DNA of 64,000 bases from NCBI GenBank assembly GCA_002050125.1, contig MWTA01000058.1, positions 1 to 64,000 on the forward strand, written 5' to 3'. The translations under genes were made by a program, and so were the position numbers. A model generated the notes under the pieces. It had not been told where the DNA came from and did not search any database. It saw only the letters and a list, made by a program, of their open reading frames with translations. This DNA is from Anaerolineae bacterium UTCFX2. GTDB taxonomy: Bacteria; Chloroflexota; Anaerolineae; Anaerolineales; UBA4823. Positions 1-64,000 of the stretch are shown here, piece by piece (position 1 is the stretch's first letter; each line of letters opens with the position of its first letter).

Positions 1-436
1 TTTACCAGCCTTGGAACGATCACCCCATTCCTCGTGCTAGGCACTCTGTGTTGTGGTAGCTCCAATGCCACGCATACCAGATTGTGACCACATTGAATCT
101 CATGCAAATCGCCAGTCGGCAGGGTGGATCGGCGGCTCACCCCACCCTGAGGGGTCTTAAAGTATCACCCTCGATCAAAGATCGACGACAATTAGCCGCG
201 CCTGCATCTTATCATAGACGCCGGAATACGTGGATCAGCGGCTCCATGCTACGCACTGCCTCACAATCAATTTGCCGCGCTTTTTCCAACTCTGGGACGA
301 TCACGTTTAAAGCATGTGGTATTATTGAGAATTGTGTTTTTCAGGCAATGATAGAGCTAATGATTTATTATGCCGGCTGCGAGCGACCAATTGGCTCGTA
401 GGTAGAACGCAGGCGGCTGTTTTGAGGTAAGCCTAC
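1..436. other. Left-edge region without a confident gene; degenerate repeated sequence
   Basis: I see no supportable gene before the phosphorylase. A 105-codon + strand frame at 84-401 has no family resemblance and no ribosome-binding site. Two pairs of imperfect direct repeats are visible: about 5-25 with 283-303 (15 of 20 bases alike), and about 57-77 with 240-260. On the minus strand both areas fall in short open frames carrying a shared VIVP motif, one running off the left edge and one of about 42 codons ending at 212. This looks like decayed coding sequence, but I cannot name it. Confidence 0.3.
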
Positions 437-2614
437 ATGCATTTTCGAACCCAAACCCCCAATTCGTTCAGCCTGCCGCGCCGCATCCACGGTCTGGCGG
501 GCTTAGCCTACAATTTATGGTGGACCTGGAACCCCGACGCGCAGCGCCTCTTTTCCAGGATCGATGCGGAATTGTGGGAACAAACTTATCACAACCCGAT
601 CAAGTTTTTGCGGCAGGTATCGCGGGCGCGGCTCAACGCGGCGACCAACAACCGCTATTACCTTGAGTTTTACGATCACATGCTGCGCCTCTACGAGCAG
701 TATATGCAGCCGGAGCAGACCTGGTTTTCCAGCGCTTATCCGGATTTGAACGACCGGTTGATCGCCTATTTCTCGATGGAATTCGGTCTGCACGAGACGC
801 TGCCGATCTACGCCGGCGGCTTGGGCGTGCTCTCCGGCGACCATGCCAAAGAAGCCAGCGATCTTGGATTGCCGTTCATCGCCATCGGTTTCTTTTACAC
901 CGAAGGGTATTTCACCCAATACATCAGCGAGGACGGCTGGCAGGAAGCGCAATACAACGTCCAAAAATTCGAAGATTTGCCGGTTTTGCCGGTGCTCGAA
1001 GAGGACGGGACGCCTCTGACGGTTTCGGTCGAGTTGCCGGACCGCGCGGTCCAGGTGCGCCTGTGGGAGGTGCGCGTTGGCAGGGCGCCGCTCTATTTGT
1101 TGGACGCTAACCTGGAACAGAACTCGTTTCACGATCGGGCTCTGACTGCCCGGCTTTACAGCAGCGACCTGGATTTGCGCATCTCGCAGGAGATTCTGCT
1201 GGGGATCGGAGGGGTCAGGGCGCTGCGCAAAATGGGCTATGCGCCGGCTGTCTGGCACATGAACGAGGGACATTCGGCATTCATGGTGCTGGAGCGCATC
1301 CGCGAGCTGGTGACAGACGGAATGACCTATGAAGAGGCTGCCCAGAACGTGCACGACGCGAGCGTGTTCACCACTCACACGCCGGTTCCGGCTGGAAACG
1401 ATGAATTTCCGCTCTGGCTGGTGGAAAAATACTTTTCGCATTTCTGGCCCCAACTGGGCTTGGACCGCGATCAGTTCATCAACCTGGCGCGCCACGAGGT
1501 GAGCTGGGGAGATTTGTTCAGCATGCCGGCTCTGGCGTTGACCCATTCCGCCGGGCGGAACGCCGTTTCCGAGCTGCACGGTCAGGTGGCGCGGAGGATG
1601 TGGGCATATCTGTGGCCCGACCGACCCGAAGACGAGACGACGATCACCCACATCACCAACGGCGTGCATGTCGGCACCTGGCTGGCGCGCCGCCTGCGCC
1701 ACCTGTTCGACCGCTACCTGGGCGCGGAATGGCTGGAGCGCGCCGATGATCCGGATGTGTGGGAGCTGGTGAACAACATCCCCGACGCACAGATCTGGGA
1801 GGTGCGCCTGCACTTGAAGCGCAAACTGGCAGCCTACGTCCGCGAGCGCGCCCGGCAGCGCTGGAGGAGCGGAAGCTGGCACCCGATCCAGGTGGTCGCT
1901 TCGGGCGTGCTGCTCAATCCCTACGCCCTGACGATCGGTTTTGCGCGCCGGTTTGCGCCATATAAGCGCGCCAATCTGCTCTTTACCGATGTCGACCGGC
2001 TGCTCAAGATCATCAACAATGCCGAGCGCCCGGTGCAGATCATCTTTGCCGGAAAATCGCACCCCGATCATGAGGGCGGAAAGATGATCATCCAGGAGGT
2101 TTACCGGACCGTCAAGAGATCCGAAAGTGGCGGGCGGCTGGTGTTCCTGGAAGATTACGACATGAATCTGGCGCGTTACCTGGTTCAGGGGGTGGATGTG
2201 TGGCTCAACACGCCGCGCCGCCCAAACGAGGCTTCGGGAACTTCGGGTCAAAAGGCGGGCATGAACGGCGTGCTAAATTTTTCGGTGCTGGATGGCTGGT
2301 GGCGCGAAGGTTACAACGGGCGCAACGGCTGGGCGATCGGGGAGGATCTGGATTACGCCGATGCGGAGGCGCAGGACGCCGCGGATGCCAAGAGCCTGTA
2401 CGATCTGCTCGAAAACGAAATCGTACCGCTGTTCTACCAGACGCGCTCATCGGACGGCTTGCCTGGCGAATGGATCCTGCGCATGAAAGAATCGATCCGC
2501 ACGATTGGACCGCAGTTCAGCATGCGCCGGATGGTGAAGGAATACCTTGAAAGGTTATATCTGCCTGAGATGAAAGGCGAATGTCCGGAAGAGCTGGGGA
2601 TGACGCCCAAATGA
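437..2614 (+). CDS. glgP: Alpha-glucan (glycogen) phosphorylase, GT35 short type
   Basis: Phosphorolysis of alpha-1,4-glucan to glucose 1-phosphate in the cytoplasm, for glycogen mobilisation. The 725-residue length and architecture match the short thermophile-type subfamily (TIGR02094-like) rather than the 800+ residue E. coli/muscle enzymes. The N-terminal DUF3417-like segment is followed by the IAYFSMEFGLHETLPIYAGGL region near residue 110, and the phosphate/PLP site FARRFAPYKRANLL is near 505. The PLP-lysine segment GTSGQKAGMNG places the Schiff-base lysine at about K606. A GAGGT ribosome-binding site precedes the ATG at 437. A UPF0316 gene follows 62 bases downstream on the same strand and may be co-transcribed. 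No other glycogen gene is in the window. Confidence 0.95.
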   Translation: MHFRTQTPNSFSLPRRIHGLAGLAYNLWWTWNPDAQRLFSRIDAELWEQTYHNPIKFLRQVSRARLNAATNNRYYLEFYDHMLRLYEQYMQPEQTWFSSAYPDLNDRLIAYFSMEFGLHETLPIYAGGLGVLSGDHAKEASDLGLPFIAIGFFYTEGYFTQYISEDGWQEAQYNVQKFEDLPVLPVLEEDGTPLTVSVELPDRAVQVRLWEVRVGRAPLYLLDANLEQNSFHDRALTARLYSSDLDLRISQEILLGIGGVRALRKMGYAPAVWHMNEGHSAFMVLERIRELVTDGMTYEEAAQNVHDASVFTTHTPVPAGNDEFPLWLVEKYFSHFWPQLGLDRDQFINLARHEVSWGDLFSMPALALTHSAGRNAVSELHGQVARRMWAYLWPDRPEDETTITHITNGVHVGTWLARRLRHLFDRYLGAEWLERADDPDVWELVNNIPDAQIWEVRLHLKRKLAAYVRERARQRWRSGSWHPIQVVASGVLLNPYALTIGFARRFAPYKRANLLFTDVDRLLKIINNAERPVQIIFAGKSHPDHEGGKMIIQEVYRTVKRSESGGRLVFLEDYDMNLARYLVQGVDVWLNTPRRPNEASGTSGQKAGMNGVLNFSVLDGWWREGYNGRNGWAIGEDLDYADAEAQDAADAKSLYDLLENEIVPLFYQTRSSDGLPGEWILRMKESIRTIGPQFSMRRMVKEYLERLYLPEMKGECPEELGMTPK

Positions 2615-2676
2615 GGCGTCCACCCGGTCGGTTGTCGCCGGCGCGCCGCGGCAAATCATGATTTAAGGAAAAGATA

Positions 2677-3204
2677 ATGGAAACGATACTATCATGGTCA
2701 GCCTGGCTATCCGCCGGCTTGATTTTCTTTTTACGCGTCAGCGATATGACGCTGGACACCTTGCGCGTGCTGGTGATGATGCGCGGCAAGAAAAGCGTCG
2801 CCTGGCTGCTGGGACTTTTTCAGTCGCTCATCTTCGTGCTGGCGATCACCTCCGTGTTGAACAATCTGGATAATCCGTTGAACATTCTGGGTTATGCGAG
2901 CGGTTTTGCGACCGGGGTGGTGGTTGGGATGCTCATTGAGGAGCGGCTGGCGTTGGGGCATGTTCAGATCAGCATCGTGAGCTCCAGGCGCGGCGCGGCG
3001 ATTACCGAGCGGCTGCGCGAAGAAGGCTTTGCGATCACCGAGATCCCGGCGCGCGGCAAAGACGGCATGGTATCGCTGCTGAACTGCAGCGTGCTGCGTA
3101 AAAACGTCAGACGGGTGCAGGAGATCGTAAACGAGGTGGACGAGTCGGCGTTTATCACGGCTGAGGACGTGCGCCCGGTGCGGCGGGGCTTCTGGCGCGC
3201 CTGA
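2677..3204 (+). CDS. UPF0316 (DUF5698-DUF2179) membrane protein
   Basis: A 175-residue protein with about three transmembrane helices in the first 95 residues (around 8-26, 42-62 and 68-88). A soluble C-terminal DUF2179-type domain of about 75 residues follows, containing the characteristic hydrophobic-then-charged pattern LREEGFAITEIPARGKDGM. This is the UPF0316/YebE-like arrangement; DUF2179 domains are thought to bind small ligands, but no function is established here. An AAGGAAAAG ribosome-binding site precedes the ATG. It follows glgP by 62 bases. A small 5-bp hairpin (3205-3217) lies right after the stop. Confidence 0.85.
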   Translation: METILSWSAWLSAGLIFFLRVSDMTLDTLRVLVMMRGKKSVAWLLGLFQSLIFVLAITSVLNNLDNPLNILGYASGFATGVVVGMLIEERLALGHVQISIVSSRRGAAITERLREEGFAITEIPARGKDGMVSLLNCSVLRKNVRRVQEIVNEVDESAFITAEDVRPVRRGFWRA

Positions 3205-3298
3205 CAGCCGAAGGCTGCCGCAGGCTCGCCAGGGCGCCGTCAGCGGCGGGTCTTGAAATCCGGCGCCGATCCAAGGGGGCAATTCAAATCGAAATATT

Positions 3299-3314
3299 TG
3301 TGATATTAATCACA
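3299..3314. promoter_or_regulatory. CRP/FNR-family operator-like palindrome
   Basis: TGTGATATTAATCACA is a complete TGTGA-N6-TCACA site with both half-sites perfect. It lies upstream of the Rrf2-cydA-cydB-cydDC unit and is centred about 65 bases before the start predicted from the -35/-10 pair at 3337-3365, near a class I activator position. It matches the CRP class better than the FNR class (TTGAT-N4-ATCAA). No CRP/FNR regulator gene is in the window, so the binder is inferred. Confidence 0.6.
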
Positions 3315-3336
3315 TGTCCTAAATGACAAAGGCACG

Positions 3337-3365
3337 TTGACAGGCTTCCCGAAAATCTTTACCAT
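3337..3365 (+). promoter_or_regulatory. Candidate sigma-A promoter for the Rrf2-cyd unit
   Basis: TTGACA (3337-3342) and TACCAT (3360-3365) are separated by 17 bases. The -35 is perfect and the -10 matches 4 of 6. The -10 lies inside the left arm of the inverted repeat at 3357-3394, so a protein bound there would block it. Confidence 0.5.
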
Positions 3366-3394
3366 CTAAGTAATTGTTGACGAGACTGGTAAAG
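3357..3394. repeat. Inverted repeat CTTTACCA-N22-TGGTAAAG over the promoter
   Basis: Perfect 8-bp arms at 3357-3364 and 3387-3394 with a 22-base spacer, just upstream of the Rrf2 start at 3409. The arms overlap the putative -10 and the predicted leader. It could be an operator for the Rrf2 regulator (autoregulation) or an RNA stem in the leader. The long spacer is unusual for an Rrf2 site. Confidence 0.5.
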
Positions 3395-3408
3395 GTTATG
3401 GGTGGCTT

Positions 3409-3888
3409 ATGTTTAAGATCAATCGTCGAACAGATTATGCGGTGCGGGTGATGTTATGCCTGGCTCGGCGTCCCCCCGGCGCGCGCCTGGCGACGCAGCG
3501 CATTCAGCAAGAAATGCGCATCCCACGCGCGTTTCTGCAGCGCATTGTTGCAGACCTCGCGCGGCTGGGGTTGGTGAACACCTTCGCGGGACCCAACGGG
3601 GGGTTAGAGCTGGCGCAGCCGGCAGCCGCGATTAATTTGCGGCACATCTGGGAGGCGGTTGAGGGACCGCTGTTGATCTCGGATTGTCTGGAGGGGGAGG
3701 CGGCGTGTCCGCTGGAACCGGGCTGCCCGGTCAATCAGCGCTGGCGGCGGCTTCAAGCGCTGATCGGGCATGAGTTGGAATCGATCACGCTCGCAGAATT
3801 GGTGGAAGAGGCGCAGCGGCTGCCACAGGCGCCGGCTTTGGTGTCATTAACCCGGCTGGCGCAAGTCTCAGTTGGCGGCGCTCATTAA
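3409..3888 (+). CDS. Rrf2-family [Fe-S] transcriptional regulator
   Basis: A 159-residue Rrf2/BadM-type winged-helix repressor. The N-terminal HTH begins at TDYAVRVMLCLAR and includes the recognition region IPRAFLQRIVADLARLGLV, followed by the wing with GPNGGLELA. Three cysteines at about 93, 100 and 106 (C-x6-C-x5-C) sit where IscR/NsrR bind an iron-sulfur cluster, so redox, oxygen or nitric oxide sensing is likely by homology. It lies 141 bases upstream of cydA on the same strand and is the obvious candidate regulator of the bd oxidase genes. The promoter region carries an inverted repeat consistent with autoregulation. Which member (IscR-, NsrR- or RsrR-like) cannot be decided from the sequence. 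Confidence 0.88.
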   Translation: MFKINRRTDYAVRVMLCLARRPPGARLATQRIQQEMRIPRAFLQRIVADLARLGLVNTFAGPNGGLELAQPAAAINLRHIWEAVEGPLLISDCLEGEAACPLEPGCPVNQRWRRLQALIGHELESITLAELVEEAQRLPQAPALVSLTRLAQVSVGGAH

Positions 3889-4029
3889 TAGCGCGGCTGT
3901 TACGCTAGAGGCGTGAGTTCATATTATTTCATTCTTGGGGAGGCGCGGATGGAGGGATGCCAGACACGACATAGGACAGCGGTTTCTTCAAAAAAATCAA
4001 AGCGCTTGTTTACATAAGGAGACTATTTT

Positions 4030-5424
4030 ATGGATGCAGTTACCCTGGGGCGGCTTCAATTTGGGATCACGACCGTCTATCATTTCTTCTTTGTGCCCTT
4101 GACAATCGGTCTCTCGTTCCTGGTTGCATTGATGGAAACGCTCTATGTGCAGTCAGGCAGAGAGGTCTATTTGCGGATGACCAAGTTTTGGGGCAAACTC
4201 TTCGTGATCAACTTTGCGGTTGGGGTGGTGACCGGGATCGTCCAGGAATTTCAGTTTGGGATGAACTGGTCGGAGTATTCCCGCTTTGTGGGGGATATAT
4301 TTGGGGCGCCGCTGGCGATCGAGGCGCTGCTGGCGTTCTTCCTTGAGTCCACCTTCATCGGCATTTGGATCTTTGGCTGGGATAAATTATCTAAAGGTCT
4401 ACACGCCGCGGTGATGTGGGTGGTGGCAATCGGGGTCAATGTTTCGGCGTTTTGGATCCTGATTGCGAATGCATTTATGCAGCAACCGGTGGGTTACGTT
4501 CTGCGCCACGGGCGGGCGGAGATGCAGGATTTCCTGGCGCTGATCTTGAACCCAACCTCGTGGGTGATGGTGCCGCACACGGTTGCCGCCGGTTTTGTAA
4601 CGGCTTCGTTCTTTGTGATGGGCATCAGCGCCTATTACCTGTTGCGCCGCCAGCACGTTGACCTGTTTAAACGCTCGTTTCAGATTGCGGCGATCGTGGG
4701 CGTGGGCGCGGCGACCCTGGTGGCGCTGTATGGGCACAGTCAGGCTCAGCACATCGTCGAGGTGCAGCCGATGAAAATGGCTGCGGCAGAAGCGTTGTGG
4801 CGAACGGAAGAGCCGGCCTCTTTCTCGCTGCTCACGATCGGCGACCTCTCCCAAAGGGAGGAGGTTTTTTCGATCCGTCTGCCGCGCATGCTCTGCCTGT
4901 TGGCGTATAACAATTTGAATTGTAAAGTGCAGGGTATCTACGATCTGCAGGAACAGTATGTGAACCAGTTTGGTCCCGGGGATTATTTTCCGCCTGTGGC
5001 GGTGATTTACTGGAGCTTCCGCATCATGGTGGGGATTGGGTTCATACTGCTCGGATTAGCGCTCTGGGGCGTCTTTCTGGTGATGGGCGATTTGTTCGAA
5101 AAGCGCCACCGTGGGTTGCGGCTGTTCGTCTGGGCGATCCCGCTGCCATACCTCGCAAACGCTTCTGGATGGATTATGACCGAGATGGGGCGTTTCCCCT
5201 GGGTGGTGTACGGTTTGATGAAGATCGAAGACGGCGTTTCTCTGGTCGTGCCGGGAGGGAGTGTGCTGTTCACCACGTTGCTCTACACGCTGGTCTATGG
5301 CTTGCTCATGGCTGCGGCGATCTTCCTCTGGACCAAGTTTATCAAAGCCGGTCCCGAACCCGCCCCAACCGGTCATGAGCCAGAAGCGGATTTTATCCCG
5401 ACGCTGGCTGGCGCACAGGATTAG
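4030..5424 (+). CDS. cydA: Cytochrome bd quinol oxidase subunit I
   Basis: Large haem-bearing subunit of the bd-type terminal oxidase in the cytoplasmic membrane, which oxidises quinol and reduces oxygen to water. At 464 residues it is the short Q-loop form. Visible landmarks: the N-terminal haem b595/d ligand in TTVYHFFFVPLTIG (H18); the conserved acidic helix EFQFGMNW followed by LAIEALLAFFLES; PHTVAAGF with the haem b558 histidine; the quinol loop motif EVQPMKMAAAEALW with its conserved Lys and Glu; and MGRFPW near the C-terminus. An AAGGAG ribosome-binding site precedes the ATG. cydB starts 14 bases after the stop. Confidence 0.97.
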   Translation: MDAVTLGRLQFGITTVYHFFFVPLTIGLSFLVALMETLYVQSGREVYLRMTKFWGKLFVINFAVGVVTGIVQEFQFGMNWSEYSRFVGDIFGAPLAIEALLAFFLESTFIGIWIFGWDKLSKGLHAAVMWVVAIGVNVSAFWILIANAFMQQPVGYVLRHGRAEMQDFLALILNPTSWVMVPHTVAAGFVTASFFVMGISAYYLLRRQHVDLFKRSFQIAAIVGVGAATLVALYGHSQAQHIVEVQPMKMAAAEALWRTEEPASFSLLTIGDLSQREEVFSIRLPRMLCLLAYNNLNCKVQGIYDLQEQYVNQFGPGDYFPPVAVIYWSFRIMVGIGFILLGLALWGVFLVMGDLFEKRHRGLRLFVWAIPLPYLANASGWIMTEMGRFPWVVYGLMKIEDGVSLVVPGGSVLFTTLLYTLVYGLLMAAAIFLWTKFIKAGPEPAPTGHEPEADFIPTLAGAQD

Positions 5425-5438
5425 CTCAGGAGGTCAAA

Positions 5439-6470
5439 ATGTCGCTCAATACCTTGTGGTTCATTTTTATCGCTGTGCTGTATATTGGTTTCTTTGTGCT
5501 GGAGGGTTTTGATTTTGGCGTGGGAATTTTGCTGCCGTTCCTAAGCCGCGATAAAGACCCGCAGCAGGTGGATGTCAAACGCCGCCTGATGATCAACACC
5601 ATCGGTCCGCACTGGGATGGGAACGAGGTCTGGCTGTTGACTGCCGGCGGCGCGACCTTTGCGGCTTTTCCCCACTGGTACGCAACCTTTTTTAGCGGGT
5701 TCTACTTGGCGCTTTTCATTTTGCTGCTGGCGCTGATCGCGCGCGGGGTGGCGTTTGAGTTCCGCGGCAAAGACGATGCGCCGCGCTGGCGCAGCCTGTG
5801 GGACTGGTCGATTTTTCTGGGGAGCCTGGTGCCGGCGCTCCTGCTGGGGGTGGCTTTTGGAAACCTGGCGCGCGGCGTCCCGATCGACGCGAACATGCAG
5901 TACGCCGGCGGTTTCTTCAACCTGCTCAATCCGTATGCGCTGCTGGCTGGGGTCACTGCGGTGGTTGCGTTTGCGCTTTACGGCGCGATTTTCATCGCTT
6001 TGAAAACCGATGGCGAGATCCGCCAAAAGGCGCACGCCCTGGCGGGGAAGCTGTGGATTGCAAGCGTGATCGTCATGGCTGCGCTGCTGGTATCCACGTA
6101 CTTCCAGACCGACATCCTGGACAAGCTGGGGGTTAACCCCGGCGTGGTGCCGATCGTTGGGATGGCAGCCATGCTCGCGGCGGGCTACTTCATCCATAAG
6201 CGCATGGAAGGGTGGTCTTTTGCCATGGTAGCGGTTGGGATCGCGTTTACGGTCGCGACCATGTTCTTGATCCTTTATCCGCGGGTGATGATCTCCAGCC
6301 TCGACCCGGCGTACAGCCTCACCATCACCAACGCTTCTTCTTCGCCTTATACGCTCCGGGTGATGACCATCGTGACGCTGATCTTCCTGCCGGTGGTGTT
6401 GATTTATCAAGCCTGGAGTTACTGGGTGTTCCGCAAGCGGCTGACGGTTGAGTCGCGCCTGGTGTATTGA
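5439..6470 (+). CDS. cydB: Cytochrome bd quinol oxidase subunit II
   Basis: A 343-residue polytopic membrane subunit of the bd oxidase. It begins with the family hallmark LNTLWFIFIAVLYIGFFVLEGFDFGVGIL and contains the IGPHWDGNEVWLLTAGGATFAAFPHWYA motif (residues about 52-79). A strong AGGAGG site precedes the ATG. The stop codon overlaps the start of the CydDC gene by one base (TGATG at 6468-6472), which indicates translational coupling of the oxidase to its assembly exporter. Confidence 0.97.
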   Translation: MSLNTLWFIFIAVLYIGFFVLEGFDFGVGILLPFLSRDKDPQQVDVKRRLMINTIGPHWDGNEVWLLTAGGATFAAFPHWYATFFSGFYLALFILLLALIARGVAFEFRGKDDAPRWRSLWDWSIFLGSLVPALLLGVAFGNLARGVPIDANMQYAGGFFNLLNPYALLAGVTAVVAFALYGAIFIALKTDGEIRQKAHALAGKLWIASVIVMAALLVSTYFQTDILDKLGVNPGVVPIVGMAAMLAAGYFIHKRMEGWSFAMVAVGIAFTVATMFLILYPRVMISSLDPAYSLTITNASSSPYTLRVMTIVTLIFLPVVLIYQAWSYWVFRKRLTVESRLVY

Positions 6471-9400
6471 TGCATCTCGACCCGCGCTTGCTGAGGCTCG
6501 CCTGGCAGAACCGCTCTGCCTTGCTCTTGTCCGTGCTTCTGGGCGCCTCAGCCGGCGTACTGGCAATCTTACAGGCTGGAATTCTCAGCCGGGTGGTGGG
6601 TCAGGTTTTTCTGGACAAGCAGCCCCTGGCGCAGATTTCCAGCCTGTTTTTTTTTCTGCTGGCGGTTCTGATCCTCCGCCCGGCGCTCGGCTTTGGCAGC
6701 GACCTGGCGGCTCAGCGAGTTGCGCGCACCGTCAAATCGTGGTTGAGACGCCGGTTGTCTGCCGCGCTGCTCGAGCGGGGTCCGGGGTATACGGCGCAAG
6801 AGCAAACCGGCGAGCTGACGCATACGCTGGTAGAGGGCGTCGAATCGCTCGAGGCGTATTATAGCCAGTATCTGCCGGGCGCAGCGCTGGCAGTCAGCGT
6901 GCCAACTGCGATTCTGGTCTATGTGTCCTGGCTGGATCTGGTCTCAGGGCTGGTGTTCTTGTTCACCGCCCCCATAATCCCCCTTTTCATGGTGTTGATC
7001 GGCAGCCTGGCGCAGGCGCTCACCCGCCGCCAGTGGCGCACGCTGAGCCGGCTGAGCGCTTATTTTTTGGATGTGCTGCAGGGGCTGCCCACGCTCAAGC
7101 TGTTTGGGCGCAGCCGCGATCAGGTCAAAAACATCGCGCTGGCGAGCGAACAGTTCCGTCAGACGACCATGAGCGTGCTGCGAATAACCTTTCTCTCCGC
7201 GCTCACGCTCGAAATGGCGGCAACCCTCAGCACGGCGGTCGTGGCGGTGCAGATTGGGCTGCGGCTGCTTTACGGGCAGATCCCGTTCGAGCAGGCTTTC
7301 ACGGTCTTGCTGCTCGCGCCCGAGTTTTATGCCCCGCTGCGGATGCTCGGCGCGCGCTTTCACGCCGGAATGGCTGGCGTGGAGGCTGCCCAGCGGATTT
7401 TCGCCGTGCTGGACAGCCGGACGCTGAATAAACCCGAACACACCGGAGAAAAACTCGCGGCGGTTCAGGGGAGTTCTGAGAGCCTGCACTTCAACCAGGC
7501 AATCCGGTTCGCAGATGTGCACGTGAGCTTCGAGGAGAGCCGCCAGGCGCTGCGGGGAGTCTCGTTTGAAATTCAGCGCGGCCAGCGGGTGGCGTTGGTC
7601 GGTCCGAGCGGCAGCGGCAAGAGCACCATTATGGGCTTGCTGCTGCGCTTTATCGCGCCGGATGGCGGTGCGATCACGCTGGATGGTAAGCCGCTGGAAG
7701 ACGTTCCGCTCCACGCCTGGCGCGGGGGGATCGCCTGGGTGCCGCAAAGACCGTATTTGTTCGCCGATACTGTGGAAGCCAACATCCGCCTGGGTAAGCC
7801 GGAGGCGGATATGGACGCGGTGTTTGAAGCTGCCCGGCTGGCTGAAGCGCATGATTTTATTTGCGCTCTGCCTGAGGGGTATGCGACCCGAATTGGCGAG
7901 CGCGGCGCGCGGCTGAGCGGCGGCGAGGCGCAGCGCATAGCGCTGGCGCGCGCATTTTTGAGGGATGCGCCGCTGGTCTTGCTGGATGAGGCGACCGCCA
8001 ATCTGGATGTAGAGAACGAAGCCAGGTTGAACCTGGGGATCGGACGGTTGCTGGAAGGGCGCACGGCGCTGGTAATCGCCCACCGTTTGAAAACGATCCG
8101 GGAAGCCGATCAGGTGCTGGTGCTGGAGCAGGGGGAAATTCGCCAGTCGGGGGCGCCTTCAGAACTTGCCGGTCAGGCAGGTTTGTTCCGGCGCATGCTG
8201 CTGGCGTCGCAAACTCCAATCTCGGACGGCGCGCGGGTGGGCGGGCGGGGGCTGGTTGGCGCAGATCGGGGCACGCTGGCGCTGTCACGCAGCCCAACCT
8301 CGCTGCAAGCTTCAAGCCCTCCGCAGACCGAACCCGCGCCGCGCAGCCCCAGGTTAGTTCGCCTGATGCGGTTGGCGTCCGGGATGTGGGGTTGGGGCGC
8401 GCTGGCGGCGTTGGCGGGCGCCGCGACGGTGCTGTGCGGGGTGGGGCTCATGGCGACCTCCGCGCTGATCATCAGCCTGGCAGCCTTACACCCCTCGATT
8501 GCGCTGCTGCAAGTTCCGATTGTTGGGGTGCGTTTCTTTGGGATCGGGCGCGGCGTCTTTCGCTATTTGGAACGCTACCTTTCGCACGAGGCGACCTTCC
8601 GGCTGCTGGCTGAATTGCGGACGTGGTTCTATCAGGCGCTGGAACCGCTGGCGCCGGCGCGGTTGATGCGTTATCGCAGCGGCGACTTGCTGGCGCGCAT
8701 TTTAAGCGACATCCAGTCGCTGGAGAATTTTTACGTGCGCGCCCTGGCGCCGCCTCTGACCGCGGTGTTGGCGCTGGCGGCGGTGCTGGTTTTCGTGAGC
8801 AGTTTTTCGCTCCAGTTGGGGCTGGTCTTGCTGCTGTTCTGGCTGGCGGCTGGGATCGGGCTGCCATTGTTGGCGGGGCAGCTGGGCAAGCAGGCTGGTT
8901 TTCAACTCGTCGAGCGGCGTTCCGATTTGAACAGCGCGGCAGTAGATTTTATCCAGGGGCTGGCGGATCTGCTGGCATTCACGCAGGGCGAACAGGCGTC
9001 TCAGGATTTGGAGAGGCGCAGCCAGGCGCTTTTGAATGCGTTGCAGCGCCTGGCGGCGATCGCCAGTCTGCAAAATGCCGGGATGAGTTTGTTGGCTAAT
9101 CTGGGGATGTGGAGCGTGCTGGTGTTTGCCATCCCGCTGGTCAACGGAGGCGGGTTGCAGGGGGTTTATCTGGCGGTGCTGGCGCTGGCTGCGCTGACCA
9201 GCTTTGAGGCGCTCAACCCTCTGCCGGTTGCCGCCCAATACCTGGAAAGCAACCTGCAAGCCGCCCGCCGCTTGTTCGAGATCGTCGATGCCGAGCCGGA
9301 GGTCCGCGATATCGCCTGGCCGCACTCGCTTCCGCTGAGCTTCGATCTGCAGGTGCGCAATTTATGCTTCAGCTATCCGGACGGGACGGCTGCGCTGGAA

Positions 9401-10099
9401 GATATCACATTCGACCTGCCTGCCAGGAAGCGCATGGCGATCGTCGGCGCCAGCGGGGCGGGCAAATCTACGCTGGTTAACTTGTTGCTGCGCTTTTGGG
9501 ATTATCAGGATGGCGAAATCCTGCTGGCGGGGCGGCGCTTGAAGGATTATGCTCAAGAAGGGCTGCGCGCCCGCGTTGCGGTCGTGCCGCAGACCAGCTA
9601 TCTGTTCAACGCCACGTTGCGGGACAACCTGCGGATTGCCAACCCGCGCGCCAGCGACGAGGACATTTTTCGAGCAGCCAGCCTGGCGGGGATTCATGAG
9701 TTCATCCTGGGGCTGCCCCAGGGTTACGATACCTGGGCGGGCGAGCACGGGTTGAAGTTGAGCGGCGGAGAGCGTCAGCGGATCGCGCTGGCGCGGGCGC
9801 TGCTCAGACAGGCTGCATTGTTGATCCTGGATGAGGGGATGGCGAACCTGGACGCGCTCGCCGAGTTGCAGGCGCTCCAGGCGGTTTTCCGCGCGACCGA
9901 GGAGCAATCGTTGTTGATGATCACGCACCGGCTGGTGGGCATGGAGCTGATGGATGAGATCCTGGTGATGCAAAAGAGTCGGGTGGTCGAGCGCGGCGCT
10001 CACCAGGAGCTGCTGGAGAAGGGCGGGTTGTATTACCGGATGAACGAGCTGACTGAAGCGCTGGTTCCAGCTAAAACTTCAGCCAAACGGTCGGGGTAG
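6470..10099 (+). CDS. cydDC: Fused CydD-CydC ABC exporter for bd oxidase assembly
   Basis: A single 1209-residue chain holds two complete ABC exporter halves, each a six-helix membrane domain plus an ATPase. In most bacteria CydD and CydC are separate. The complex moves haem/thiols and is needed for cytochrome bd assembly. First half: Walker A GPSGSGKST near residue 378, signature LSGGEAQRIALARA, Walker B LVLLDEATANLD. Second half: Walker A GASGAGKST near 993, signature LSGGERQRIALARA, Walker B LLILDEGMANLD, a less canonical D-loop region. A proline/serine-rich linker of about 60 residues joins them around residues 580-640. I place the start at the ATG at 6470, coupled to the cydB stop; an in-frame TTG one codon upstream is the alternative. 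The last 67 bases overlap the convergent GDPD gene. Confidence 0.95.
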   Translation: MHLDPRLLRLAWQNRSALLLSVLLGASAGVLAILQAGILSRVVGQVFLDKQPLAQISSLFFFLLAVLILRPALGFGSDLAAQRVARTVKSWLRRRLSAALLERGPGYTAQEQTGELTHTLVEGVESLEAYYSQYLPGAALAVSVPTAILVYVSWLDLVSGLVFLFTAPIIPLFMVLIGSLAQALTRRQWRTLSRLSAYFLDVLQGLPTLKLFGRSRDQVKNIALASEQFRQTTMSVLRITFLSALTLEMAATLSTAVVAVQIGLRLLYGQIPFEQAFTVLLLAPEFYAPLRMLGARFHAGMAGVEAAQRIFAVLDSRTLNKPEHTGEKLAAVQGSSESLHFNQAIRFADVHVSFEESRQALRGVSFEIQRGQRVALVGPSGSGKSTIMGLLLRFIAPDGGAITLDGKPLEDVPLHAWRGGIAWVPQRPYLFADTVEANIRLGKPEADMDAVFEAARLAEAHDFICALPEGYATRIGERGARLSGGEAQRIALARAFLRDAPLVLLDEATANLDVENEARLNLGIGRLLEGRTALVIAHRLKTIREADQVLVLEQGEIRQSGAPSELAGQAGLFRRMLLASQTPISDGARVGGRGLVGADRGTLALSRSPTSLQASSPPQTEPAPRSPRLVRLMRLASGMWGWGALAALAGAATVLCGVGLMATSALIISLAALHPSIALLQVPIVGVRFFGIGRGVFRYLERYLSHEATFRLLAELRTWFYQALEPLAPARLMRYRSGDLLARILSDIQSLENFYVRALAPPLTAVLALAAVLVFVSSFSLQLGLVLLLFWLAAGIGLPLLAGQLGKQAGFQLVERRSDLNSAAVDFIQGLADLLAFTQGEQASQDLERRSQALLNALQRLAAIASLQNAGMSLLANLGMWSVLVFAIPLVNGGGLQGVYLAVLALAALTSFEALNPLPVAAQYLESNLQAARRLFEIVDAEPEVRDIAWPHSLPLSFDLQVRNLCFSYPDGTAALEDITFDLPARKRMAIVGASGAGKSTLVNLLLRFWDYQDGEILLAGRRLKDYAQEGLRARVAVVPQTSYLFNATLRDNLRIANPRASDEDIFRAASLAGIHEFILGLPQGYDTWAGEHGLKLSGGERQRIALARALLRQAALLILDEGMANLDALAELQALQAVFRATEEQSLLMITHRLVGMELMDEILVMQKSRVVERGAHQELLEKGGLYYRMNELTEALVPAKTSAKRSG

Positions 10100-10872
10100 T
10101 CGGTCATCAGACCGTCCACGCCCCAGGCGATCAAACGCTGCATATCCGGGACCTCGTTGACAGTCCAGATATGAACCTGCAAGCCGCGAGCGTGGGCGCG
10201 GCGGATAAAGCGCGGCGTGACCAGGCGCAGACGCCCCGCGTATTCGGGGACCTGAAACGCGCGGGCAGGTGAACGAAAGAACCGATCCAGAAACAAACGG
10301 CTCAAAACCAGGAAACGGCGGGTCTCAGAGACGCCCGCTGCGGTCGCGATAGCGGGACAGACTTGGCGGAAAAGCTCGAGTTGGCGGTCATGAAATGACC
10401 CCACTGTCACCTGAGCGAGAAGGTTATATTCGTTTAGCATCTTACAAAAATTGTGCACAACCGGGGGATCCTCCGGCTTGATGTCGATGTTGAGCCGCGC
10501 GTTCGGGAACGCCCGAATGACCTCGGCGAGGGTCGGGATCGTGACCCCCTGACCGCGAAATGGAAAACTCGCGCCGCCGTCGGCGCTCCAGGTGTAGCCG
10601 GCGTCCAGCTTCTTGATATCCGCCAGGCTCAGATCGCAAATGCGACCTTGACCGTTCGTGGTCGTGTCAACAACCGGATCGTGACGCACTACCAGCACAT
10701 TGTCGGCTGTGCGGTGGATGTCGAGTTCGAGCACGTCCGCGCCGAGCTTCAGCGACTGCTCGAAGCCCAGCAGGGTGTTCGAGGGCCAGCGCCCTTCTCC
10801 GCCGCGATGGGCGAACAGCAGCACCGGGCGCTCAGAAGGTGAAACGCCCGTTTTGATAGACGACCTCTCCAT
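10033..10872 (-). CDS. Glycerophosphodiester phosphodiesterase family protein
   Basis: A 279-residue GDPD (GlpQ/UgpQ-type TIM barrel) that would cleave glycerophosphodiesters to glycerol 3-phosphate and an alcohol. Landmarks: AHRGG (catalytic His-Arg), the Glu-x-Asp of VLELDIHRT, the catalytic His in VVRHDP, and the C-terminal GVDGLMTDYPDRL. There is no signal peptide, so it is probably cytoplasmic. Its 3' end overlaps the end of cydDC in antisense by 67 bases. Its 5' end overlaps the aminopeptidase remnant by 41 bases if the ATG at 10872 is used; a GTG at 10824, just after the aminopeptidase stop, is an alternative start. It was probably co-transcribed with the aminopeptidase before that gene was broken. 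Confidence 0.88.
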   Translation of the reverse strand: MERSSIKTGVSPSERPVLLFAHRGGEGRWPSNTLLGFEQSLKLGADVLELDIHRTADNVLVVRHDPVVDTTTNGQGRICDLSLADIKKLDAGYTWSADGGASFPFRGQGVTIPTLAEVIRAFPNARLNIDIKPEDPPVVHNFCKMLNEYNLLAQVTVGSFHDRQLELFRQVCPAIATAAGVSETRRFLVLSRLFLDRFFRSPARAFQVPEYAGRLRLVTPRFIRRAHARGLQVHIWTVNEVPDMQRLIAWGVDGLMTDYPDRLAEVLAGTSASVSSFIR

Positions 10873-11209
10873 CGAGGCGCATCTCGGAATCGCGGCGCAT
10901 GTCGCAGATCATGTCCCAATGGATGATGCTTTTATTGCGGCTGCCGGTCTCCGGGTAGCCGGCTCCCACGGCGATGTGGAAGCTCCCGCCGATTTTTTCA
11001 TCGAGCAGGATGTTGCGGGTGAACTGGTCAATCTGGTAGTTGAGACCGATGGCGAATTCGCCCAGGTAGCGCGCGCCCGGGTCGCTGTCCAGCATGCGCA
11101 GCAAAAAGTCCTGGTTCTTTTCCGCAGCGGCTTTTACGACGCGCCCATTCTCAAAGGTCAACTCCACGCCCTCGACCAGGATGCCCATATAGATCGCCGG
11201 ATACGTCTT
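10832..11209 (-). pseudogene. 3' remnant of an M29 aminopeptidase gene
   Basis: About 126 codons matching the C-terminal third of M29 (PepS/AmpS/aminopeptidase T) metallopeptidases. Visible are TYPAIYMGILVEGVELTFE, GARYLGEFAIGLN, NILLDEKIGGSFHIALG-type sequence (here SFHIAVG) and the metal-binding IIHWDMICDMR. Intact family members have roughly 365-410 residues, so the first two thirds are missing. Family similarity begins at codon KTY, at the stop codon of the Vsr gene (11208-11210). The open frame continues upstream to 11434 only as a shadow of vsr. The lost 5' part is not found on the other side of the cassette. This is a clean replacement junction. Confidence 0.85.
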
Positions 11210-11669
11210 AGCTTTTTGGCTTGTGCTCCATGACGATATCATGGATTCTCTGGGATGCTTCCTCTGGATTTTCATGCTCCCATACTCGAATAACTGTCCA
11301 TCCGGCTGCTTCCAAGCGACTCGTTGTATCCAGGTCGCGTTCCTGATTCTGTTTGATTTTCCGAGCCCAGAATTCAGCATTGACTTTCGCTTGTGTTCCG
11401 TGAACTGGACAGCCATGCCAAAAACATCCATCAACGAAAACAGCTACTTTTGCAGATCGGAAAATAATATCTGCTTTTCTATTTAAATTATCGACGGGTT
11501 TCTTGTCAAGTCGAAAACGAAGACCCTTGCGATGAAGCGCCGAACGAAGTGCCTTCTCTGGAGCAGTATCTCGTGGCTTGGCAGCTTTCATTCTAGCTAA
11601 AGCCGCGTCGGATGATGGAGTCGGCTTGGGGATTCTCTCACTGCTTACCGTTATTAGCTTTCTTGGCAT
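11208..11669 (-). CDS. vsr: Vsr-type very short patch endonuclease
   Basis: A Vsr family nuclease of about 153 residues (PD-(D/E)xK-like fold). In the E. coli enzyme it nicks next to T:G mismatches created by deaminated 5-methylcytosine. Landmarks: an N-terminal region with TAPEKALRSALHRKGLRFR; the catalytic aspartate in KADIIF (about D67); the signature GCFWHGCPVH (about 81-90) with the zinc-binding and catalytic Cys/His; and the C-terminal GWTVIRVWEHE. It is third in the cassette: its longest frame starts with a TTG overlapping the ATPase stop (11681), and I prefer the ATG at 11669. Its stop codon coincides with the aminopeptidase junction. In this context it may be either a repair enzyme paired with the methyltransferase or the restriction nuclease. 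Confidence 0.92.
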   Translation of the reverse strand: MPRKLITVSSERIPKPTPSSDAALARMKAAKPRDTAPEKALRSALHRKGLRFRLDKKPVDNLNRKADIIFRSAKVAVFVDGCFWHGCPVHGTQAKVNAEFWARKIKQNQERDLDTTSRLEAAGWTVIRVWEHENPEEASQRIHDIVMEHKPKS

Positions 11670-11680
11670 AATCAAACAAC

Positions 11681-13339
11681 TCAAGGGGTCGATAATAATT
11701 TTTGTACCCTTGCTCTGATGTTTTCGTACACCGTCGTCAACTTCTGCTTTGCCAAATCGGTTAGCAAGGCTGTATGTGCTACCGCATCTCGCATAGGTTT
11801 GTATGCTGTTGCGTCCCTCGACAATCCTGCATCTTTCACAGGATCTACCCTGTCTACCAAATTGGCAAGATCATCCATCGACAAATAGCTCAAGTCGCTA
11901 CTAGAGCGTCTAATATTTATGCTGACGTTTGCCCTGTTCTTACTCTCGCTTTCTCTATTTCTCCACTTATCTCTCTCTTTCTCGGCTTCTGGCGAGAGTA
12001 TAATTTTCTTGTCCTCGATGTATTTTCTGATCAAGTTCTCCGAGATAAAGCAGTCGGCGTAAGAAGAAAAATTAAACTCTGCGTCCTCGGCTAATTCGTC
12101 CACCCAATTATCGACTTTTCCCTTTTGCGTTGACTCCTCTGGCAACGAATAATCTTCGGAAACAGCATTGTACAATTCCCTTGATCTCCTTGCTCTTATT
12201 GCTAAGCGTTGATTTTCGCCATCGCCTGTCTGCCTGTGTTTGATTCTCCACTCGTCCCACTGATCGGCAATGTGTCGCATTACTTCATTTTGAAGAATCC
12301 TCAATAGCTCTTTGAATTTTGGATCGTCTGCAACGATACCTTCTCGATTACTAGTAAATCTGTCAATCTCATCATCCAACTCATCGAAATGGATTTGACC
12401 GTACAAATAACTTTCGTAGACTCGTGCAGTAGAAATATGCCGTAATAGATCCCTTTCTCGCAGCCTGCCGTTGACAAAAAGATCAACACCGACCTTCTCC
12501 TCGGTTGTAAAAATCTTTAGATCTCTTGGTTTTCGTACGGATGCAATGAAGCCCCTGAATATTGATGAAGTAGTAACGGGTGCCTGTTCCTTGAGTGTTG
12601 GTGGAACAAGGTTCTGACTAATATAGGGATCGTCGAAATCATTGATATTCCAGAGGAATTGGGTGCTCTTCGACAGATCATCAAGATCATCGAGGGTGAT
12701 CGGCTGATCACCCTCGTATATTTTGAAGCTATCGTCCATCAAAGAGAACCTGAAATACAAAGCCATCACTTTTCTGATCTGATCGACACTATTCTTGACT
12801 CCCTCGGTTATATCCTCGAAGTAGATTATTGTTCCATGATCATGCCCTTTTTGGTATTGCCGGAAGAACGATTCGTCGATTCTGTCCAATGGATATCGAT
12901 CAGGTGTCAGGTCGTTCTTTATGGCATCATCCAAACCAGAATTGTCGATAACTCCACCCACATACTCATCCTCTGGTGACTTTCTCGTCAATATACTGAC
13001 CTTTTTGGCAAAGGAAAGAAGAGCAATCTTCCCAATGCCTTTTCTGCCAATGTACGGTCTTTTCTTTATGGACCTTGAGCCTTCTCTCCTTTTCGAATAA
13101 CCAATTCTCAAGAACTTGTTCTGGAAATCTTTAGCATCCATCCCGTCGCCATCGTCTTTTATGATGAGCGAGTTTCGTTCTCTATCTATGTAAATCCAAA
13201 CGTTGTTCGCATCTGCATCCCACGAATTCGATATCGCTTCCCCCAGCACGGTCATAAAGCTTCGGTACAAATTCCTCCCCAGATGGTTCAGAACGCTCAA
13301 GGAAATCTCGAAAGTGAACTGGTTCTTAGCTTCTATCAT
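11681..13339 (-). CDS. MORC/MutL-like GHKL ATPase of a methyltransferase-Vsr cassette
   Basis: A 552-residue protein with an N-terminal GHKL (HSP90-type) ATPase domain. N-box: EAISNSWDADA (catalytic Glu about 34, Mg-binding Asn about 38). G1 box: DDGDGM (62-67). G2 box: GRKGIGK (98-104). An S5-like segment follows, with GVDLFVNGRLRERDLL near 285, and then an alpha-helical, charged C-terminal half with no domain I recognise. Prokaryotic MORC/paraMORC ATPases in restriction-modification neighbourhoods with nucleases were described by Iyer, Abhiman and Aravind (2008), and this neighbourhood fits. The ATG at 13339 has a GAGGTG site and overlaps the methyltransferase stop by 14 bases. Base composition is markedly more AT-rich than the flanking chromosome. 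Confidence 0.85.
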   Translation of the reverse strand: MIEAKNQFTFEISLSVLNHLGRNLYRSFMTVLGEAISNSWDADANNVWIYIDRERNSLIIKDDGDGMDAKDFQNKFLRIGYSKRREGSRSIKKRPYIGRKGIGKIALLSFAKKVSILTRKSPEDEYVGGVIDNSGLDDAIKNDLTPDRYPLDRIDESFFRQYQKGHDHGTIIYFEDITEGVKNSVDQIRKVMALYFRFSLMDDSFKIYEGDQPITLDDLDDLSKSTQFLWNINDFDDPYISQNLVPPTLKEQAPVTTSSIFRGFIASVRKPRDLKIFTTEEKVGVDLFVNGRLRERDLLRHISTARVYESYLYGQIHFDELDDEIDRFTSNREGIVADDPKFKELLRILQNEVMRHIADQWDEWRIKHRQTGDGENQRLAIRARRSRELYNAVSEDYSLPEESTQKGKVDNWVDELAEDAEFNFSSYADCFISENLIRKYIEDKKIILSPEAEKERDKWRNRESESKNRANVSINIRRSSSDLSYLSMDDLANLVDRVDPVKDAGLSRDATAYKPMRDAVAHTALLTDLAKQKLTTVYENIRARVQKLLSTP

Positions 13340-14378
13340 TATGCACCTCAAGGTGATTCAAGATCGACTCGCCTATGACGACAGCCAGTTTTACGGGAAC
13401 TGCGTTTCCGATGTAGGCACTTAGCCTTTTGAGCAAGATATCCTTTTTGCTCTCGTAGAATACGAAGTCTTCGGGAAATGTCTGCAATATAGCTGCTTCT
13501 CTCATCGTCAGAGCCCGATTCTGTGTTGGATGGCCGAAACGTCCGGTACCATAATTGTAGAATTGTGTAGTAATGGTGGGGGAAGGCTCATCCCAAGCCA
13601 TCCTCCCGTATACCGCATTATAGGTTCTTCCTGTCTCCTTTTTATGACATTCTAATTGCAAATCCTCGCTCCAGTCGAGCCACGTTCCGTTTGGCTTGGA
13701 AGCCTTGATCCTCTGCAAATTGATAGGAGATAGTTTCGATGTTCTATGTAGCAGGTCACTCTTGCATTCCTCTCCTGCTTCTACTGGAGGAAGATGCTTT
13801 ATTGCCTGCCTCAAAGTAACGTATTCTCCTTTGGAATGTGTTTTGTGAAGCAAAGATATCTTTCCATATTTTGACGCAAGCAAGACTAATCTTCGCCTCT
13901 TTTGCGGAATTCCATAGTCAGGACAATAAACGTTAGAGTACGTAACGTAATACTCACTCAGTTCCAGAAAGGCGACGAAATCTTCAAATATCTCCTGATT
14001 TGCTAGATTTGGAACATTTTCCATTGTCACTATGTGTGGATTTGTCTCACGCACCAGCCTCTTGAATTCATGGATTAGCCGCCATCTCCTCGTTTGAGTT
14101 TTATCCTTGATCTTATTAGAATGCGTAGAGAATGGCTGACACGGTGCACAGCCGGCCAAGATTTTCGATACATCAGTAGACCAGTATCTTCCGATTATTT
14201 CTTTGCCGCGGAGATTGGAAACATCTCTCGAAATAAACTCGGCCTGTACATTCTTCTCATAAGGATACTTACAAGATTTGTCGATATCTAGTCCTGCAGC
14301 AACGGATATACCTGCTTTCTTCAGTCCATAAGAAAGGCCGCCTATACCACAAAATATGTCAATGGCTGAGGTATTCAT
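13326..14378 (-). CDS. DNA (cytosine-5-)-methyltransferase
   Basis: A 350-residue C5-MTase with the ordered family motifs. Motif I is AIDIFCGIGGLSYG near the N-terminus. Motif IV is GCAPCQPFS with the catalytic cysteine at about C80. Motif VI is MENVPNL with Glu about 120. Motif VIII is QKRRR at about 159-163. The variable target-recognition region runs roughly 200-270, motif IX lies around LTMREAAILQTFPEDF, and motif X is GNAVPVKLA. It transfers a methyl group from SAM to cytosine C5; the target sequence cannot be read from the protein. The ATG at 14378 has a GGAG site 6-7 bases upstream; a GTG at 14411 is the alternative. It is first gene of the cassette and overlaps the ATPase by 14 bases. 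Confidence 0.95.
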   Translation of the reverse strand: MNTSAIDIFCGIGGLSYGLKKAGISVAAGLDIDKSCKYPYEKNVQAEFISRDVSNLRGKEIIGRYWSTDVSKILAGCAPCQPFSTHSNKIKDKTQTRRWRLIHEFKRLVRETNPHIVTMENVPNLANQEIFEDFVAFLELSEYYVTYSNVYCPDYGIPQKRRRLVLLASKYGKISLLHKTHSKGEYVTLRQAIKHLPPVEAGEECKSDLLHRTSKLSPINLQRIKASKPNGTWLDWSEDLQLECHKKETGRTYNAVYGRMAWDEPSPTITTQFYNYGTGRFGHPTQNRALTMREAAILQTFPEDFVFYESKKDILLKRLSAYIGNAVPVKLAVVIGESILNHLEVHNDRS

Positions 14379-14644
14379 ACAGACTCCAAGACGAACTCGA
14401 GAACTTGTCACAATATCCTTACGCTCTTGTCACCCAACCATAATGATCTTTCTTCAGCGTTAGAATTATTCTGCAAACAGATGCTGTCCCGCGAACCCCA
14501 GGCTGCGCGGTCAGGAGGATCAATCGGCTGGGGGGTCAGGAAGCGCGGTCATTATATCACCGGTAAAAAATAATGCGCTATAATCCCGATGGCTGAGTTA
14601 AGCGCCTCACGATTTATAAAAGTCGGTAAAAAAGTTGAAACGAA
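14379..14644. promoter_or_regulatory. Divergent promoter region between the cassette and the polysaccharide locus
   Basis: The left part (to about 14480) is AT-rich like the cassette and holds the 11-bp palindrome AGAATTATTCT at 14462-14472. From about 14484 the composition returns to that of the host chromosome. On the minus strand there is an extended -10, TGATATAAT (14551-14559), pointing into the cassette; on the + strand there is TATAAT at 14579-14584, about 60 bases before the dehydrogenase gene. Neither has a convincing -35. The minus-strand promoter lies in host-like sequence and may be the old aminopeptidase promoter, now driving the cassette. Confidence 0.5.
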
Positions 14645-16837
14645 ATGAAACAAGTCCTTCAAAATCTTAAAAACGGCAAGACGATCGTGATGGACGTGCC
14701 GACGCCCGCGCCGCAGCGCGGCGAGGCGCTGGTTCGCAGCGCGGCTTCGCTGGTATCGACCGGCACGGAGCGCATGCTGGTCTCGTTTGCCGAGAAATCA
14801 CTGATCGGGAAGGCGCGCTCGCGACCCGACCTGGCGCGCCAGATGCTCGACAAAGCGCGGCGCGAGGGTCTGCTCTCTACGTTGGAGGCGGCTTTCAACC
14901 GGCTGGATCAGCCCATGCCGTTGGGGTATTCCTCCGCCGGCGTGATCGCGGCGTTGGGCGCGGGGCTGTCGGGCTTCAAAGTCGGGCAGCGGGTGGCTTG
15001 TGCCGGCGGCGGGTACGCTGTGCATGCGGAATACGTCTGCGTGCCGCAGAACCTGCTGGCGCGGCTGCCGGACGAGCTGGACTTCGAAGCCGCAGCTTTC
15101 ACGACCCTGGGCGCCATCGCCCTGCACGGCTTCCGCCTGGCTGAGGCTCAACTGGGCGAACGTGTGGCGGTGATCGGGTTGGGTTTGCTGGGCTTGCTGA
15201 CGATCCAGATCGTCAAAGCCGCCGGCTGCAAAGCGCTTGGGGTGGATCTCGATCCGGCGCGGGTCGCGCTGGCGCAGACGCTGGGAGCCCAGGCGGTGCT
15301 CCGCGAGCAAGCGCCCGAAGCTATGCAGAGCTTCACGCAGGGGCGGGGCTGCGATGCGGTGCTGATCTGCGCAGACACGCCCACCAACGACCCGGTCGAA
15401 CTGGCTGGGACGATCGCGCGTGACCGGGCGCGCGTGGTGGCGGTCGGCGCAGTGGGGCTGGAACTGCCGCGCAAAGTCTATTACGAAAAAGAACTGACCT
15501 TTATAAACTCGCGCTCCTATGGGCCCGGGCGGTACGATCCACAGTACGAGGAAGGCGGGGTGGATTACCCATTCGGTTACGTCCGCTGGACGGAGGGGCG
15601 CAACCTGGAAGCCTTTGTCGATTTGCTGGCGCAGAAGCAGGTCGAGGTGAAGCCGCTCATCACCCAGCGCTTTCCGATCGACGAGGCGGCTCAGGCTTAT
15701 GAGTTGATCGCCGGTAAGACCCAAACACCTTTCCTGGGAGTGCTGTTGACGTACCCCGGCGCAGAAACGCAAGCGCCTCACACGATGAACCAAATACCGG
15801 CGGAGCGCCCGGCTGTCCAGGAAGGCGATGCTGGCAAGGGTGAATCTGCGCCTACAAAAAGCGAAACGATTAGATTAGGGGTGCTGGGGGCGGGTAATTT
15901 TGCGCTGGCGGTGATGCTGCCCGCGCTCAAAGGCGTCCCGGCGATCGAGCCGGTTGGGGTGGTTTCCGCCTCAGGGATGAACCCCCAACATGCAGCGAGG
16001 AAGTTTGGCTTCCGCTACGCGGCGGCGGACCCGGAGCGGGTTCTGAGCGACCCAACGATCAATACGGTTGCGGTGCTGACGCGCCACAATTTGCACGCCC
16101 AGCAGGTCATCGCCGCGCTGGACGCCGGCAAGCACGTCTTCTGCGAGAAACCGCTGGCTTTGAACCTGGATGAGTTGGATGCGATCCAAGCCGCGCTCGC
16201 AAGAGCGCAGGAAGAAACCCCCTCCAGGGTGCTCATGGTCGGTTTCAACCGCCGGTTTGCGCCCCTGGCGGTTCGGATGAAGAATTTTCTGGACAAGCGC
16301 CAAGAGCCGCTTTACATTCATTATCGGGTGAACGCCGGTTTTCTGCCACTCAATCACTGGACTCAAGACCCGGAGCAAGGGGGAGGGCGCATCATTGGCG
16401 AAGGCTGCCATTTCATCGACTTCTTGTGCTACCTGACCGGGGCGCTGCCGGTTTCCGTGAGCGCCCGCGGCTTGCCGGATGGCGGGCGCTACCAGGAAGA
16501 TAACGTGGTCATGAGTTTTGTCTTCCCCGACGGCTCGCTCGGGCTGGTGAGCTACCTGGCGAATGGCGATAAAGCGTTCACCAAGGAAAGGGTCGAGGCT
16601 TTTAGCGGCGGACGAGTGGCGGCGCTGGAAGATTTCCGCTCGCTGGAACTGGTTTTTGATGGCAAACGAAAAACATATCGTTCGCGCCTAAAACAGGATA
16701 AAGGTCATCGGGCGGAATGGAAAGCCTTTGCGCAAGCGATCGAGAGCGGCGGACCCCCGCCTATTCCTTATGATCAAATCTTTGGCGTGATGCGCGCTGC
16801 GTTTGACGCGGTTGAGGCACTGAGGTCCATTAATTGA
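14645..16837 (+). CDS. Bi-domain oxidoreductase: alcohol-dehydrogenase-like plus Gfo/Idh/MocA
   Basis: A 730-residue fusion. Residues about 1-370 resemble a medium-chain (zinc-type) alcohol dehydrogenase with the Rossmann motif VAVIGLGLLGLLTIQIVKAAG and the substrate-channel region PLGYSSAGVI. Residues about 405-730 form a Gfo/Idh/MocA oxidoreductase with IRLGVLGAGNFA and the EKPLALN catalytic region (GKHVFCEKPLA). Such fusions occur in extracellular polysaccharide clusters next to heparinase-like proteins and glycosyltransferases, as here. The expected role is NAD(P)-dependent sugar modification, but the substrate is unknown. A TATAAT at 14579 and a weak AAACGAAATG leader precede the start. 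The next gene starts 19 bases after the stop. Confidence 0.85.
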   Translation: MKQVLQNLKNGKTIVMDVPTPAPQRGEALVRSAASLVSTGTERMLVSFAEKSLIGKARSRPDLARQMLDKARREGLLSTLEAAFNRLDQPMPLGYSSAGVIAALGAGLSGFKVGQRVACAGGGYAVHAEYVCVPQNLLARLPDELDFEAAAFTTLGAIALHGFRLAEAQLGERVAVIGLGLLGLLTIQIVKAAGCKALGVDLDPARVALAQTLGAQAVLREQAPEAMQSFTQGRGCDAVLICADTPTNDPVELAGTIARDRARVVAVGAVGLELPRKVYYEKELTFINSRSYGPGRYDPQYEEGGVDYPFGYVRWTEGRNLEAFVDLLAQKQVEVKPLITQRFPIDEAAQAYELIAGKTQTPFLGVLLTYPGAETQAPHTMNQIPAERPAVQEGDAGKGESAPTKSETIRLGVLGAGNFALAVMLPALKGVPAIEPVGVVSASGMNPQHAARKFGFRYAAADPERVLSDPTINTVAVLTRHNLHAQQVIAALDAGKHVFCEKPLALNLDELDAIQAALARAQEETPSRVLMVGFNRRFAPLAVRMKNFLDKRQEPLYIHYRVNAGFLPLNHWTQDPEQGGGRIIGEGCHFIDFLCYLTGALPVSVSARGLPDGGRYQEDNVVMSFVFPDGSLGLVSYLANGDKAFTKERVEAFSGGRVAALEDFRSLELVFDGKRKTYRSRLKQDKGHRAEWKAFAQAIESGGPPPIPYDQIFGVMRAAFDAVEALRSIN

Positions 16838-16856
16838 GGTCTGTCAGGTGAAGAGA

Positions 16857-17435
16857 ATGCCGGTGGCGCAACAAAGTGAAACTTACGAATTGACCCTCCA
16901 TCTTCAGGATGTCGTCCACCTTTTCGAGGAGCCCGATATCACACCGTTTTCCAGTTACTACCGAACGTACAGTTTCAAAGCCGGGATGGATTACATTGTG
17001 GGTGAACTATATGCGCACCCGCGCGCGCAACGGATCAAGCTCAATCTGATCCTCCCTCCGGATCAGATCGATCCTGGGTTGTTGGACAGGACCTATCAGG
17101 CAATTGAGAAGTATTCGATCGCCTGGATGCGTGACGCCGAACAAGATATGGCAAAGGTCCGCTACCGGGGCGTTCGGGCGGCAATCGCCGGGGTTATCGG
17201 CATGCTGGTATTTTTCTCAGCCGCATTGTGGCTGGAGGGGCAGGACATTTTTGTGGAAAAGGTGTTGGCTAACGGATTGTTCGTCGCGGGATGGGTCTTG
17301 TTGTGGCGCCCAATCGAAATGCTCATTTTTGATGTGTGGGACTTCAGTCTGGAGAGGAAAGCATACCAGGCTCTGCGCAATATTGTGGTAGAAATTCAGT
17401 CCGAAGAGTCAATCGTAATCGAACCATCCGCATAA
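16857..17435 (+). CDS. Conserved-looking two-helix membrane protein, unknown function
   Basis: About 192 residues. The first 95 residues are soluble and acidic-hydrophobic. Two transmembrane helices follow, at roughly 105-125 (AAIAGVIGMLVFFSAALWL) and 136-155 (LANGLFVAGWVLLWRPIEML), with a short C-terminal tail WDFSLERKAYQALRNIVVEIQ. I do not recognise the family. I start at the ATG at 16857 because AGGTG sits 6 bases upstream; a GTG at 16848 would add three residues. It lies 19 bases after the bi-domain oxidoreductase and ends just before a 12-bp hairpin, so it probably closes that operon. Confidence 0.7.
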   Translation: MPVAQQSETYELTLHLQDVVHLFEEPDITPFSSYYRTYSFKAGMDYIVGELYAHPRAQRIKLNLILPPDQIDPGLLDRTYQAIEKYSIAWMRDAEQDMAKVRYRGVRAAIAGVIGMLVFFSAALWLEGQDIFVEKVLANGLFVAGWVLLWRPIEMLIFDVWDFSLERKAYQALRNIVVEIQSEESIVIEPSA

Positions 17436-17436
17436 G

Positions 17437-17467
17437 AAAGCCCAGTCTTTGATTGAGACTGGGCTTT
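17437..17467. terminator. Bidirectional hairpin between convergent genes
   Basis: A perfect 12-bp stem, AAAGCCCAGTCT (17437-17448) with AGACTGGGCTTT (17456-17467), and a 7-base loop. It lies between convergent genes and ends in short T/A runs on both strands. Confidence 0.75.
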
Positions 17468-17494
17468 GCAAGCAAGGTTGACAAGGGGGGGCAG

Positions 17495-17983
17495 CTAATG
17501 CACCAGGCGGGTCAACCAGTATCGCTGAAAGATGATCCCATATTGCTGCACCGGGAAGGGCAGGAATTTGAACATCGAGGGTTCTCCGACCTGCTTGGGA
17601 GAGATCGGAAAATCGCAGGGCAAAACGGTCAGCCGCAGGTTGCGCGCCGCCTGCAGGGCGTTTGGCGCCGGGGGCTTACACTTGAAACCGTACACCGGAT
17701 CGTAGGTTTCGATATAGAAAAGCTGCATGCCATAGGTGTTCTTCTGGATATCGAAGGCTTTGATCGCGGGCGTCTCACGGTCGCCTTTCGGGATAGTCAG
17801 GTAATAGAAATCGCCGCGAACGATGTCTTTCGAATTGGCGCATTCGTAGTCGCTTGACCTGAGCTGGATGGCAATCTCCATCCCGGATTTGTTGATGATC
17901 GTTAGCCGAATGGTATCCACGGGACGATCCGCCCCGACCAGAAGAAGAGCCAGCAGGGGGAGGATGACATAGATTTTCTTCAT
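17495..17983 (-). CDS. Secreted protein of unknown function
   Basis: 162 residues with a clear Sec signal peptide (MKKIYVILPLLALLLVGADRP). No lipobox cysteine follows the hydrophobic core. The mature part is mainly beta-like, with RLTIINKSGMEIAIQL near the start, resembling proteins that respond to a 'native fold near an interface', but no family can be named. Three cysteines (about 48, 101 and 119) could form disulfides. An AAGGT ribosome-binding site precedes the ATG. An extended -10 (TGTTATATT, 18039-18047, minus strand) lies about 55 bases upstream. It is transcribed divergently from the heparinase gene. Confidence 0.65.
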   Translation of the reverse strand: MKKIYVILPLLALLLVGADRPVDTIRLTIINKSGMEIAIQLRSSDYECANSKDIVRGDFYYLTIPKGDRETPAIKAFDIQKNTYGMQLFYIETYDPVYGFKCKPPAPNALQAARNLRLTVLPCDFPISPKQVGEPSMFKFLPFPVQQYGIIFQRYWLTRLVH

Positions 17984-18118
17984 AGATGCATACCTTGTAA
18001 TCAGAGAAATTTAGATTTTCTTTTACAGGTTACGGGTTAATATAACACGTTTCCTGGTGGTCTGAGCCAATTTGCAGCGCGGCGCAGCTTCCGCCCTAAA
18101 TTATGCTATCATCGGGGA

Positions 18119-20218
18119 ATGGCTGCCCCAAAGCCGGCTGCAAGATGGTTAAACCGCGGAAAGTTGATATTCATTGCTCTGCGCGAGCTGGGTCCGCAGG
18201 CTGTCTTCCAATTTGGGCTTTACCGGCTGGGTTTGATCAGCGGCGTTGTGCGCCAATTGACCCGCAGTCCCCGGTTCAGCGCGGAAACTCAGACGGTTTC
18301 TGCGCCCGCAGCGATCTACACACCACCCTGCAGAGAGGAACTGCTGGCAATCCTGGGGTCGGGCGGCGTCCAGGCTGCCCTCGCAGAAGCCGAGCTTGCG
18401 GTAAATGGGAAAACTCGCCTTTTTGGCGGCGATGCTGTTGAAATTTGTTTGCAGCCACCCCAACCGCTGCGCCATTGGACGGATTATGAGCTCGGAAGAG
18501 CTTCCGTAGATGTTGATGTCAAGCTGGTCTGGGAACCAGCCCGCTTGGGGTGGGCGGTCGGGCTGGCTAGAGGGTATCTCCTAAGCGGCGACGAAAGGTA
18601 CGCCGCAGCCTTTTGGGGGCTGTTGGAGGAGTTCTGGGACGCGAACCCGCCTTATCTGGGGCTGAACTGGGTTTCGGCGCAGGAGGCGGGCATCCGGCTG
18701 ATGGCGTTGAACGCTGCCTGGGGCGTTTTTGGGCGTTCGCCCCATTCGACCGCGCCGCGGGCAGCCCGGCTGGCTCAATCGATTGGCGTTCACGCAGCGC
18801 GCATTCCGCCCACATTGGTATACGCCCGGGCGCAGAACAACAACCATCTGCTGAGCGAAGCCGCCGGTTTATACACGGCGGGGCTGGCAATTCCGAGTCA
18901 CCCCCAGGCGCGGCGCTGGCGCAGTACCGGCTGGCAGTGGCTGCAGCGGGGTTTTACGGCGCAGATCGACGCAAACGGTGTTTACATCCAGCACAGCGCC
19001 AATTATCAACGCTTGATGCTGCAGATTGCTTTGTGGGCGCAGCGGATTGCGCTGGAAGCAGGCATGGCGTTCCCGGCGCTCAGCCTGGAACGCTTGGCTG
19101 CCAGCACTGCCTTTTTGATCGAGTTGCTGGACCGGCAAAGCGGCGGGGTTCCGAACCTGGGACCCAACGATGGCGCGTACCTGTTCCCGTTTTCCAACCT
19201 GCCTTATGAGGACTTCCGCCCGGTTTTACAGGCGGCGAGCCAGGTCTTTTGCGGAAAAAAGCTCCTGGACGCGGGTCCATGGGACGAGATAACCGCTTGG
19301 CTGGGAGGACGGGCGGACCCAGCGTCCCCGCCCGCAGCCGTTGCAGAACCGGTTATGGACCAACCCTGCGTCCGAACGGAGGTTGCTGAACAAAAGCCGC
19401 CCCATACGCTCCGCTCGCCTGGAGGGGATTCCTGGGCTTATTTGCGCGCTGCCCGCTTCAACGGTCGCCCGGGTCACGCTGATCAGCTTCACCTGGATCT
19501 GTGGTGGTGCGGGATGAACGTCGCGCAAGACGCCGGGACTTACCTTTACAATGCGCCTGATCCATGGGGGAATGGGCTGATGGGCAGCGACGTGCATAAT
19601 ACCGTCACAGTGGATGGGTTGGACCAGATGCTGCGCGCCGGACGCTTCCTCTTCCTGGAACGGGCGGATGCAGAGGTGAGCCCCGAGGGGCTGGAGCGCG
19701 GCGAAAACTGGACGCGATTGAGCGCCGAACACCGCGGGTACGCGCGGTTTGGGGTGATCCATCGGCGCACAGTCACCGCCCTCGCCCCCGAGACCTGGCT
19801 GGTTGAGGACGCCCTGCTGCCCAGCTCGACCGCGCCGGCTGGAGAGCTGGAACACCGCGCCTGTTTGAGTTGGCTGACCCAGGACTGGAACTGGGAGGTG
19901 ATGGAAAGGGAGGAAGACGCCCCCGGCGGTGAGTTCGCTTCTGGATTTAAGCTCCGTTTCAGTTCGCCCGCGGGTCCAATTCAATTGTTGCTCGGGGCGA
20001 GCCAGCATGCGGGAGCTTTATTGCCGTTAGAATTGCAGCTTGTGCGCGCCGGCGAGCTCCTTTATGGCAGCGGACCGGTCAAGCCCACCTGGGGCTGGAG
20101 TTCGCCCACCTACGGCGTGAAGAGACCCGCGTTGGCGGTCAAGCTGCATTTGCGCGGACGCCTGCCGCTTTATTTCTACAGCGAATGGAGGCTTGGGGAA
20201 ATTTCCGGCGCGCCGTGA
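18119..20218 (+). CDS. Heparinase II/III family protein (polysaccharide lyase-like)
   Basis: A 699-residue protein with the alginate-lyase/heparinase II/III layout: an alpha-helical toroid over about residues 60-370 containing the conserved NNNHLLSEAAGLY motif, then a beta-sandwich domain from about 430 with GHADQLHLDLWW. There is no classical signal peptide. The N-terminal extension (KLIFIALRELGPQAVFQFGLYRLG) is typical of versions found in bacterial surface polysaccharide loci. It may cleave or trim a uronic-acid polymer during export, but the substrate is unknown. TATCAT at 18107-18112 lies exactly six bases before the ATG and there is no Shine-Dalgarno upstream, suggesting a leaderless mRNA. 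A GT4 glycosyltransferase follows 39 bases later. Confidence 0.85.
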   Translation: MAAPKPAARWLNRGKLIFIALRELGPQAVFQFGLYRLGLISGVVRQLTRSPRFSAETQTVSAPAAIYTPPCREELLAILGSGGVQAALAEAELAVNGKTRLFGGDAVEICLQPPQPLRHWTDYELGRASVDVDVKLVWEPARLGWAVGLARGYLLSGDERYAAAFWGLLEEFWDANPPYLGLNWVSAQEAGIRLMALNAAWGVFGRSPHSTAPRAARLAQSIGVHAARIPPTLVYARAQNNNHLLSEAAGLYTAGLAIPSHPQARRWRSTGWQWLQRGFTAQIDANGVYIQHSANYQRLMLQIALWAQRIALEAGMAFPALSLERLAASTAFLIELLDRQSGGVPNLGPNDGAYLFPFSNLPYEDFRPVLQAASQVFCGKKLLDAGPWDEITAWLGGRADPASPPAAVAEPVMDQPCVRTEVAEQKPPHTLRSPGGDSWAYLRAARFNGRPGHADQLHLDLWWCGMNVAQDAGTYLYNAPDPWGNGLMGSDVHNTVTVDGLDQMLRAGRFLFLERADAEVSPEGLERGENWTRLSAEHRGYARFGVIHRRTVTALAPETWLVEDALLPSSTAPAGELEHRACLSWLTQDWNWEVMEREEDAPGGEFASGFKLRFSSPAGPIQLLLGASQHAGALLPLELQLVRAGELLYGSGPVKPTWGWSSPTYGVKRPALAVKLHLRGRLPLYFYSEWRLGEISGAP

Positions 20219-20257
20219 ACCGGATTGTAAACGCCATTCCTGTTCCCCTCCGATGCC

Positions 20258-21466
20258 ATGCACGTCCTGCTGATCCACCAGGCTTTTGCCGCGCTCGATG
20301 AACCGGGCGGCACCCGCCACCATGAGCTGGCGCGTTTCTTGGCGCAGCGCGGCCACCGCGTCACCGTAATCGCCAGCCCGGTCAGTTATTTGACGGGAAA
20401 AACGCGGTCTGCGCTGGAAAGCGCGAGCCCTGACCCCGAACAGCCCGGGGTAACTATTTTACGGACCTACACCTACTCAGCCCTGCATCGCAGCTTTATC
20501 CATCGCGTGTTCAGTTTTTTGAGCTTTATGTTGTCATCGTTTTGGGCTGGCATGCAAGTGCCGCAGGTGGATCTGGTTTGGGGCACCTCGCCGCCGATCT
20601 TCCAGGGGCTGACAGCCTGGGCGCTGGCGCGGCTGAAGCGCAAGCCTTTGCTGTTCGAGGTGCGCGATCTCTGGCCCGACTTTGCGATCCAGGTCGGGGT
20701 GCTGAAAAATCCGCTGTTGATCCGGCTCTCGTACTGGTTGGAGCGCTTCCTCTATCGCCGCGCCGACCAACTGATTGTCAATTCACCGGGTTTTGTGGAG
20801 CACATCCAGGAACGCGGCGGGCGGGACGTTCGGGTGATCCCCAACGGCGTTGACCCGGCGATGTTCGATCCGCCCGCTGCCGGGCTGGGGCTGCGCCAGG
20901 CGCACGGATTGCTGGACAAGTTCATTGTGATGTACGCCGGCGCGCATGGGATGTCGAACGATCTCGCGGTGGCGCTGGAGGCGGCTCGATTGCTGCAAGA
21001 AGAGCCGGACATCGTGATCGTGCTGGTAGGAGATGGGAAAGAGAAACCCGCCTTGATGGCAAAATCCGCAGCGCTGGGGCTGCGAAACGTGATCTTTCTG
21101 CCGCCGGTGGCGAAGACCGGAATGGCGGAAACGCTCGCAGCCGCGGATGCCTGTCTGGCGATTCTGAAGCCGATCCCGATGTACGCGACGGTCTTTCCGA
21201 ATAAAGTGTTCGATTACATGGCTGCCAGCCGCCCGGTGCTGTTGGCGATCGATGGCGTAATCCGCCAAGTCGTGGAGGAGGCTGACTGTGGGATTTTTAT
21301 TCCGCCCGGCAACCCGGCAGCCCTTGCCGCGGGAGTGCGCCGGCTGGCAGAGGATCGGGCGTGGGCGCGGGCAATGGGGGCGCGCGGACGCCTGTGCGTG
21401 GAGCAGAAATTCGATCGGACTAAACTGGCGGAGAGTCTGGCTGAGTTGATCGAGGGAATGCGCTGA
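20258..21466 (+). CDS. GT4-family glycosyltransferase (WcaI/WbuB-like)
   Basis: A 402-residue GT-B glycosyltransferase. The N-terminal donor/acceptor fold starts with MHVLLIHQAF and HHELARFLAQRGHRVTVIASPVSY; the C-terminal donor-binding half has VIPNGVDPAMF (about 200) and an E-x7-E-like region around FDYMAASRPVLL and VEEADCGIFIPPGN. This is the WcaI/WbuB-type subgroup used for exopolysaccharide or O-antigen assembly. The sugar is unknown. The gene lies 39 bases after the heparinase-like gene and is probably co-transcribed with it. It could equally glycosylate a lipid carrier; nothing else in the locus settles this. Confidence 0.9.
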   Translation: MHVLLIHQAFAALDEPGGTRHHELARFLAQRGHRVTVIASPVSYLTGKTRSALESASPDPEQPGVTILRTYTYSALHRSFIHRVFSFLSFMLSSFWAGMQVPQVDLVWGTSPPIFQGLTAWALARLKRKPLLFEVRDLWPDFAIQVGVLKNPLLIRLSYWLERFLYRRADQLIVNSPGFVEHIQERGGRDVRVIPNGVDPAMFDPPAAGLGLRQAHGLLDKFIVMYAGAHGMSNDLAVALEAARLLQEEPDIVIVLVGDGKEKPALMAKSAALGLRNVIFLPPVAKTGMAETLAAADACLAILKPIPMYATVFPNKVFDYMAASRPVLLAIDGVIRQVVEEADCGIFIPPGNPAALAAGVRRLAEDRAWARAMGARGRLCVEQKFDRTKLAESLAELIEGMR

Positions 21467-21516
21467 TCAGCGGGGGGCTGCCGCCTCAATTGTCATAGCA
21501 AGGGGGCAATTCACGC

Positions 21517-23853
21517 TCACTCTTCGGTGACGCCGCCGATCATCACCCGGTCTCGCCCTTGCTCTTTAGCGGTGTAGGCGGCGGTGTCCGCCGTCTGCAT
21601 CAAGCGCTCGACCGTCGCGCCGTGGTCGGGGTAAGCGGTGATGCCCAGGGAGAGCGTCAAGGGACCGAATTGTTTGCCTTCATGTTCGAAGACGATCGCT
21701 TTGAATGCTTCTCGGAATTGCTCGGCGCGCCGGAAAGCCTCGCTCACGGTCGCCTCTGGCAGCACGATCGTAAATTCGTCTCCCCCATAGCGGCAGGGTA
21801 CGTCTTCGCCGCGGAAGGTTTTCATCATCAACGTCCCCAGCGTTTGAAGCACCACATCTCCCGCATCATGACCGTAGGTGTCGTTGACCTTCTTCAGAAA
21901 GTCGATATCGAACATAATGACGCTGACGGGGGTGGTGTGCCGCACAGCCCGGCGGATCTCGCGCTCCAGCGTCTCTTCCATATAGCGGCGGTTGAAAAGC
22001 CCGGTCAAGGGGTCGCGAATAGCCTGGCTGCGCAGCTTATCGCGCAGCGAGAGGTTGGAAAGCGCCAGCGCGATCTGCTCGGCGATCACCTGTGAGACGC
22101 GCACATAATCTTCCAAGCGGGCTGCCAGGCTGGCTGTTTCTCCCTTGACGGGGCGCAGATGCAGCAGTCCGATAGTTTCCCCCTGAGCGATGAGCGGGAT
22201 GCAGATATATTTTCTTGGCAGGGGCGGTCTCAAGTGGGCGCAGTTCAAGTCGATTTTCGAATCCCTGACAATGTGCAGCCGGCCGCGCCGCAGCCCCCAG
22301 CATTCATTTATGGCAAGTTCGGTCTCGGTGGGCGGCGAGTCGCCCCAGGCAGCCACGCGATCGACCGGATCGTTGGTATCGCGCGCCAGGTACAGTCCGC
22401 CGGATCCAACCGGGATGAGCTGTTGGGTGTAGCGTGCGATGACCGGATAGGCTTCGTCGACGGTGCGGCACACTTGCAGCAAATCTCCCAGTTCGTTGAG
22501 CAGCGTGTTTTCGAGGTTGTATTGCTGCAAGGTCTCCAGATGTTTCCGGGTGCTTTCCTGCTCAGCCTGGAGCGATTCTTCAGACCGTTTTTGTTCGAGG
22601 GCGTGCACAAATATCCCCGCGGCAGATTTCAAAAGCTCCAGATAATTTTCATCCCAGGAGATCTCATCCACGACCGATTCGAGCATGAAATAGCCAACCG
22701 CCGATCTGCCGGATATCAGGGGGACGGCGGTAAGGGATTTGATGTTGTTTGTGCGCAGATATTCTGCCAGTTCGAAGGATTCGCGCGGGAGGCTGTCTAA
22801 ACTGGGGACATGGATGACCTGCATTTGCCCCAGATTCAGCCAGGCAGGATCGCTGACAGGAGCACGAGCGCCATTAACGAGTATCGGTTGAACATTCTGA
22901 GAGGTCCACTCATACGCGAGGGTCAGATTGTTGTACCCTAGATCAAAGAGCAGCAACTGGCAGCGGTCCATGCCGGTCTGCGTGCCGATCAAATGCAGCG
23001 CTTGATTGAGACCCTGGTCGATTTGATGCGGGTTGGCGCCAATGAAATGCGAGGCAATCGTGACCAGCAAACGCTTAAACTCCATCACTGAGTTGAGCGA
23101 CTCGAGTTCGAGGCGCTTCTTCTCCAGAATGTCCTCTCTTTCTTCGAGCACCGCATTTAAAAGTAGCTTTTGCTCGTTGATTTCCTGTTCGAGCTGCTTG
23201 CGCTGGCTGATATCCTGATTGGAAATTAACAACCCCGTGACTTCGCCCTTTTTGTCCACGATCGGGGTGCGTGTGATTTGAAACCACCTTTTACCGTTTG
23301 CGCCAATCAGTTCGTACTCCTCCACGCTGAACGAGCCGCGTTCGAGCACCTGCTCCTCCGCGGATTGAAACGCAGCCGCCTGGGGGCGCGGAAAGAAATC
23401 GAATGCCTTTCGACCGATGATCTCGGCTTGAGGCCGACCCAGGAACGTCTCGAAGGCGGGGTTGGCAGCCTGGTAGGTCAGTTCCACGTTTTTTATTGCG
23501 ATAGGGGTGGGAAGAAGACCGATGATATTTTGCAGTTCTTGATAGCCTGCCTGAGCTTGTACCTCTAACTTAAGCAGCGCCTGGGCGCGCTGCCCTATTT
23601 TCAAAATACCCACTGATACCAGGGTTGTGAAAGCGACAAATAACAAGCTAATTACCAGATCGAGCGGGAAATCCGGAGTGTGGTTGAACCCGCGCCAAGC
23701 CAGCAGAAACGCCGCGGCTGCCAACAATAGCAGCGCGCCCGCCAGAATCAGCCAGGGTCGCTGATTTGGCAGGTCAGCCAGGTGCCGGTATGCCAGATAA
23801 ATCCCGCTCAGGGAGATCAATCCGGCGAGAAGATACAGGGCGACAATCCACAT
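21517..23853 (-). CDS. Membrane diguanylate cyclase with PAS and GAF domains
   Basis: About 778 residues. Three N-terminal transmembrane helices (roughly 2-20, 33-55 and 66-86) lead into a PAS domain (about 105-220), a coiled coil (about 225-255), two GAF-like domains (about 260-415 and 440-600) and a C-terminal GGDEF domain (about 610-770). The active site RYGGDEF is intact, as is the inhibitory RxxD (RGED) five residues before it. The enzyme should make cyclic-di-GMP and be feedback-inhibited. I start at the ATG at 23853, right before the first helix; a GTG at 23868 is an alternative. No c-di-GMP effector is in the window. The upstream spacer has a repeated TTCGTAGA. Confidence 0.9.
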   Translation of the reverse strand: MWIVALYLLAGLISLSGIYLAYRHLADLPNQRPWLILAGALLLLAAAAFLLAWRGFNHTPDFPLDLVISLLFVAFTTLVSVGILKIGQRAQALLKLEVQAQAGYQELQNIIGLLPTPIAIKNVELTYQAANPAFETFLGRPQAEIIGRKAFDFFPRPQAAAFQSAEEQVLERGSFSVEEYELIGANGKRWFQITRTPIVDKKGEVTGLLISNQDISQRKQLEQEINEQKLLLNAVLEEREDILEKKRLELESLNSVMEFKRLLVTIASHFIGANPHQIDQGLNQALHLIGTQTGMDRCQLLLFDLGYNNLTLAYEWTSQNVQPILVNGARAPVSDPAWLNLGQMQVIHVPSLDSLPRESFELAEYLRTNNIKSLTAVPLISGRSAVGYFMLESVVDEISWDENYLELLKSAAGIFVHALEQKRSEESLQAEQESTRKHLETLQQYNLENTLLNELGDLLQVCRTVDEAYPVIARYTQQLIPVGSGGLYLARDTNDPVDRVAAWGDSPPTETELAINECWGLRRGRLHIVRDSKIDLNCAHLRPPLPRKYICIPLIAQGETIGLLHLRPVKGETASLAARLEDYVRVSQVIAEQIALALSNLSLRDKLRSQAIRDPLTGLFNRRYMEETLEREIRRAVRHTTPVSVIMFDIDFLKKVNDTYGHDAGDVVLQTLGTLMMKTFRGEDVPCRYGGDEFTIVLPEATVSEAFRRAEQFREAFKAIVFEHEGKQFGPLTLSLGITAYPDHGATVERLMQTADTAAYTAKEQGRDRVMIGGVTEE

Positions 23854-23887
23854 TATGTCCAACCCCACAGGTTTGCTGCGAGCGGCG

Positions 23888-23922
23888 TTCGTAGATTTCT
23901 AATTTTATCTGATATTCGTAGA
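23888..23922. repeat. Direct repeat TTCGTAGA in the diguanylate cyclase upstream region
   Basis: Two identical 8-base copies at 23888-23895 and 23915-23922, 27 bases apart start to start. Between them the minus strand has TAAAAT, a possible -10 for the diguanylate cyclase gene. This may be an operator pair, but the repeat is short. Confidence 0.3.
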
Positions 23923-23976
23923 AAATAGAATGGATTTATTGCATTTTCACGATCAAAATACATCTCGAAAAGGCGA

Positions 23977-25059
23977 TTACAGTTCATGAAAGGGCCAGTT
24001 TGGCAGCGCATCAAAGGTCAGTGGATCGTTTTGGCCGCGCAAAAAGCGGAAATACGCGGCGCTGGCGATCATCGCCGCGTTGTCGGTGCAAAGCGCAATC
24101 GGCGGGATGTGAACCGGGCAGCCCGCCTGGGCGTGAAAGGTTTCACGCAGGGCTTGGTTGGCGGAGACGCCGCCCGCCACCAGCACCTGATTGGCATTGA
24201 AGGTTTGGGCAGCCTGGAGCGTCTTCCCGACCAACACTTCAACCACCGCGGCTTGAAAGCTGGCAGCCAGGTCTGCAACCGGCAGCTCGGTGCGCGTTTC
24301 CTGCAGGCGGCGGACCTCGCGCAAAACCGCGGTTTTCAACCCGCTAAACGAAAAATTCCAGGTGTCTTCCAGCCAGGCGCGTGGAAACGCAAAGCGCCGC
24401 GGGTCTCCCCGGGCGGCGGCAGCCTGGATTGCCGGACCGCCAGGGTAGCTCAGCCTGAGCAAGCGGGCAACCTTGTCGAAGGCTTCACCGGCTGCGTCAT
24501 CGAGCGTTCCGCCCAGGCGCTGATAAGTCAGGTGGTCGTGCATCAGAACCAGCTCGGTGTGCCCGCCGGAGACGATCAGCGCGATGAGCGGGAAGCGCGG
24601 TTCGGACGGCGTGACGCCCGCCGGCTCAGCGCTCAGATTGTGAGGGCGCCATTGCAGCCAGGCTGAATAGATGTGCGCTTCCAGATGATGGATGCCGATT
24701 AAGGGGAGCCCGCTGCTGAGCGCCAACCCCTTTGCCATGTTGATCCCGATCACGAGCGAACCGGGCAACCCGGGGCCGCGCGTCACGGCGATGGCGTCCA
24801 GCTCATCCAGTTCGAGGTGGGCTTGCTGCAACGCGATCTCGCAGATCGGAAAGATCGTGCGGATGTGCTGGCGCGACGCCACCTCGGGGAAGACCCCGCC
24901 AAACCGGGCGTGCAGGTCCACCTGAGAAGCTACCTCATTTGAGAGGATGACGCGCCCATCCTCCACCACCGCCGCTGCGGTTTCATCGCAAGACGTTTCA
25001 ATTCCCAGGATACGAGCTGGTCCGAAGGATGAGGCGGCGGTACTGGCGGAATCGGTCAT
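23977..25059 (-). CDS. tsaD: tRNA N6-adenosine threonylcarbamoyltransferase TsaD
   Basis: A 360-residue Kae1/YgjD protein that transfers the threonylcarbamoyl group to A37 of ANN-decoding tRNAs (t6A), with TsaB and TsaE (not in this window). ASKHA-fold landmarks: LGIETSCDETAAAVV at the start, the metal-binding HHLEAHIYS (about 125-135), VSGGHTEL, GGTLDDAAGEAFDKVARLL, GGVSANQALRE, and the second metal site CTDNAAMIA with its aspartate. Length and motif order are normal. It lies 25 bases downstream of the M24 peptidase gene and is probably in its operon. Confidence 0.97.
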   Translation of the reverse strand: MTDSASTAASSFGPARILGIETSCDETAAAVVEDGRVILSNEVASQVDLHARFGGVFPEVASRQHIRTIFPICEIALQQAHLELDELDAIAVTRGPGLPGSLVIGINMAKGLALSSGLPLIGIHHLEAHIYSAWLQWRPHNLSAEPAGVTPSEPRFPLIALIVSGGHTELVLMHDHLTYQRLGGTLDDAAGEAFDKVARLLRLSYPGGPAIQAAAARGDPRRFAFPRAWLEDTWNFSFSGLKTAVLREVRRLQETRTELPVADLAASFQAAVVEVLVGKTLQAAQTFNANQVLVAGGVSANQALRETFHAQAGCPVHIPPIALCTDNAAMIASAAYFRFLRGQNDPLTFDALPNWPFHEL

Positions 25060-25084
25060 TGCAAGAGCGGCTCTGGCGGTTTTC

Positions 25085-26320
25085 TCAGGTACGCACGGGC
25101 AGGATCAGGTCCTGGGGAAAATCTGCAAGCGTTTCGAAGGGCCCATCCGGGCGCGCCCACACGGTGTCTTCGAGGCGCACCCCCAAACCGCGTTTGGGGT
25201 AATACAAACCCGGCTCTACGGTAACGACTGTGCCGGGGCGCAGGCGCACTTCATCGCTGGCGGTTGCGCTGAACATGGGGTATTCATGGATGTTCAAACC
25301 CACGCCATGACCCAGGCTGTGCACGTAACCGTCCTGGGTCGAGGGGTTGGCGCGCAGCGTGGGATGACCGCGCGCCTCGAAGAGATCGCAAGTCAGGTGC
25401 TGATAGTCGCGGCAGGCGGTGTCCAGTCGCAGGGATTTCCGAACTTCCTCATAGACGAAACGCACATCTTCGTATAAAGCAAGCGCCTCGTCCGGCGCGT
25501 AGCCCAGGCACCAGGTGCGGGTGATGTCGTAATAATAGCCGCCGCCGGCTTCGCGCGGGAATATATCGAAAACGATTGTCTGACCAAGGCGGAGCAGATC
25601 GTCGGCTTCCCCGGCGCTGTGCGGTATGCCGGCATCGCGCCCGATGGCGAATATGCCGCCTTCCGGGTTCTCGGCTCCGCGCTCAGCCAGCCAAAGGTTG
25701 ATGCAGCGCTTCACATCGCCGATCCTGAGCGGGGAACCATCCTGCCCGACCAAAACCTCGTCGTGCGCTTTGTGGGCGCTCAGAAAATCCGCAACCTGAC
25801 CGATGACCTCCGTGGTGATTTTGCCGATCTTGCGGATGCGCTCCACTTCTTCGGGGCTTTTTGTCTCCATCGCGGCAAGCATCACCGAACGCCCAAACTC
25901 GCCCACCCATTCGATGTCCGGAAGCAAAGGTTTTGCCGCAGAAAGCATGGCGTACATGTTCCCGATCTCATATAGCCCATAGATGGCGACCCGCCCTTGC
26001 TGCAGCCCGGCCTCGGTGAACATGCGCCGGTAGATTTCACCGTAGGCTCTCAGCACATCCCCCTCGAAATCGGCGATCAGCTTTTGTAACTCGAATTTTC
26101 CCAGGCTGCAGGTTTGCAGACCGGTGCGGGCGGCTTCGTCGCGCTCCATCGGGTTATGGAAAAGGAGCGCGGGTTGACCGGCGCGTTTGATTAAAAAAGC
26201 GCCCGTGAGGTGCGCGCCGCCGGTCAGGTAAACCATAGCCGGGTTGTGCTGCCCTGGTCCGGCTACGAATATCGCATCCAGGTGTTGAGATTTCATCAGT
26301 GCATCAAGATCGCTCTTCAT
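25085..26320 (-). CDS. M24-family metallopeptidase (Xaa-Pro aminopeptidase-like)
   Basis: A 411-residue protein. The N-terminal creatinase/prolidase-type domain spans about 1-165; the C-terminal pita-bread catalytic domain spans about 175-405. All five expected metal ligands are visible: Asp in FDIFPREAGG, Asp in YYYDITRTW, His in LGHGVGLNIHE, Glu in VTVEPGLYY and Glu in GVRLEDTV. It would remove N-terminal residues before proline or hydrolyse X-Pro dipeptides; the exact specificity is unresolved. No signal peptide is seen, so it is cytoplasmic. GGAATTGTAATG precedes the start. tsaD follows 25 bases after its stop. Confidence 0.9.
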   Translation of the reverse strand: MKSDLDALMKSQHLDAIFVAGPGQHNPAMVYLTGGAHLTGAFLIKRAGQPALLFHNPMERDEAARTGLQTCSLGKFELQKLIADFEGDVLRAYGEIYRRMFTEAGLQQGRVAIYGLYEIGNMYAMLSAAKPLLPDIEWVGEFGRSVMLAAMETKSPEEVERIRKIGKITTEVIGQVADFLSAHKAHDEVLVGQDGSPLRIGDVKRCINLWLAERGAENPEGGIFAIGRDAGIPHSAGEADDLLRLGQTIVFDIFPREAGGGYYYDITRTWCLGYAPDEALALYEDVRFVYEEVRKSLRLDTACRDYQHLTCDLFEARGHPTLRANPSTQDGYVHSLGHGVGLNIHEYPMFSATASDEVRLRPGTVVTVEPGLYYPKRGLGVRLEDTVWARPDGPFETLADFPQDLILPVRT

Positions 26321-26386
26321 TACAATTCCATTTCAATTTTGGGTATCCCTTCGCTCTTGCGCCGGGCGAGAAAACTTGGGGTTATT

Positions 26387-27739
26387 TTACCCCAGAAGCG
26401 GGCGCAAAGCAGCCAGCAGGTCTTGCTCCTGCTCCGGCAGAACGGTGCGGGGGTCTAGCACGACCTGATCGTTTTTAAGCCGGGCGATTACAGGCGGATC
26501 AGCCTGGCGTAGGCGCCGCAAAAAACGATCCGGCGCGGAGGGGGAGAGCGCCAGCAGCCAGGATGGCAGGGTCTCGCCCGGCAGGCTGCCCCCGCCGACG
26601 GTGGATTCGCCCGAAACCACTTCGCCGTGCCCCAGGCTGCGCCTCCAAGCCTGGGCGCGTTGCTCCAAATCTGCCAGGGGCGTCGAGATCATGCGCCAGA
26701 TCGGGATTTCGCGTTCGGCTTCATCTTTGAGATAATGTCCAAGCGTAGCCGTCAAGGACGCGAGGCAAAGTTTATCCGCCCGAATGGCGCGCGCCAGCGG
26801 ATGCTTCTTGAGTTTGGCGACCAGTTCGCCGCGCCCGATAATGATGCCCGCCTGCGGACCGCCGAGCAGTTTGTCGCCCGAGAAACAGACCAGATCTGCC
26901 CCCGCTGCCAGCGATTCCTGAACCGTAGGCTCGTGCGCCAGCCCGAAACGCGCCGTATCGATGAGCGACCCGGAGCCGAGATCGTCCACGACCGGCACCC
27001 CTGATTGGTGCGCCAGCGCGACGATTTCGGGCAGCGCCGGCTCGCCGGTGAACCCGATGATGCGGAAATTGCTGCGGTGAGCGCGCAGAACCAGCGCGGG
27101 CGCCTCGCGCAGCGCCTCGGCGTAATCCGCAAGATGAACCCGGTTCGTGGCGCCGATCTCCAGCAACCGCGCCCCGGATTGTTTCATCACATCTGGGACG
27201 CGGAACCCGCCGCCAATCTCGACCAGTTGAGAGCGGGCGATTACCACAGCTCGACGGCGCGCCAGCCCGGTCAGGACGAGCAGAACCGCCGCGGCGTTGT
27301 TGTTGACGACCAGCGCGGCTTCGGCGCCCGTCAGGCATTGCAGCAGCGCTTCGGCGTGGATGAGGCGCGAGCCGCGCTGCCCTCGCTCTAAATCATATTC
27401 GAGATTGGAGTATCCGCTGGAAACGCGCACCGCGGCTGCCAGAGCCGCCCGGCTTAAAGGCGCCCGTCCGAGGTTGGTGTGCAAAATGACGCCGGTGGCG
27501 TTGATCACCGGCTCCAGCGTGGAGGCAGTCCAGGCGGTGAGGAGGTTGTGGATTTCTTGCTCCAATTCGGAGCGGGCGGGCAGGGTGGATGCTGCGGGGT
27601 GAGCGGCGCGAACCTGCGCCAGCGCCTCACGCACAGCCTGGGTGGTGAGCAGACGGCCATAAATGGCGATCCATTCCAGAAGCCGCGGCGACTGTAAGAG
27701 CGAATCGACGGAGGGTAAATCTCTGAGACTACCGGTCAT
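26387..27739 (-). CDS. selA: L-seryl-tRNA(Sec) selenium transferase
   Basis: A PLP enzyme that converts seryl-tRNA(Sec) to selenocysteinyl-tRNA(Sec) using selenophosphate. The 450-residue product has the SelA order: the N-terminal LRDLPSVDSLLQSP domain; VINATGVILHTNLGRAPLS (about 85-105); EYDLERGQRGSR; VNNNAAAVLLVL; and the PLP-lysine loop CFSGDKLLGGPQAG near residue 280. The open frame runs further upstream, but I start at the ATG at 27739: this gives the usual family length and avoids overlapping the next gene. selB, selD and the tRNA(Sec) gene are not in the window and no selenoprotein is evident here. Confidence 0.92.
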   Translation of the reverse strand: MTGSLRDLPSVDSLLQSPRLLEWIAIYGRLLTTQAVREALAQVRAAHPAASTLPARSELEQEIHNLLTAWTASTLEPVINATGVILHTNLGRAPLSRAALAAAVRVSSGYSNLEYDLERGQRGSRLIHAEALLQCLTGAEAALVVNNNAAAVLLVLTGLARRRAVVIARSQLVEIGGGFRVPDVMKQSGARLLEIGATNRVHLADYAEALREAPALVLRAHRSNFRIIGFTGEPALPEIVALAHQSGVPVVDDLGSGSLIDTARFGLAHEPTVQESLAAGADLVCFSGDKLLGGPQAGIIIGRGELVAKLKKHPLARAIRADKLCLASLTATLGHYLKDEAEREIPIWRMISTPLADLEQRAQAWRRSLGHGEVVSGESTVGGGSLPGETLPSWLLALSPSAPDRFLRRLRQADPPVIARLKNDQVVLDPRTVLPEQEQDLLAALRPLLG

Positions 27740-27785
27740 GGGCGCGTCTGAGAGAGGGGAATGAATAGGCGAAATTTCAAACGCA

Positions 27786-28184
27786 TCACTCTGGCTTCCA
27801 CTGGCTGCGCTCGCGCAGGCGCAGCAGCCATTCAATCAGGATCAGACCGGCGATGATTAATATGGCAATCGAAACGTTGAGCACCCGCCCGATGCGCAGC
27901 CACGCCAGCGTGGGAAGATAGATGCCAACCCAGACTGCCTGGCGCAGGATCACCGCGTGAGTGGGGGGCGGGTTGGAGGGGAAGCGCTTATTCAAGAAGG
28001 CTACTGCGGGCAGGGCTAAGCCCGTCAGTCCAAGCACGGCGAAAAAGAAAAAAGCCCAGCGCGTGCCTCCACTCGGCTCTGAGAAATTGGTGATCGCAAA
28101 CAACCCCGTCCAGCCCAGCAGGATGAGCAGCGCTGCGGCTGGCAGGAAGGCGCGCACGGTCAGGGTTCGTGGTCTCAGCTCCAT
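27786..28184 (-). CDS. Small four-helix membrane protein, unknown
   Basis: A 132-residue hydrophobic protein with about four transmembrane helices (roughly 11-31, 40-62, 78-97 and 102-121) and basic termini (MELRPRTLTVRAF and RLRERSQWKPE). No family assignment. It ends 46 bases before the selA start and is on the same strand, so it may be co-transcribed with selA. The length and clean hydrophobic pattern make it a credible gene, but codon-level support is all I have. Confidence 0.65.
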   Translation of the reverse strand: MELRPRTLTVRAFLPAAALLILLGWTGLFAITNFSEPSGGTRWAFFFFAVLGLTGLALPAVAFLNKRFPSNPPPTHAVILRQAVWVGIYLPTLAWLRIGRVLNVSIAILIIAGLILIEWLLRLRERSQWKPE

Positions 28185-28292
28185 GTTGTTTTGACTGATT
28201 GCTCCTGATGATGATCTCAGCCATCAGGATGCAATATTTGCACCGATTATACCCACAAACGCAGCCGGTAAGGAAGACCGTCAGGAAAAGAA

Positions 28293-28325
28293 AACGACCA
28301 GGCGCCTTATTGCCGCCTGGTCGTT
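28293..28325 (-). terminator. Rho-independent terminator of dnaK
   Basis: A perfect 12-bp stem (28293-28304 with 28314-28325) and a 9-base loop. On the minus strand it is followed by a T-rich run (TTCTTTTCC). It lies 14 bases beyond the dnaK stop. Confidence 0.88.
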
Positions 28326-28339
28326 CGGGGGTTCTGCTT

Positions 28340-30256
28340 TTATGCCTGGCGAAATTCGCCTTCGATCACTTCGCCTTCATCGGTCGGACCGTGTCCGGGA
28401 CCCTTGCCATTCCCGTTGCCTCCGTGCGCCTGGGCGGATTGCGCCTCAGCCTGCTGGTGGGCGGAAATCTGTTGGTTGAGGGCGTTGAAAGCGTTCTGCA
28501 GATCATTGCTCAACCGCTGGATTTTTTCCGTATCGTCGGTATTGAGCGCCTCACGCAGAGCAGTCACTTTTTGGGTGATGTTCTCGCGCTCGTTGGCGGG
28601 GACTTTATCGCCCAGCTCCTGCAGCGCTTTTTCCGTCTGATAAGCCAGGTTGTCCGCGTTATTGTGAATTTCTACCCGCTCGCGGCGCTGGCGGTCTTCC
28701 GTTTCATGTTGACGAGCCTGCTGGACCATTCGATCGATCTCGTCGCGGGACAGATTGGTCGAAGCGGTGATGGTGACCTTTTGTTCTTTGCCAGTTGCAC
28801 GATCGCGCGCGGCAACGTTGATAATGCCGTTTGCGTCGATGTCGAAGGTCACTTCGATCTGCGGCAAGCCGCGCGGTGCAGCCGGGATTCCCTCCAGCCG
28901 GAAGCGCCCCAGGCTCATGTTGTCGCTTGCCATCGGACGCTCGCCTTGCAAGACATGAATATCAACCGCGGTCTGGTTGTCTTCGGCAGTCGAGAAGACC
29001 TCGGATTTCTTGACCGGGATGGTGGTGTTGCGCTCGATCAGAGGCGTCATCACCCCGCCCAGGGTTTCGAGACCGAGCGAGAGCGGCGTCACGTCCAGCA
29101 GGAGCACGTCCTGCACTTCGCCGCCCAGCACGCCCGCCTGGATGGCTGCGCCGACCGCCACAACCTCATCTGGGTTGACGCCTCTGTGGGGTTCTTTGTT
29201 GGTCAACGAACGAACCAGCTCTTGCACCATGGGCATGCGGGTTGCGCCGCCCACCAGCACGACTTCGTTGATCTCATTGGCGCCCATGCCGGCGTCTTTG
29301 AGCGCAGCCTCAAACGGGCCGCGCAATCGCTTGACAAGGTCTTCCGTCAGCTGCTCGAACTTGGCGCGCGTCAGTTTCATCTGCAGGTGTTTTGGTCCGC
29401 TGGCATCCGCCGTGACATAGGGCAGGTTGATCTCGGTTTCCATCACGCTCGAAAGCTCGATCTTGGCTTTTTCGGCTGTTTCGCGCAGCCGCTGAAGCGC
29501 CTGGCGATCGGCGCGCAAGTCGATGCCGTTTTCGCGTTTGAATTCGTCGGCGACAAAATTGACGATGGCTTGATCCCAATCATCGCCGCCGAGGTGCGTG
29601 TCGCCGTTGGTCGATTTGACTTCGATGACGCCCTCGCCAACTTCCAGGATGCTCACGTCGAACGTGCCGCCGCCCAGGTCAAAGACCAGGATCGTTTCAT
29701 TCTCTTTTTTGTCAAGCCCATACGCCAGTGCAGCTGCTGTAGGCTCATTGATGATGCGCAGTACCTCTAATCCGGCAATTTTTCCCGCATCCTTGGTCGC
29801 CTGACGCTGGCTGTCGTTGAAGTAGGCTGGGACGGTGATCACGGCTTTTGTAACTGGCTCACCCAGATATGCCTCAGCGTCCGTCTTGAGCTTTCCGAGG
29901 ATCATGGCTGAGATTTCTTGTGGGCTGTATTCACGACCCGTTCCAGGAATCTTAACGCGGGCATCACCTGAAGGTCCCTCGATTATCTTGAAAGGAACCA
30001 GGTCCTGCTCGGCTGCAACTTCATTGAAGTGACGACCCATGAGACGTTTAATCGAATAGACGGTGTTTTCCGGGTTGACCACCGCCTGGCGTTTGGCAAT
30101 CTGCCCCACCAGGCGTTCTCCGTTTTTGTTGAACCCTACGACGGATGGCAACAGCCGGGCGCCTTCAGCGGTCGGGATAACGGTTGGGTCTCCGCCTTCC
30201 ATAACGGCTACCACGCTGTTGGTGGTGCCTAAATCGATACCAATAATCTTAGCCAT
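28340..30256 (-). CDS. dnaK: Hsp70 chaperone DnaK
   Basis: A 638-residue ATP-dependent protein-folding chaperone. Landmarks: [18 protein letters not shown] at the N-terminus; the ATPase motifs [30 protein letters not shown] and [16 protein letters not shown]; the [14 protein letters not shown] interdomain region around residue 380; the substrate-binding and lid domains; and a Gly-rich tail ending in [10 protein letters not shown], close to the usual EEVD-like bacterial end. It is monocistronic: grpE and dnaJ are not adjacent, and no CIRCE or HAIR operator is visible upstream. An AGGAG site is 9 bases upstream of the ATG. It is divergent from dnaA. Confidence 0.98.
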
Positions 30257-30881
30257 AAGCTATTCTCCTAATTACTTGATTTCAAGCCATAGGATACCTG
30301 GTTAATACAAGAAGATCGTTAACGTCGTGTAGGAGAAATGTCAATAACCGGGGAGGAAAATCGAATATTGGCGCTGTGAAGCCGGTCGGGAAGCTAATTT
30401 TCCAGTCGGTTTGAATCGAGGCAAACGAGGTCTACGGGACAAGAGAAACCGGGTCTTTCCGCCTTAAACACTTTAAGACTCTGGTATCCATAAGTTGAGG
30501 AAATGTCCGATTCAACCAATACATAACCTATATGTGGCGGTTCATCGACGTCCCGCCCCTGTTACTGGGTTGTCTTTCGCCCGCGAAACTGAACGGGTTC
30601 TTTACTAAGTGATACTGTTTTCTTTAACATAAACTCATCTTAAAGTATTGTTATTTTTTAGAGAGGCGTAGGGCAGGCGTATTGCACATTAGCGAGGTTC
30701 TCTGCTAGAATACGGGTGGCTGGGCTGGCAAGCGGGGCTAAGCTAATCAACGAAAAAATAAAATATATCCAATCGAAGTGGAACAACTTGCTCTTCCTAG
30801 GGTTACCGTGGGACGATAGATTTCCTGCGCCTTGAATTTGCTGTCTGAGTAGTGATCTTTATCGTGAGGAGGAACGCAATC
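30257..30881. promoter_or_regulatory. 625-bp dnaK/dnaA intergenic region
   Basis: No gene is supportable here. Minus-strand signals for dnaK: TTGACA at 30339-30344 with a weak -10, and the inverted repeat CTTGATTTCAAG (30275-30286) in the leader. A CTTAAA-CAC-TTTAAG hairpin lies at 30463-30477. DnaA-box search by eye gives only scattered partial matches, e.g. GTATCCATA near 30481 (7 of 9 to TTATCCACA) and TATTGCACA at 30680-30688 (8 of 9 to TTWTNCACA). There is no cluster, so I do not call an origin. Confidence 0.5.
30682..30711 (+). promoter_or_regulatory. dnaA promoter with overlapping DnaA-box-like site
   Basis: TTGCAC (30682-30687), an 18-base spacer and TAGAAT (30706-30711), with an extended -10 (TGCTAGAAT). 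The DnaA-box-like TATTGCACA (30680-30688) covers the -35, which would allow DnaA to repress its own gene. The predicted leader to the dnaA ATG is about 165 bases. Confidence 0.65.
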
Positions 30882-32249
30882 ATGAACGCACATCAGGCCT
30901 GGCAAGCCACACACGGTCAACTTCAAACCGAGATGCCAAAAGCTGCTTTTGACACCTGGGTGAAGAACGCCGAATTTATCAGTTACGAAGACGGTGATTT
31001 TATCATTGGCGTACCGAATGCGTATGCGCGCGATTGGCTGCACAGCCGCCTCTCCAGCACTGTGACGCGGCTCCTGACGGGGATCATGAACCGCAGCGTT
31101 AAGGTGCGATTTGTCGTTTGGAACAATGTCAGCGATCAGAGCCAAAGAGCAGCCCTGCCCGAAAGAGAGCTGGAGTATCCCGAGGGAGATCTGTTTGAGA
31201 ACCAGGCTGCTAATACGAGTCTGAACGCCCGCTATACTTTTCAGAACTTCGTCGTCGGACCCAGCAACCGCTTGGCGCACGCCGCATCGATGGCGGTTGC
31301 CGAAAAACCTGCCCAGGCTTATAACCCGCTCTTTCTGTACGGCGGAGTGGGGCTGGGGAAGACCCATCTGCTGCATGCGATCGGGAATTTGTGCCACCGG
31401 CAGGGTTTACAGGCGCTGTACGTGTCCTCGGAGGTGTTCACCAATGATCTGATCAACGCCATCCGCACCCACACGACCCAGGCTTTCCGCGAGAAATATC
31501 GCAGCATCGATGTCTTATTGGTGGATGACATTCAATTTATTGCTGGCAAAGAATCGACCCAGGAAGAATTTTTCCATACATTTAATACACTGCACGGTCA
31601 GGACAAACAGATCGTGGTTTCATCAGACCGCCCGCCCAAGGCTTTGGTCACCCTGGAAGAACGTTTGTGCTCGCGCTTTGAGTGGGGTCTGACGGCTGAC
31701 ATTCAGCCTCCCGACCTGGAGACCCGCCAGGCAATTCTACGCTCGAAAGCGGATCGGTTGGACTGCGATATTCCCATCGATCTGATGGAGATGATTGCCC
31801 GGCGGGTGCAATCCAATATCAGGGAGCTGGAAGGCGCGCTGACGCGCGTTGCAGCATTCGCCGACCTGAGCGGTCTGCCGGTTACGCCGCAGTTGATCGA
31901 AACTGCGCTGGGCGATATGCTGCCCCGGCGCACCGAGGCGGACACGCAGGAGGTGATCCGCAAGGTTGCCGAAGCCTTTGGCATCACCGTTGAGGGTATT
32001 TTGAGCCGCGATCGCTCACGCCAGGTAGCGCTGCCGCGCCAGGTGGCGATGTATCTGTTGCGCGAGGAGGCAAACGTCTCGCTGCCTCAGATCGGGGAGG
32101 CGCTTGGCGGGCGCGATCACACAACCGTGATGTACGGGTGCGAGAAGATTTCCGATTTGCTCGAACAGGACGCCCGTTTCAAGCGGCAGGTGTTGGAGAT
32201 CAAGGAGCGGCTATACGGCTCTCAAGCAATGAGAACCTCACGGGCGTAA
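30882..32249 (+). CDS. dnaA: Chromosomal replication initiator DnaA
   Basis: A 455-residue DnaA. Domain I is at the N-terminus (AFDTWVKNAEFISYEDGDFIIGVPN). A short domain II follows. The AAA+ domain III has Walker A GGVGLGKTHLLHAIG near 155 and Walker B VLLVDDIQFIAGKESTQEEFFHTFN near 210. C-terminal domain IV has the DNA-binding signature LGGRDHTTVMYGCEKI. It melts the origin and binds DnaA boxes. The open frame starts at 30852, but the ATG at 30882 has a strong GAGGAGG site, so I use it. It is divergent from dnaK and ends at a bidirectional terminator. No dnaN or other replication gene follows. Confidence 0.97.
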   Translation: MNAHQAWQATHGQLQTEMPKAAFDTWVKNAEFISYEDGDFIIGVPNAYARDWLHSRLSSTVTRLLTGIMNRSVKVRFVVWNNVSDQSQRAALPERELEYPEGDLFENQAANTSLNARYTFQNFVVGPSNRLAHAASMAVAEKPAQAYNPLFLYGGVGLGKTHLLHAIGNLCHRQGLQALYVSSEVFTNDLINAIRTHTTQAFREKYRSIDVLLVDDIQFIAGKESTQEEFFHTFNTLHGQDKQIVVSSDRPPKALVTLEERLCSRFEWGLTADIQPPDLETRQAILRSKADRLDCDIPIDLMEMIARRVQSNIRELEGALTRVAAFADLSGLPVTPQLIETALGDMLPRRTEADTQEVIRKVAEAFGITVEGILSRDRSRQVALPRQVAMYLLREEANVSLPQIGEALGGRDHTTVMYGCEKISDLLEQDARFKRQVLEIKERLYGSQAMRTSRA

Positions 32250-32267
32250 TAAGGAAAAAACAAACAA

Positions 32268-32302
32268 AAAAAGCCGACCGTCATAAAAGCGGTCGGCTTT
32301 TT
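32268..32302. terminator. Bidirectional Rho-independent terminator between dnaA and the permease
   Basis: A perfect 13-bp stem, AAAAAGCCGACCG (32268-32280) with CGGTCGGCTTTTT (32290-32302), and a 9-base loop. A and T runs flank both sides, so it works in either direction. The right arm overlaps the stop codon of the permease gene (32301-32303). Confidence 0.92.
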
Positions 32303-33527
32303 ACTTCTTTTCGGAGCGCCGCTTTTGCAGCGAAGAGCGGATTTCCCCCAAGAGACGGCTCAGGCGGATCCGGACGCCTTCACGCGCAGGTTCCGGTTCG
32401 GCGGCAGGCGGCGGCCAGGGCGGAAGGTCAAACATCTTTCTGAAAATATAGCCTCCCAGCAGCAACAGCGTCGCAAGCACGGGCGCCGCAAGCACGACGC
32501 CCACGATCCCGATCAGGCGCGCCAGGATGATCGCGGAAACCAGGACGCCGGCTGGATGGACCCCCAGGGCGCCCCCGAGGAAGCGCGGCACTACCATATT
32601 ATCAAAAATAAAATCAAGAATAACGCAGGCTCCAACCACCAGCGCGGCGTAGAACAGCGGCTGCAAGCCCAGATAATTGCTTACCTGAGAAAAGGATACA
32701 ATAGCGGTCAGCGTCCAGGTGACCGTTGGACCTACGTATGGCACGAAGCGCGCCAGACCAGCCATCAGTGCGATTACCAGAGCCAGACGTGTCCCCAGTA
32801 GCGATAACAGAATGTAATAAGATACGATTGTCAAAAGCGAAATGATCAACTGCCCGCGTAAAAAAGCATTCCAGGTTGCGTCGAGCTTGCGAAACAGGAT
32901 CTGGATATCGGAGTTGTAGCCCGGGATCTCGATATAGACCAGGTTTTCACCGATTTGCCCCCCCTCGGCGAGGACAAAATAGGAGATCACCAGCAAGAAC
33001 ACAGTCCACGCTATGGTGGATGCCGCAATCGTGGCGAATTTGCCCAGCAGAGTCCCGGCTTGTCCGATCATCGGTTGCACGGTGCTCAACAACTGATTGG
33101 TTAAAGATTGCAGATCGAGCTTGGAAAAGTTGATCTGGAAGGGACCGAGGTAAAAACTTTGAGTGGAGAGGTTGTTGATATATTCCGGCAGCGTCTGGAT
33201 GAACTTTTCGATGAAAATCAGCAGGCTTTGCGCCTGCTGAACAATGGCAAAACCGCTCAAGGTGAGTGTGGCGATCAACACCAGAATTAAAAACAAATAG
33301 ATCAGATTGACTGACATGCGCCAACTGATCTTCAGGGTTTTGCTGATCCAGGCTGCGACCGGGTGAAGCAGGAAAGTCAGGATGAATGCCAGCAGCAGCG
33401 GAGCGATGATGTTGCGAAAATAGATCAGCAGACCGGCGAAGATGGCTACGATTGCCAGCCCGATGACCGTTTTGGTGGTCGATCCCCAGTTGGGAGATTC
33501 CTCGGATGGAGAGGGAGGCAAATCCAT
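32301..33527 (-). CDS. AI-2E family transporter (PerM/UPF0118)
   Basis: A 408-residue polytopic membrane protein with about eight helices and the characteristic PerM-family loop. The N-terminal pair begins VIGLAIVAIFAGLLIYFRNIIAPLLLAFILTFLLHPV. A soluble stretch (about 80-160) follows, and the C-terminal helices contain GLARFVPYVGPTVTW and DNMVVPRFLGGALGVHPAGVLVS. Named for TqsA of E. coli; many relatives export other compounds or act as antiporters, so the substrate is uncertain. The ATG at 33527 has AGG six bases upstream; a TTG at 33533 is the alternative. It is convergent with dnaA. Confidence 0.88.
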   Translation of the reverse strand: MDLPPSPSEESPNWGSTTKTVIGLAIVAIFAGLLIYFRNIIAPLLLAFILTFLLHPVAAWISKTLKISWRMSVNLIYLFLILVLIATLTLSGFAIVQQAQSLLIFIEKFIQTLPEYINNLSTQSFYLGPFQINFSKLDLQSLTNQLLSTVQPMIGQAGTLLGKFATIAASTIAWTVFLLVISYFVLAEGGQIGENLVYIEIPGYNSDIQILFRKLDATWNAFLRGQLIISLLTIVSYYILLSLLGTRLALVIALMAGLARFVPYVGPTVTWTLTAIVSFSQVSNYLGLQPLFYAALVVGACVILDFIFDNMVVPRFLGGALGVHPAGVLVSAIILARLIGIVGVVLAAPVLATLLLLGGYIFRKMFDLPPWPPPAAEPEPAREGVRIRLSRLLGEIRSSLQKRRSEKK

Positions 33528-33533
33528 CGTCAA

Positions 33534-33665
33534 CCTATCGTCATGGAAGTCGAATCCTGCCGGGCGCGCAGCCCAGCGAATGATATTTCCCCGGCTCAGT
33601 CAGAATGGTCACGCGGCACGCCAGCGATTGGCGATCGCATAAAACCGCTTTGGCGGATCGACCGC
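33534..33665. other. 132-bp spacer with no recognised feature
   Basis: Lies between the permease start and the small membrane protein stop. No promoter, hairpin, tRNA or reading frame stands out. Confidence 0.4.
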
Positions 33666-33899
33666 TTAGCGCAGGAAAAATGAGAGGATGACCAGGATCG
33701 CGAAAAACGATCCGGCGAGTATCCCAATCCTGCGCAGGTCCTTTATGGTCTGACTGTAATCCGGGTTGAAATCGGATGTATAGGTCCGCCCGGCGAGGGA
33801 GGCGGGCGCAGCCTTTGTTTCCGGTTGCAAGGGTTGCTGAACGGTTACGGCTGGCGCGCTGGATACTTTACGGGACTGCTTCTTAGTCTTTTTTGCCAT
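33666..33899 (-). CDS. Small single-pass membrane protein
   Basis: 77 residues. A very basic N-terminus (MAKKTKKQSRKV) and a Pro/Ala-rich stretch precede the C-terminal helix IGILAGSFFAILVILSFFLR. The YTSDFNPDYSQTIKDLRRIG region just before the helix is typical of many small Chloroflexi-like membrane proteins, but its function is unknown. It lies 26 bases after the sortase stop on the same strand and may be part of that operon. Confidence 0.65.
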   Translation of the reverse strand: MAKKTKKQSRKVSSAPAVTVQQPLQPETKAAPASLAGRTYTSDFNPDYSQTIKDLRRIGILAGSFFAILVILSFFLR

Positions 33900-33925
33900 T
33901 CGAATACTCCTTAGAGAGAAACGCC

Positions 33926-34831
33926 CTAATTGCTGGTTTGCAGACGGGCGATGACAACAATGCGCTTGTTATCCTTAAGATAAGGATAACACGAGATCAG
34001 GGTGGTGGTGGCTTGGGGCGTCGGGTCCATCACCTCAACTGCGGTGGGCTCGACGATCTTTGTGTCAACAACGATGTAGGTGTAGGAACGCTGATTGGTG
34101 TGGATAATAACGAGGTCGCCCGGGTTCAGACGGTCCAGGTCTCGGAAAATCTCTCCAAAAATGTCATTGTGCGCCGAAAGCACCAGGTTGCCGCGCTCGC
34201 CCGGATTGGCTGTGCTGGGGTGCTGACCGACGCCCTTCTTTAGTTGTTCCCACCCGTCGCCCTGAACGATGGGGGCGTCGACGTTCAACGTCGGGATCTG
34301 CAGGCGAATCGCCTGGGCTGGGCTTGGGGTGGGGAGCGGCGCGTTGAAGAGCGATTGGACCAGCGGGCGCAAATGCTCGGGTATTTCATTTTCATTGAAC
34401 CGCGTTCCGCCCGGGGAATCTGGCGGTGTGTGTCCGGAGGGCAGCACCACCGCGGCGATCAACGGGGTGGGCGTCAGCGTCGGCTGTTCGATGACCGCGA
34501 CAACCTCGCGATTCAACTCCCGGAGCACGTTCAAACCGCTGAACAGGATGTAAACGAACCCCACCACAGCGCTGATTTCGATCAGGAGCAAAAAACCATC
34601 GAACACTCGTTTTCCAATCGATGGGCCGCGCGGGGCTTCAGGCGCCTCTTCCAGCGCTTCGCTGCGCCAGTTTTCAAGCGACAAGCCATCCAGGTCTGAG
34701 GCGAGGGTCACAACACGCCCGCTGCGGCGGTAGCGGTCCAGGCGCGCCTGGCGGGCTGCTCGGCGTTTTTCAACCAGCAGCCAGCGCAGCTCTTCAATAG
34801 ATAGCTCTTGAGACGCTTTCTGTTTCGACAC
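33926..34831 (-). CDS. Sortase family transpeptidase
   Basis: 301 residues. A basic N-terminal cytoplasmic segment is followed by one membrane helix (about 95-115, ISAVVGFVYILFSGL) and an extracellular domain ending in a sortase fold. Catalytic residues: His in LVLSAHND (about 219), Cys in TLISCYP (about 275) and Arg in NKRIVV (about 288). The cysteine motif is TLxSC rather than the usual TLxTC. It should link a sorting-signal protein to a wall or another protein. No LPXTG-like substrate is present in the window. TATAAT at 34840-34845 (minus strand) ends 8 bases before the GTG start, so the mRNA may be leaderless. Confidence 0.88.
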   Translation of the reverse strand: MSKQKASQELSIEELRWLLVEKRRAARQARLDRYRRSGRVVTLASDLDGLSLENWRSEALEEAPEAPRGPSIGKRVFDGFLLLIEISAVVGFVYILFSGLNVLRELNREVVAVIEQPTLTPTPLIAAVVLPSGHTPPDSPGGTRFNENEIPEHLRPLVQSLFNAPLPTPSPAQAIRLQIPTLNVDAPIVQGDGWEQLKKGVGQHPSTANPGERGNLVLSAHNDIFGEIFRDLDRLNPGDLVIIHTNQRSYTYIVVDTKIVEPTAVEVMDPTPQATTTLISCYPYLKDNKRIVVIARLQTSN

Positions 34832-34840
34832 GGGGAAAAA

Positions 34841-35452
34841 TTATACCTTAAAATGCCGTTTCGGAGGCCAGGGGATCAGCATGGGCGTTTTTTGGCGGTA
34901 GGCGCGGTAGGCTTCCCCATATATGCGCAGCAGTTTGCGCTCCTCGTAATGCGCGCCAATGACCAGATAGGCGCTCAATCCAACATACAGCGCAAACAAG
35001 TTCAGGCTCATCACCGGCGAGAGCCAGAGGAAAGTCAAACCGGCGGTGTAGAGTGGATGGCGCATCCAGCGGTACAACCCATCGGTTACGAGTTGGCTGC
35101 TCTCTGCTTCAACCGGGTCAAAGACCTGGCGGAGACCGATGAATTCCATTGCGCCGGTTTGCAGAATACCGATGATCAAAATCAGAACGGCTAACCCCTG
35201 CCCGGTCAGGTTGATGAGCATCCAGGGGAATGGGATTTGATACAGGCGCTGGTCCGGCAGCAGGAGAGGCAGCGCGAGCAGGGGCAGGAGGGTCAGAACC
35301 GAAAAAAGGTTGAAAGCCAGGCGGTAATAGCGGTCGAAAACCGGCGGACCGATCAGCCTGCGAGCCTGCTGCTTCAAACCCAGCGAAGCCATCCAGGAGT
35401 GAACCCATCCATAGAGCAGACAGGCGAGCCAGATGATGAGCGCAGAGAGCAT
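34841..35452 (-). CDS. NnrU/isoprenylcysteine-methyltransferase-like membrane protein
   Basis: A 203-residue protein with about five transmembrane helices. The C-terminal region TDGLYRWMRHPLYTAGLTFLW followed by EERKLLRIYGEAYRAYRQKTPMLIP matches the PEMT/ICMT-type motif (RHPxY and the EE...GxxYxxY segment) that binds SAM in this superfamily. A phospholipid or prenyl-compound methyltransferase is plausible; NnrU-type proteins also share the motif. The gene is 6 bases downstream of the SixA-like gene and its stop lies within the putative promoter of the sortase gene. Confidence 0.75.
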   Translation of the reverse strand: MLSALIIWLACLLYGWVHSWMASLGLKQQARRLIGPPVFDRYYRLAFNLFSVLTLLPLLALPLLLPDQRLYQIPFPWMLINLTGQGLAVLILIIGILQTGAMEFIGLRQVFDPVEAESSQLVTDGLYRWMRHPLYTAGLTFLWLSPVMSLNLFALYVGLSAYLVIGAHYEERKLLRIYGEAYRAYRQKTPMLIPWPPKRHFKV

Positions 35453-35458
35453 GGCGAA

Positions 35459-35947
35459 TCAGATCTCTTTTGGTCGCCAGAGGTTGATCAACCTGGCGCG
35501 CATGCCGAATGAAATCTCGCTCCAGCGCTCAACCGGCAATTCCAGATGGGCGAGCGCGGCGGTGGGTAGCATGTGATGCTCACCGGTCAAACCATTGAGC
35601 AGTTCTTCCATCGCGGGGTTATGCCCGATGATCAACACCTGATCGACCGAATCGTCCAGCCCGACAAGCGCCTGCAAATAAGCGCCCGGCTCGAAGGCGT
35701 ACAGGTCTTCCCGGTATTCGACCTTTCCGTTGAAGTCCACCGCTTCGAGAGCCAGCCGGGCGGTTTCCCGGGCGCGCACCGCGCTCGAGCAGAGCACCAG
35801 GTCGGGCTGAAAGCCTTCTTCATGCAGAATCTCGCCGATGCGGGGCGCATCGCGCTGGCCGCGTTTGTTCAATGGGCGGTCGTGATCCGACAGCGTTTCA
35901 TCTTTCCAGCTCGATTTTGCGTGGCGTAATATGAGCAGGGTCTTCAT
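35459..35947 (-). CDS. sixA: SixA-like histidine phosphatase
   Basis: A 162-residue protein of the phosphoglycerate-mutase/histidine-phosphatase superfamily. The catalytic motif LLILRHAKSSW is at residues about 3-13 (nucleophilic His). The second conserved histidine is in VLIIGHNPAMEELL (about 110), the RHG-partner motif of SixA. SixA removes phosphate from phosphohistidine in signalling proteins; here the target is unknown. It is 13 bases downstream of a HerA-like ATPase gene and 6 bases upstream of the methyltransferase gene, in one probable operon. Confidence 0.9.
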   Translation of the reverse strand: MKTLLILRHAKSSWKDETLSDHDRPLNKRGQRDAPRIGEILHEEGFQPDLVLCSSAVRARETARLALEAVDFNGKVEYREDLYAFEPGAYLQALVGLDDSVDQVLIIGHNPAMEELLNGLTGEHHMLPTAALAHLELPVERWSEISFGMRARLINLWRPKEI

Positions 35948-35960
35948 GAGCCAGTTTCCA

Positions 35961-38465
35961 TCATGCGTTTTGATAGGCAGGCAGTTCGATCGTGCGCCCC
36001 TCGGTCTGGATGAGGTGATAGGGGTACCAGGCTACGCCGAAAAGCTCGACAAAAACGTCTTTCTTGAGGGGGGCTAAAGAGATCTCTTCGATCTGCCCGG
36101 CGAGTTGCCCCCAGCGCTCCTGGACTTCTGCCAGCGCGGCGGTTTTTTCTTGTTCCAGAGCGGCGATCTGTTTATCGAAATCGGCGATCGCTTTCTTCGA
36201 CTCTTCTACTTCAGCCCTGGCAGTTTCGGTCATTCGGCGCTTCGAGAGAGAGCTGGAGATGCGCCGGTTGCTGCTTCGCTTGTTAAAGATACTCAGGAGA
36301 GTGTCGGCAGCGCTGCCCATCTCCTCCATCTTGCGCTGGTTATGTTTGCTTTCATCCTGTTCCAGCTCACGTTGCTCGCGCCTGAGCCGCTCCTGGATCG
36401 TCGCGATCTTTCGGTCGATCTCTGCGCTGCGCTTCATGATCTCGGCGTCGCGGCCATCCCTGGCTGCATCGGCGCATTGTTTACGAAAATCTGCCTGGGA
36501 GACGTCCGGTCCGCCGTAGATTTTCAAGGCTTCGTTGGCGCGCAGGGTTACTTTTCCGGAACGAAAAGCCCACTCGCTAAAATCTTTCTGCATGGCAGCC
36601 AGGGCGCGGGCGTCGGATAGAGCGGCGTTCAGGGCGGAGAAACGCGCCTGAGGCGCCGGCTGGTTGTCCAGGCGGCGCGGATCCAGGGGGGCAGCAGAAT
36701 AGTCTTCCCATCGCATGACCCCCCGCCGGTCCGGGTCGCCCACTAATGCAGTTTGAGGCAGCTCGTAATTCAGGTTGTATTTGCGGTTCAGGAACAGCGT
36801 GCGCGCCTGGGCTAACACCACCGGGCGATAGACCAGTCCCAGCGGTTCCAGCGGACCCTGGAGGCTGGCGGCTTTGAGCGCCTCGGAGATCGTCTGATTG
36901 TTGGGCAGGAAATACTCATTGACGCCAGCCGGGATGGCTGGGCGGGTGGTGGACGTTTGAGCCGCCGCTGGCGCGGGGGGCGCGGCCGGGCTGGACACGT
37001 CCCCGGCTGGGGCAGCAGTCTGAGCCGCGCGCGGTGGTGGAGTTGCCGGCGCGGTCTCGATCACCGCGCCTGCCAGGGTGTTCAACGGGGGGATCTGGCT
37101 GCGGCTGAGCGGTCCTGCCAGGTAATTCATTGCCCAACGGGTTTGCATCAGCAACGGCTCTTTGTTGTGGACGTTGTGCAGCAAGAAAACGCGCTTGCCC
37201 AAGCCGGAGATCATCCGGTCATAGGCGGCGCGATTCAAGCCTGCGGAAACGGCGCTTTCCAGCCCGTCTAGCAGGCGCTGTTTATCCTGGTCGGTCTGCA
37301 GTTTGCCGATGAACCACGAGCCTGTGTTGGAAATACCCTTGTAGTCCACATCGACCGGGTTTTGAGTGACCAGCACCAACCCCACACCAAAAGCGCGCGC
37401 CTGCTTGAGCATGCGCAGAATGGGCTGCTTTGAAGGCGGGTTCTTGACCGGGGGCAGGTAGCCGAAGATCTCATCGAAATAGAGCAAAGTGCGCAGGCTG
37501 GTTGCGCCGCTCTGCGAGCGCATCCAGGTTTCGACCGCGGAGAAGAGCAGGGTGACGAAGAACATGCGCTCGCTCTCGGATAGGTGAGCGATGTAGAAGA
37601 CGCTGTGGCGCGGTTTCCCTTCCGGAGTGTATAGCAGAGAAGGGATGTCGAGCGGCAGACCCTGGATCCAGGATTGAAACGCGGGCGCAGCCAGGATGTT
37701 GTTCAAGAGCATTGACAACGCGAAGCGGTCTTTCTGGGAAAAAAACGTGTCGACATCAAAAACGCCCAGCTTTTCGAACGGCGGGTTCTGAGTTTGCAGG
37801 ATCAGCTCGCTCAAATCCAGGTCCTGCCCGCTGCTCCAGGCGTGCTCGAACACGTTGGAAAGCAGGATGTGCTCCCGTGAGCGCACCGGGTCGATGTCGG
37901 TGAGACCGACCAGCCCCAGCAAGGCGGTAACCGTGCTGGAGATGCGCTCGCGCAGAATCTCGCGGTTGGCTTCCCAGGGGATCTCCGGCGCTTCGAGTGA
38001 CGCCAGGATGCTGACCGGCAGACCGGAATCCGAACCCGGGGTGAAGATCGCGAACTGGACCGAATCTTTGAGCGCCTTCAACCGCTCGGGGGTGATATCC
38101 CAATCAGCCAGCCCCTTCTTCCAGGTTTCGGCTGTTTGCTGGGCGGCTTCGTCGATAGTTTGGTCGGCTCGGCGGGCTTGATCGGGGTCAATCCAGGGCT
38201 TGAAATCCTCTGGCAGGAGCTCGGGGAAATGCAGCAAGACGTTGGTGATATCGCCTTTTGGATCGATCATCAGCGCCGGCAAGTCGTTCAGCGCGGCTTC
38301 CTCCAGCAAGTCGATGCACAAACCGGTCTTGCCGGAGCCGGTCATGCCGACCACAAAGGCGTGGGTTGTCAGGTCTTCCGGTTCGTACAACAGAGGGGCA
38401 TCGGTCGTTTTGTTGGTATTACCATCCACCAAGCGACCGAGATAATAATTGCCTTTTGTGTCCAT
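35961..38465 (-). CDS. HerA/DUF87-like ATPase
   Basis: An 834-residue P-loop ATPase of the HerA-FtsK superfamily. Walker A: VVGMTGSGKTGLCIDLL near residue 40. Walker B: LLYFDEIFGYLPP near 325. A conserved downstream ATPase strand is LVLVTQNPVDVDYKG near 370. A proline/alanine-rich linker follows around 475-510, then a helical region and a coiled coil over about 670-790. NurA, the usual HerA partner nuclease, is not nearby, so DNA-end processing is not implied. The upstream AAGGAGGAGTTT site is strong. It is preceded by the sugar dehydrogenase stop (4-base gap) and followed by SixA. I do not know its substrate. Confidence 0.85.
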   Translation of the reverse strand: MDTKGNYYLGRLVDGNTNKTTDAPLLYEPEDLTTHAFVVGMTGSGKTGLCIDLLEEAALNDLPALMIDPKGDITNVLLHFPELLPEDFKPWIDPDQARRADQTIDEAAQQTAETWKKGLADWDITPERLKALKDSVQFAIFTPGSDSGLPVSILASLEAPEIPWEANREILRERISSTVTALLGLVGLTDIDPVRSREHILLSNVFEHAWSSGQDLDLSELILQTQNPPFEKLGVFDVDTFFSQKDRFALSMLLNNILAAPAFQSWIQGLPLDIPSLLYTPEGKPRHSVFYIAHLSESERMFFVTLLFSAVETWMRSQSGATSLRTLLYFDEIFGYLPPVKNPPSKQPILRMLKQARAFGVGLVLVTQNPVDVDYKGISNTGSWFIGKLQTDQDKQRLLDGLESAVSAGLNRAAYDRMISGLGKRVFLLHNVHNKEPLLMQTRWAMNYLAGPLSRSQIPPLNTLAGAVIETAPATPPPRAAQTAAPAGDVSSPAAPPAPAAAQTSTTRPAIPAGVNEYFLPNNQTISEALKAASLQGPLEPLGLVYRPVVLAQARTLFLNRKYNLNYELPQTALVGDPDRRGVMRWEDYSAAPLDPRRLDNQPAPQARFSALNAALSDARALAAMQKDFSEWAFRSGKVTLRANEALKIYGGPDVSQADFRKQCADAARDGRDAEIMKRSAEIDRKIATIQERLRREQRELEQDESKHNQRKMEEMGSAADTLLSIFNKRSSNRRISSSLSKRRMTETARAEVEESKKAIADFDKQIAALEQEKTAALAEVQERWGQLAGQIEEISLAPLKKDVFVELFGVAWYPYHLIQTEGRTIELPAYQNA

Positions 38466-38469
38466 TCGA

Positions 38470-39693
38470 TTAAACTCCTCCTTCGTATTTTATTCGATAA
38501 ATCCTGCCGCCGCTGTCATCCGACACAAACAAGCTGCCATCCGGACCGACTGCGACATCCACCGGTCGCCCCCAAGCCGCCCTGTTTACCAGCCAGCCGG
38601 TCGCAAAATCTTGTACAGGTCCGGGTGAGCCGTTTGAGAAAGGTATGAAAACGACTTTGTAGCCGGTGGGGACGCTGCGGTTCCAGGAACCGTGAAAGGC
38701 GACGAAAAGACCGCCTTGATATTCGGTTGGGAACTGCGCGCTGGCGTAAAAGGTCAAACCAAGCGGCGCCGAGTGCGCCTCAAACTCGATCTGCGGTTGG
38801 GCGATCCCCTGGCAGGCTTGCTTTCCGCCGTAATCGGGATCGATGATTCGACCCGCATGGCAGTCCGGCCAGCCGAAGTTATCTCCTTCTTGAACCCGTT
38901 GAACGGTATCCGGCGGCAGGTTGTCGCCCAGCATGTCGCGCCCATTGTTAGTCGCCCAAAGCTCGGAGGTTCCTGGACGAAACGCAAGCCCCACCGCGTT
39001 GCGCAAACCGGTGGCAAAGATCTGTTCGGAGCTTACGTCCGTCAGATAACGCGTGATTGCCGCCCGGCGCGCATCCGTCTCCCGGCAGACGTTGCAGGAT
39101 GAGCCCATCGCCAGAAATAAATCGCGCCAATCGGGGCTGAAGATCACCGTGCGGGTGTTATGCCCCTCTTTGGGCAAGCCCTCGATCACCGGGCTGCGCT
39201 GCTGGAATTCGCCCTGCGCATCCGGTTGGCTGAGGCGCACGACCCGCTCGACCTCGCCCACATACAGCGAACCATCCTGGAAAAAAGCCAGGCTGTTCGG
39301 GCGTTGGAGCCCGCGGGCGGCGATTTGCTGTACGTCCGCCTCGCCGTCCTGGTCTGCATCCACGAGGCGCAGGACGCGGTTCGAGCCGCGGTCAGCCACG
39401 TAAAGCTGCCCATCCGGACCGAAGGCGAGCATCCGCGGATCGTTCAACCCCTGGGTGTAAACGTTGATCGAGAAGCCCGGAGGCAGAAAGATCGGTTGTT
39501 CGGGCGGGGTGAGCCCCGGCGGGGCACTGGCGGGCGCTGCGCCAGATAGCGGGATGGCTGTCGGCGCGGGCGGGTCGGACAGGCGTGAGGGCAGTCCCAA
39601 ACGCAGCGTGCAGGCAGAGAGGCTCAACACGCTAAGCGCCAAAATCAGCGCGGATAAATGTATTCGCCGGGTGTAAAGCTCGATTTGCGTCAT
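38470..39693 (-). CDS. PQQ-dependent sugar dehydrogenase-like lipoprotein
   Basis: 407 residues. The signal peptide and lipobox LSLSACTLRL near residue 28 indicate lipid attachment. The mature part is a six-bladed propeller of the glucose/sorbosone dehydrogenase (YliI-like) family: GLNDPRMLAFGPDGQLYVADRG (about 80-100), EGLPKEGHNTRTVIFSPDW with the conserved His, GLRNAVGLAFRPGTSELWATNNGRD, GDNFGWPDCHAG and FVAFHGSWNRS near 330. It would oxidise a soluble sugar on the outer face of the membrane if PQQ is available. No PQQ biosynthesis gene is in the window. It is probably first gene of an operon with the HerA-like ATPase. Confidence 0.88.
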   Translation of the reverse strand: MTQIELYTRRIHLSALILALSVLSLSACTLRLGLPSRLSDPPAPTAIPLSGAAPASAPPGLTPPEQPIFLPPGFSINVYTQGLNDPRMLAFGPDGQLYVADRGSNRVLRLVDADQDGEADVQQIAARGLQRPNSLAFFQDGSLYVGEVERVVRLSQPDAQGEFQQRSPVIEGLPKEGHNTRTVIFSPDWRDLFLAMGSSCNVCRETDARRAAITRYLTDVSSEQIFATGLRNAVGLAFRPGTSELWATNNGRDMLGDNLPPDTVQRVQEGDNFGWPDCHAGRIIDPDYGGKQACQGIAQPQIEFEAHSAPLGLTFYASAQFPTEYQGGLFVAFHGSWNRSVPTGYKVVFIPFSNGSPGPVQDFATGWLVNRAAWGRPVDVAVGPDGSLFVSDDSGGRIYRIKYEGGV

Positions 39694-39788
39694 AATCCTG
39701 GACTTTGCGTTCCCGAGTAAGTATACCTGGATTCTGAAGCAACCGTTTACAAAAAGTGCGGCTTTCGATCATCGACCGGGGTGGAAGC

Positions 39789-40886
39789 CTATCTCGCCGG
39801 GGGCGCCTGATTGAAGAGCCGCTCAAATTCCGCCTGATAAAGCGCCGCGATTTGCGGATCGTGGATGATCAGCAAATTCTCGTCATTGCGAGTTTCGGCT
39901 GAGAAGGTGAAGTTGAACGAACCCAGCGCCACGATCTGCCCGTCGATGATCATCACTTTTTCGTGCATTTGTTTGGGGTTTGCGTCCAGGCGCACATCCA
40001 GCCCGGCGGCTAGAAAGCGCGCGTAATCCGAGCCGCGGTTGGTTTCAACTTGCGAGCTTTCCATCACGCCTTCGACGCGCACACCGCGCTCAGCACTTTT
40101 GATCAGGGCGTTAGCCAGGTCGTCGGAGGTGAACGAGTACGCCAGGAAAGCCAGGCTTTTTTGGGCAGATTCGATCACCCGCAGCAGTTGGGCGGTGCAG
40201 CCGTCATCCGGCGAGAAACAGGTCTCGATCTTGGTGTTCCCGATCATCAGACTGGGGTGCGAGGTATTGGCGGGCGAACCCGGACCGAACTTGTCATCCA
40301 CGAACATTTCCTCGAATTCTGCGGTGAAATTTTGCGCCAGTTCGGGCGAGCGCAGGCGGATGAGGGTGTTGTTGTTGCGGTAGCTCTCGTTAAGGGTGAA
40401 GTTCATAGAGCCAGTCCAGACCTCGAGTTGGTCGATGACGACGAATTTGTTGTGCATCGTCCCTTCGCGGCGGTCTCCCAACAGCGGGATGCCGGCGGCA
40501 ATCAACTGCTGGATCTCCTTGGTGTCCAGATAGTCGCTGTCGGTAACCATGCGGACGCGCACGCCGCGCTGGTGGGCGGAGATCAGGGCGTCGCGCACGC
40601 TCCACAGGTTCAACTGCAACACGGCGACATCGACGCTGAAATGGGCTTGCTCGATGGCGGACGCCAGATGCCGGTCGGGTCCGTTCCGCAAGCTCTGGCT
40701 GTCGGGCGCGGAAGGATCTGTGAAGTAAATTGAGAACCAGCTTGCTGCTGGCGGGTGTGTCTCTACCGGCTCTGTGCGTAAGCCGGGGTTTTGCGGGGCG
40801 GAGACCTGACACGCCAGGCTGGCAAGCAGCAGCGCCGCGATGACGAAACTTGGATAGGAGAACCGGCGGTTTGAAGATCGGGTCAT
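39789..40886 (-). CDS. Phospholipase D-like lipoprotein with two HKD motifs
   Basis: About 365 residues. The ATG at 40886 gives a typical signal peptide ending in the lipobox LASLAC; the open frame starts further upstream at 40943 with a poorer N-terminus. Two PLD repeats are present: MHNKFVVIDQLEVWTGSMNF (about 150-170) and MHEKVMIIDGQIVALGSFNF (about 315-335), each with the HxKxxxxD signature and the following GSxN. Such proteins hydrolyse phosphodiesters of DNA or lipids. The secreted lipoprotein form suggests an extracytoplasmic role, perhaps nucleic-acid or lipid breakdown. TATAAT at 40971-40976 (minus) lies about 85 bases upstream. Confidence 0.88.
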   Translation of the reverse strand: MTRSSNRRFSYPSFVIAALLLASLACQVSAPQNPGLRTEPVETHPPAASWFSIYFTDPSAPDSQSLRNGPDRHLASAIEQAHFSVDVAVLQLNLWSVRDALISAHQRGVRVRMVTDSDYLDTKEIQQLIAAGIPLLGDRREGTMHNKFVVIDQLEVWTGSMNFTLNESYRNNNTLIRLRSPELAQNFTAEFEEMFVDDKFGPGSPANTSHPSLMIGNTKIETCFSPDDGCTAQLLRVIESAQKSLAFLAYSFTSDDLANALIKSAERGVRVEGVMESSQVETNRGSDYARFLAAGLDVRLDANPKQMHEKVMIIDGQIVALGSFNFTFSAETRNDENLLIIHDPQIAALYQAEFERLFNQAPPAR

Positions 40887-40981
40887 ATCAGGCTGAGAGG
40901 TGTCTGTATTCGCTGCCGCATTTAGCCCGGTGCAGAAGAACACCTAGCGGGCTGGGTTTTGCGCTGGTCATTATAGCAGAT

Positions 40982-42175
40982 TCAGGCTGGCAGGCAGATC
41001 ACCGCGATGGGGCGGCCGCGCAGGTGCGTAAGAACGACGATGCGCTGCGCCTCTTCCGCTTCGCCGGGGCGGAGCCGCAGCTCGCGGATCAGCGCTTCGG
41101 GCTGCAGGGGCGAGCCGCGCTTTTTCACGACCACCCGTTCGACCCGCCGGGCGCGCAGGAGCGCTCGCAGGCGCTTCAGGTTGAATGGCAGCCAATCTTC
41201 GACCGCGAACGCTTTGGCAAACGGGGTGTCAACCAGACGGTCGGCGGTCAGATAGGCGATGTCCGGGTCGAGCTGCGCGGCGCCGAGCTGCGCGCCGAGT
41301 TTGCGCACCAGACCGGCGCGCAGGACCGCCGCGTCCGGTTCGTAAAGATAGGCGCGCGGTGCGTCGAGTTGCGGCGGCGGGTCGGTTTCACCTGGAGCAG
41401 CTTCAAGCACGTGAGGTCCCGGGAGCAATGCGGCGCGGCGCCCGGTAGATTTCAACGCTCCAAACCAGAGCAGCGCTTCTTTCAGTTCGCCGTTTAATGA
41501 AACGAATTCAATTTCGGCGTCGTATCCGCGCAGTTCCGCCAGGTTGACGCCGGGCGAAAGCTTGACCCCTAAAGCCGAAGCTTGCGGCAGCCAGCCCTGG
41601 ATCACTTCTAGCGGCGGCTCATAGCGCCGAACCGAGCGGATGCGGCGGCTCTGAGACCGGCGTCCGGGATCGAAAAATAGCCCCAGGCGCGGGGTGAGCT
41701 GAAGCGGCAGCGGCTGGTTGAGGTCAGCCTGGATAAAAGCCGTCCGTTTATCGGGCAGCAGCGCGGCTAGGTTCAAACGCGCCATCGTCAGGCGCAGCGG
41801 ATCCCAATCGATGGCGATCGTGGGGGCGTGCGCCGCCAGCGCCAGCGTATCCCCGCCGATCGAGCAGCCCAGGTCGAGCAGAGCGGCAAAGCCGGCAAAA
41901 CGATTCGAGCGGTAAGCGGAAACCTGGGCGGCGCTGGCTTGCTCCAGCGCGCTGCGGGTGAAGTACATGCGCCCCGCCCCAGGGAATTTTACCGACGCCT
42001 CGCCGCGCAGGATGGCTGTTTCGAGCGCGGCGCGCGCCAGTTCCGCCGAATAGCGGCGGGACAAGGTTGTGAAGTGATTGAGGAAATCCTTTTCGCGCGG
42101 CTGTAATGCCTCGGCGTCAGCCAGCGCCTGCTGACCCAGCGGTGTGAGCAAGGCATATAGATCGCGGATATCCAT
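40982..42175 (-). CDS. Class I SAM methyltransferase with THUMP-like C-terminal domain
   Basis: 397 residues. The N-terminal helical domain is followed by a Rossmann methyltransferase core: LLDLGCSIGGDTLALA (SAM motif I, about 120) and TIAIDWDPLRLTMARLNL (motif II). The C-terminal 130 residues, from about RAYLYEPDAAVLRAGLVRKL, correspond to the THUMP-like domain (PF18096). Such proteins are probable RNA methyltransferases, but the substrate is unproven. No signal peptide. It lies 95 bases upstream of the PLD lipoprotein gene on the same strand. Confidence 0.8.
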   Translation of the reverse strand: MDIRDLYALLTPLGQQALADAEALQPREKDFLNHFTTLSRRYSAELARAALETAILRGEASVKFPGAGRMYFTRSALEQASAAQVSAYRSNRFAGFAALLDLGCSIGGDTLALAAHAPTIAIDWDPLRLTMARLNLAALLPDKRTAFIQADLNQPLPLQLTPRLGLFFDPGRRSQSRRIRSVRRYEPPLEVIQGWLPQASALGVKLSPGVNLAELRGYDAEIEFVSLNGELKEALLWFGALKSTGRRAALLPGPHVLEAAPGETDPPPQLDAPRAYLYEPDAAVLRAGLVRKLGAQLGAAQLDPDIAYLTADRLVDTPFAKAFAVEDWLPFNLKRLRALLRARRVERVVVKKRGSPLQPEALIRELRLRPGEAEEAQRIVVLTHLRGRPIAVICLPA

Positions 42176-42207
42176 ACAAGGGTTCGGTCTTTTTCGAGCG
42201 CTACGGA

Positions 42208-43677
42208 TTAATCCAGCAGGCGCTTAAAAACGTATTCGAGCGGATCGATGAACTCAGCCACCTTGAAGCGCAGGCTGGAAGCCTTGCCATCCATGCCGAT
42301 TGAAAAGTGGACGAAACTTTGCTCGTAAGTCGGCGAGGACCAGGTACACAGAAATGTGTTGGCGTGCCAGTGTTCCAGCGTGCCCTTCAGGTTTGGGTGC
42401 CCCTCCGGCTGAAGCACGAACTGATTGTTTTGCATTGCCACGCTCAGCTTGCCGTAAATAGGGTCGGTGTATTCTCCAAGGTAGCTGGCTAGAGGAAGGC
42501 TGGGCGGGGCGCCAGCCTGGCGGCTGGCTTCCAGCTTCCGGCGGGCGTCTGCCGTCGCCTCGGCTTTCTTGCGATCCTGGGCGAGAAACTCGGTTTGCCA
42601 ATCGGTCCGCGGCAAGTCCAGGGCGGCATCCAGAATGTGATAAAACAAGGCGGAGCTCAAGCTGGATGGCAGTTGGTTGGTCAGGATCACCAGACCAAGC
42701 CGTTCTTCCGGCAGAAAGGCAGCCAGCGACTGCATGCCGTCCACGCCGCCGGTGTGGCTGACGACCAGTCGTCCGCCATAATCGCTTAACCCCCATCCCA
42801 GACCGTAGGCTGAGAAATGACGCCGCGGGATCAACCTGCGGGCGTCAGCGTCGATGGGGATCAGGGTGTGCGGCAGGCGCGTCTCCTCGAGGATGGCTGG
42901 ATCGACAAATTGGCTTTTGTCCCACTGACCGTTCGCCAACTGGAAGCGCAGCCAAAGCGCCATATCATGAGCGGATGAATTAATTCCGCCCGACGCCGCA
43001 TGAGCATCCAGCTTTACGTAAGGCACCTGGATGAGCTTGTTGCCCGCCAGGGCGTGCGGTTGAGCAACGTTGTCCATCCCCGCCAGCTCATCCACGCCGG
43101 TGGTGGTGCGCTTCATGCCGAGCGGCTCGATCAGCCGGGTGCGGACAAAGTCCTCCCAATTCAAACCCGAAAGGCGCAGGATGATCTGCCCGGCTGCCAG
43201 AAACATCAGGTTGGAGTAGCCGAACCCGCCGCGCAGATGAAACGCGGGTGGGATGAAACGCACGCGCCACAGAACCTCCTCGCGGGTGTAGCTCGAACCG
43301 TAACCCATGAAGTCCCCGCTAAAAGTTGCCAGCCCGCTGCGGTGGCAGAGCAGGTCGCGCACGCTGATCTCACGCGTGGCTGCCGGATCGAAAAGCTGGA
43401 AATCCGGCAGGTATTGGTTCGCCGGATCGTCCCAGGCGAGCTTCCCTTCCTGAACCAACATCCCGATCGCGGTGGCAGTGAAGGCTTTGGTGCATGAGCC
43501 GATCGCAAAGATCGTATGCGCATCGACCGAGCCGGTCTTGCCGTGCGCGCGCTCGCCAAAGCCGCGCGCATAAACAATCTGATCGCCGTTGACGATCGCA
43601 ACGCCCAGCCCCGGCACGCCCCAGGCAGCCTGCATGGAGCGCACGGTTTCATCCAGATCTTCCCAGAAGTTTTTCAT
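42208..43677 (-). CDS. Class C beta-lactamase-like serine hydrolase
   Basis: A 489-residue beta-lactamase/DD-peptidase-fold protein. The catalytic SxxK is at S61-C-T-K64. The Tyr motif is in FGYSNLMFL (about 150) and the third motif is SHTGGVDG (about 310). A C-terminal lipocalin-like region (about 390-489) is common in the serine hydrolase group. No signal peptide is seen, so it may be cytoplasmic or exported by another route; esterase or D-aminopeptidase activity is as likely as beta-lactam hydrolysis. The gene is 12 bases downstream of the EamA-like gene. Confidence 0.85.
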   Translation of the reverse strand: MKNFWEDLDETVRSMQAAWGVPGLGVAIVNGDQIVYARGFGERAHGKTGSVDAHTIFAIGSCTKAFTATAIGMLVQEGKLAWDDPANQYLPDFQLFDPAATREISVRDLLCHRSGLATFSGDFMGYGSSYTREEVLWRVRFIPPAFHLRGGFGYSNLMFLAAGQIILRLSGLNWEDFVRTRLIEPLGMKRTTTGVDELAGMDNVAQPHALAGNKLIQVPYVKLDAHAASGGINSSAHDMALWLRFQLANGQWDKSQFVDPAILEETRLPHTLIPIDADARRLIPRRHFSAYGLGWGLSDYGGRLVVSHTGGVDGMQSLAAFLPEERLGLVILTNQLPSSLSSALFYHILDAALDLPRTDWQTEFLAQDRKKAEATADARRKLEASRQAGAPPSLPLASYLGEYTDPIYGKLSVAMQNNQFVLQPEGHPNLKGTLEHWHANTFLCTWSSPTYEQSFVHFSIGMDGKASSLRFKVAEFIDPLEYVFKRLLD

Positions 43678-43689
43678 CTCAAATTGTCA

Positions 43690-44112
43690 TCAAATTGTCA
43701 GCACAATGATGCCGGCTATCGTCAGCAGGGTGCCGGCAACGCTTTTCCAGGTGAGCGGTTCGCCGCCCAAAATAATGCCCATCAACGCCCCGAACAAGGG
43801 CGAGGTGAAGGCGATCGGCATGACTCGGGTCAGCGGCGCGCCTTTCAAGGCGGTGTAAAAAAACAACATGCCCAGCGAACCTGCGACCACGCCGCCCCCA
43901 ATCGCCAGCATCAGCAAGGCTTTGCCGCCAGCCTGCGGCAATGTTTTCCACTGCGGATAACTGACTGCGCCGAGGATGACCAGGGCGACCGCCGTGCGGA
44001 TTGTGATTCCCATTTGAGGCGCGAGGTTGCCCAGGTGGAGCCCTTTCTTTTCGAAATAGCCGCCGATGCCCCAAGCCATGGCAGTGAGAAGAGCGTAAAA
44101 TTCGGGTTTCAT
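43690..44112 (-). CDS. Half-size EamA/DMT-family membrane protein
   Basis: A 140-residue protein with about five helices, equal to one EamA domain; typical DMT transporters contain two such domains in about 300 residues. Recognisable elements are FYALLTAMAWGIGGYFEKKGL at the start and the C-terminal pair FGALMGIILGGEPLTWKSVAGTLLTIAGIIVL. It would have to dimerise to form a pore, as half-size EamA proteins do. I start at the ATG at 44112 because AGGAAAA lies just upstream; an earlier frame to 44169 has no such site. The substrate is unknown. Confidence 0.8.
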   Translation of the reverse strand: MKPEFYALLTAMAWGIGGYFEKKGLHLGNLAPQMGITIRTAVALVILGAVSYPQWKTLPQAGGKALLMLAIGGGVVAGSLGMLFFYTALKGAPLTRVMPIAFTSPLFGALMGIILGGEPLTWKSVAGTLLTIAGIIVLTI

Positions 44113-44192
44113 TGAATTTTCCTGTGGATCGATTTGGTTATTCAGGCGGACGAGATCGCCGCCGTTCACAACGTTGAGCGGTCACTTTTCCG

Positions 44193-45503
44193 TTAGCTTT
44201 GACCGTTTTCCGTCAGCATCAGGCGCGCCGCGCGGCGGGCGATTTCGACCGCAAAATTGGTGCCGCGATCCCAGGGATAAACCTGGCTCATGCTGGCAAA
44301 AAACAAACCCGGGATCGGGGTTTGAATGGGGGGAATGTTCTTTGAGTGGTTCACGAGCGGCACCGGCTGGGCGTAATTGGTGCGAAAGAGCCAGGTTTTG
44401 CGGATCCAGTCCGGGGAAAAAGACGGGTTGAAGCGCGTCAGGGAAGGCAGGAAGCGCTCCAACAGCTCTTCCTGGGAAAGGCGGAAGTATTCGTGATCGG
44501 TCTCCAGGTAATCGCCGATGTAGACGATGTGCTCGCCCGCGAAATGCTCCGCTGAGACGAAGTTCGTATGCTCAACCAGCGCCAGGTAGGGGAAGCCCGC
44601 CGACTTGGGGATGTTGTACCAGTAATAACCTTGCTCGGAGAGTTGATGCTTCAACGCCAGGATCATCACAACCGCGCCCATGCTCTCGAGTTCGAGCAAG
44701 CCGCGCAGGTAGTCCGCGGGCAAGCTGGGCGCTAGGCGCGCCAGGAGCGCGGGGGAGGTAGTGACCAGGCACTGGTCGAAGCGCCCTGCGCCGTGCGCCG
44801 TCTCGATCATCAACCCGCTTTGCGGGAGGGAGTCGATCTGCACTACGGGGGTGGAAAGCTGGATCTCGACGCCAAGCTGCTGGATGTGCTCGGCAAGCAA
44901 ATCGGCGAAGGCTTGAAACCCGCCCTGGAACGTGCCCAGGCGGGTTGTGCGGGCTTTGAGGCGCGCCCACATCCACGCCATATTCACTTTGGCGGCGTAG
45001 CGCTCGCCAAATTTCCCCAAAAGCAGGGGCTGCCACATCAGCTCATAGACTTGATCGCCCGCCCAGCGGCGCATCCATTCGGCGACGGTGTATTGTTCCA
45101 GGGTTTTCCAGTTGCTGGTCAGTTTGAGGTAGAGACCCACCAAGCCGAAGCGGATTTTGTTAATCCCCCAGCCGAGGCCTGGAAAGAGGATCGCCTTGAG
45201 GATCGAGTCGAAAGGGTAGAAGCGACCGTTGTAATACATGACGGTGTACGGTCGTTCGAAAACCACCCGGCTGTGCAAGCCGAGCTCGTCAACCAGGTTG
45301 AGCAGGTGCCGGTCGCTGGCGAAAAAATGGTGATAGTATTCCTCTACCGACCAGTCCCATTCCGGCTCCTTGAAACCTGCCGCCAACCCGCCGACTTGCG
45401 CGCTTGCTTCGAGCACGGTCACATCGTGCCCCGCCTGTGCCAGGTCGTATGCGGCTGACAAACCGCCGAACCCGGCGCCGATGACCGCGATTTTTTTCTT
45501 CAA
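44193..45503 (-). CDS. FAD-dependent oxidoreductase (protoporphyrinogen oxidase/amine oxidase-like)
   Basis: A 436-residue flavoprotein. The FAD-binding GxGxxG is in IAVIGAGFGGLSAAYDLAQAG (residues 5-25) and the next acidic strand is VTVLEASAQVGG. The C-terminal end has the FAD motif around PGLFFASMSQVYPWDRGTNFAVEIA. It resembles NAD(P)/FAD oxidoreductases annotated as UDP-galactopyranose mutase-, desaturase- or protoporphyrinogen oxidase-like. Its stop is 80 bases before the EamA gene start. It begins immediately after the UPF0104 gene stop (45504), so the two are coupled. The real substrate is open. Confidence 0.85.
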   Translation of the reverse strand: MKKKIAVIGAGFGGLSAAYDLAQAGHDVTVLEASAQVGGLAAGFKEPEWDWSVEEYYHHFFASDRHLLNLVDELGLHSRVVFERPYTVMYYNGRFYPFDSILKAILFPGLGWGINKIRFGLVGLYLKLTSNWKTLEQYTVAEWMRRWAGDQVYELMWQPLLLGKFGERYAAKVNMAWMWARLKARTTRLGTFQGGFQAFADLLAEHIQQLGVEIQLSTPVVQIDSLPQSGLMIETAHGAGRFDQCLVTTSPALLARLAPSLPADYLRGLLELESMGAVVMILALKHQLSEQGYYWYNIPKSAGFPYLALVEHTNFVSAEHFAGEHIVYIGDYLETDHEYFRLSQEELLERFLPSLTRFNPSFSPDWIRKTWLFRTNYAQPVPLVNHSKNIPPIQTPIPGLFFASMSQVYPWDRGTNFAVEIARRAARLMLTENGQS

Positions 45504-46520
45504 TCAAGCCTCCGCCCTGAGGGTTTCCATTTCTGCGCTGTAGTGAATGCCTTTTTTAAACATATAATAGCCGCCCAAGGCGGTGATCGGCAGCCAGAGG
45601 GCGGCGTGGAGCGCCAGGGTGTAGGCAGCCGCGGTCGCTTTGGGGACGTTGTAAGCCTGAAGCACGGCGATCCCCGGGGCGTCGAACGTGCCAACATAAC
45701 CGGGCGCCGAGGGGATCGTGGTCGCCAGGTTGACGATGCCGTTCATCAGCATCAGCGCGAAGAAGCTCACCCGGAACGGGAAGGCGTGCATCAAGAACCA
45801 GTATTTCCCGGTTTCGAGCAGCCAGATCACCACCGAGGTCAGGAAAATCATCAGCGCGCCGCGCGGCGAGCGCAACGCCGCCAGACCCCCCAAGAAGCGG
45901 TTGGAAAACCCGAGAATGGGTTCGCGGAAACGCTCCGGCAAGAACCGGCTCACAAACGCGGCGAGGATTGCCTGAGCGCGCCCGGGGTACATCGCGGCAG
46001 CCAGAAACACCAGCAGGGCGCCGATGAAAATTACGGTGCCGCCGAGCGCAAGTGTGCGGATATCGCCCACAAAACCCGAACTGGTGGTCAGCAGCGCGAG
46101 CTCAGCCAGGTTGATAAAGATAAACCCCAGCATGACCACGCCGTCAAAGACGCGCTCGACGATGATCGTAGCAAGCGAAGCAGAGATAGGGATGTCCTCA
46201 TCCTTTTTAAGCACCACTGCCCGCAGCAGTTCGCCCGCGCGGGCTGGCAGAATGTTGTTGCCGAAGTATCCGATGGCTACGGTGGGGAACAGTTCACTGG
46301 TGGAGATCGATTTGAGGGGTTTTAGCAAATAATGCCAGCGCCAGGCACGCGCCCACACGGCGACGAAATACACCGCGACGCCGGGCAGGAGCCACCAGTA
46401 GTTGGCATTTTGGAACGCCTGGCTCAACTCGTCCAGATGCAAGCCGCGCAACGCGATGTAGAGAAATACCAGGCTGATGACTAACCCCAGCCAGAATTGC
46501 CAGCGTTTCACGCCGCTCAT
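45504..46520 (-). CDS. UPF0104/lysylphosphatidylglycerol synthase-like membrane protein
   Basis: A 338-residue polytopic protein with about eight helices. It shows the flippase-like domain signature LVISLVFLYIALRGL and the conserved FGNNILPARAGELLRAVVLKK, as in the UPF0104/LPG_synthase_TM family (AglD, MprF N-terminus). Such proteins move or modify polar lipids and are often next to glycosyltransferases or oxidoreductases, as here. The ATG at 46520 is preferred to a TTG at 46532. It is divergent from the Ig/TolB-like gene, whose -10 lies only 18 bases from this start. Confidence 0.85.
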   Translation of the reverse strand: MSGVKRWQFWLGLVISLVFLYIALRGLHLDELSQAFQNANYWWLLPGVAVYFVAVWARAWRWHYLLKPLKSISTSELFPTVAIGYFGNNILPARAGELLRAVVLKKDEDIPISASLATIIVERVFDGVVMLGFIFINLAELALLTTSSGFVGDIRTLALGGTVIFIGALLVFLAAAMYPGRAQAILAAFVSRFLPERFREPILGFSNRFLGGLAALRSPRGALMIFLTSVVIWLLETGKYWFLMHAFPFRVSFFALMLMNGIVNLATTIPSAPGYVGTFDAPGIAVLQAYNVPKATAAAYTLALHAALWLPITALGGYYMFKKGIHYSAEMETLRAEA

Positions 46521-46550
46521 TCTACCACTCAATTGGATATAATTTGCGTT

Positions 46551-47990
46551 ATGCGTAACCTGCTGAAGGTTGGGTTGTTAGTGGGGGCGTTGGCAATTTT
46601 AGCAGCGGTATCAGTCTTTGTGTGGGGGGCGCCGCGCGTTCTGGAAGTTCTGCCTGCGGATGGGTCCGAGGGCGTTCCTGCCCGGGCGCAGGTGAAAATC
46701 ACTTTCTCGCAGCCTTTGGACAGCGCAGCTACAGAAGCGCGCTTGAGCTTCGACCCGCCCATAGAAGGGGCTTATACCTGGGAAGGCAGCCAACTGATTT
46801 TCACGCCCGAGCAAGCCTGGCTCGCTGGCGGGACGGTGCGCGTCCGGCTGGAGGCTGGAGCGCCAGCCCGGTCATTCCCGTGGTTGAGGCTGCGCGAGGA
46901 GGGCGCATGGTCTTTTTCGATCCGTTTGCCGCAGATCCTCTATCTCTTTCCAGCGGTTGGATCGGCTAACCTGTATCGGTATGACCCCGTCCGCGCCCAA
47001 AGCGCGCCGCTGACCGGCTTCGAAGCCGGCGTGCTCGATTTTACGGTCGATGGCGCGGGGCAGGCGGTTTATCTCAGCGTCCGGCGCGGGGCGGAGGGCA
47101 GCGTGATCTACCGGATGGACCTCTCGACTGAAGTGGTGACCAGCGACAATACGGGAAAAGGCTCAGGTTCGCAAGCGGCGGCAGATTTTCAGGTTGTTTA
47201 TGAGTGCGAACAAGCGATTTGCAGCGAACTGGCGCTGGAGCCAGCCGGGCGCTACCTGGCGTATGAGCGCCGCGCGCTGCCTGGGGGCGCCGGGTCGCAA
47301 GCGCCGCAGGTATGGGTTTTGCCCCTCCAGCCGGCTGACGGCGAACCCGCATTTCTGGCTGGGCTGGCGGATCACCAGACGATATTGCCAGCCTGGTCGA
47401 GCCGGGGCGTGCTGGCGGTGTACGACCGCGACGCTTCAGCTTATCTTTTTAGCGAGCCGGGCAAGGGTGTGCAGGCGCGCTTTCCAAATCGAACCGGCGA
47501 GCAAGGCGCCTGGCGCCCGGATGGCGAGGCTTTTCTGGCGCCCGAAATCATCTATCTGGGGGCAAACATCTCTCCAGAGCTTTCCGGTCTAGAATCGCTA
47601 GCAGACAGCCATTTGATCCTTTTCTTTCTTCACAGTGAGAAGACGCAGGACCTCACCCCCGGAGAAGGCATCGAAGACACCGCGCCCGCTTATTCGAAGG
47701 ATGGCAATTTTCTGGCATTTGCCCGCAAATACCTGGACGTTCAGAACTGGACGCCGGGACGCCAGCTCTGGATTGCGCAGGCGGTCAGCCGGGAAGCGCG
47801 CCAGATGACCGATGTGGCGGTTTACAATCATTTCGATTTTGCCTGGAACCCTGCCAGCGATCAGCTCGTCTATGTGCGGTTTGACCAGAGCGCGCTGAGC
47901 CAGCCGCCGGAAATCTGGCTGCTCGATTTGGCTTCCAACCAGTCCACCAGCTTGATCCAGGGTGGATTTTCGCCGCAATGGGCGCCTTGA
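46551..47990 (+). CDS. SbsA-type Ig domain plus TolB-like beta-propeller protein
   Basis: 479 residues from the ATG at 46551 (MRNLLKVGLLVGAL). A signal anchor helix (about 8-26) is followed by an Ig-like domain of the SbsA/Big_5 type (EVLPADGSEGVPARAQVKITFSQPLD, about 30-110). Repeated WD40/TolB-like blades follow (SANLYRYDP, FTVDGAGQAVYLSV, ILPAWSSRGVLAVYD, APAYSKDGNFLAFAR, FDFAWNPASDQLVYVR). It is probably tethered outside the membrane and binds or senses an unknown ligand. TATAAT (46538-46543) ends 7 bases before the ATG, so the transcript is probably leaderless. It ends 78 bases upstream of the LysM gene. Confidence 0.75.
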   Translation: MRNLLKVGLLVGALAILAAVSVFVWGAPRVLEVLPADGSEGVPARAQVKITFSQPLDSAATEARLSFDPPIEGAYTWEGSQLIFTPEQAWLAGGTVRVRLEAGAPARSFPWLRLREEGAWSFSIRLPQILYLFPAVGSANLYRYDPVRAQSAPLTGFEAGVLDFTVDGAGQAVYLSVRRGAEGSVIYRMDLSTEVVTSDNTGKGSGSQAAADFQVVYECEQAICSELALEPAGRYLAYERRALPGGAGSQAPQVWVLPLQPADGEPAFLAGLADHQTILPAWSSRGVLAVYDRDASAYLFSEPGKGVQARFPNRTGEQGAWRPDGEAFLAPEIIYLGANISPELSGLESLADSHLILFFLHSEKTQDLTPGEGIEDTAPAYSKDGNFLAFARKYLDVQNWTPGRQLWIAQAVSREARQMTDVAVYNHFDFAWNPASDQLVYVRFDQSALSQPPEIWLLDLASNQSTSLIQGGFSPQWAP

Positions 47991-48068
47991 ACGGCAGCTA
48001 TTCCATACCCCCTAAAGCGGTCGAAAATAGTGTAGAATCAAACTGAAAGGAATGGACGAGAACAAATT

Positions 48069-48845
48069 ATGAGCGAAAAAGAAAGCGCCCAAAATGTGAT
48101 TGAAAGCTATCGCAAAAGGCAGCAAGCGGCTCGCCGGGCGCCGCTGTTACTTGGCGTGACAGCTGTGCTGCTCATCGCGGGCGCGGCTATCCTGATCTTT
48201 TGGCTGCTGGGTTCTGGAACGCCGAAATTCTCCATCGCTTTGTTTCCGTCACCCACCCCGACGCCCACTGAAACCGCTACGCCGACGATGACCGCGACCG
48301 CCAGCCCCACCGCAACTGAAACGCTTCCGCCTACCGAGACCCCAACGGAGACGGCTATTCCGACCCAATCCGGTCCCTTTGTTTACCAGGTCGAGGAGGG
48401 CGACAGCCTCTGGACGATCTCCCAGGAATTCAAGGTGGATCTGCTGGTGCTGATCGCGGTGAACAACCTGGATCCGGCTTCACCGGGGATCCGGGTTGGG
48501 GACAAACTGATCATCCCGGCGCCGGACACCCAACTACCGAGCCCTACGCCGCTGCCAACCAACATCGGCCGCGGGACGCGCATCGAATATCGGGTGCAGT
48601 TAGGCGATTCTCTCGGCGCGATTGCCACCCGCTTTAACAGCACCGTCGAAGACATCAAAGAAGAGAACAAAATCGAAAATGAGAACTCGATTTTTCCGGG
48701 GCAGATGCTGATCATCCGGGTGAATATTGTCACGCCGGCGCCGACCGCGACCGAAGTGCCAACCGTCGTATTCCAGGTGAACGGCACGCTTGTGCCGACC
48801 GCGATCACTCCCGGAGTGCCAGCCGCTCCCAGCGCCACACCCTAG
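48069..48845 (+). CDS. Membrane-anchored protein with two LysM domains
   Basis: 258 residues. One transmembrane helix (about 28-50), then a long Thr/Pro/Ser linker (about 58-100, TPTPTET-type repeats), then two LysM peptidoglycan-binding domains: VYQVEEGDSLWTISQEF... to KLIIPAP (about 103-155) and EYRVQLGDSLGAIATRF... to MLIIRVN (about 175-222). The C-terminal tail is also Thr/Pro-rich. It probably attaches to peptidoglycan. TAGAAT at 48033-48038 is a possible -10. A 6-codon frame (48052-48072, MDENKL) precedes it and its TGA overlaps the ATG as ATGA, which may couple translation. Confidence 0.8.
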   Translation: MSEKESAQNVIESYRKRQQAARRAPLLLGVTAVLLIAGAAILIFWLLGSGTPKFSIALFPSPTPTPTETATPTMTATASPTATETLPPTETPTETAIPTQSGPFVYQVEEGDSLWTISQEFKVDLLVLIAVNNLDPASPGIRVGDKLIIPAPDTQLPSPTPLPTNIGRGTRIEYRVQLGDSLGAIATRFNSTVEDIKEENKIENENSIFPGQMLIIRVNIVTPAPTATEVPTVVFQVNGTLVPTAITPGVPAAPSATP

Positions 48846-48858
48846 AATCCCGACCTGG

Positions 48859-48909
48859 AACGCCGCCGCAACGCGCCCCGGCTGTTGAGGGGTCGATTGC
48901 GGCGGCGTT
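48859..48909. terminator. Large inverted repeat between convergent genes
   Basis: Perfect 13-bp arms, AACGCCGCCGCAA (48859-48871) and TTGCGGCGGCGTT (48897-48909), around a 25-base loop that holds an inner CCCC/GGGG pair. It lies between the convergent LysM and CapA genes and is a probable bidirectional terminator, although there is no long T tract. Confidence 0.6.
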
Positions 48910-48995
48910 TGCATTTCAGGTTCAACCGCCCTATTCAGCGTGCGGCGGACTCGGCGGGCAGGTGTGCTGCTCTTTGAATCTGATCAGGAACCCGG

Positions 48996-50231
48996 TCAGG
49001 GCAGGGCAGCGCTGGAGCGAGCGATGCTCTCGAGAATCTCAGCCGCCTCTTCGGGGTCGGCGATGTGGACGCGGCCGTCGGCGTCGGTGTGTGTGGGGAT
49101 CAAGCGGTAACCCAGGTACTGGCTGCCTTTAAAGTCTACCAGCAAGATGATCCCCTGACGGTGGTCGCGCAGCCCCTGATCGAACACAAAGTTTCCCAGC
49201 CCGTAGAAAACCGGCACGCCGTCCAACTCCTGGATCGCCTGCACCACGTGGGTGTGATTGCCGACGATCAGGTCTGCGCCATATTCGATCAACTGACGGG
49301 CTTGTTGCTGCTGGTTCCAGTTTGGGATGGCGATGTCCTCCGAACCCCAATGCGGCATGGCGATCACCACATCGGCTGACTGGCGCGCCAGTTCAATTGC
49401 GCGCTTCATGTTCTCCGGGATCAGGTGGGCGATGCCCGGGTGGTCTTCACCCGCAAAAACAACCGGGTCCATCTTGCTGTCGCCCAGCGAGACGAAGCCA
49501 AACCGCACGCCGTTGCGCGTAAACACAACCGGCTGGAGTGCCGCCTCGAGGTCCGCGCCGGCGCCCACGGTCTGAATGCCGGCGCGCTGCAGGTTGGCGA
49601 GCGTGTCAAAGAAAGCGTAATCGCACCAGGATTTCATCAGTCCACAGTCTTTGATGTGATTGGTCGCGACTCCCATCAGGTCGAAACCCGCCCGGGCTGC
49701 GGCGCCGGCGTTGTCCGGGCTGCCGACAAGCTGCCACGTGGTCAGGCAGCCGGTGTGTTCCACCCGATCCGACATGGTGGCATTAAAGACGCCCACGGTC
49801 AGGTCCGCCGCAGAGAGTGTCTCGCGCACTTCTTCGTAGGGGTAATCGGGGTTGCCGATTTCGTCCAGCTTAGCCTGGACGCAGCGCGCCGGCACGATGA
49901 TGCCGGTGAAGATCAGCGTGGTGGTCAGCGGCTCGGCGGTTGGGGTCAGGCTGGGCGTGAGGCTAGGTTTGGCGGTTGGCAATGCCTCGGCGGTGGATGG
50001 GGGCAGAAGCGTAGCCGTGTGCGTGGACGAGGGCAGGAGCGTGGTGGTGTGGGTGGCTGGGATCGCGGCAGGGGTAGGGGAAGAAGTCGAAAGCGTGATA
50101 ACTTCCGGGCTGACCTGACGCTCCACGGGCGCAGCCGCCGACCCGCTTTGACAGGCAGTTTGGAACAGCGCAAGGCTCAATAGGAAGATCAGGGTAAGCG
50201 GAGGAAAGGGGAATATTGAAGATCGGCGCAT
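48996..50231 (-). CDS. CapA family (poly-gamma-glutamate capsule biosynthesis-type) lipoprotein
   Basis: 411 residues. A signal peptide ends in a lipobox-like cysteine (LALFQTACQSGSAA), and a Thr/Pro/Ser-rich linker follows (about 45-95). The PGA_cap domain (about 105-370) includes LIFTGIIVPARC, LVGSPDNAGAAARAGFDLMGVATNHIKDCG and FYGLGNFVFDQGL. The CapA fold resembles a metallophosphatase-like enzyme; a capsule role is known only in Bacillus. Here it has no CapB/CapC partners, so the function may differ. AGAGACC/CAGGATG precede the start. It is 24 bases downstream of ftsK. Confidence 0.85.
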   Translation of the reverse strand: MRRSSIFPFPPLTLIFLLSLALFQTACQSGSAAAPVERQVSPEVITLSTSSPTPAAIPATHTTTLLPSSTHTATLLPPSTAEALPTAKPSLTPSLTPTAEPLTTTLIFTGIIVPARCVQAKLDEIGNPDYPYEEVRETLSAADLTVGVFNATMSDRVEHTGCLTTWQLVGSPDNAGAAARAGFDLMGVATNHIKDCGLMKSWCDYAFFDTLANLQRAGIQTVGAGADLEAALQPVVFTRNGVRFGFVSLGDSKMDPVVFAGEDHPGIAHLIPENMKRAIELARQSADVVIAMPHWGSEDIAIPNWNQQQQARQLIEYGADLIVGNHTHVVQAIQELDGVPVFYGLGNFVFDQGLRDHRQGIILLVDFKGSQYLGYRLIPTHTDADGRVHIADPEEAAEILESIARSSAALP

Positions 50232-50255
50232 CCTGTGAGGTCTCTTTTTGATTGG

Positions 50256-52652
50256 TTAGTTTTCGTCTGCGGGAGGGGCGGTTGGGCCGTAGTCCAGGAT
50301 CTCGCGCGTGCCGGTGCCGGGGTCTGGAGGACCGATGATGCTCTGTTCTTCCATTGTCTCGATCAGCCGGGCCGCGCGGGTGTAACCAATGCGCAGGCGG
50401 CGCTGAAGCATGGAGATCGAAGCCCGGCCCTGGCGGCGCGAGAGATCGACCGCCTCTTTGAGCATTGGGTCGGCGTTGTCCTGCTCCATCTCCTCCCAAA
50501 GCGGGATCTGTTTGAGCGGAAGACCAGCGAGCGGAGCGTCTGGCGCGCCGCCGGCTGTGCTCGGCGCGGGTTGGATCAAGCCGGCAAAGCTCTGCCAGTA
50601 CGTGACCAGTTTGAGCGTCTCGACCTCGGAGACGAAAACGCCCTGCAGACGCACGGGCGCCGGCGCGTCGGGAGCCTGAAAGAGCATATCGCCTCGCCCG
50701 AGCAGCCGCTCGGCGCCCGGCTGATCCAAGATGACCCGGCTGTCAACCCCGGATGCCACCGCGAACGCGATGCGCGCCGGAAAATTGGCTTTGATTAAGC
50801 CGGTGACCACGTCTACCGAGGGGCGCTGGGTGGCAATCACCAAATGGATGCCAGTGGCGCGCGCCAGTTGAGCCAGGCGCGTGATGGTGCGCTCGGTCTC
50901 ATCCGGGGAGAGCATCATCAAATCAGCCAGTTCGTCGATGATCACGACCAGGAAGGGCATCTTCTTTTCCCTCTGGGCGACCATGCGCGCGTTGTACTCC
51001 TGGATGTTGCGGCACCCGGCTTCTGCCAGCTTACGGTAGCGCATGTCCATCTCGCGCGTGACCCATTGCAATACGGTCACAACGCGCTCCAATTCCACCA
51101 CGACCGGCGCAAGCAAGTGTGGGATGCCGTTGTAGCCGGTCAACTCGACCCGCTTGGGGTCCACCATAACGATCCGCAGGTCGTTGGGCGTGTTGTGGAG
51201 CAGCAAGCAGCAGATCAGCGCGTTAACGCACACCGACTTTCCCGATCCTGTGGCTCCGGCGATGAGCAAATGGGGCATGCTGCTCAGGTCGGCTGCCACG
51301 GCGTTGCCCGAGACGTTCAAACCCAGCGCGAAACGCAGCGGAGATTTAAGCCGCTTAAAGGCTTCGCTCTCGATCAGGTCGCGCAGCGCCACCAGGGTGA
51401 TCTCTTCATTGGGCACCTCGATGCCGACAAACCCTTTGCCGGGCACCGGCGCCTGGACGCGAATGGTGCGGGCTGAGAGAGCCAGCGCCAGATCGTCCGC
51501 CAGGGAGGCGATCTTGCCGACCCGGACGCGCATCCGCCCGCCGCGCGACTCGATGAAGTCCGGTTCGACGCCGAATTGGGTGATGGCGGGCCCGCGGTTG
51601 ATTTCGACCACCCGCCCCGGCGCCCCAAAGGAGGCAAGCGTTTCCTGGATCACATAGGCGCGCTGCCGATCCGACTCGTCGCTCTGCACCGTTTCGCTGC
51701 CCGCGTCGAGGATCTCTTGCAGCGGCGGGAGCGTCCATTGGAGCGCCGCCTCAGCCTGCCCCGACTGGAGCGGCTGGGACAGAAACGACGGCGTTGCCGA
51801 TCCAGCCGCGGCGGTCGAAATCGGAGAAGACGAAGCTGAAATATTCGTAGAGAATTCGGAAGTCGAGATGGCGGACCCGGTCTGCTTGAGCCGGCGTTCT
51901 TGGCGCAAATCGCTCCACCAGTCCTGGACGTTCTCGATCGCAGACGTAAAGACGTGAAGCAGCTCGGCGATGGTGATGTCGAGCAACAGCGCCAGGGAGA
52001 TCAGCAGCCACGCGCCCAGCGCAATCGCTGCGCCGCCCGGTCCCAGGAAGGCAACCAGCGCGCCGGCGGTCAGTCCGCCCGCGTACCCGCCGCCCTGCTG
52101 CTGAGCTGCCAGTTCCATCGCCGGGGCGTCCCGGATCAGCATAGCGGTGAAATGCACCAGCGCCAGCAGGTTGAAAAACAGCAGGATGAAACCCACCAGC
52201 CGCTCGACGGCGAGCTGCGGAATACGCTCAAAGCTGCGCAGGATGAACCACAACCCCCCGGCGAGGAGGATCAACGGAAAGACAAAGCGCCCCCAGCCGA
52301 ATGCCAAGCCAATTGCGTCGACCCAGGCGCCGGTCAGGCTGCCCTGGAGCGGCGAAAGCATGCTCAACAGAGTGAGCAAGCCCAGCAAAGCCATCACGAT
52401 GCCGAGGATATCGAGTTTTTGATCGATTGACAGACCGGCGCGCACCGGAGCAGCCGGGCTCTTCTTTTTCGGGATCGCAGTTTTAGGAGTTGGCTTGCCG
52501 TGCGGCTGGCGCCCGCCGCGGCTGGGTGAGGCGCCGGCGGATTTATGCGCCTTATGGCTGCCCGCCTGAGGGGAGGTTTTCGGGCGCGCTGAGGGGGTCT
52601 TTGAGGCGGGCTTGCTCTTCGTCTGATTGGAAGATTTCTTGGTGGCAGCCAT
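50256..52652 (-). CDS. ftsK: DNA translocase FtsK/SpoIIIE
   Basis: 798 residues from the ATG at 52652. The basic, Ala/Pro/Lys-rich N-terminus (about 1-70) is followed by four transmembrane helices (about 80-230), a linker and the motor domain with Walker A LLIAGATGSGKSVCVNALIC (near 450) and Walker B VIIDELADLMML (near 580). A typical C-terminal gamma (winged-helix) DNA-binding region with ISMLQRRLRIGYTRAARLI ends the protein. It pumps DNA during chromosome segregation at division. On the minus strand TATAAT at 52665-52670, in the extended form TGCTATAAT, lies 12 bases before the ATG. CapA follows 24 bases downstream. Confidence 0.96.
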   Translation of the reverse strand: MAATKKSSNQTKSKPASKTPSARPKTSPQAGSHKAHKSAGASPSRGGRQPHGKPTPKTAIPKKKSPAAPVRAGLSIDQKLDILGIVMALLGLLTLLSMLSPLQGSLTGAWVDAIGLAFGWGRFVFPLILLAGGLWFILRSFERIPQLAVERLVGFILLFFNLLALVHFTAMLIRDAPAMELAAQQQGGGYAGGLTAGALVAFLGPGGAAIALGAWLLISLALLLDITIAELLHVFTSAIENVQDWWSDLRQERRLKQTGSAISTSEFSTNISASSSPISTAAAGSATPSFLSQPLQSGQAEAALQWTLPPLQEILDAGSETVQSDESDRQRAYVIQETLASFGAPGRVVEINRGPAITQFGVEPDFIESRGGRMRVRVGKIASLADDLALALSARTIRVQAPVPGKGFVGIEVPNEEITLVALRDLIESEAFKRLKSPLRFALGLNVSGNAVAADLSSMPHLLIAGATGSGKSVCVNALICCLLLHNTPNDLRIVMVDPKRVELTGYNGIPHLLAPVVVELERVVTVLQWVTREMDMRYRKLAEAGCRNIQEYNARMVAQREKKMPFLVVIIDELADLMMLSPDETERTITRLAQLARATGIHLVIATQRPSVDVVTGLIKANFPARIAFAVASGVDSRVILDQPGAERLLGRGDMLFQAPDAPAPVRLQGVFVSEVETLKLVTYWQSFAGLIQPAPSTAGGAPDAPLAGLPLKQIPLWEEMEQDNADPMLKEAVDLSRRQGRASISMLQRRLRIGYTRAARLIETMEEQSIIGPPDPGTGTREILDYGPTAPPADEN

Positions 52653-52777
52653 GGTTCGCTGAGGATTATAGCACAAATGGTCTGTTCGCCCTTTTTATTG
52701 GCAAGCGCTGGCGGAACATGGGGTACAATTGCATGGTAGCCCTGCGGCTGCAACATCCACTTCGGAATAAGTGCAGC

Positions 52778-53761
52778 TTGTTTGAAATTGTGTTTCTAGG
52801 GACCTCCGCATCAGCGCCATCCGCCCGGCGCGGTCTGTCGGCGCAGATTGTGATGCACGACGAATACCGCTTTCTGGTCGATTGTGGAGAAGGCACTCAG
52901 CGTCAGATTATGCAGTCGGGTCTGGGCTTCAAGCGCCTGAACCGCATTCTGATTACCCACGGGCATCTCGATCACATCCTCGGGCTGGCGGGGTTGTTAT
53001 CGACTTTTTCGCGCTGGGAGACGATCGAAGACCTCGAGATCTACGCTGGCGAATGGGCGCTGGAGCGCATCCATGATCTGCTGTACGGGGTCGTGCTGCG
53101 CGGCGCCCGCCCGCCGATGCGAATCGACCTCAAGGCGATCGAGCCGGGGCTGATTTTCGAGGCGGGGGATTTTCGGGTTCGCGCGTTTCGGGTTTATCAT
53201 CGCGGCCCCGATTCGTTTGGGTTTCTGTTCGAAGAAGCGCCGCGCCGCCCCTTTCTAGCCGAGAAGGCTGAAGCGCTCGGCATCCCGCAGGGTCCCTGGC
53301 GGCGCGGCCTGGTGAACGGGCAGGCGGTGACGCTGCCGGATGGAAGAGTGATCCAACCGGATGAGGTGCTGGGTCCCGAACGGCCCGGCACGCGGCTGGT
53401 GCATGTGGGGGATGTGGGGCGCACCGAGGACTTAGAGGCGGTCTGTCAGAACGCCGACACTCTGGTGATCGAAGCTACTTACCTGGAAGAAGAGCTTGCG
53501 ATGGCTAACGAATTTGCCCACCTCACGGCGCGGCAGGCTGCGACGCTGGCGCAGCGCGCAAAGGTGAGCGAACTGATCCTGACCCATCTTTCGCGGCGCT
53601 ATCGCGAGCGGGACGTGTTAGCGGAAGCCCGCGCGGTCTTCCCGCGCGCCTGGGTAGCGCGCGATTTTGATCGCTTCCAGATCCGGCGGGGGGAGATGGT
53701 CAAGGTCGACGCGCGCAAGAGCCCTCTGCCGGATTACGAACTGGAAAAAGCGCAGGATTAG
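52778..53761 (+). CDS. rnz: RNase Z-like metallo-beta-lactamase (tRNA 3' processing endonuclease)
   Basis: About 327 residues. The metallo-beta-lactamase fold starts at LFEIVFLGTSASAPSARRGL and includes the HxHxDH zinc motif in THGHLDHILGL. Further ligands are seen in HVGDVGRT and LTHLSRRY (ELILTHLSRRY). RNase Z removes the 3' trailer from tRNA precursors. I use the TTG at 52778 as start: it fits the family N-terminus and a TACAAT hexamer (52724-52729) would place the transcription start at about 52736. An ATG at 52733 lies almost on that start and would add 15 residues. It is divergent from ftsK. Confidence 0.82.
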   Translation: MFEIVFLGTSASAPSARRGLSAQIVMHDEYRFLVDCGEGTQRQIMQSGLGFKRLNRILITHGHLDHILGLAGLLSTFSRWETIEDLEIYAGEWALERIHDLLYGVVLRGARPPMRIDLKAIEPGLIFEAGDFRVRAFRVYHRGPDSFGFLFEEAPRRPFLAEKAEALGIPQGPWRRGLVNGQAVTLPDGRVIQPDEVLGPERPGTRLVHVGDVGRTEDLEAVCQNADTLVIEATYLEEELAMANEFAHLTARQAATLAQRAKVSELILTHLSRRYRERDVLAEARAVFPRAWVARDFDRFQIRRGEMVKVDARKSPLPDYELEKAQD

Positions 53762-53771
53762 CGAAAGCGCA

Positions 53772-53792
53772 GCCCGGTCGCCTGAACCGGGC
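53772..53792. terminator. Hairpin between convergent genes
   Basis: A perfect 7-bp stem, GCCCGGT (53772-53778) with ACCGGGC (53786-53792), and a 7-base loop. It lies between the RNase Z-like and UPF0173 genes, two bases from the latter's stop. No clear T tract. Confidence 0.55.
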
Positions 53793-53793
53793 G

Positions 53794-54480
53794 TCAGATT
53801 TCGATGCTTTCGCCGGGTTTAAGGACCTTCACCTTGCTGCGGGTTTCCTTTTCGACGCGCCCCGCCCATTTTTGGGGGTCCTGCGCGATCAGTCCCCAGG
53901 TGTCGTAGTGATAGGGAACCACGGTTTGCGGCGCCAGCAGCTGCACCGCACGCAGGGCGTCGTCGGGACCCATGGTGAAGTTGTCGCCAATCGGAAGGAT
54001 GGCAAGCTGCAAGCCCTCTTCGCCGATCAACCGCATGTCGCTGAATAAGCCCGTATCGCAGGCGATGTACACCTTCTCGCCCGCGAGGGTGGTGAGCAGA
54101 AAACCGCACGCCAGTCCGCCGTAAGAGCCATCCGGGAGGATCGAACCATGCACCGCCAGGGTGAGCTTGAGATAGCCAAAGGGATGCATGTATCCGCCGC
54201 CGGGCTGCTGCCCATGCGTCTGGATGTTGTTCTGTTTCGAGATCCAGCCCGCGATTTCGACATTCGCGATCACCGTCGCGCCGGTGCGGCTGGCGATGGC
54301 AACTGTATCGCCGACGTGGTCAAAATGCCCGTGCGAGAGCAGGATGAAATCGGCTTGCACCTTGTCCGGATCCGCCGCGGCGAACGGGTTGTCGTGCAGG
54401 AACGGATCCACGAGTAGTTTATACCCCTCGGTATCGATCGCGAGGGCTGAATGACCGAGCCAGGTAACTTTACAGCTCAC
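53794..54480 (-). CDS. UPF0173 metal-dependent hydrolase (metallo-beta-lactamase fold)
   Basis: 228 residues from the GTG at 54480, which has an excellent AAGGAGG site 5 bases upstream; the longer frame to 54510 is not needed. The fold begins VTWLGHSALAIDTEGYKLLVDPFL and contains the HxHxDH motif LSHGHFDHVGDT. Later ligands are VYIACDTGLFSDM and VVPYHYDTW. These proteins hydrolyse unknown esters or phosphodiesters; no substrate is established. It is monocistronic and convergent with the RNase Z-like gene. Confidence 0.88.
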   Translation of the reverse strand: MSCKVTWLGHSALAIDTEGYKLLVDPFLHDNPFAAADPDKVQADFILLSHGHFDHVGDTVAIASRTGATVIANVEIAGWISKQNNIQTHGQQPGGGYMHPFGYLKLTLAVHGSILPDGSYGGLACGFLLTTLAGEKVYIACDTGLFSDMRLIGEEGLQLAILPIGDNFTMGPDDALRAVQLLAPQTVVPYHYDTWGLIAQDPQKWAGRVEKETRSKVKVLKPGESIEI

Positions 54481-54615
54481 GAGAACCTCCTTGTTTTTGA
54501 AACGATACAATTTGCAATTGCTCGATCCGGGGATCGCCTGTGTGTAAACGTCACGCTCATTCCAACTTGATTATTATATTCAATTTCCCGCAATCCGGCT
54601 TTGTTGATGTGCCGG

Positions 54616-55203
54616 TTATTTGCGCCCCGGGTCGAAATCACCTGGGATCAAAGAGTGCATAACGGCTTCTTGCAGGGTCTCCCCGATCAGGATGCGGTTG
54701 CGCAGCAAACCCTCGCGCCGCGCTCCGACTTTCTCAGCCACGCGCAGGCTGGCGCGGTTGCCGGTTGCGACCACGATCTCGATCCGGGATAGCTGCAAGT
54801 CTTGAAACCCGAAGCGCGCCAGCAGCGGTACCAGGCGCGTCGCGATCCCCCTTCCGCTGTGCGAAGTGCGCACCCAGTAGACCAGATTCGCCAGGCGGTG
54901 AAGTGGGTTGAAAGCGTTGAAACCGCAGCCGCCCAGCAGGGTGGTTTTTCCTTCGGCGTCTTCAACTGACAGAACGGCAAAGGCGAAATTGACGCCGCGC
55001 TCCCAGAAAGCCGGCTGCGCCTCGATCCAGGCGCGGATGCCGGGCAGCGTCGCCGGCTCCTGAGCGAAGGACATCCAGGGTTTTAGCTCCGCCAGGGATT
55101 CGTTGATGGCTTCGACGAACTCTTCGGCGTCCTCGAGCCGAACCGGGCGCAGGGTGATTGCCCCATCCGTCAGGCAGACCCGATCGCGTGCAGGTAGTTG
55201 CAT
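54616..55203 (-). CDS. GNAT acetyltransferase of the RimJ/RimL type
   Basis: A 195-residue GNAT with the N-terminal RPVRLEDAEEFVEAINESLAELKPWMSFA and the acetyl-CoA-binding LVYWVRTSHSGRGIATRLVPLL (about 105-125; loop SGRGIAT). Relatives acetylate ribosomal proteins' N-termini or other amines; the target here is unknown. TATAAT at 55215-55220 (minus strand) is 11 bases before the ATG. The gene is monocistronic, divergent from the GT2 gene, with the two start codons 81 bases apart. Confidence 0.85.
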   Translation of the reverse strand: MQLPARDRVCLTDGAITLRPVRLEDAEEFVEAINESLAELKPWMSFAQEPATLPGIRAWIEAQPAFWERGVNFAFAVLSVEDAEGKTTLLGGCGFNAFNPLHRLANLVYWVRTSHSGRGIATRLVPLLARFGFQDLQLSRIEIVVATGNRASLRVAEKVGARREGLLRNRILIGETLQEAVMHSLIPGDFDPGRK

Positions 55204-55284
55204 GGTCGGCTTTAATTATAGACCCAATGCGCGCAAAGAGAGCATTGTATCCGTTCGGTCCCGGCTTTCAGGTAGAATCGGGCT

Positions 55285-56301
55285 ATGCCGAGCGTATCGG
55301 TGCTGCTGCCCTGTTTCAACGCCGCCGCTACCCTGGACGAGGCGCTGGCGAGCCTGACCTGTCAGACCCTGACGGATTTCGAGGTGGTCTGTGTGGACGA
55401 CGGCTCGACGGACGCGACCCCGGCGTTGTTGGAGGCGTGGGAGCGGCGCGACCGGCGCATCCGGCTGCTGCGGACGGAACACGCCGGGATCATCGCCGCG
55501 CTCAACGCCGGGCTGGAAGCCTGCCGGGCGCCCTACGTGGCGCGCATGGACGCCGACGACCGCTCCCACCCGCAGCGGTTGCAGCTCCAAGCCGCGTTCC
55601 TGGACGCCCACCCGCAGACCGACCTGGTGAGCTGCCGGGTGGCGGGCTTTCCGGCTGGGCAGGTGCGCGAGGGTTTTCGCGTTTACATCGAGTGGCTCAA
55701 TGGGTTGCTGAGCGACGAACAGATCCGCCGCGAGATGTTCGTCGAGAGCCCGCTGCCCCATCCGAGCGTGACCTTTCGCCGCGCGGCGGTGCAGCGATTG
55801 GGCGGCTACGAAGACCACGGCTGGGCGGAAGACTATGACCTGTGGCTGCGGCTATATCTTGCCGGCGCCCGCTTTGCCAAGCTGGAGGAAACGCTGGTAG
55901 AGTGGCGCGAACGCCCCGACCGGCTGACACGCACGGACGCGCGCTATTCGCTCGAGAACTTCCTGCGGGCGAAGGCTTATTACCTGACGCGCGGACCGCT
56001 GATTGGGCGCGACGCGGTGATCCTGTGGGGGGCGGGGATGGTCGGACGCCGGCTGGGTCGCCAGCTCATCCGCCAGGGCGTACCGTTGACCGCGTTCATC
56101 GACATCGACCCGGCGAAAATCGGGCGAACGCGCCACGGGCGGCTGGTCCAGGCGCCGGAGGACCTGCCGCGGCTCTGGGGGAGCTGTCAGAACCCGGCGC
56201 TGCTAGCTGGGGTGGGGGCGCGCGGCGCCCGAAAATTGATTCGGGCGCGGCTCGAAGCGCTGGGGCTGCGGGAAGGTCAAGATTGGTGGAGCGTGGCGTG
56301 A
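55285..56301 (+). CDS. GT2 glycosyltransferase with C-terminal Rossmann-like domain
   Basis: 338 residues. A GT-A fold is present: SVLLPCFNAAATLDEALASL (1-22), VVCVDDGSTDATPALL (about 38-53) and RMDADDRSHPQRL (metal-binding DxD, about 90). A C-terminal region (from about 245, AVILWGAGMVGRRLGRQLI) resembles the N-terminal nucleotide-binding domain of PglD-like sugar acyltransferases; such a fusion is not common. TAGAAT at 55273-55278 lies exactly 6 bases before the ATG, so the mRNA is probably leaderless. A thioesterase gene and a GT4 gene follow on the same strand (38-base and 1-base spacings). Confidence 0.85.
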   Translation: MPSVSVLLPCFNAAATLDEALASLTCQTLTDFEVVCVDDGSTDATPALLEAWERRDRRIRLLRTEHAGIIAALNAGLEACRAPYVARMDADDRSHPQRLQLQAAFLDAHPQTDLVSCRVAGFPAGQVREGFRVYIEWLNGLLSDEQIRREMFVESPLPHPSVTFRRAAVQRLGGYEDHGWAEDYDLWLRLYLAGARFAKLEETLVEWRERPDRLTRTDARYSLENFLRAKAYYLTRGPLIGRDAVILWGAGMVGRRLGRQLIRQGVPLTAFIDIDPAKIGRTRHGRLVQAPEDLPRLWGSCQNPALLAGVGARGARKLIRARLEALGLREGQDWWSVA

Positions 56302-56338
56302 GCGTGGATCGGCGCGTGGTTATTCTCAGGAGGTGATC

Positions 56339-56752
56339 GTGGAAACGGACAATGCAATCGAAGTCGGAATGAAGGGCGAGCAGACCTTCGTGGTCGAGGA
56401 GCGGTTCACAGCCGCGCATTTGGGGAGCGGGTCGCTGCGAGTGCTGGCGACGCCCAGCATGATCGGTTTTATGGAGCGCACGGCGACCGAACTGCTGCAG
56501 CCGCGCCTGCCGCCGGGCGCTTCGAGCGTGGGCGTGCATGTAGATGTGCATCACCTCGCCGCTACGCCGGTGGGCGGTAAGGTGCGCGTGACCGCCGAGG
56601 TGACCGGCGTGGACGGTCGCCGGGTGGACTTCAAGGTCGAAGCCTGGGACGAAGTTGAACTGGTGGGTCAGGGCGTTCACCAGCGCGTCGTGATCGACGT
56701 GGAGCGGTTCCTCCAACGCCTGGAACGCAAGCTGCCGCAGGTCGAGCCCTGA
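56339..56752 (+). CDS. Hotdog-fold thioesterase (FlK-like)
   Basis: A 137-residue hotdog thioesterase. Landmarks: ATPSMIGFMERTATELL near residue 35-50, with the Thr/Glu pair typical of the fluoroacetyl-CoA thioesterase-like group; VDVHHLAATPVGGKVRVTAEV (about 65-85) with the conserved His; and a C-terminal VGQGVHQRVVID strand. It would hydrolyse an acyl-CoA of unknown identity. I start at the GTG at 56339, 5 bases after AGGAGG; the open frame begins at another GTG (56333). Its stop overlaps the GT4 start by one base (TGATG), so it is translationally coupled to a glycosyltransferase. Confidence 0.85.
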   Translation: METDNAIEVGMKGEQTFVVEERFTAAHLGSGSLRVLATPSMIGFMERTATELLQPRLPPGASSVGVHVDVHHLAATPVGGKVRVTAEVTGVDGRRVDFKVEAWDEVELVGQGVHQRVVIDVERFLQRLERKLPQVEP

Positions 56753-57873
56753 TGGCGCGCGTGCTTTACGACGGGTGGGACCTGGTCTACCGCCCCAACA
56801 GCCCGGCTGCGCTGCACCTGCTGACGCTGCTGGAAGCTTCGCCGGCAGGCGTACAGGCGCTGGCAGCGCTTCCGGGAGAGGCGCATCACCCGCTGCCGCC
56901 AAACTGCATCGCCGCGCAAGACGCCGTTCCAGATACACCCCGCAGCCGGCTGGGTTGGGAGCAGCGCCGGCTCCCCAGGCTGGCAAAGCGGCTCGACGCT
57001 GACCTGGTTCACAGTTTCAGCGGGGCGGCTTTATTTAGCGGGCTGCGCCAGGTGTACAGCCCGGCGGACCTCGCGTTGAGCGACCGCCTCGCCGGTCAAG
57101 AGCACGGATGGCGCGGCTTCGCCGAACGGCTGCGCGAAGCTTTGGGCGAGGGCGGGCTGAGGCACGGTTCGGCGCTGTTCTGGCCCCAAGATCTGCAGCG
57201 GGTATCGCCCGAACGGAGAGGCGCGCTTCCGCTGGTGAGCCTGCCCGCGGCGGTGCATCCGGAGTTCCTATCCGCCGCGCCGCCGCCAAACGGGCGGGCG
57301 CTGGCAACGCTGGACCTGCCGGAGACGTTTGTGCTGTACCAGGGGTCGGAGCGGGAAGCCTCGCTGAAACGCCTGCTGGGGGCGTGGACTTGGGCGGCGG
57401 GACCGATCGGAGAATATTACCCGCTGCTGGCGGTCGGGTTGAGCGCGGCGGGCTGCGAACGGTTCGCCGCGCTCGCCGCCGAACTGGGGCTGGAGGGCAG
57501 GGCGCGCTGCCTGCCGGCGCTGTCTCTTCCGGCGCTGGCGGCGGTTTACCGCGCCAGCAGCGCCATTTTTCACCCCGAAGCCTCGCCGGCTTGGGGCAGC
57601 CCGCTGCGGCGGGCGTTGGCGTGTGGCAAGCCGCTGGTTGGGCTGGACGAACCGCTGAGCGATGCGATCCTGGGAGAGGCGGCTTATCTGGTGAAGCCGG
57701 GCGGGACAGAAACCGAGCGCTGCCGGGCGCTGGGGGCGGCGCTCATCACGGTCATCGTAGAGGAGAGCGTGGCGCAGTCGCTTTCAACCGCGGCGCGGCG
57801 GCGGGCGGAGCAATACAACCCGGAGCGCTTCAGCGCGGCGTTGGGGATGGCGTATCAAAACCTGGCAAGCTGA
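56752..57873 (+). CDS. GT4-like glycosyltransferase
   Basis: A 373-residue GT-B glycosyltransferase. The C-terminal half has the GT4/GT1 region ASSAIFHPEASPAWGSPLRRALACGKPLVGLDEPL (about 265-300), including the E-x7-E-like segment, and TFVLYQGSEREASLKRLLGAW near 200. The N-terminal half is poorly conserved. The sugar donor and acceptor are unknown. Last gene of the GT2-thioesterase-GT4 operon; its start overlaps the thioesterase stop. A 5-bp hairpin (57889-57901) lies between it and the convergent LysM gene. Confidence 0.8.
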   Translation: MARVLYDGWDLVYRPNSPAALHLLTLLEASPAGVQALAALPGEAHHPLPPNCIAAQDAVPDTPRSRLGWEQRRLPRLAKRLDADLVHSFSGAALFSGLRQVYSPADLALSDRLAGQEHGWRGFAERLREALGEGGLRHGSALFWPQDLQRVSPERRGALPLVSLPAAVHPEFLSAAPPPNGRALATLDLPETFVLYQGSEREASLKRLLGAWTWAAGPIGEYYPLLAVGLSAAGCERFAALAAELGLEGRARCLPALSLPALAAVYRASSAIFHPEASPAWGSPLRRALACGKPLVGLDEPLSDAILGEAAYLVKPGGTETERCRALGAALITVIVEESVAQSLSTAARRRAEQYNPERFSAALGMAYQNLAS

Positions 57874-57903
57874 CCGGGCGCGATTAATCCCCGCTCCGGG
57901 GGG

Positions 57904-58725
57904 TCAGCGGCTGCGCAGCGTGCGCGCGGCGAAGAAAGCCAGTGCTCCCCCAGCCAGCAGGAAGAACACACCGATAATGCCAAGCAAGGGGGAGCGGCCT
58001 CCCTCGGGGGCGGGGATGCTGGGCTGTTCAGCGAGGGTCTGGGTGTTGGCTTGGGCGCCGAAGTTTATGTAAGTGATGTCGCCAGCCTTGAGCGCCAGGG
58101 TATAGCTGTTCTGGGTGGTGGGGTTGTAGCCCTCCGGAACCGCTACGCTGATGGTGTAGCTGCCCTCGGGCAGGTCGGAGTAGCACGTGGCGTCCGTTCC
58201 AGCGCCGGTCTGCGTCGATTCAGTCACCTCGCCGGTGCTGTTGGCAAAGCTGAGCGCGCCGTCCGGGATGGAAGGTTCGCTCTCCTGACGGATCGAGTCG
58301 CCGTTGATATCGTTGAAGAGCAGGATGCACAGCGTGCCTTTCCCGGGCAGGGGGGAAGGGGTGGGCAGGATGGGGGTGGGCGTGGGGGTTGGTCCAGGCG
58401 TGGGGGTGGTCTCGGCTGGGCCGCCCAAGCCAAGCAGCAGCTGTTGACCCTCGTAGATCGTGTCGCCGGTGAGTTGGTTGAGCGCGCGCAGTTGATCCAG
58501 TGAGACGCCGGTGAGCAGCGAGATGGCGAGCAGCGTGTCGTTGGGCTGGACGATGTAAATGATGCGCCCGTCGGGACCCGGGGTGGGGGTGTAGATCGGA
58601 AGCTGGGCGGGAGGGGCGGCGCGGGCTGGGGCGAGGCTGGCGAGCAAAACGGGCGCAGTCGACAGAATGAGGATCAGCGCAGCCAGCCCGGAAGAGAAGA
58701 TGGAGGTTCTGTGTGGTTTTTGCAT
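57904..58725 (-). CDS. Secreted LysM protein with SdrD-like B domain and C-terminal membrane anchor
   Basis: 273 residues. Signal peptide (ASLAPARAAPPAQ cleavage region), one LysM domain IIYIVQPNDTLLAISLLTG...QQLLLGLGG (about 55-105), a Thr/Pro/Gly-rich linker, and a Cna/SdrD B-like domain (LCILLFNDINGDSIRQESE through ITYINFG, about 130-235). A C-terminal helix LLGIIGVFFLLAGGALAFFAARTLRSR ends with basic residues and could be a membrane anchor or sortase-type tail, but no LPXTG is present. TATAAT at 58735-58740 (minus strand) ends 9 bases before the ATG. It is monocistronic and convergent with the GT4 gene. Confidence 0.8.
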   Translation of the reverse strand: MQKPHRTSIFSSGLAALILILSTAPVLLASLAPARAAPPAQLPIYTPTPGPDGRIIYIVQPNDTLLAISLLTGVSLDQLRALNQLTGDTIYEGQQLLLGLGGPAETTPTPGPTPTPTPILPTPSPLPGKGTLCILLFNDINGDSIRQESEPSIPDGALSFANSTGEVTESTQTGAGTDATCYSDLPEGSYTISVAVPEGYNPTTQNSYTLALKAGDITYINFGAQANTQTLAEQPSIPAPEGGRSPLLGIIGVFFLLAGGALAFFAARTLRSR

Positions 58726-58790
58726 CGGGAGGAGATTATACCGGATTTGACCGCTTTAGGATGGAGGCAGACCGGCGCTCGGAGTGGGTT

Positions 58791-59978
58791 TCATTCGGCT
58801 GCGGCGGTCTTCACCCCTTGCAGGGCGAGGAAGCTGAGCAGGTTGAGGCAGACGGCGGCGAGCATGACGGGCAGGATGCCCCCAGCCGGAACGGTCTCGG
58901 CGTCCAGGTTGTAGAGCAACGGCATGGCGAGCGCACCGGAGGCGCGTCCGAGCGCCATGACGGCGATGTAGACCGACATAAAGGTGGCGCGTACAGAGGG
59001 CATCACTTCGGTCATGAGCGGGATAGTGCTGACAATCGTGAATTCAAAGGTCAGATAGATGAAGAATAAGCCGGTCAGCGCGCCAGCTAAGCTGCGCCCC
59101 CCCAGGTAGGGTAAGGACAGCGCCGCCAGCGCGTTGAGCGTCAGACCGATCATGACCGCGCGGCGCTTGCCGAGCCAATCCACAAACCCGCTGACCAGCA
59201 CCTCGCCGCTCAACTCAGAGGCGCCGATCACGGCTGAGGCGACAGCCAGCACGGCGACCTTGACCTGGAACGACTGTTCGAGCCAGACGCCAAAAGTCAG
59301 GCTGATCAGCTCGTTGGAAGCGCTGAGCGTGAAGCCGACCAACAGACCCGCCAGCGCCGGGGCGAAGCGCAGCACGCGGCCCAGGTTTTTGAAGACGCTC
59401 GCGTTCGCCTGGGCAGCCGTCGGGCGGTCATCCGGCAGGATCAGAAAAAGCAAGAGCATGATTGCCAGACCCACCCCAGTCAGCCAGGGGAATGGCGCGC
59501 GCCAGCCGCCGCGCTCGATCGACAGCCCGATAAGCGGTACGCCGATGATGTAACCGAGCGACCAGCCAAGTTCAGACAACCCCAACACCAGCCCGCGCCG
59601 TTCGTAGCGCACCCGGTCGCCCAGAAACGCCTGCATGGACGGCACGAAGACAAAGTTAGCCATGATCCCAAGCACGAGCGAGAGGATAAACGTGGGGTAG
59701 GAGGGCCAGACGACCATCAGCGCTGCCCCGGCGGTGAACAAGCTCACGCCGAAGAGCATGCCGACCCGGCGGCCGCGCGTGTCGCCGACCGAGGCAAGCA
59801 CCGGGCCCAGCACTCCCGAAGCTGAGCGAATGGTGATGGCGAACGAGAGCAGGCGCAGATCGACCTCCAGACCGCGCCCGAAGATGGGCAGGTAGGGATA
59901 GACCATGCGCACCATGGTGTTGATAGCGGTGCGGGCAAAAGTAAAGGCGGGAAGCTGATAAATCAGCGAACGGTTCAA
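58791..59978 (-). CDS. MFS transporter
   Basis: A 395-residue, 12-helix major facilitator protein. The loop GDTRGRRVGMLFG between helices 2 and 3 is the MFS signature, and a second copy lies near LGKRRAVMIGLTLN in the C-terminal half. Substrate and direction cannot be told. The gene is 15 bases downstream of the unknown six-helix membrane protein and is probably co-transcribed with it. Confidence 0.88.
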   Translation of the reverse strand: MNRSLIYQLPAFTFARTAINTMVRMVYPYLPIFGRGLEVDLRLLSFAITIRSASGVLGPVLASVGDTRGRRVGMLFGVSLFTAGAALMVVWPSYPTFILSLVLGIMANFVFVPSMQAFLGDRVRYERRGLVLGLSELGWSLGYIIGVPLIGLSIERGGWRAPFPWLTGVGLAIMLLLFLILPDDRPTAAQANASVFKNLGRVLRFAPALAGLLVGFTLSASNELISLTFGVWLEQSFQVKVAVLAVASAVIGASELSGEVLVSGFVDWLGKRRAVMIGLTLNALAALSLPYLGGRSLAGALTGLFFIYLTFEFTIVSTIPLMTEVMPSVRATFMSVYIAVMALGRASGALAMPLLYNLDAETVPAGGILPVMLAAVCLNLLSFLALQGVKTAAAE

Positions 59979-59993
59979 CGAAACGCCGCCGGT

Positions 59994-60656
59994 TTATTGG
60001 ACAGCGGACTCAGGGGGATCCAGCCGCAGGAAAAGCCGCGCGACCTGCCAGGCTGCCAGCAAGGTGACGCCAACCAGCAGGAAGAAATAGACCTGGATCA
60101 GGCGCGAATCGGAAGAGAGGATCGGCGAACTCGGATGCATGATCTCGCGGGTGCTGTTGATGGCGATCAGCAGAGTGGAGATGAAGAGCAGGTTCGCGAG
60201 CGAGGTCCAAAAGGGGTTGGCGATGAGCGAAAGGCCGATCTGGAGCAGCAGCCCGCTGATGGCGTAGATGAGCGCCAGCCGCCAGCGCGGCTCAGCCAGG
60301 TAGAGCCCGTTCCAGTTGGTCTGCATCGCCCACATTGAGATGGGTAGGTAGGTGATCCAGAAAACCAAGCCGGCTCTGCCCAGGGCGCGCGACCAGGCGT
60401 GCAGCGCGGCGGCGCTGCGCCGCTCTGGCGGGCGGACGAGGATCGCAGCCAGCCCGGTCAAACCCGCGGCGATGAACAGGGCGAGCGAAGCCCAGACCCA
60501 GGCGCCGTGCAGATAGACCACGCGGATATTGACGCCGAGGGATTTCTCGACAGGACCGACCCGGGTGAGCAGCAAGATCGCTGCCAGGGCGATCAAAATC
60601 AAGACCAGTGGGGAGCGCGCCAGGCGGGTGATGCGGTTTGAGGGTGGCAGTGTCAT
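59994..60656 (-). CDS. Unknown six-helix membrane protein
   Basis: A 220-residue protein with about six transmembrane helices. The NIRVVYLHGAWVWASLALF segment (about 33-51) and the WAMQTNWNGLYLAEPRWR loop (about 108-125) look superficially like cytochrome c biogenesis CcmC/CcsA proteins, but the WWD-type haem motif is absent and I do not assign it. The gene is 15 bases upstream of the MFS gene. TAAAAT at 60665-60670 (minus strand) ends 8 bases before the ATG at 60656; the open frame extends further upstream to 60719 but without support. Confidence 0.65.
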   Translation of the reverse strand: MTLPPSNRITRLARSPLVLILIALAAILLLTRVGPVEKSLGVNIRVVYLHGAWVWASLALFIAAGLTGLAAILVRPPERRSAAALHAWSRALGRAGLVFWITYLPISMWAMQTNWNGLYLAEPRWRLALIYAISGLLLQIGLSLIANPFWTSLANLLFISTLLIAINSTREIMHPSSPILSSDSRLIQVYFFLLVGVTLLAAWQVARLFLRLDPPESAVQ

Positions 60657-60695
60657 CGGCTCGAATTTTACCCTAAAAAAGAGCGCAGCGCGCCA

Positions 60696-60719
60696 ATGCC
60701 TCACTTTTCGGGGAGGCAT
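60696..60719 (-). terminator. Weak hairpin after the kinase-like gene
   Basis: A 7-bp stem (60696-60702 with 60713-60719) and a 10-base loop, 6 bases beyond the stop of the kinase-like gene. The minus-strand sequence after it is not T-rich, so any terminator would be weak. Confidence 0.35.
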
Positions 60720-60725
60720 GACCGA

Positions 60726-62168
60726 TTATTCGTCGGGTTTGAGGCGATCAGGGGTTGAGGTGGGGCTGGTGGCGGTGGGGGTTGGGCTGGATGTGGGTGT
60801 CTGAGTGGGTGTGCGCGTGGCGGTAGCGGTGCGGGTGGGCGTCGCGGTGGCGGATGGGCGGACCGTGGGGGTATCGGAGGGCAGGGGGGTGATGGTGGGC
60901 GCGGAGGTGAAGGTCGCCGGCGCGCCCGCGGTGGGGGCAAGCTCCACCAGCGTGGGGGTCGGGCTGGATTGACCCACCCCGAAAAGCGCGCCGCGCGCGT
61001 TGAGCCAATAGCCCGAGAGAGCGAACACCAGCAGCGCCGCGAGCAGGTAAACCAGCCAGAGGCGCGGCCAGGACGAACGGCGGCGCCTCGGGCGTTCCGC
61101 GCGGGTGAGGTTCGCCGGAGCGCGTTCGGAGATGGTCAGAGGTTGCGGGTCATTTGAAGCGCCCGGCAAGCCGTCTTCATAAGCTGCCTTGACGACCTGT
61201 TCGGCTTCCAGGCGGGCGCGCTCCTGGATCTCACGCCGGGCTTGCTCTAAAGCCTCCAGACGGGCGGTCTCCTCGGCTTCCAGACGGGACTGTTCTTCAA
61301 TCTCGCGCCAGCGCTTGAGTTGCTCCTCGTGGCGCTGGTGGGCGGCGGCGTCGCTCATCCCGAGGCGGATCGCCCGCTCCAGGTTGGAGGCGAAGTCAAG
61401 GGCGTTGTCGAAACGCTCTGCCGGATCGGGCGCGAGGGCGCGCGCCAGCGCCTCGCCAGCCTGGAACGGCAGGCTTTGGAGCGCCAGGAACGGCTGTTCG
61501 AGCGCGGCGGTCTTTTTCTGCAAAATCTCGTCCCGCGATGGGGCGACAAACGGATTTTCCCCCGAAAGCATCTCGACTAAAGCGCAAGCCAGCGAGTATT
61601 GGTCAGCGCGGGGGGTGGGCAGCTGCCCCTGCAGCATCTCGGGCGGGAGATAGGCGGCGTCGTAGAGGTCGGCGGCGGTGGGGGGCAGGAGTTCGCGCAG
61701 GGCGTTGGTCAATCCGTAATCGCTCAGAACAGCGCCCTGGTCGGCGCTGAGCAGGATGTTGTGCGGCGTGACACGCCCGTGGGTCCAGCCGCGCTCTTCG
61801 GCGAATTCGATGCCCTGGGCAATCTGATCGAGGACCTGCAGGGCGCGCCCCCAGGGAAGCGGACCGGAGCGCTGCAGGTGGGCGGCGAACGATTCGCCGC
61901 CCACAAAGCGCTCGACAATGTAATAGCGTCCCTGCGCCTCAGCCGCCTCCCAAACCCAGGCGAGGCGCGGGTGCACCAGCTCCGCCGCGCGCTGGGCGCG
62001 CTCTAGGAAGCCGCGCAGCGCAGCGGCTGGAAGCAAGCCCGGACGCAGCAACTTGAGGGCGACCGGCCGGCGCCGCACCATATCGAAGGCTTGATAGGTC
62101 TCGGTGAAGTTTCCAGCGCCGAGCAGGTCTTCGAGGCGGTACTGGGCGATTGTGGCAGCGGTCGGCAT
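60726..62168 (-). CDS. Ser/Thr kinase-fold protein lacking the catalytic Asp (pseudokinase candidate)
   Basis: 480 residues. The N-terminal kinase fold (about 10-270) has a glycine-rich loop degenerate at its third Gly (LGAGNFTETY), the conserved lysine in VALKLL, and a hydrophobic core with SLACALVEMLSGENPF. The catalytic loop reads HGRVTPHNIL where active kinases have HRDxKPxNIL: the Asp base is replaced by Arg and the Lys by Thr. The DFG motif is DYG. An alpha-helical coiled coil (about 285-330), a transmembrane helix (about 375-393) and a C-terminal Thr/Pro-rich tail of about 85 residues follow. It starts 3 bases after the hutU stop and is probably co-transcribed with it. Likely a membrane-bound scaffold rather than an active kinase. 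Confidence 0.85.
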   Translation of the reverse strand: MPTAATIAQYRLEDLLGAGNFTETYQAFDMVRRRPVALKLLRPGLLPAAALRGFLERAQRAAELVHPRLAWVWEAAEAQGRYYIVERFVGGESFAAHLQRSGPLPWGRALQVLDQIAQGIEFAEERGWTHGRVTPHNILLSADQGAVLSDYGLTNALRELLPPTAADLYDAAYLPPEMLQGQLPTPRADQYSLACALVEMLSGENPFVAPSRDEILQKKTAALEQPFLALQSLPFQAGEALARALAPDPAERFDNALDFASNLERAIRLGMSDAAAHQRHEEQLKRWREIEEQSRLEAEETARLEALEQARREIQERARLEAEQVVKAAYEDGLPGASNDPQPLTISERAPANLTRAERPRRRRSSWPRLWLVYLLAALLVFALSGYWLNARGALFGVGQSSPTPTLVELAPTAGAPATFTSAPTITPLPSDTPTVRPSATATPTRTATATRTPTQTPTSSPTPTATSPTSTPDRLKPDE

Positions 62169-62171
62169 GAT

Positions 62172-63824
62172 TTACTTGAGCATGGGCATCCGAATGCCGT
62201 GCTTCTTGGCAGCCTGGATGGCTTCGGGGTAGCCGGCGTCGGCATGGCGCACAATGCCCAAACCTGGGTCGGTGGTCAAGACGCGCTCCAGCCGCCGGGC
62301 GGCAGCTTCGGTGCCGTCGGCGACGATCACCTGACCGGCGTGCTGGCTGAAGCCGATCCCGACCCCGCCGCCGTGATGGAATGAAACCCAGGTAGCCCCG
62401 CCGGCAGTGTTGATCAAGGCGTTGAGGATCGCCCAATCGCTCACAGCATCGGTGCCGTCGAGCATGCTTTCGGTCTCCCGGTTGGGCGAGGCGACCGAGC
62501 CGGCGTCCAGATGGTCGCGCCCAATCACGAGCGGCGCTTTGACCTCGCCGCGCTTTACCATCTCGTTGAATTTAAGCCCAGCTTTGGCGCGCTCGCCGTA
62601 ACCGAGCCAGCAGATGCGCGCCGGCAGACCCTGAAACGGGACCTTCTCGCGCGCCAGCTTGAGCCAGCGCAGGAGGTGATCGTTTTCGGGGAAGAGTTCA
62701 GCCACGGCTTGGTCGGTGCGGTAAATGTCCTCCGGGTCGCCGGAGAGGGCAATCCAGCGGAAAGGACCTTTGCCTTCGCAGAAGAGCGGGCGGATGTAAG
62801 CCGGCACGAAGCCGGGGAATTCGAAGGCGTCGGAGACGCCGTAGTCGTAGGCGCGCTGGCGCAGGTTGTTGCCATAGTCGAAAACCTCCGCCCCGGCGCG
62901 CTGAAAAGCCAGCATAGCCTGGACGTGGTTAGCCATGGATTGCATCGCGCGCCGTTCGTATTCGGCGCGGTCGCTGCGGCGCAGTTCATCGGCGGCGGTC
63001 AGGCTCAAGTCACTCGGAACGTACATGTGAACGTCGTGGGCTGGGGTCTGGTCGGTCACTACGTCGGGGATCACGCCGCGGACGACCAGCTCAGGATAGA
63101 TGTCGGCGGCGTTGGCGATCAAGCCGATCGAGATGGGTGTCCGCTTTTCTTTGTTTTCTTCCACCAGGGTCATGGCTTCTTCGAGGGAATCGACGACTGT
63201 ATCGACATAGCCGATTTCCTGGCGGCGGCGGGCGCGCTCCGGATCGACTTCGACGATCAGCCCGACGCCCTCGTTCATGGTAATTGCGAGGGGTTGAGCG
63301 CCGCCCATGCCGCCCAACCCGGCGGTGAGGACGAACTTGCCCCTGAGAGAACCCCAGCCGCGCTGCCGCGCGAGCGCCCCGAGGGTTTCATAGGTGCCCT
63401 GGACGATGCCCTGGGTGCCAATGTAGTTCCAGGAGCCGGCGGTCATCTGACCGAACATGATCAGACCTTGAGCGGCGAGCTGATCGAAGTGCTCCTGGGT
63501 CGCCCAATGCGGGACCAGGTTAGAGTTAGCAATCAGAACCCGCGGCGCATCGGGGTGTGATTTGAAAACTGCGACCGGCTTGCCGGACTGCACGAGCAGC
63601 GTTTCGTCATCTTCCAGGTTGCGCAACGTGTCGAGGATGGCGTCGAACGCCTCCCAACTGCGGGCAGCCTGACCGCTCCCGCCGTAAACGACCAGATCGC
63701 GAGGCCGTTCAGCCACCTCAGGATCGAGATTGTTCTGGAGCATGCGGTAAGGCGCTTCGGTGAGCCAGGATTTACAGTTCAACTGGACGCCGCGCGGCGC
63801 CCGCACAACACGTGGTTGAGACAT
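62172..63824 (-). CDS. hutU: Urocanate hydratase
   Basis: A 550-residue urocanase that converts urocanate to imidazolone propionate in histidine degradation. Landmarks: the N-terminal [18 protein letters not shown], the NAD+-binding [23 protein letters not shown] (about 165-187) and the active-site region [17 protein letters not shown] (about 395-415) with the conserved Cys. I start at the ATG at 63824, preceded by GGAGGTT. A -10 TATAAT is at 63858-63863 (minus strand). No other hut gene is in the window; upstream genes lie beyond the right edge. The kinase-like gene follows 3 bases downstream. Confidence 0.96.
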
Positions 63825-64000
63825 GGGAACCTCCATTTCCAATTATTGTTTGTTCTAATTATACGCTAAGGGAAGGCTGGCAAGAGAACAGATAGGCGCC
63901 GAGAACGAAATTCAGCTTCGCATTCGGGATGTTGAGCCTTGAAGCTGAGTATCGGGCTCCCCAGGCTGGCGCTGGCGTGCGGTCTGAAAGCGCGGATTGC
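63825..64000. promoter_or_regulatory. hutU upstream region, right edge
   Basis: On the minus strand TATAAT (63858-63863) lies about 33 bases before the hutU ATG, with GGAGGTT in the leader; there is no good -35. A CAGCTTC/GAAGCTG inverted repeat sits around 63914-63955. No other gene is visible up to the edge. Confidence 0.45.

Follow-up and report, generated by a model that had tools for sequence, protein, structure and literature searches.

Tandem Rrf2-type operators over the promoter and a CRP/FNR-type site upstream suggest double control of rrf2-cydABDC in Anaerolineales

In this work we have found that the promoter region of an rrf2-cydABDC unit carries two copies of a conserved 17-bp dyad with a seven-base interior (N7), set in a 19-bp register, with a CRP/FNR-class palindrome upstream of them. 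From sequence comparison we consider it probable that the unit is doubly controlled and autoregulated, with its own NsrR-like Rrf2 protein repressing through the tandem operators and a CRP/FNR-family protein activating. The features concerned are listed below; the window is the whole stretch of DNA that was analysed, 64,000 nucleotides in length.

3299-3314: CRP/FNR-class palindrome TGTGATATTAATCACA, an exact TGTGA-N6-TCACA, centred at about -65.5
3323-3328, + strand: ATGACA, seen by eye, perhaps what remains of the left half of another CRP/FNR-type site, near -42
3337-3342, + strand: predicted -35, TTGACA, of the single sigma-70-like promoter predicted in 3205-3420
3360-3365, + strand: predicted -10, TACCAT, 17 bp from the -35
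3357-3394: inverted repeat of the initial annotation, with arms at 3357-3364 (CTTTACCA) and 3387-3394 (TGGTAAAG)
3358-3374: putative Rrf2-type operator unit 1, TTTACCATCTAAGTAAT, overlapping the -10
3377-3393: putative Rrf2-type operator unit 2, TTGACGAGACTGGTAAA, 19 bp after unit 1
3409-3888, + strand: rrf2, an Rrf2 regulator of the Fe-S type, 159 aa, with D9, C93, C100 and C106
4030-5424, + strand: cydA, cytochrome bd subunit I
5439-6470, + strand: cydB, cytochrome bd subunit II
6467-10099, + strand: cydDC, CydD and CydC domains in a single fused frame (1210 aa)

Domain profiles found CydA, CydB, CydD and CydC in this order, which makes the genes after rrf2 a cytochrome bd operon with CydDC. 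Upstream of rrf2, at 2677-3204, is a DUF5698/DUF2179 gene whose C-terminal end, judged by eye, also stands upstream in several relatives. A match to the window Rrf2 protein is present in 36 of the 38 genomes of the family, and 12 loci stand apart from the other family matches, with at least 151.8 bits against at most 105.7 bits; cydA lies downstream in 11 of these 12, and the remaining one ends at a contig edge. The order-wide search covered 400 genomes, with matches of at least 137 bits taken as the orthologue set (L173-L175 are borderline), and 120 loci were examined, 77 of them followed by cydA on the same strand and 43 not. Two pairs of loci, L055/L080 and L059/L072, share identical upstream DNA, so that 118 are distinct; L059 and L072 are both among the 77. 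Six of the 43 loci without downstream cydA have fewer than 600 bases of downstream DNA, and in many others SCO1/SenC-like proteins follow (labelled by eye; two in L126 were checked, PF02630). As the genomes are related, neither the locus counts nor the genome counts given here are independent, and we do not take a Fisher test on the genome counts as independent evidence. A scan of the phylum at E values up to 1e-38 matched 18 of 400 genomes, every one of them in the same order, and the rrf2-cyd tandem system was found here solely in this one order, Anaerolineales.

What is the element that is conserved over the promoter? The initial annotation had described an inverted repeat of 8-bp arms with a 22-base spacer over the -10. 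Its arms are present but they do not make up one operator: with the two units lying at 3358-3374 and 3377-3393, the repeat joins the left half of unit 1 to the right half of unit 2, that is, the outer halves of two N7 dyads. Both window units are 17-bp dyads of the TTKAC-N7-GTMAA type, and they lie over the -10 and the predicted start. TTTAC-N7-GTAAA with at most one mismatch occurs in 58 of the 77 rrf2-cydA loci, where the shuffled mean is 0.65, and dyads with other spacers from 0 to 15 occur in only 0-10 of the 77. Two dyads exactly 19 bp apart were found in 41 of these loci, any other offset in three at most. By a combined criterion, 72 of the 120 loci have the 19-bp tandem (51 of them rrf2-cydA), 15 have a single good dyad and 33 have neither; the tandem was absent from 20 rounds of shuffling of the 120 loci. 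The consensus over the 72 tandem loci reads naAAtccTTACAATannaGTAAACGTTtACtnnnnnnGTaAangTTtn. The information content is 1.0-2.0 bits in most of the half-site columns and below 0.4 bits inside the N7 stretches, except for AAT in unit 1, the last three bases of TACAAT. In 60 of the 72 loci this exact hexamer occupies the -10 place.

The protein encoded next scored over the curated cut-offs for the Rrf2 domain, with 112.7 bits for PF02082 (cut-off 30) and 100.2 bits for TIGR00738 (cut-off 73.3). It had been described as a three-cysteine Rrf2 protein, and C93, C100 and C106 are indeed present and, together with D9, invariant in 12 orthologues. In S. coelicolor NsrR, Asp8 is a cluster ligand, according to the accessible part of PMC9338935. 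Among solved structures, that of this NsrR (5n07) matches the window protein best (E 1.3e-10), and its Asp8 and three C-terminal Cys residues align with D9, C93, C100 and C106. The C-terminal Cys residues of NsrR are cluster ligands too. For a profile of the 12 orthologues, the BadM/Rrf2 protein (4cic) was the best match and NsrR the fifth. Since the window protein did not reach the equivalog cut-off of NsrR (60.5 against 182 bits) or of IscR (66.2 against 207.55 bits, TIGR02010), we file it as Rrf2, NsrR-like. It appears to have the ligand set of a [4Fe-4S] NsrR, and the cluster itself is predicted. Named records that match the regulator are MAGs of Anaerolineales or of other Chloroflexota.

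Could such a protein answer to the supply of iron or Fe-S clusters, as IscR does, and not to O2 or NO? Rrf2 proteins respond to several signals, cyd needs haem iron, and the available text of PMC7726332 reports that Fur controls an rrf2 gene adjoining cydAB in Geobacter and discusses a link to iron. However, the Asp ligand position aligns with NsrR, and the targets that we see are respiratory, namely cyd, SCO1-like genes and a pyridine nucleotide-disulphide oxidoreductase. We regard an iron signal as rather unlikely.

A CRP-class palindrome some 65 bases upstream of the start had also been claimed earlier, and it is there: with the promoter predicted at 3337-3365, +1 falls near 3372 and the centre of the palindrome near -65.5. 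The -35/-10 pair of this promoter matches the consensus at 10 of 12 positions, with 0.4 such pairs expected in shuffles of the scanned region (3205-3420). The palindrome alone is unremarkable, since the 64-kb window holds one TGTGA-N6-TCACA site with at most one mismatch and 0.90 would be expected by chance. The significance of palindrome and dyads alike comes from their conservation before the cyd genes of relatives, which was looked for and found. Exact TGTGA-N6-TCACA sites number seven in the 2.92-Mb genome, against one for a backwards control. With at most two mismatches the motif is present in 53 of the 77 rrf2-cydA loci (7.6 in shuffles). Spacers of 4, 8, 10 and 11 between TGTGA and TCACA were also above shuffles, with 35, 21, 19 and 37 of the 77 loci against 8-9 (6.2 for N11). 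These excesses speak against a clean N6 picture; that of N11 arises because neighbouring sites get paired, and that of N4 is left without explanation.

Measured from the tandem-defined start, sites with at most two mismatches lie at -41 to -44 in 43 of the 72 tandem loci and at -63 to -66 in 17. A site near -42 or -65 is present in 53 of the 72, compared with 0.2 in shuffles, and both are present in seven; the other four-base bins hold a mean of 1.0 sites, the largest 10. Class II and class I activators classically bind close to these places. The genus mate of our organism has an exact TGTGA-N6-TCACA at an equal distance from its rrf2 start. At its phased -42 place the window departs from the full consensus at 7 of 10 positions, so that this site is weak, and the window is the sole tandem locus of the 72 with a 6/6 -35 hexamer. 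With a degenerate -42 site and a perfect -35, it is less evident for the window than for the relatives that an activator is needed. Over the 72 loci, the correlation of -35 strength with the -42 site was not significant (rho 0.19, p 0.11). Two other motifs were tried on the rrf2-cydA loci and rejected, the FNR consensus TTGAT-N4-ATCAA (17 against 13.7) and the CooA-type TGTCG-N6-CGACA (3 against 4.3), neither of which was in excess.

Which protein might act from the upstream site? The genome of our organism has six CRP-type HTH genes over the cut-off, one of them barely. One CRP-family gene of the six, with R-E-x3-R at the recognition helix, adjoins nrfHA (L004:4279-6172), and upstream of nrfH stands TGTGACTTTTATCACA, 46 bp from the open frame of that gene and about 76 bp from its first ATG. 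In Desulfovibrio, HcpR has the motif wTGTGAnnnnnnTCACAw and the specificity residues R180/E181, and HcpR regulons of other delta-proteobacteria include nrfHA, as stated in the accessible part of PMC1274295; the likeness to our nrf-linked gene is one of description. Close orthologues (at least 48% identity) of the nrf-linked protein are present in 19 of 25 genomes, and two of the six genomes without one (G267 and G342) keep good cyd sites. A search for autoregulation of the nrf-linked gene gave, at best, TGTGA-N6-TCACA with two mismatches in 5 of the 19 orthologues, at scattered places. We propose this protein as a candidate activator of cyd. At another locus, TGTGAATTAATTCACA (L006:6182-6197) stands some 100 bp upstream of the frame for an ADP-forming acyl-CoA synthetase-like protein; judged by its inner bases, it looks closer to a Rex site.

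Rex itself was considered for the cyd promoter because its operator looks similar; the palindrome at 3299-3314 would then be a Rex operator from which the NADH-sensing protein acts from upstream. With its flanks the window site reads TTGTG-N8-CACAT, one mismatch from the Rex-type TTGTG-N8-CACAA. Rex controls cyd operons in Gram-positives, and a Rex domain scored over the cut-off in 23 of the 25 genomes tried, the genus mate included. The sites before rex genes of the same order nevertheless look different: 13 of 20 read TTGTG-N8-CACAA, with variable bases inside. In the cyd sites, by contrast, TGA/TCA is fixed, neither A nor G ever follows TGA, and the outer T is variable; the cyd site of the genus mate reads ATGTG...CACAT. 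Moreover, the source assembly (2.92 Mb in 111 contigs, 82.9% complete) is without a Rex over the cut-off, and the place of the palindrome upstream of the -35 suits activation better than repression. Control by Rex seems to us improbable, less clearly so for the window site taken by itself.

Is it the adjoining Rrf2 regulator that binds the tandem dyads, or could another protein do so? The operator tracks this Rrf2 clade, being found before rrf2-cydA, before rrf2 with SCO1-like genes and before separate cydA genes, and it is missing before 19 Rrf2 paralogues (18 from relatives and one past the window end), none of which has the dyad with at most one mismatch or the tandem. Counted per genome over the 400 genomes, the strict tandem is present in 67 of the 112 with an orthologue and in 12 of the 288 without, and a backwards control pattern matches 13 of 400. 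Among these 12, the sites in G024 and G354 lie about 300 bases or less from a contig end, that in G388 is at a contig start, and G356 has a similar Rrf2 gene nearby, itself near a contig end. The tandem matches in G063, G105, G126, G133, G238, G284 and G348, and L189, look like background. The 45 orthologue-bearing genomes of the 112 in which the strict tandem is missing count against Rrf2 as the binder. On the other hand, the 23-bp operators of S. coelicolor NsrR (5n07/7b0c) likewise have a central 7-bp region, as given in the part of PMC9338935 cited above.

Six genomes in which cydA does not come after the rrf2 orthologue (G237, G061, G392, G394, G138 and G181) also have the tandem, a short way upstream of cydA (sites L178, L179, L180, L182, L184 and L248), and there cydA sits 7-10 kb from rrf2 or on another contig. 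These separate copies are, to our mind, the strongest argument that the element would belong to this regulator, with cyd as its target, and we find a different binder quite improbable. In G181, three operator units follow one another in 19-bp steps before cydA (L248:2476-2530). G321 has a second tandem between rrf2 and cydA (L183). A further tandem, at a contig start (L188:70-105), is 3' of a cytochrome-cd1-type gene (PF02239, 438 bits), and its target would lie off the contig. Single dyads are at background in the genome of our organism, with 13 against 15 for a control pattern; seven of the 13 were inspected, of which six fall within long frames and the seventh, L196, is flanked by two frames.

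The paralogue of our organism is located just past the window end (L176:4092-4529, at about 64092-64529 of the contig), and L030-L047 are its counterparts in the relatives. By eye, the upstream regions of the paralogous genes share TGA-N6-TCACT(T/A)G in 19 of 19 cases, and many also hold a GATAA...TTATC-like dyad. The paralogue is apparently a second Rrf2 gene with a similar CRP/FNR-type site and a different operator of its own.

As to an RNA hairpin in the leader, the strand does fold a little more stably than shuffled sequence (z -1.93, with 9 of 200 shuffles doing as well), yet the idea is hardly credible and was rejected, because with +1 predicted near 3372 the left arm at 3357-3364 is not transcribed, the N7 dyad is the conserved unit and occurs singly in some loci, and no terminator-like site was found around the promoter in the scan of 3205-3420.

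For control by Rrf2 and a CRP/FNR-family protein we propose the following sequence of events, in which the identity of the binder, repression, release on O2 or NO and activation by CRP/FNR are all inferred. Rrf2 dimers, side by side, would bind the two dyads at a 19-bp pitch, covering the -10 and the start site, and the bound protein would block RNA polymerase, so that rrf2-cydABDC is off. Damage of the cluster by O2 or NO would make Rrf2 leave, and the bd oxidase would be made. A CRP/FNR-family protein would activate from about -65.5 and, in the relatives, from near -42, near -65 or both. Dual control had been suggested before, and the comparison upholds it as far as a CRP/FNR-class site upstream and a repressor-type element over -10/+1 are concerned, with two dyads in place of the single operator. 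The relatives appear to strengthen the case for two opposing controls before cyd.

Parts of this arrangement have precedents. On the repressor side, the enterobacterial NsrR motif gATGyAT-N5-ATrCATc (given in the accessible part of PMC1274295) is unlike TTTAC-N7-GTAAA and, in distinction to NsrR, the regulator described here has cyd and SCO1-like genes as its predicted targets. Geobacter sulfurreducens has a similar gene order, its rrf2 being numbered directly before cydA and cydB (GSU1639-1641); all three genes are down under cobalt stress and, unlike here, no operator is described in the available text (PMC7726332). On the activator side, in the M. smegmatis cydAB/Crp1 system, two Crp sites of the TGTGA-N6-TCACA type upstream of cydA are needed for induction. 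One of them, CBS2 (-58 to -73), has its centre at -65.5, the same as the window site, whereas CBS1 is farther upstream (-86 to -101), and no Rrf2 operator is described in the accessible part of that report (PMC7739888). Our search of the open-access literature, as far as its texts were accessible, found no paper on Rrf2 and cydA in Chloroflexi and no description of this operator. Within the texts available, GSU1639-1641 of Geobacter and, for the activator, mycobacterial cydAB are the nearest precedents.

What could this system mean for the bacteria that have it? The layout, with paired putative repressor sites on the promoter and an activator-type site upstream, is common to many relatives. 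In anaerobes, cytochrome bd is often regarded as an oxidase that protects against oxygen. Tentatively, and with slightly less than even confidence, we suggest that an undescribed clade of Fe-S Rrf2 proteins in Anaerolineales may serve the respiratory chain (cydABDC and SCO1-like genes) as a dedicated O2/NO switch. Its dimers would assemble cooperatively on 23-bp operators that overlap one another at a 19-bp repeat, in one, two or three units built into the -10, and would work against a CRP/FNR activator phased near -42/-65. In this way these largely anaerobic bacteria might keep the bd oxidase poised, to be released once the cluster is destroyed by O2 or NO. The 19-bp tandem or triple register poses the question of how Rrf2 dimers cooperate. 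The predicted operator is specific enough to find cydA where the regulator and oxidase genes stand apart, and it offers a concrete, testable site for an uncharacterised Fe-S regulator, tied to cytochrome bd across uncultured Chloroflexota.
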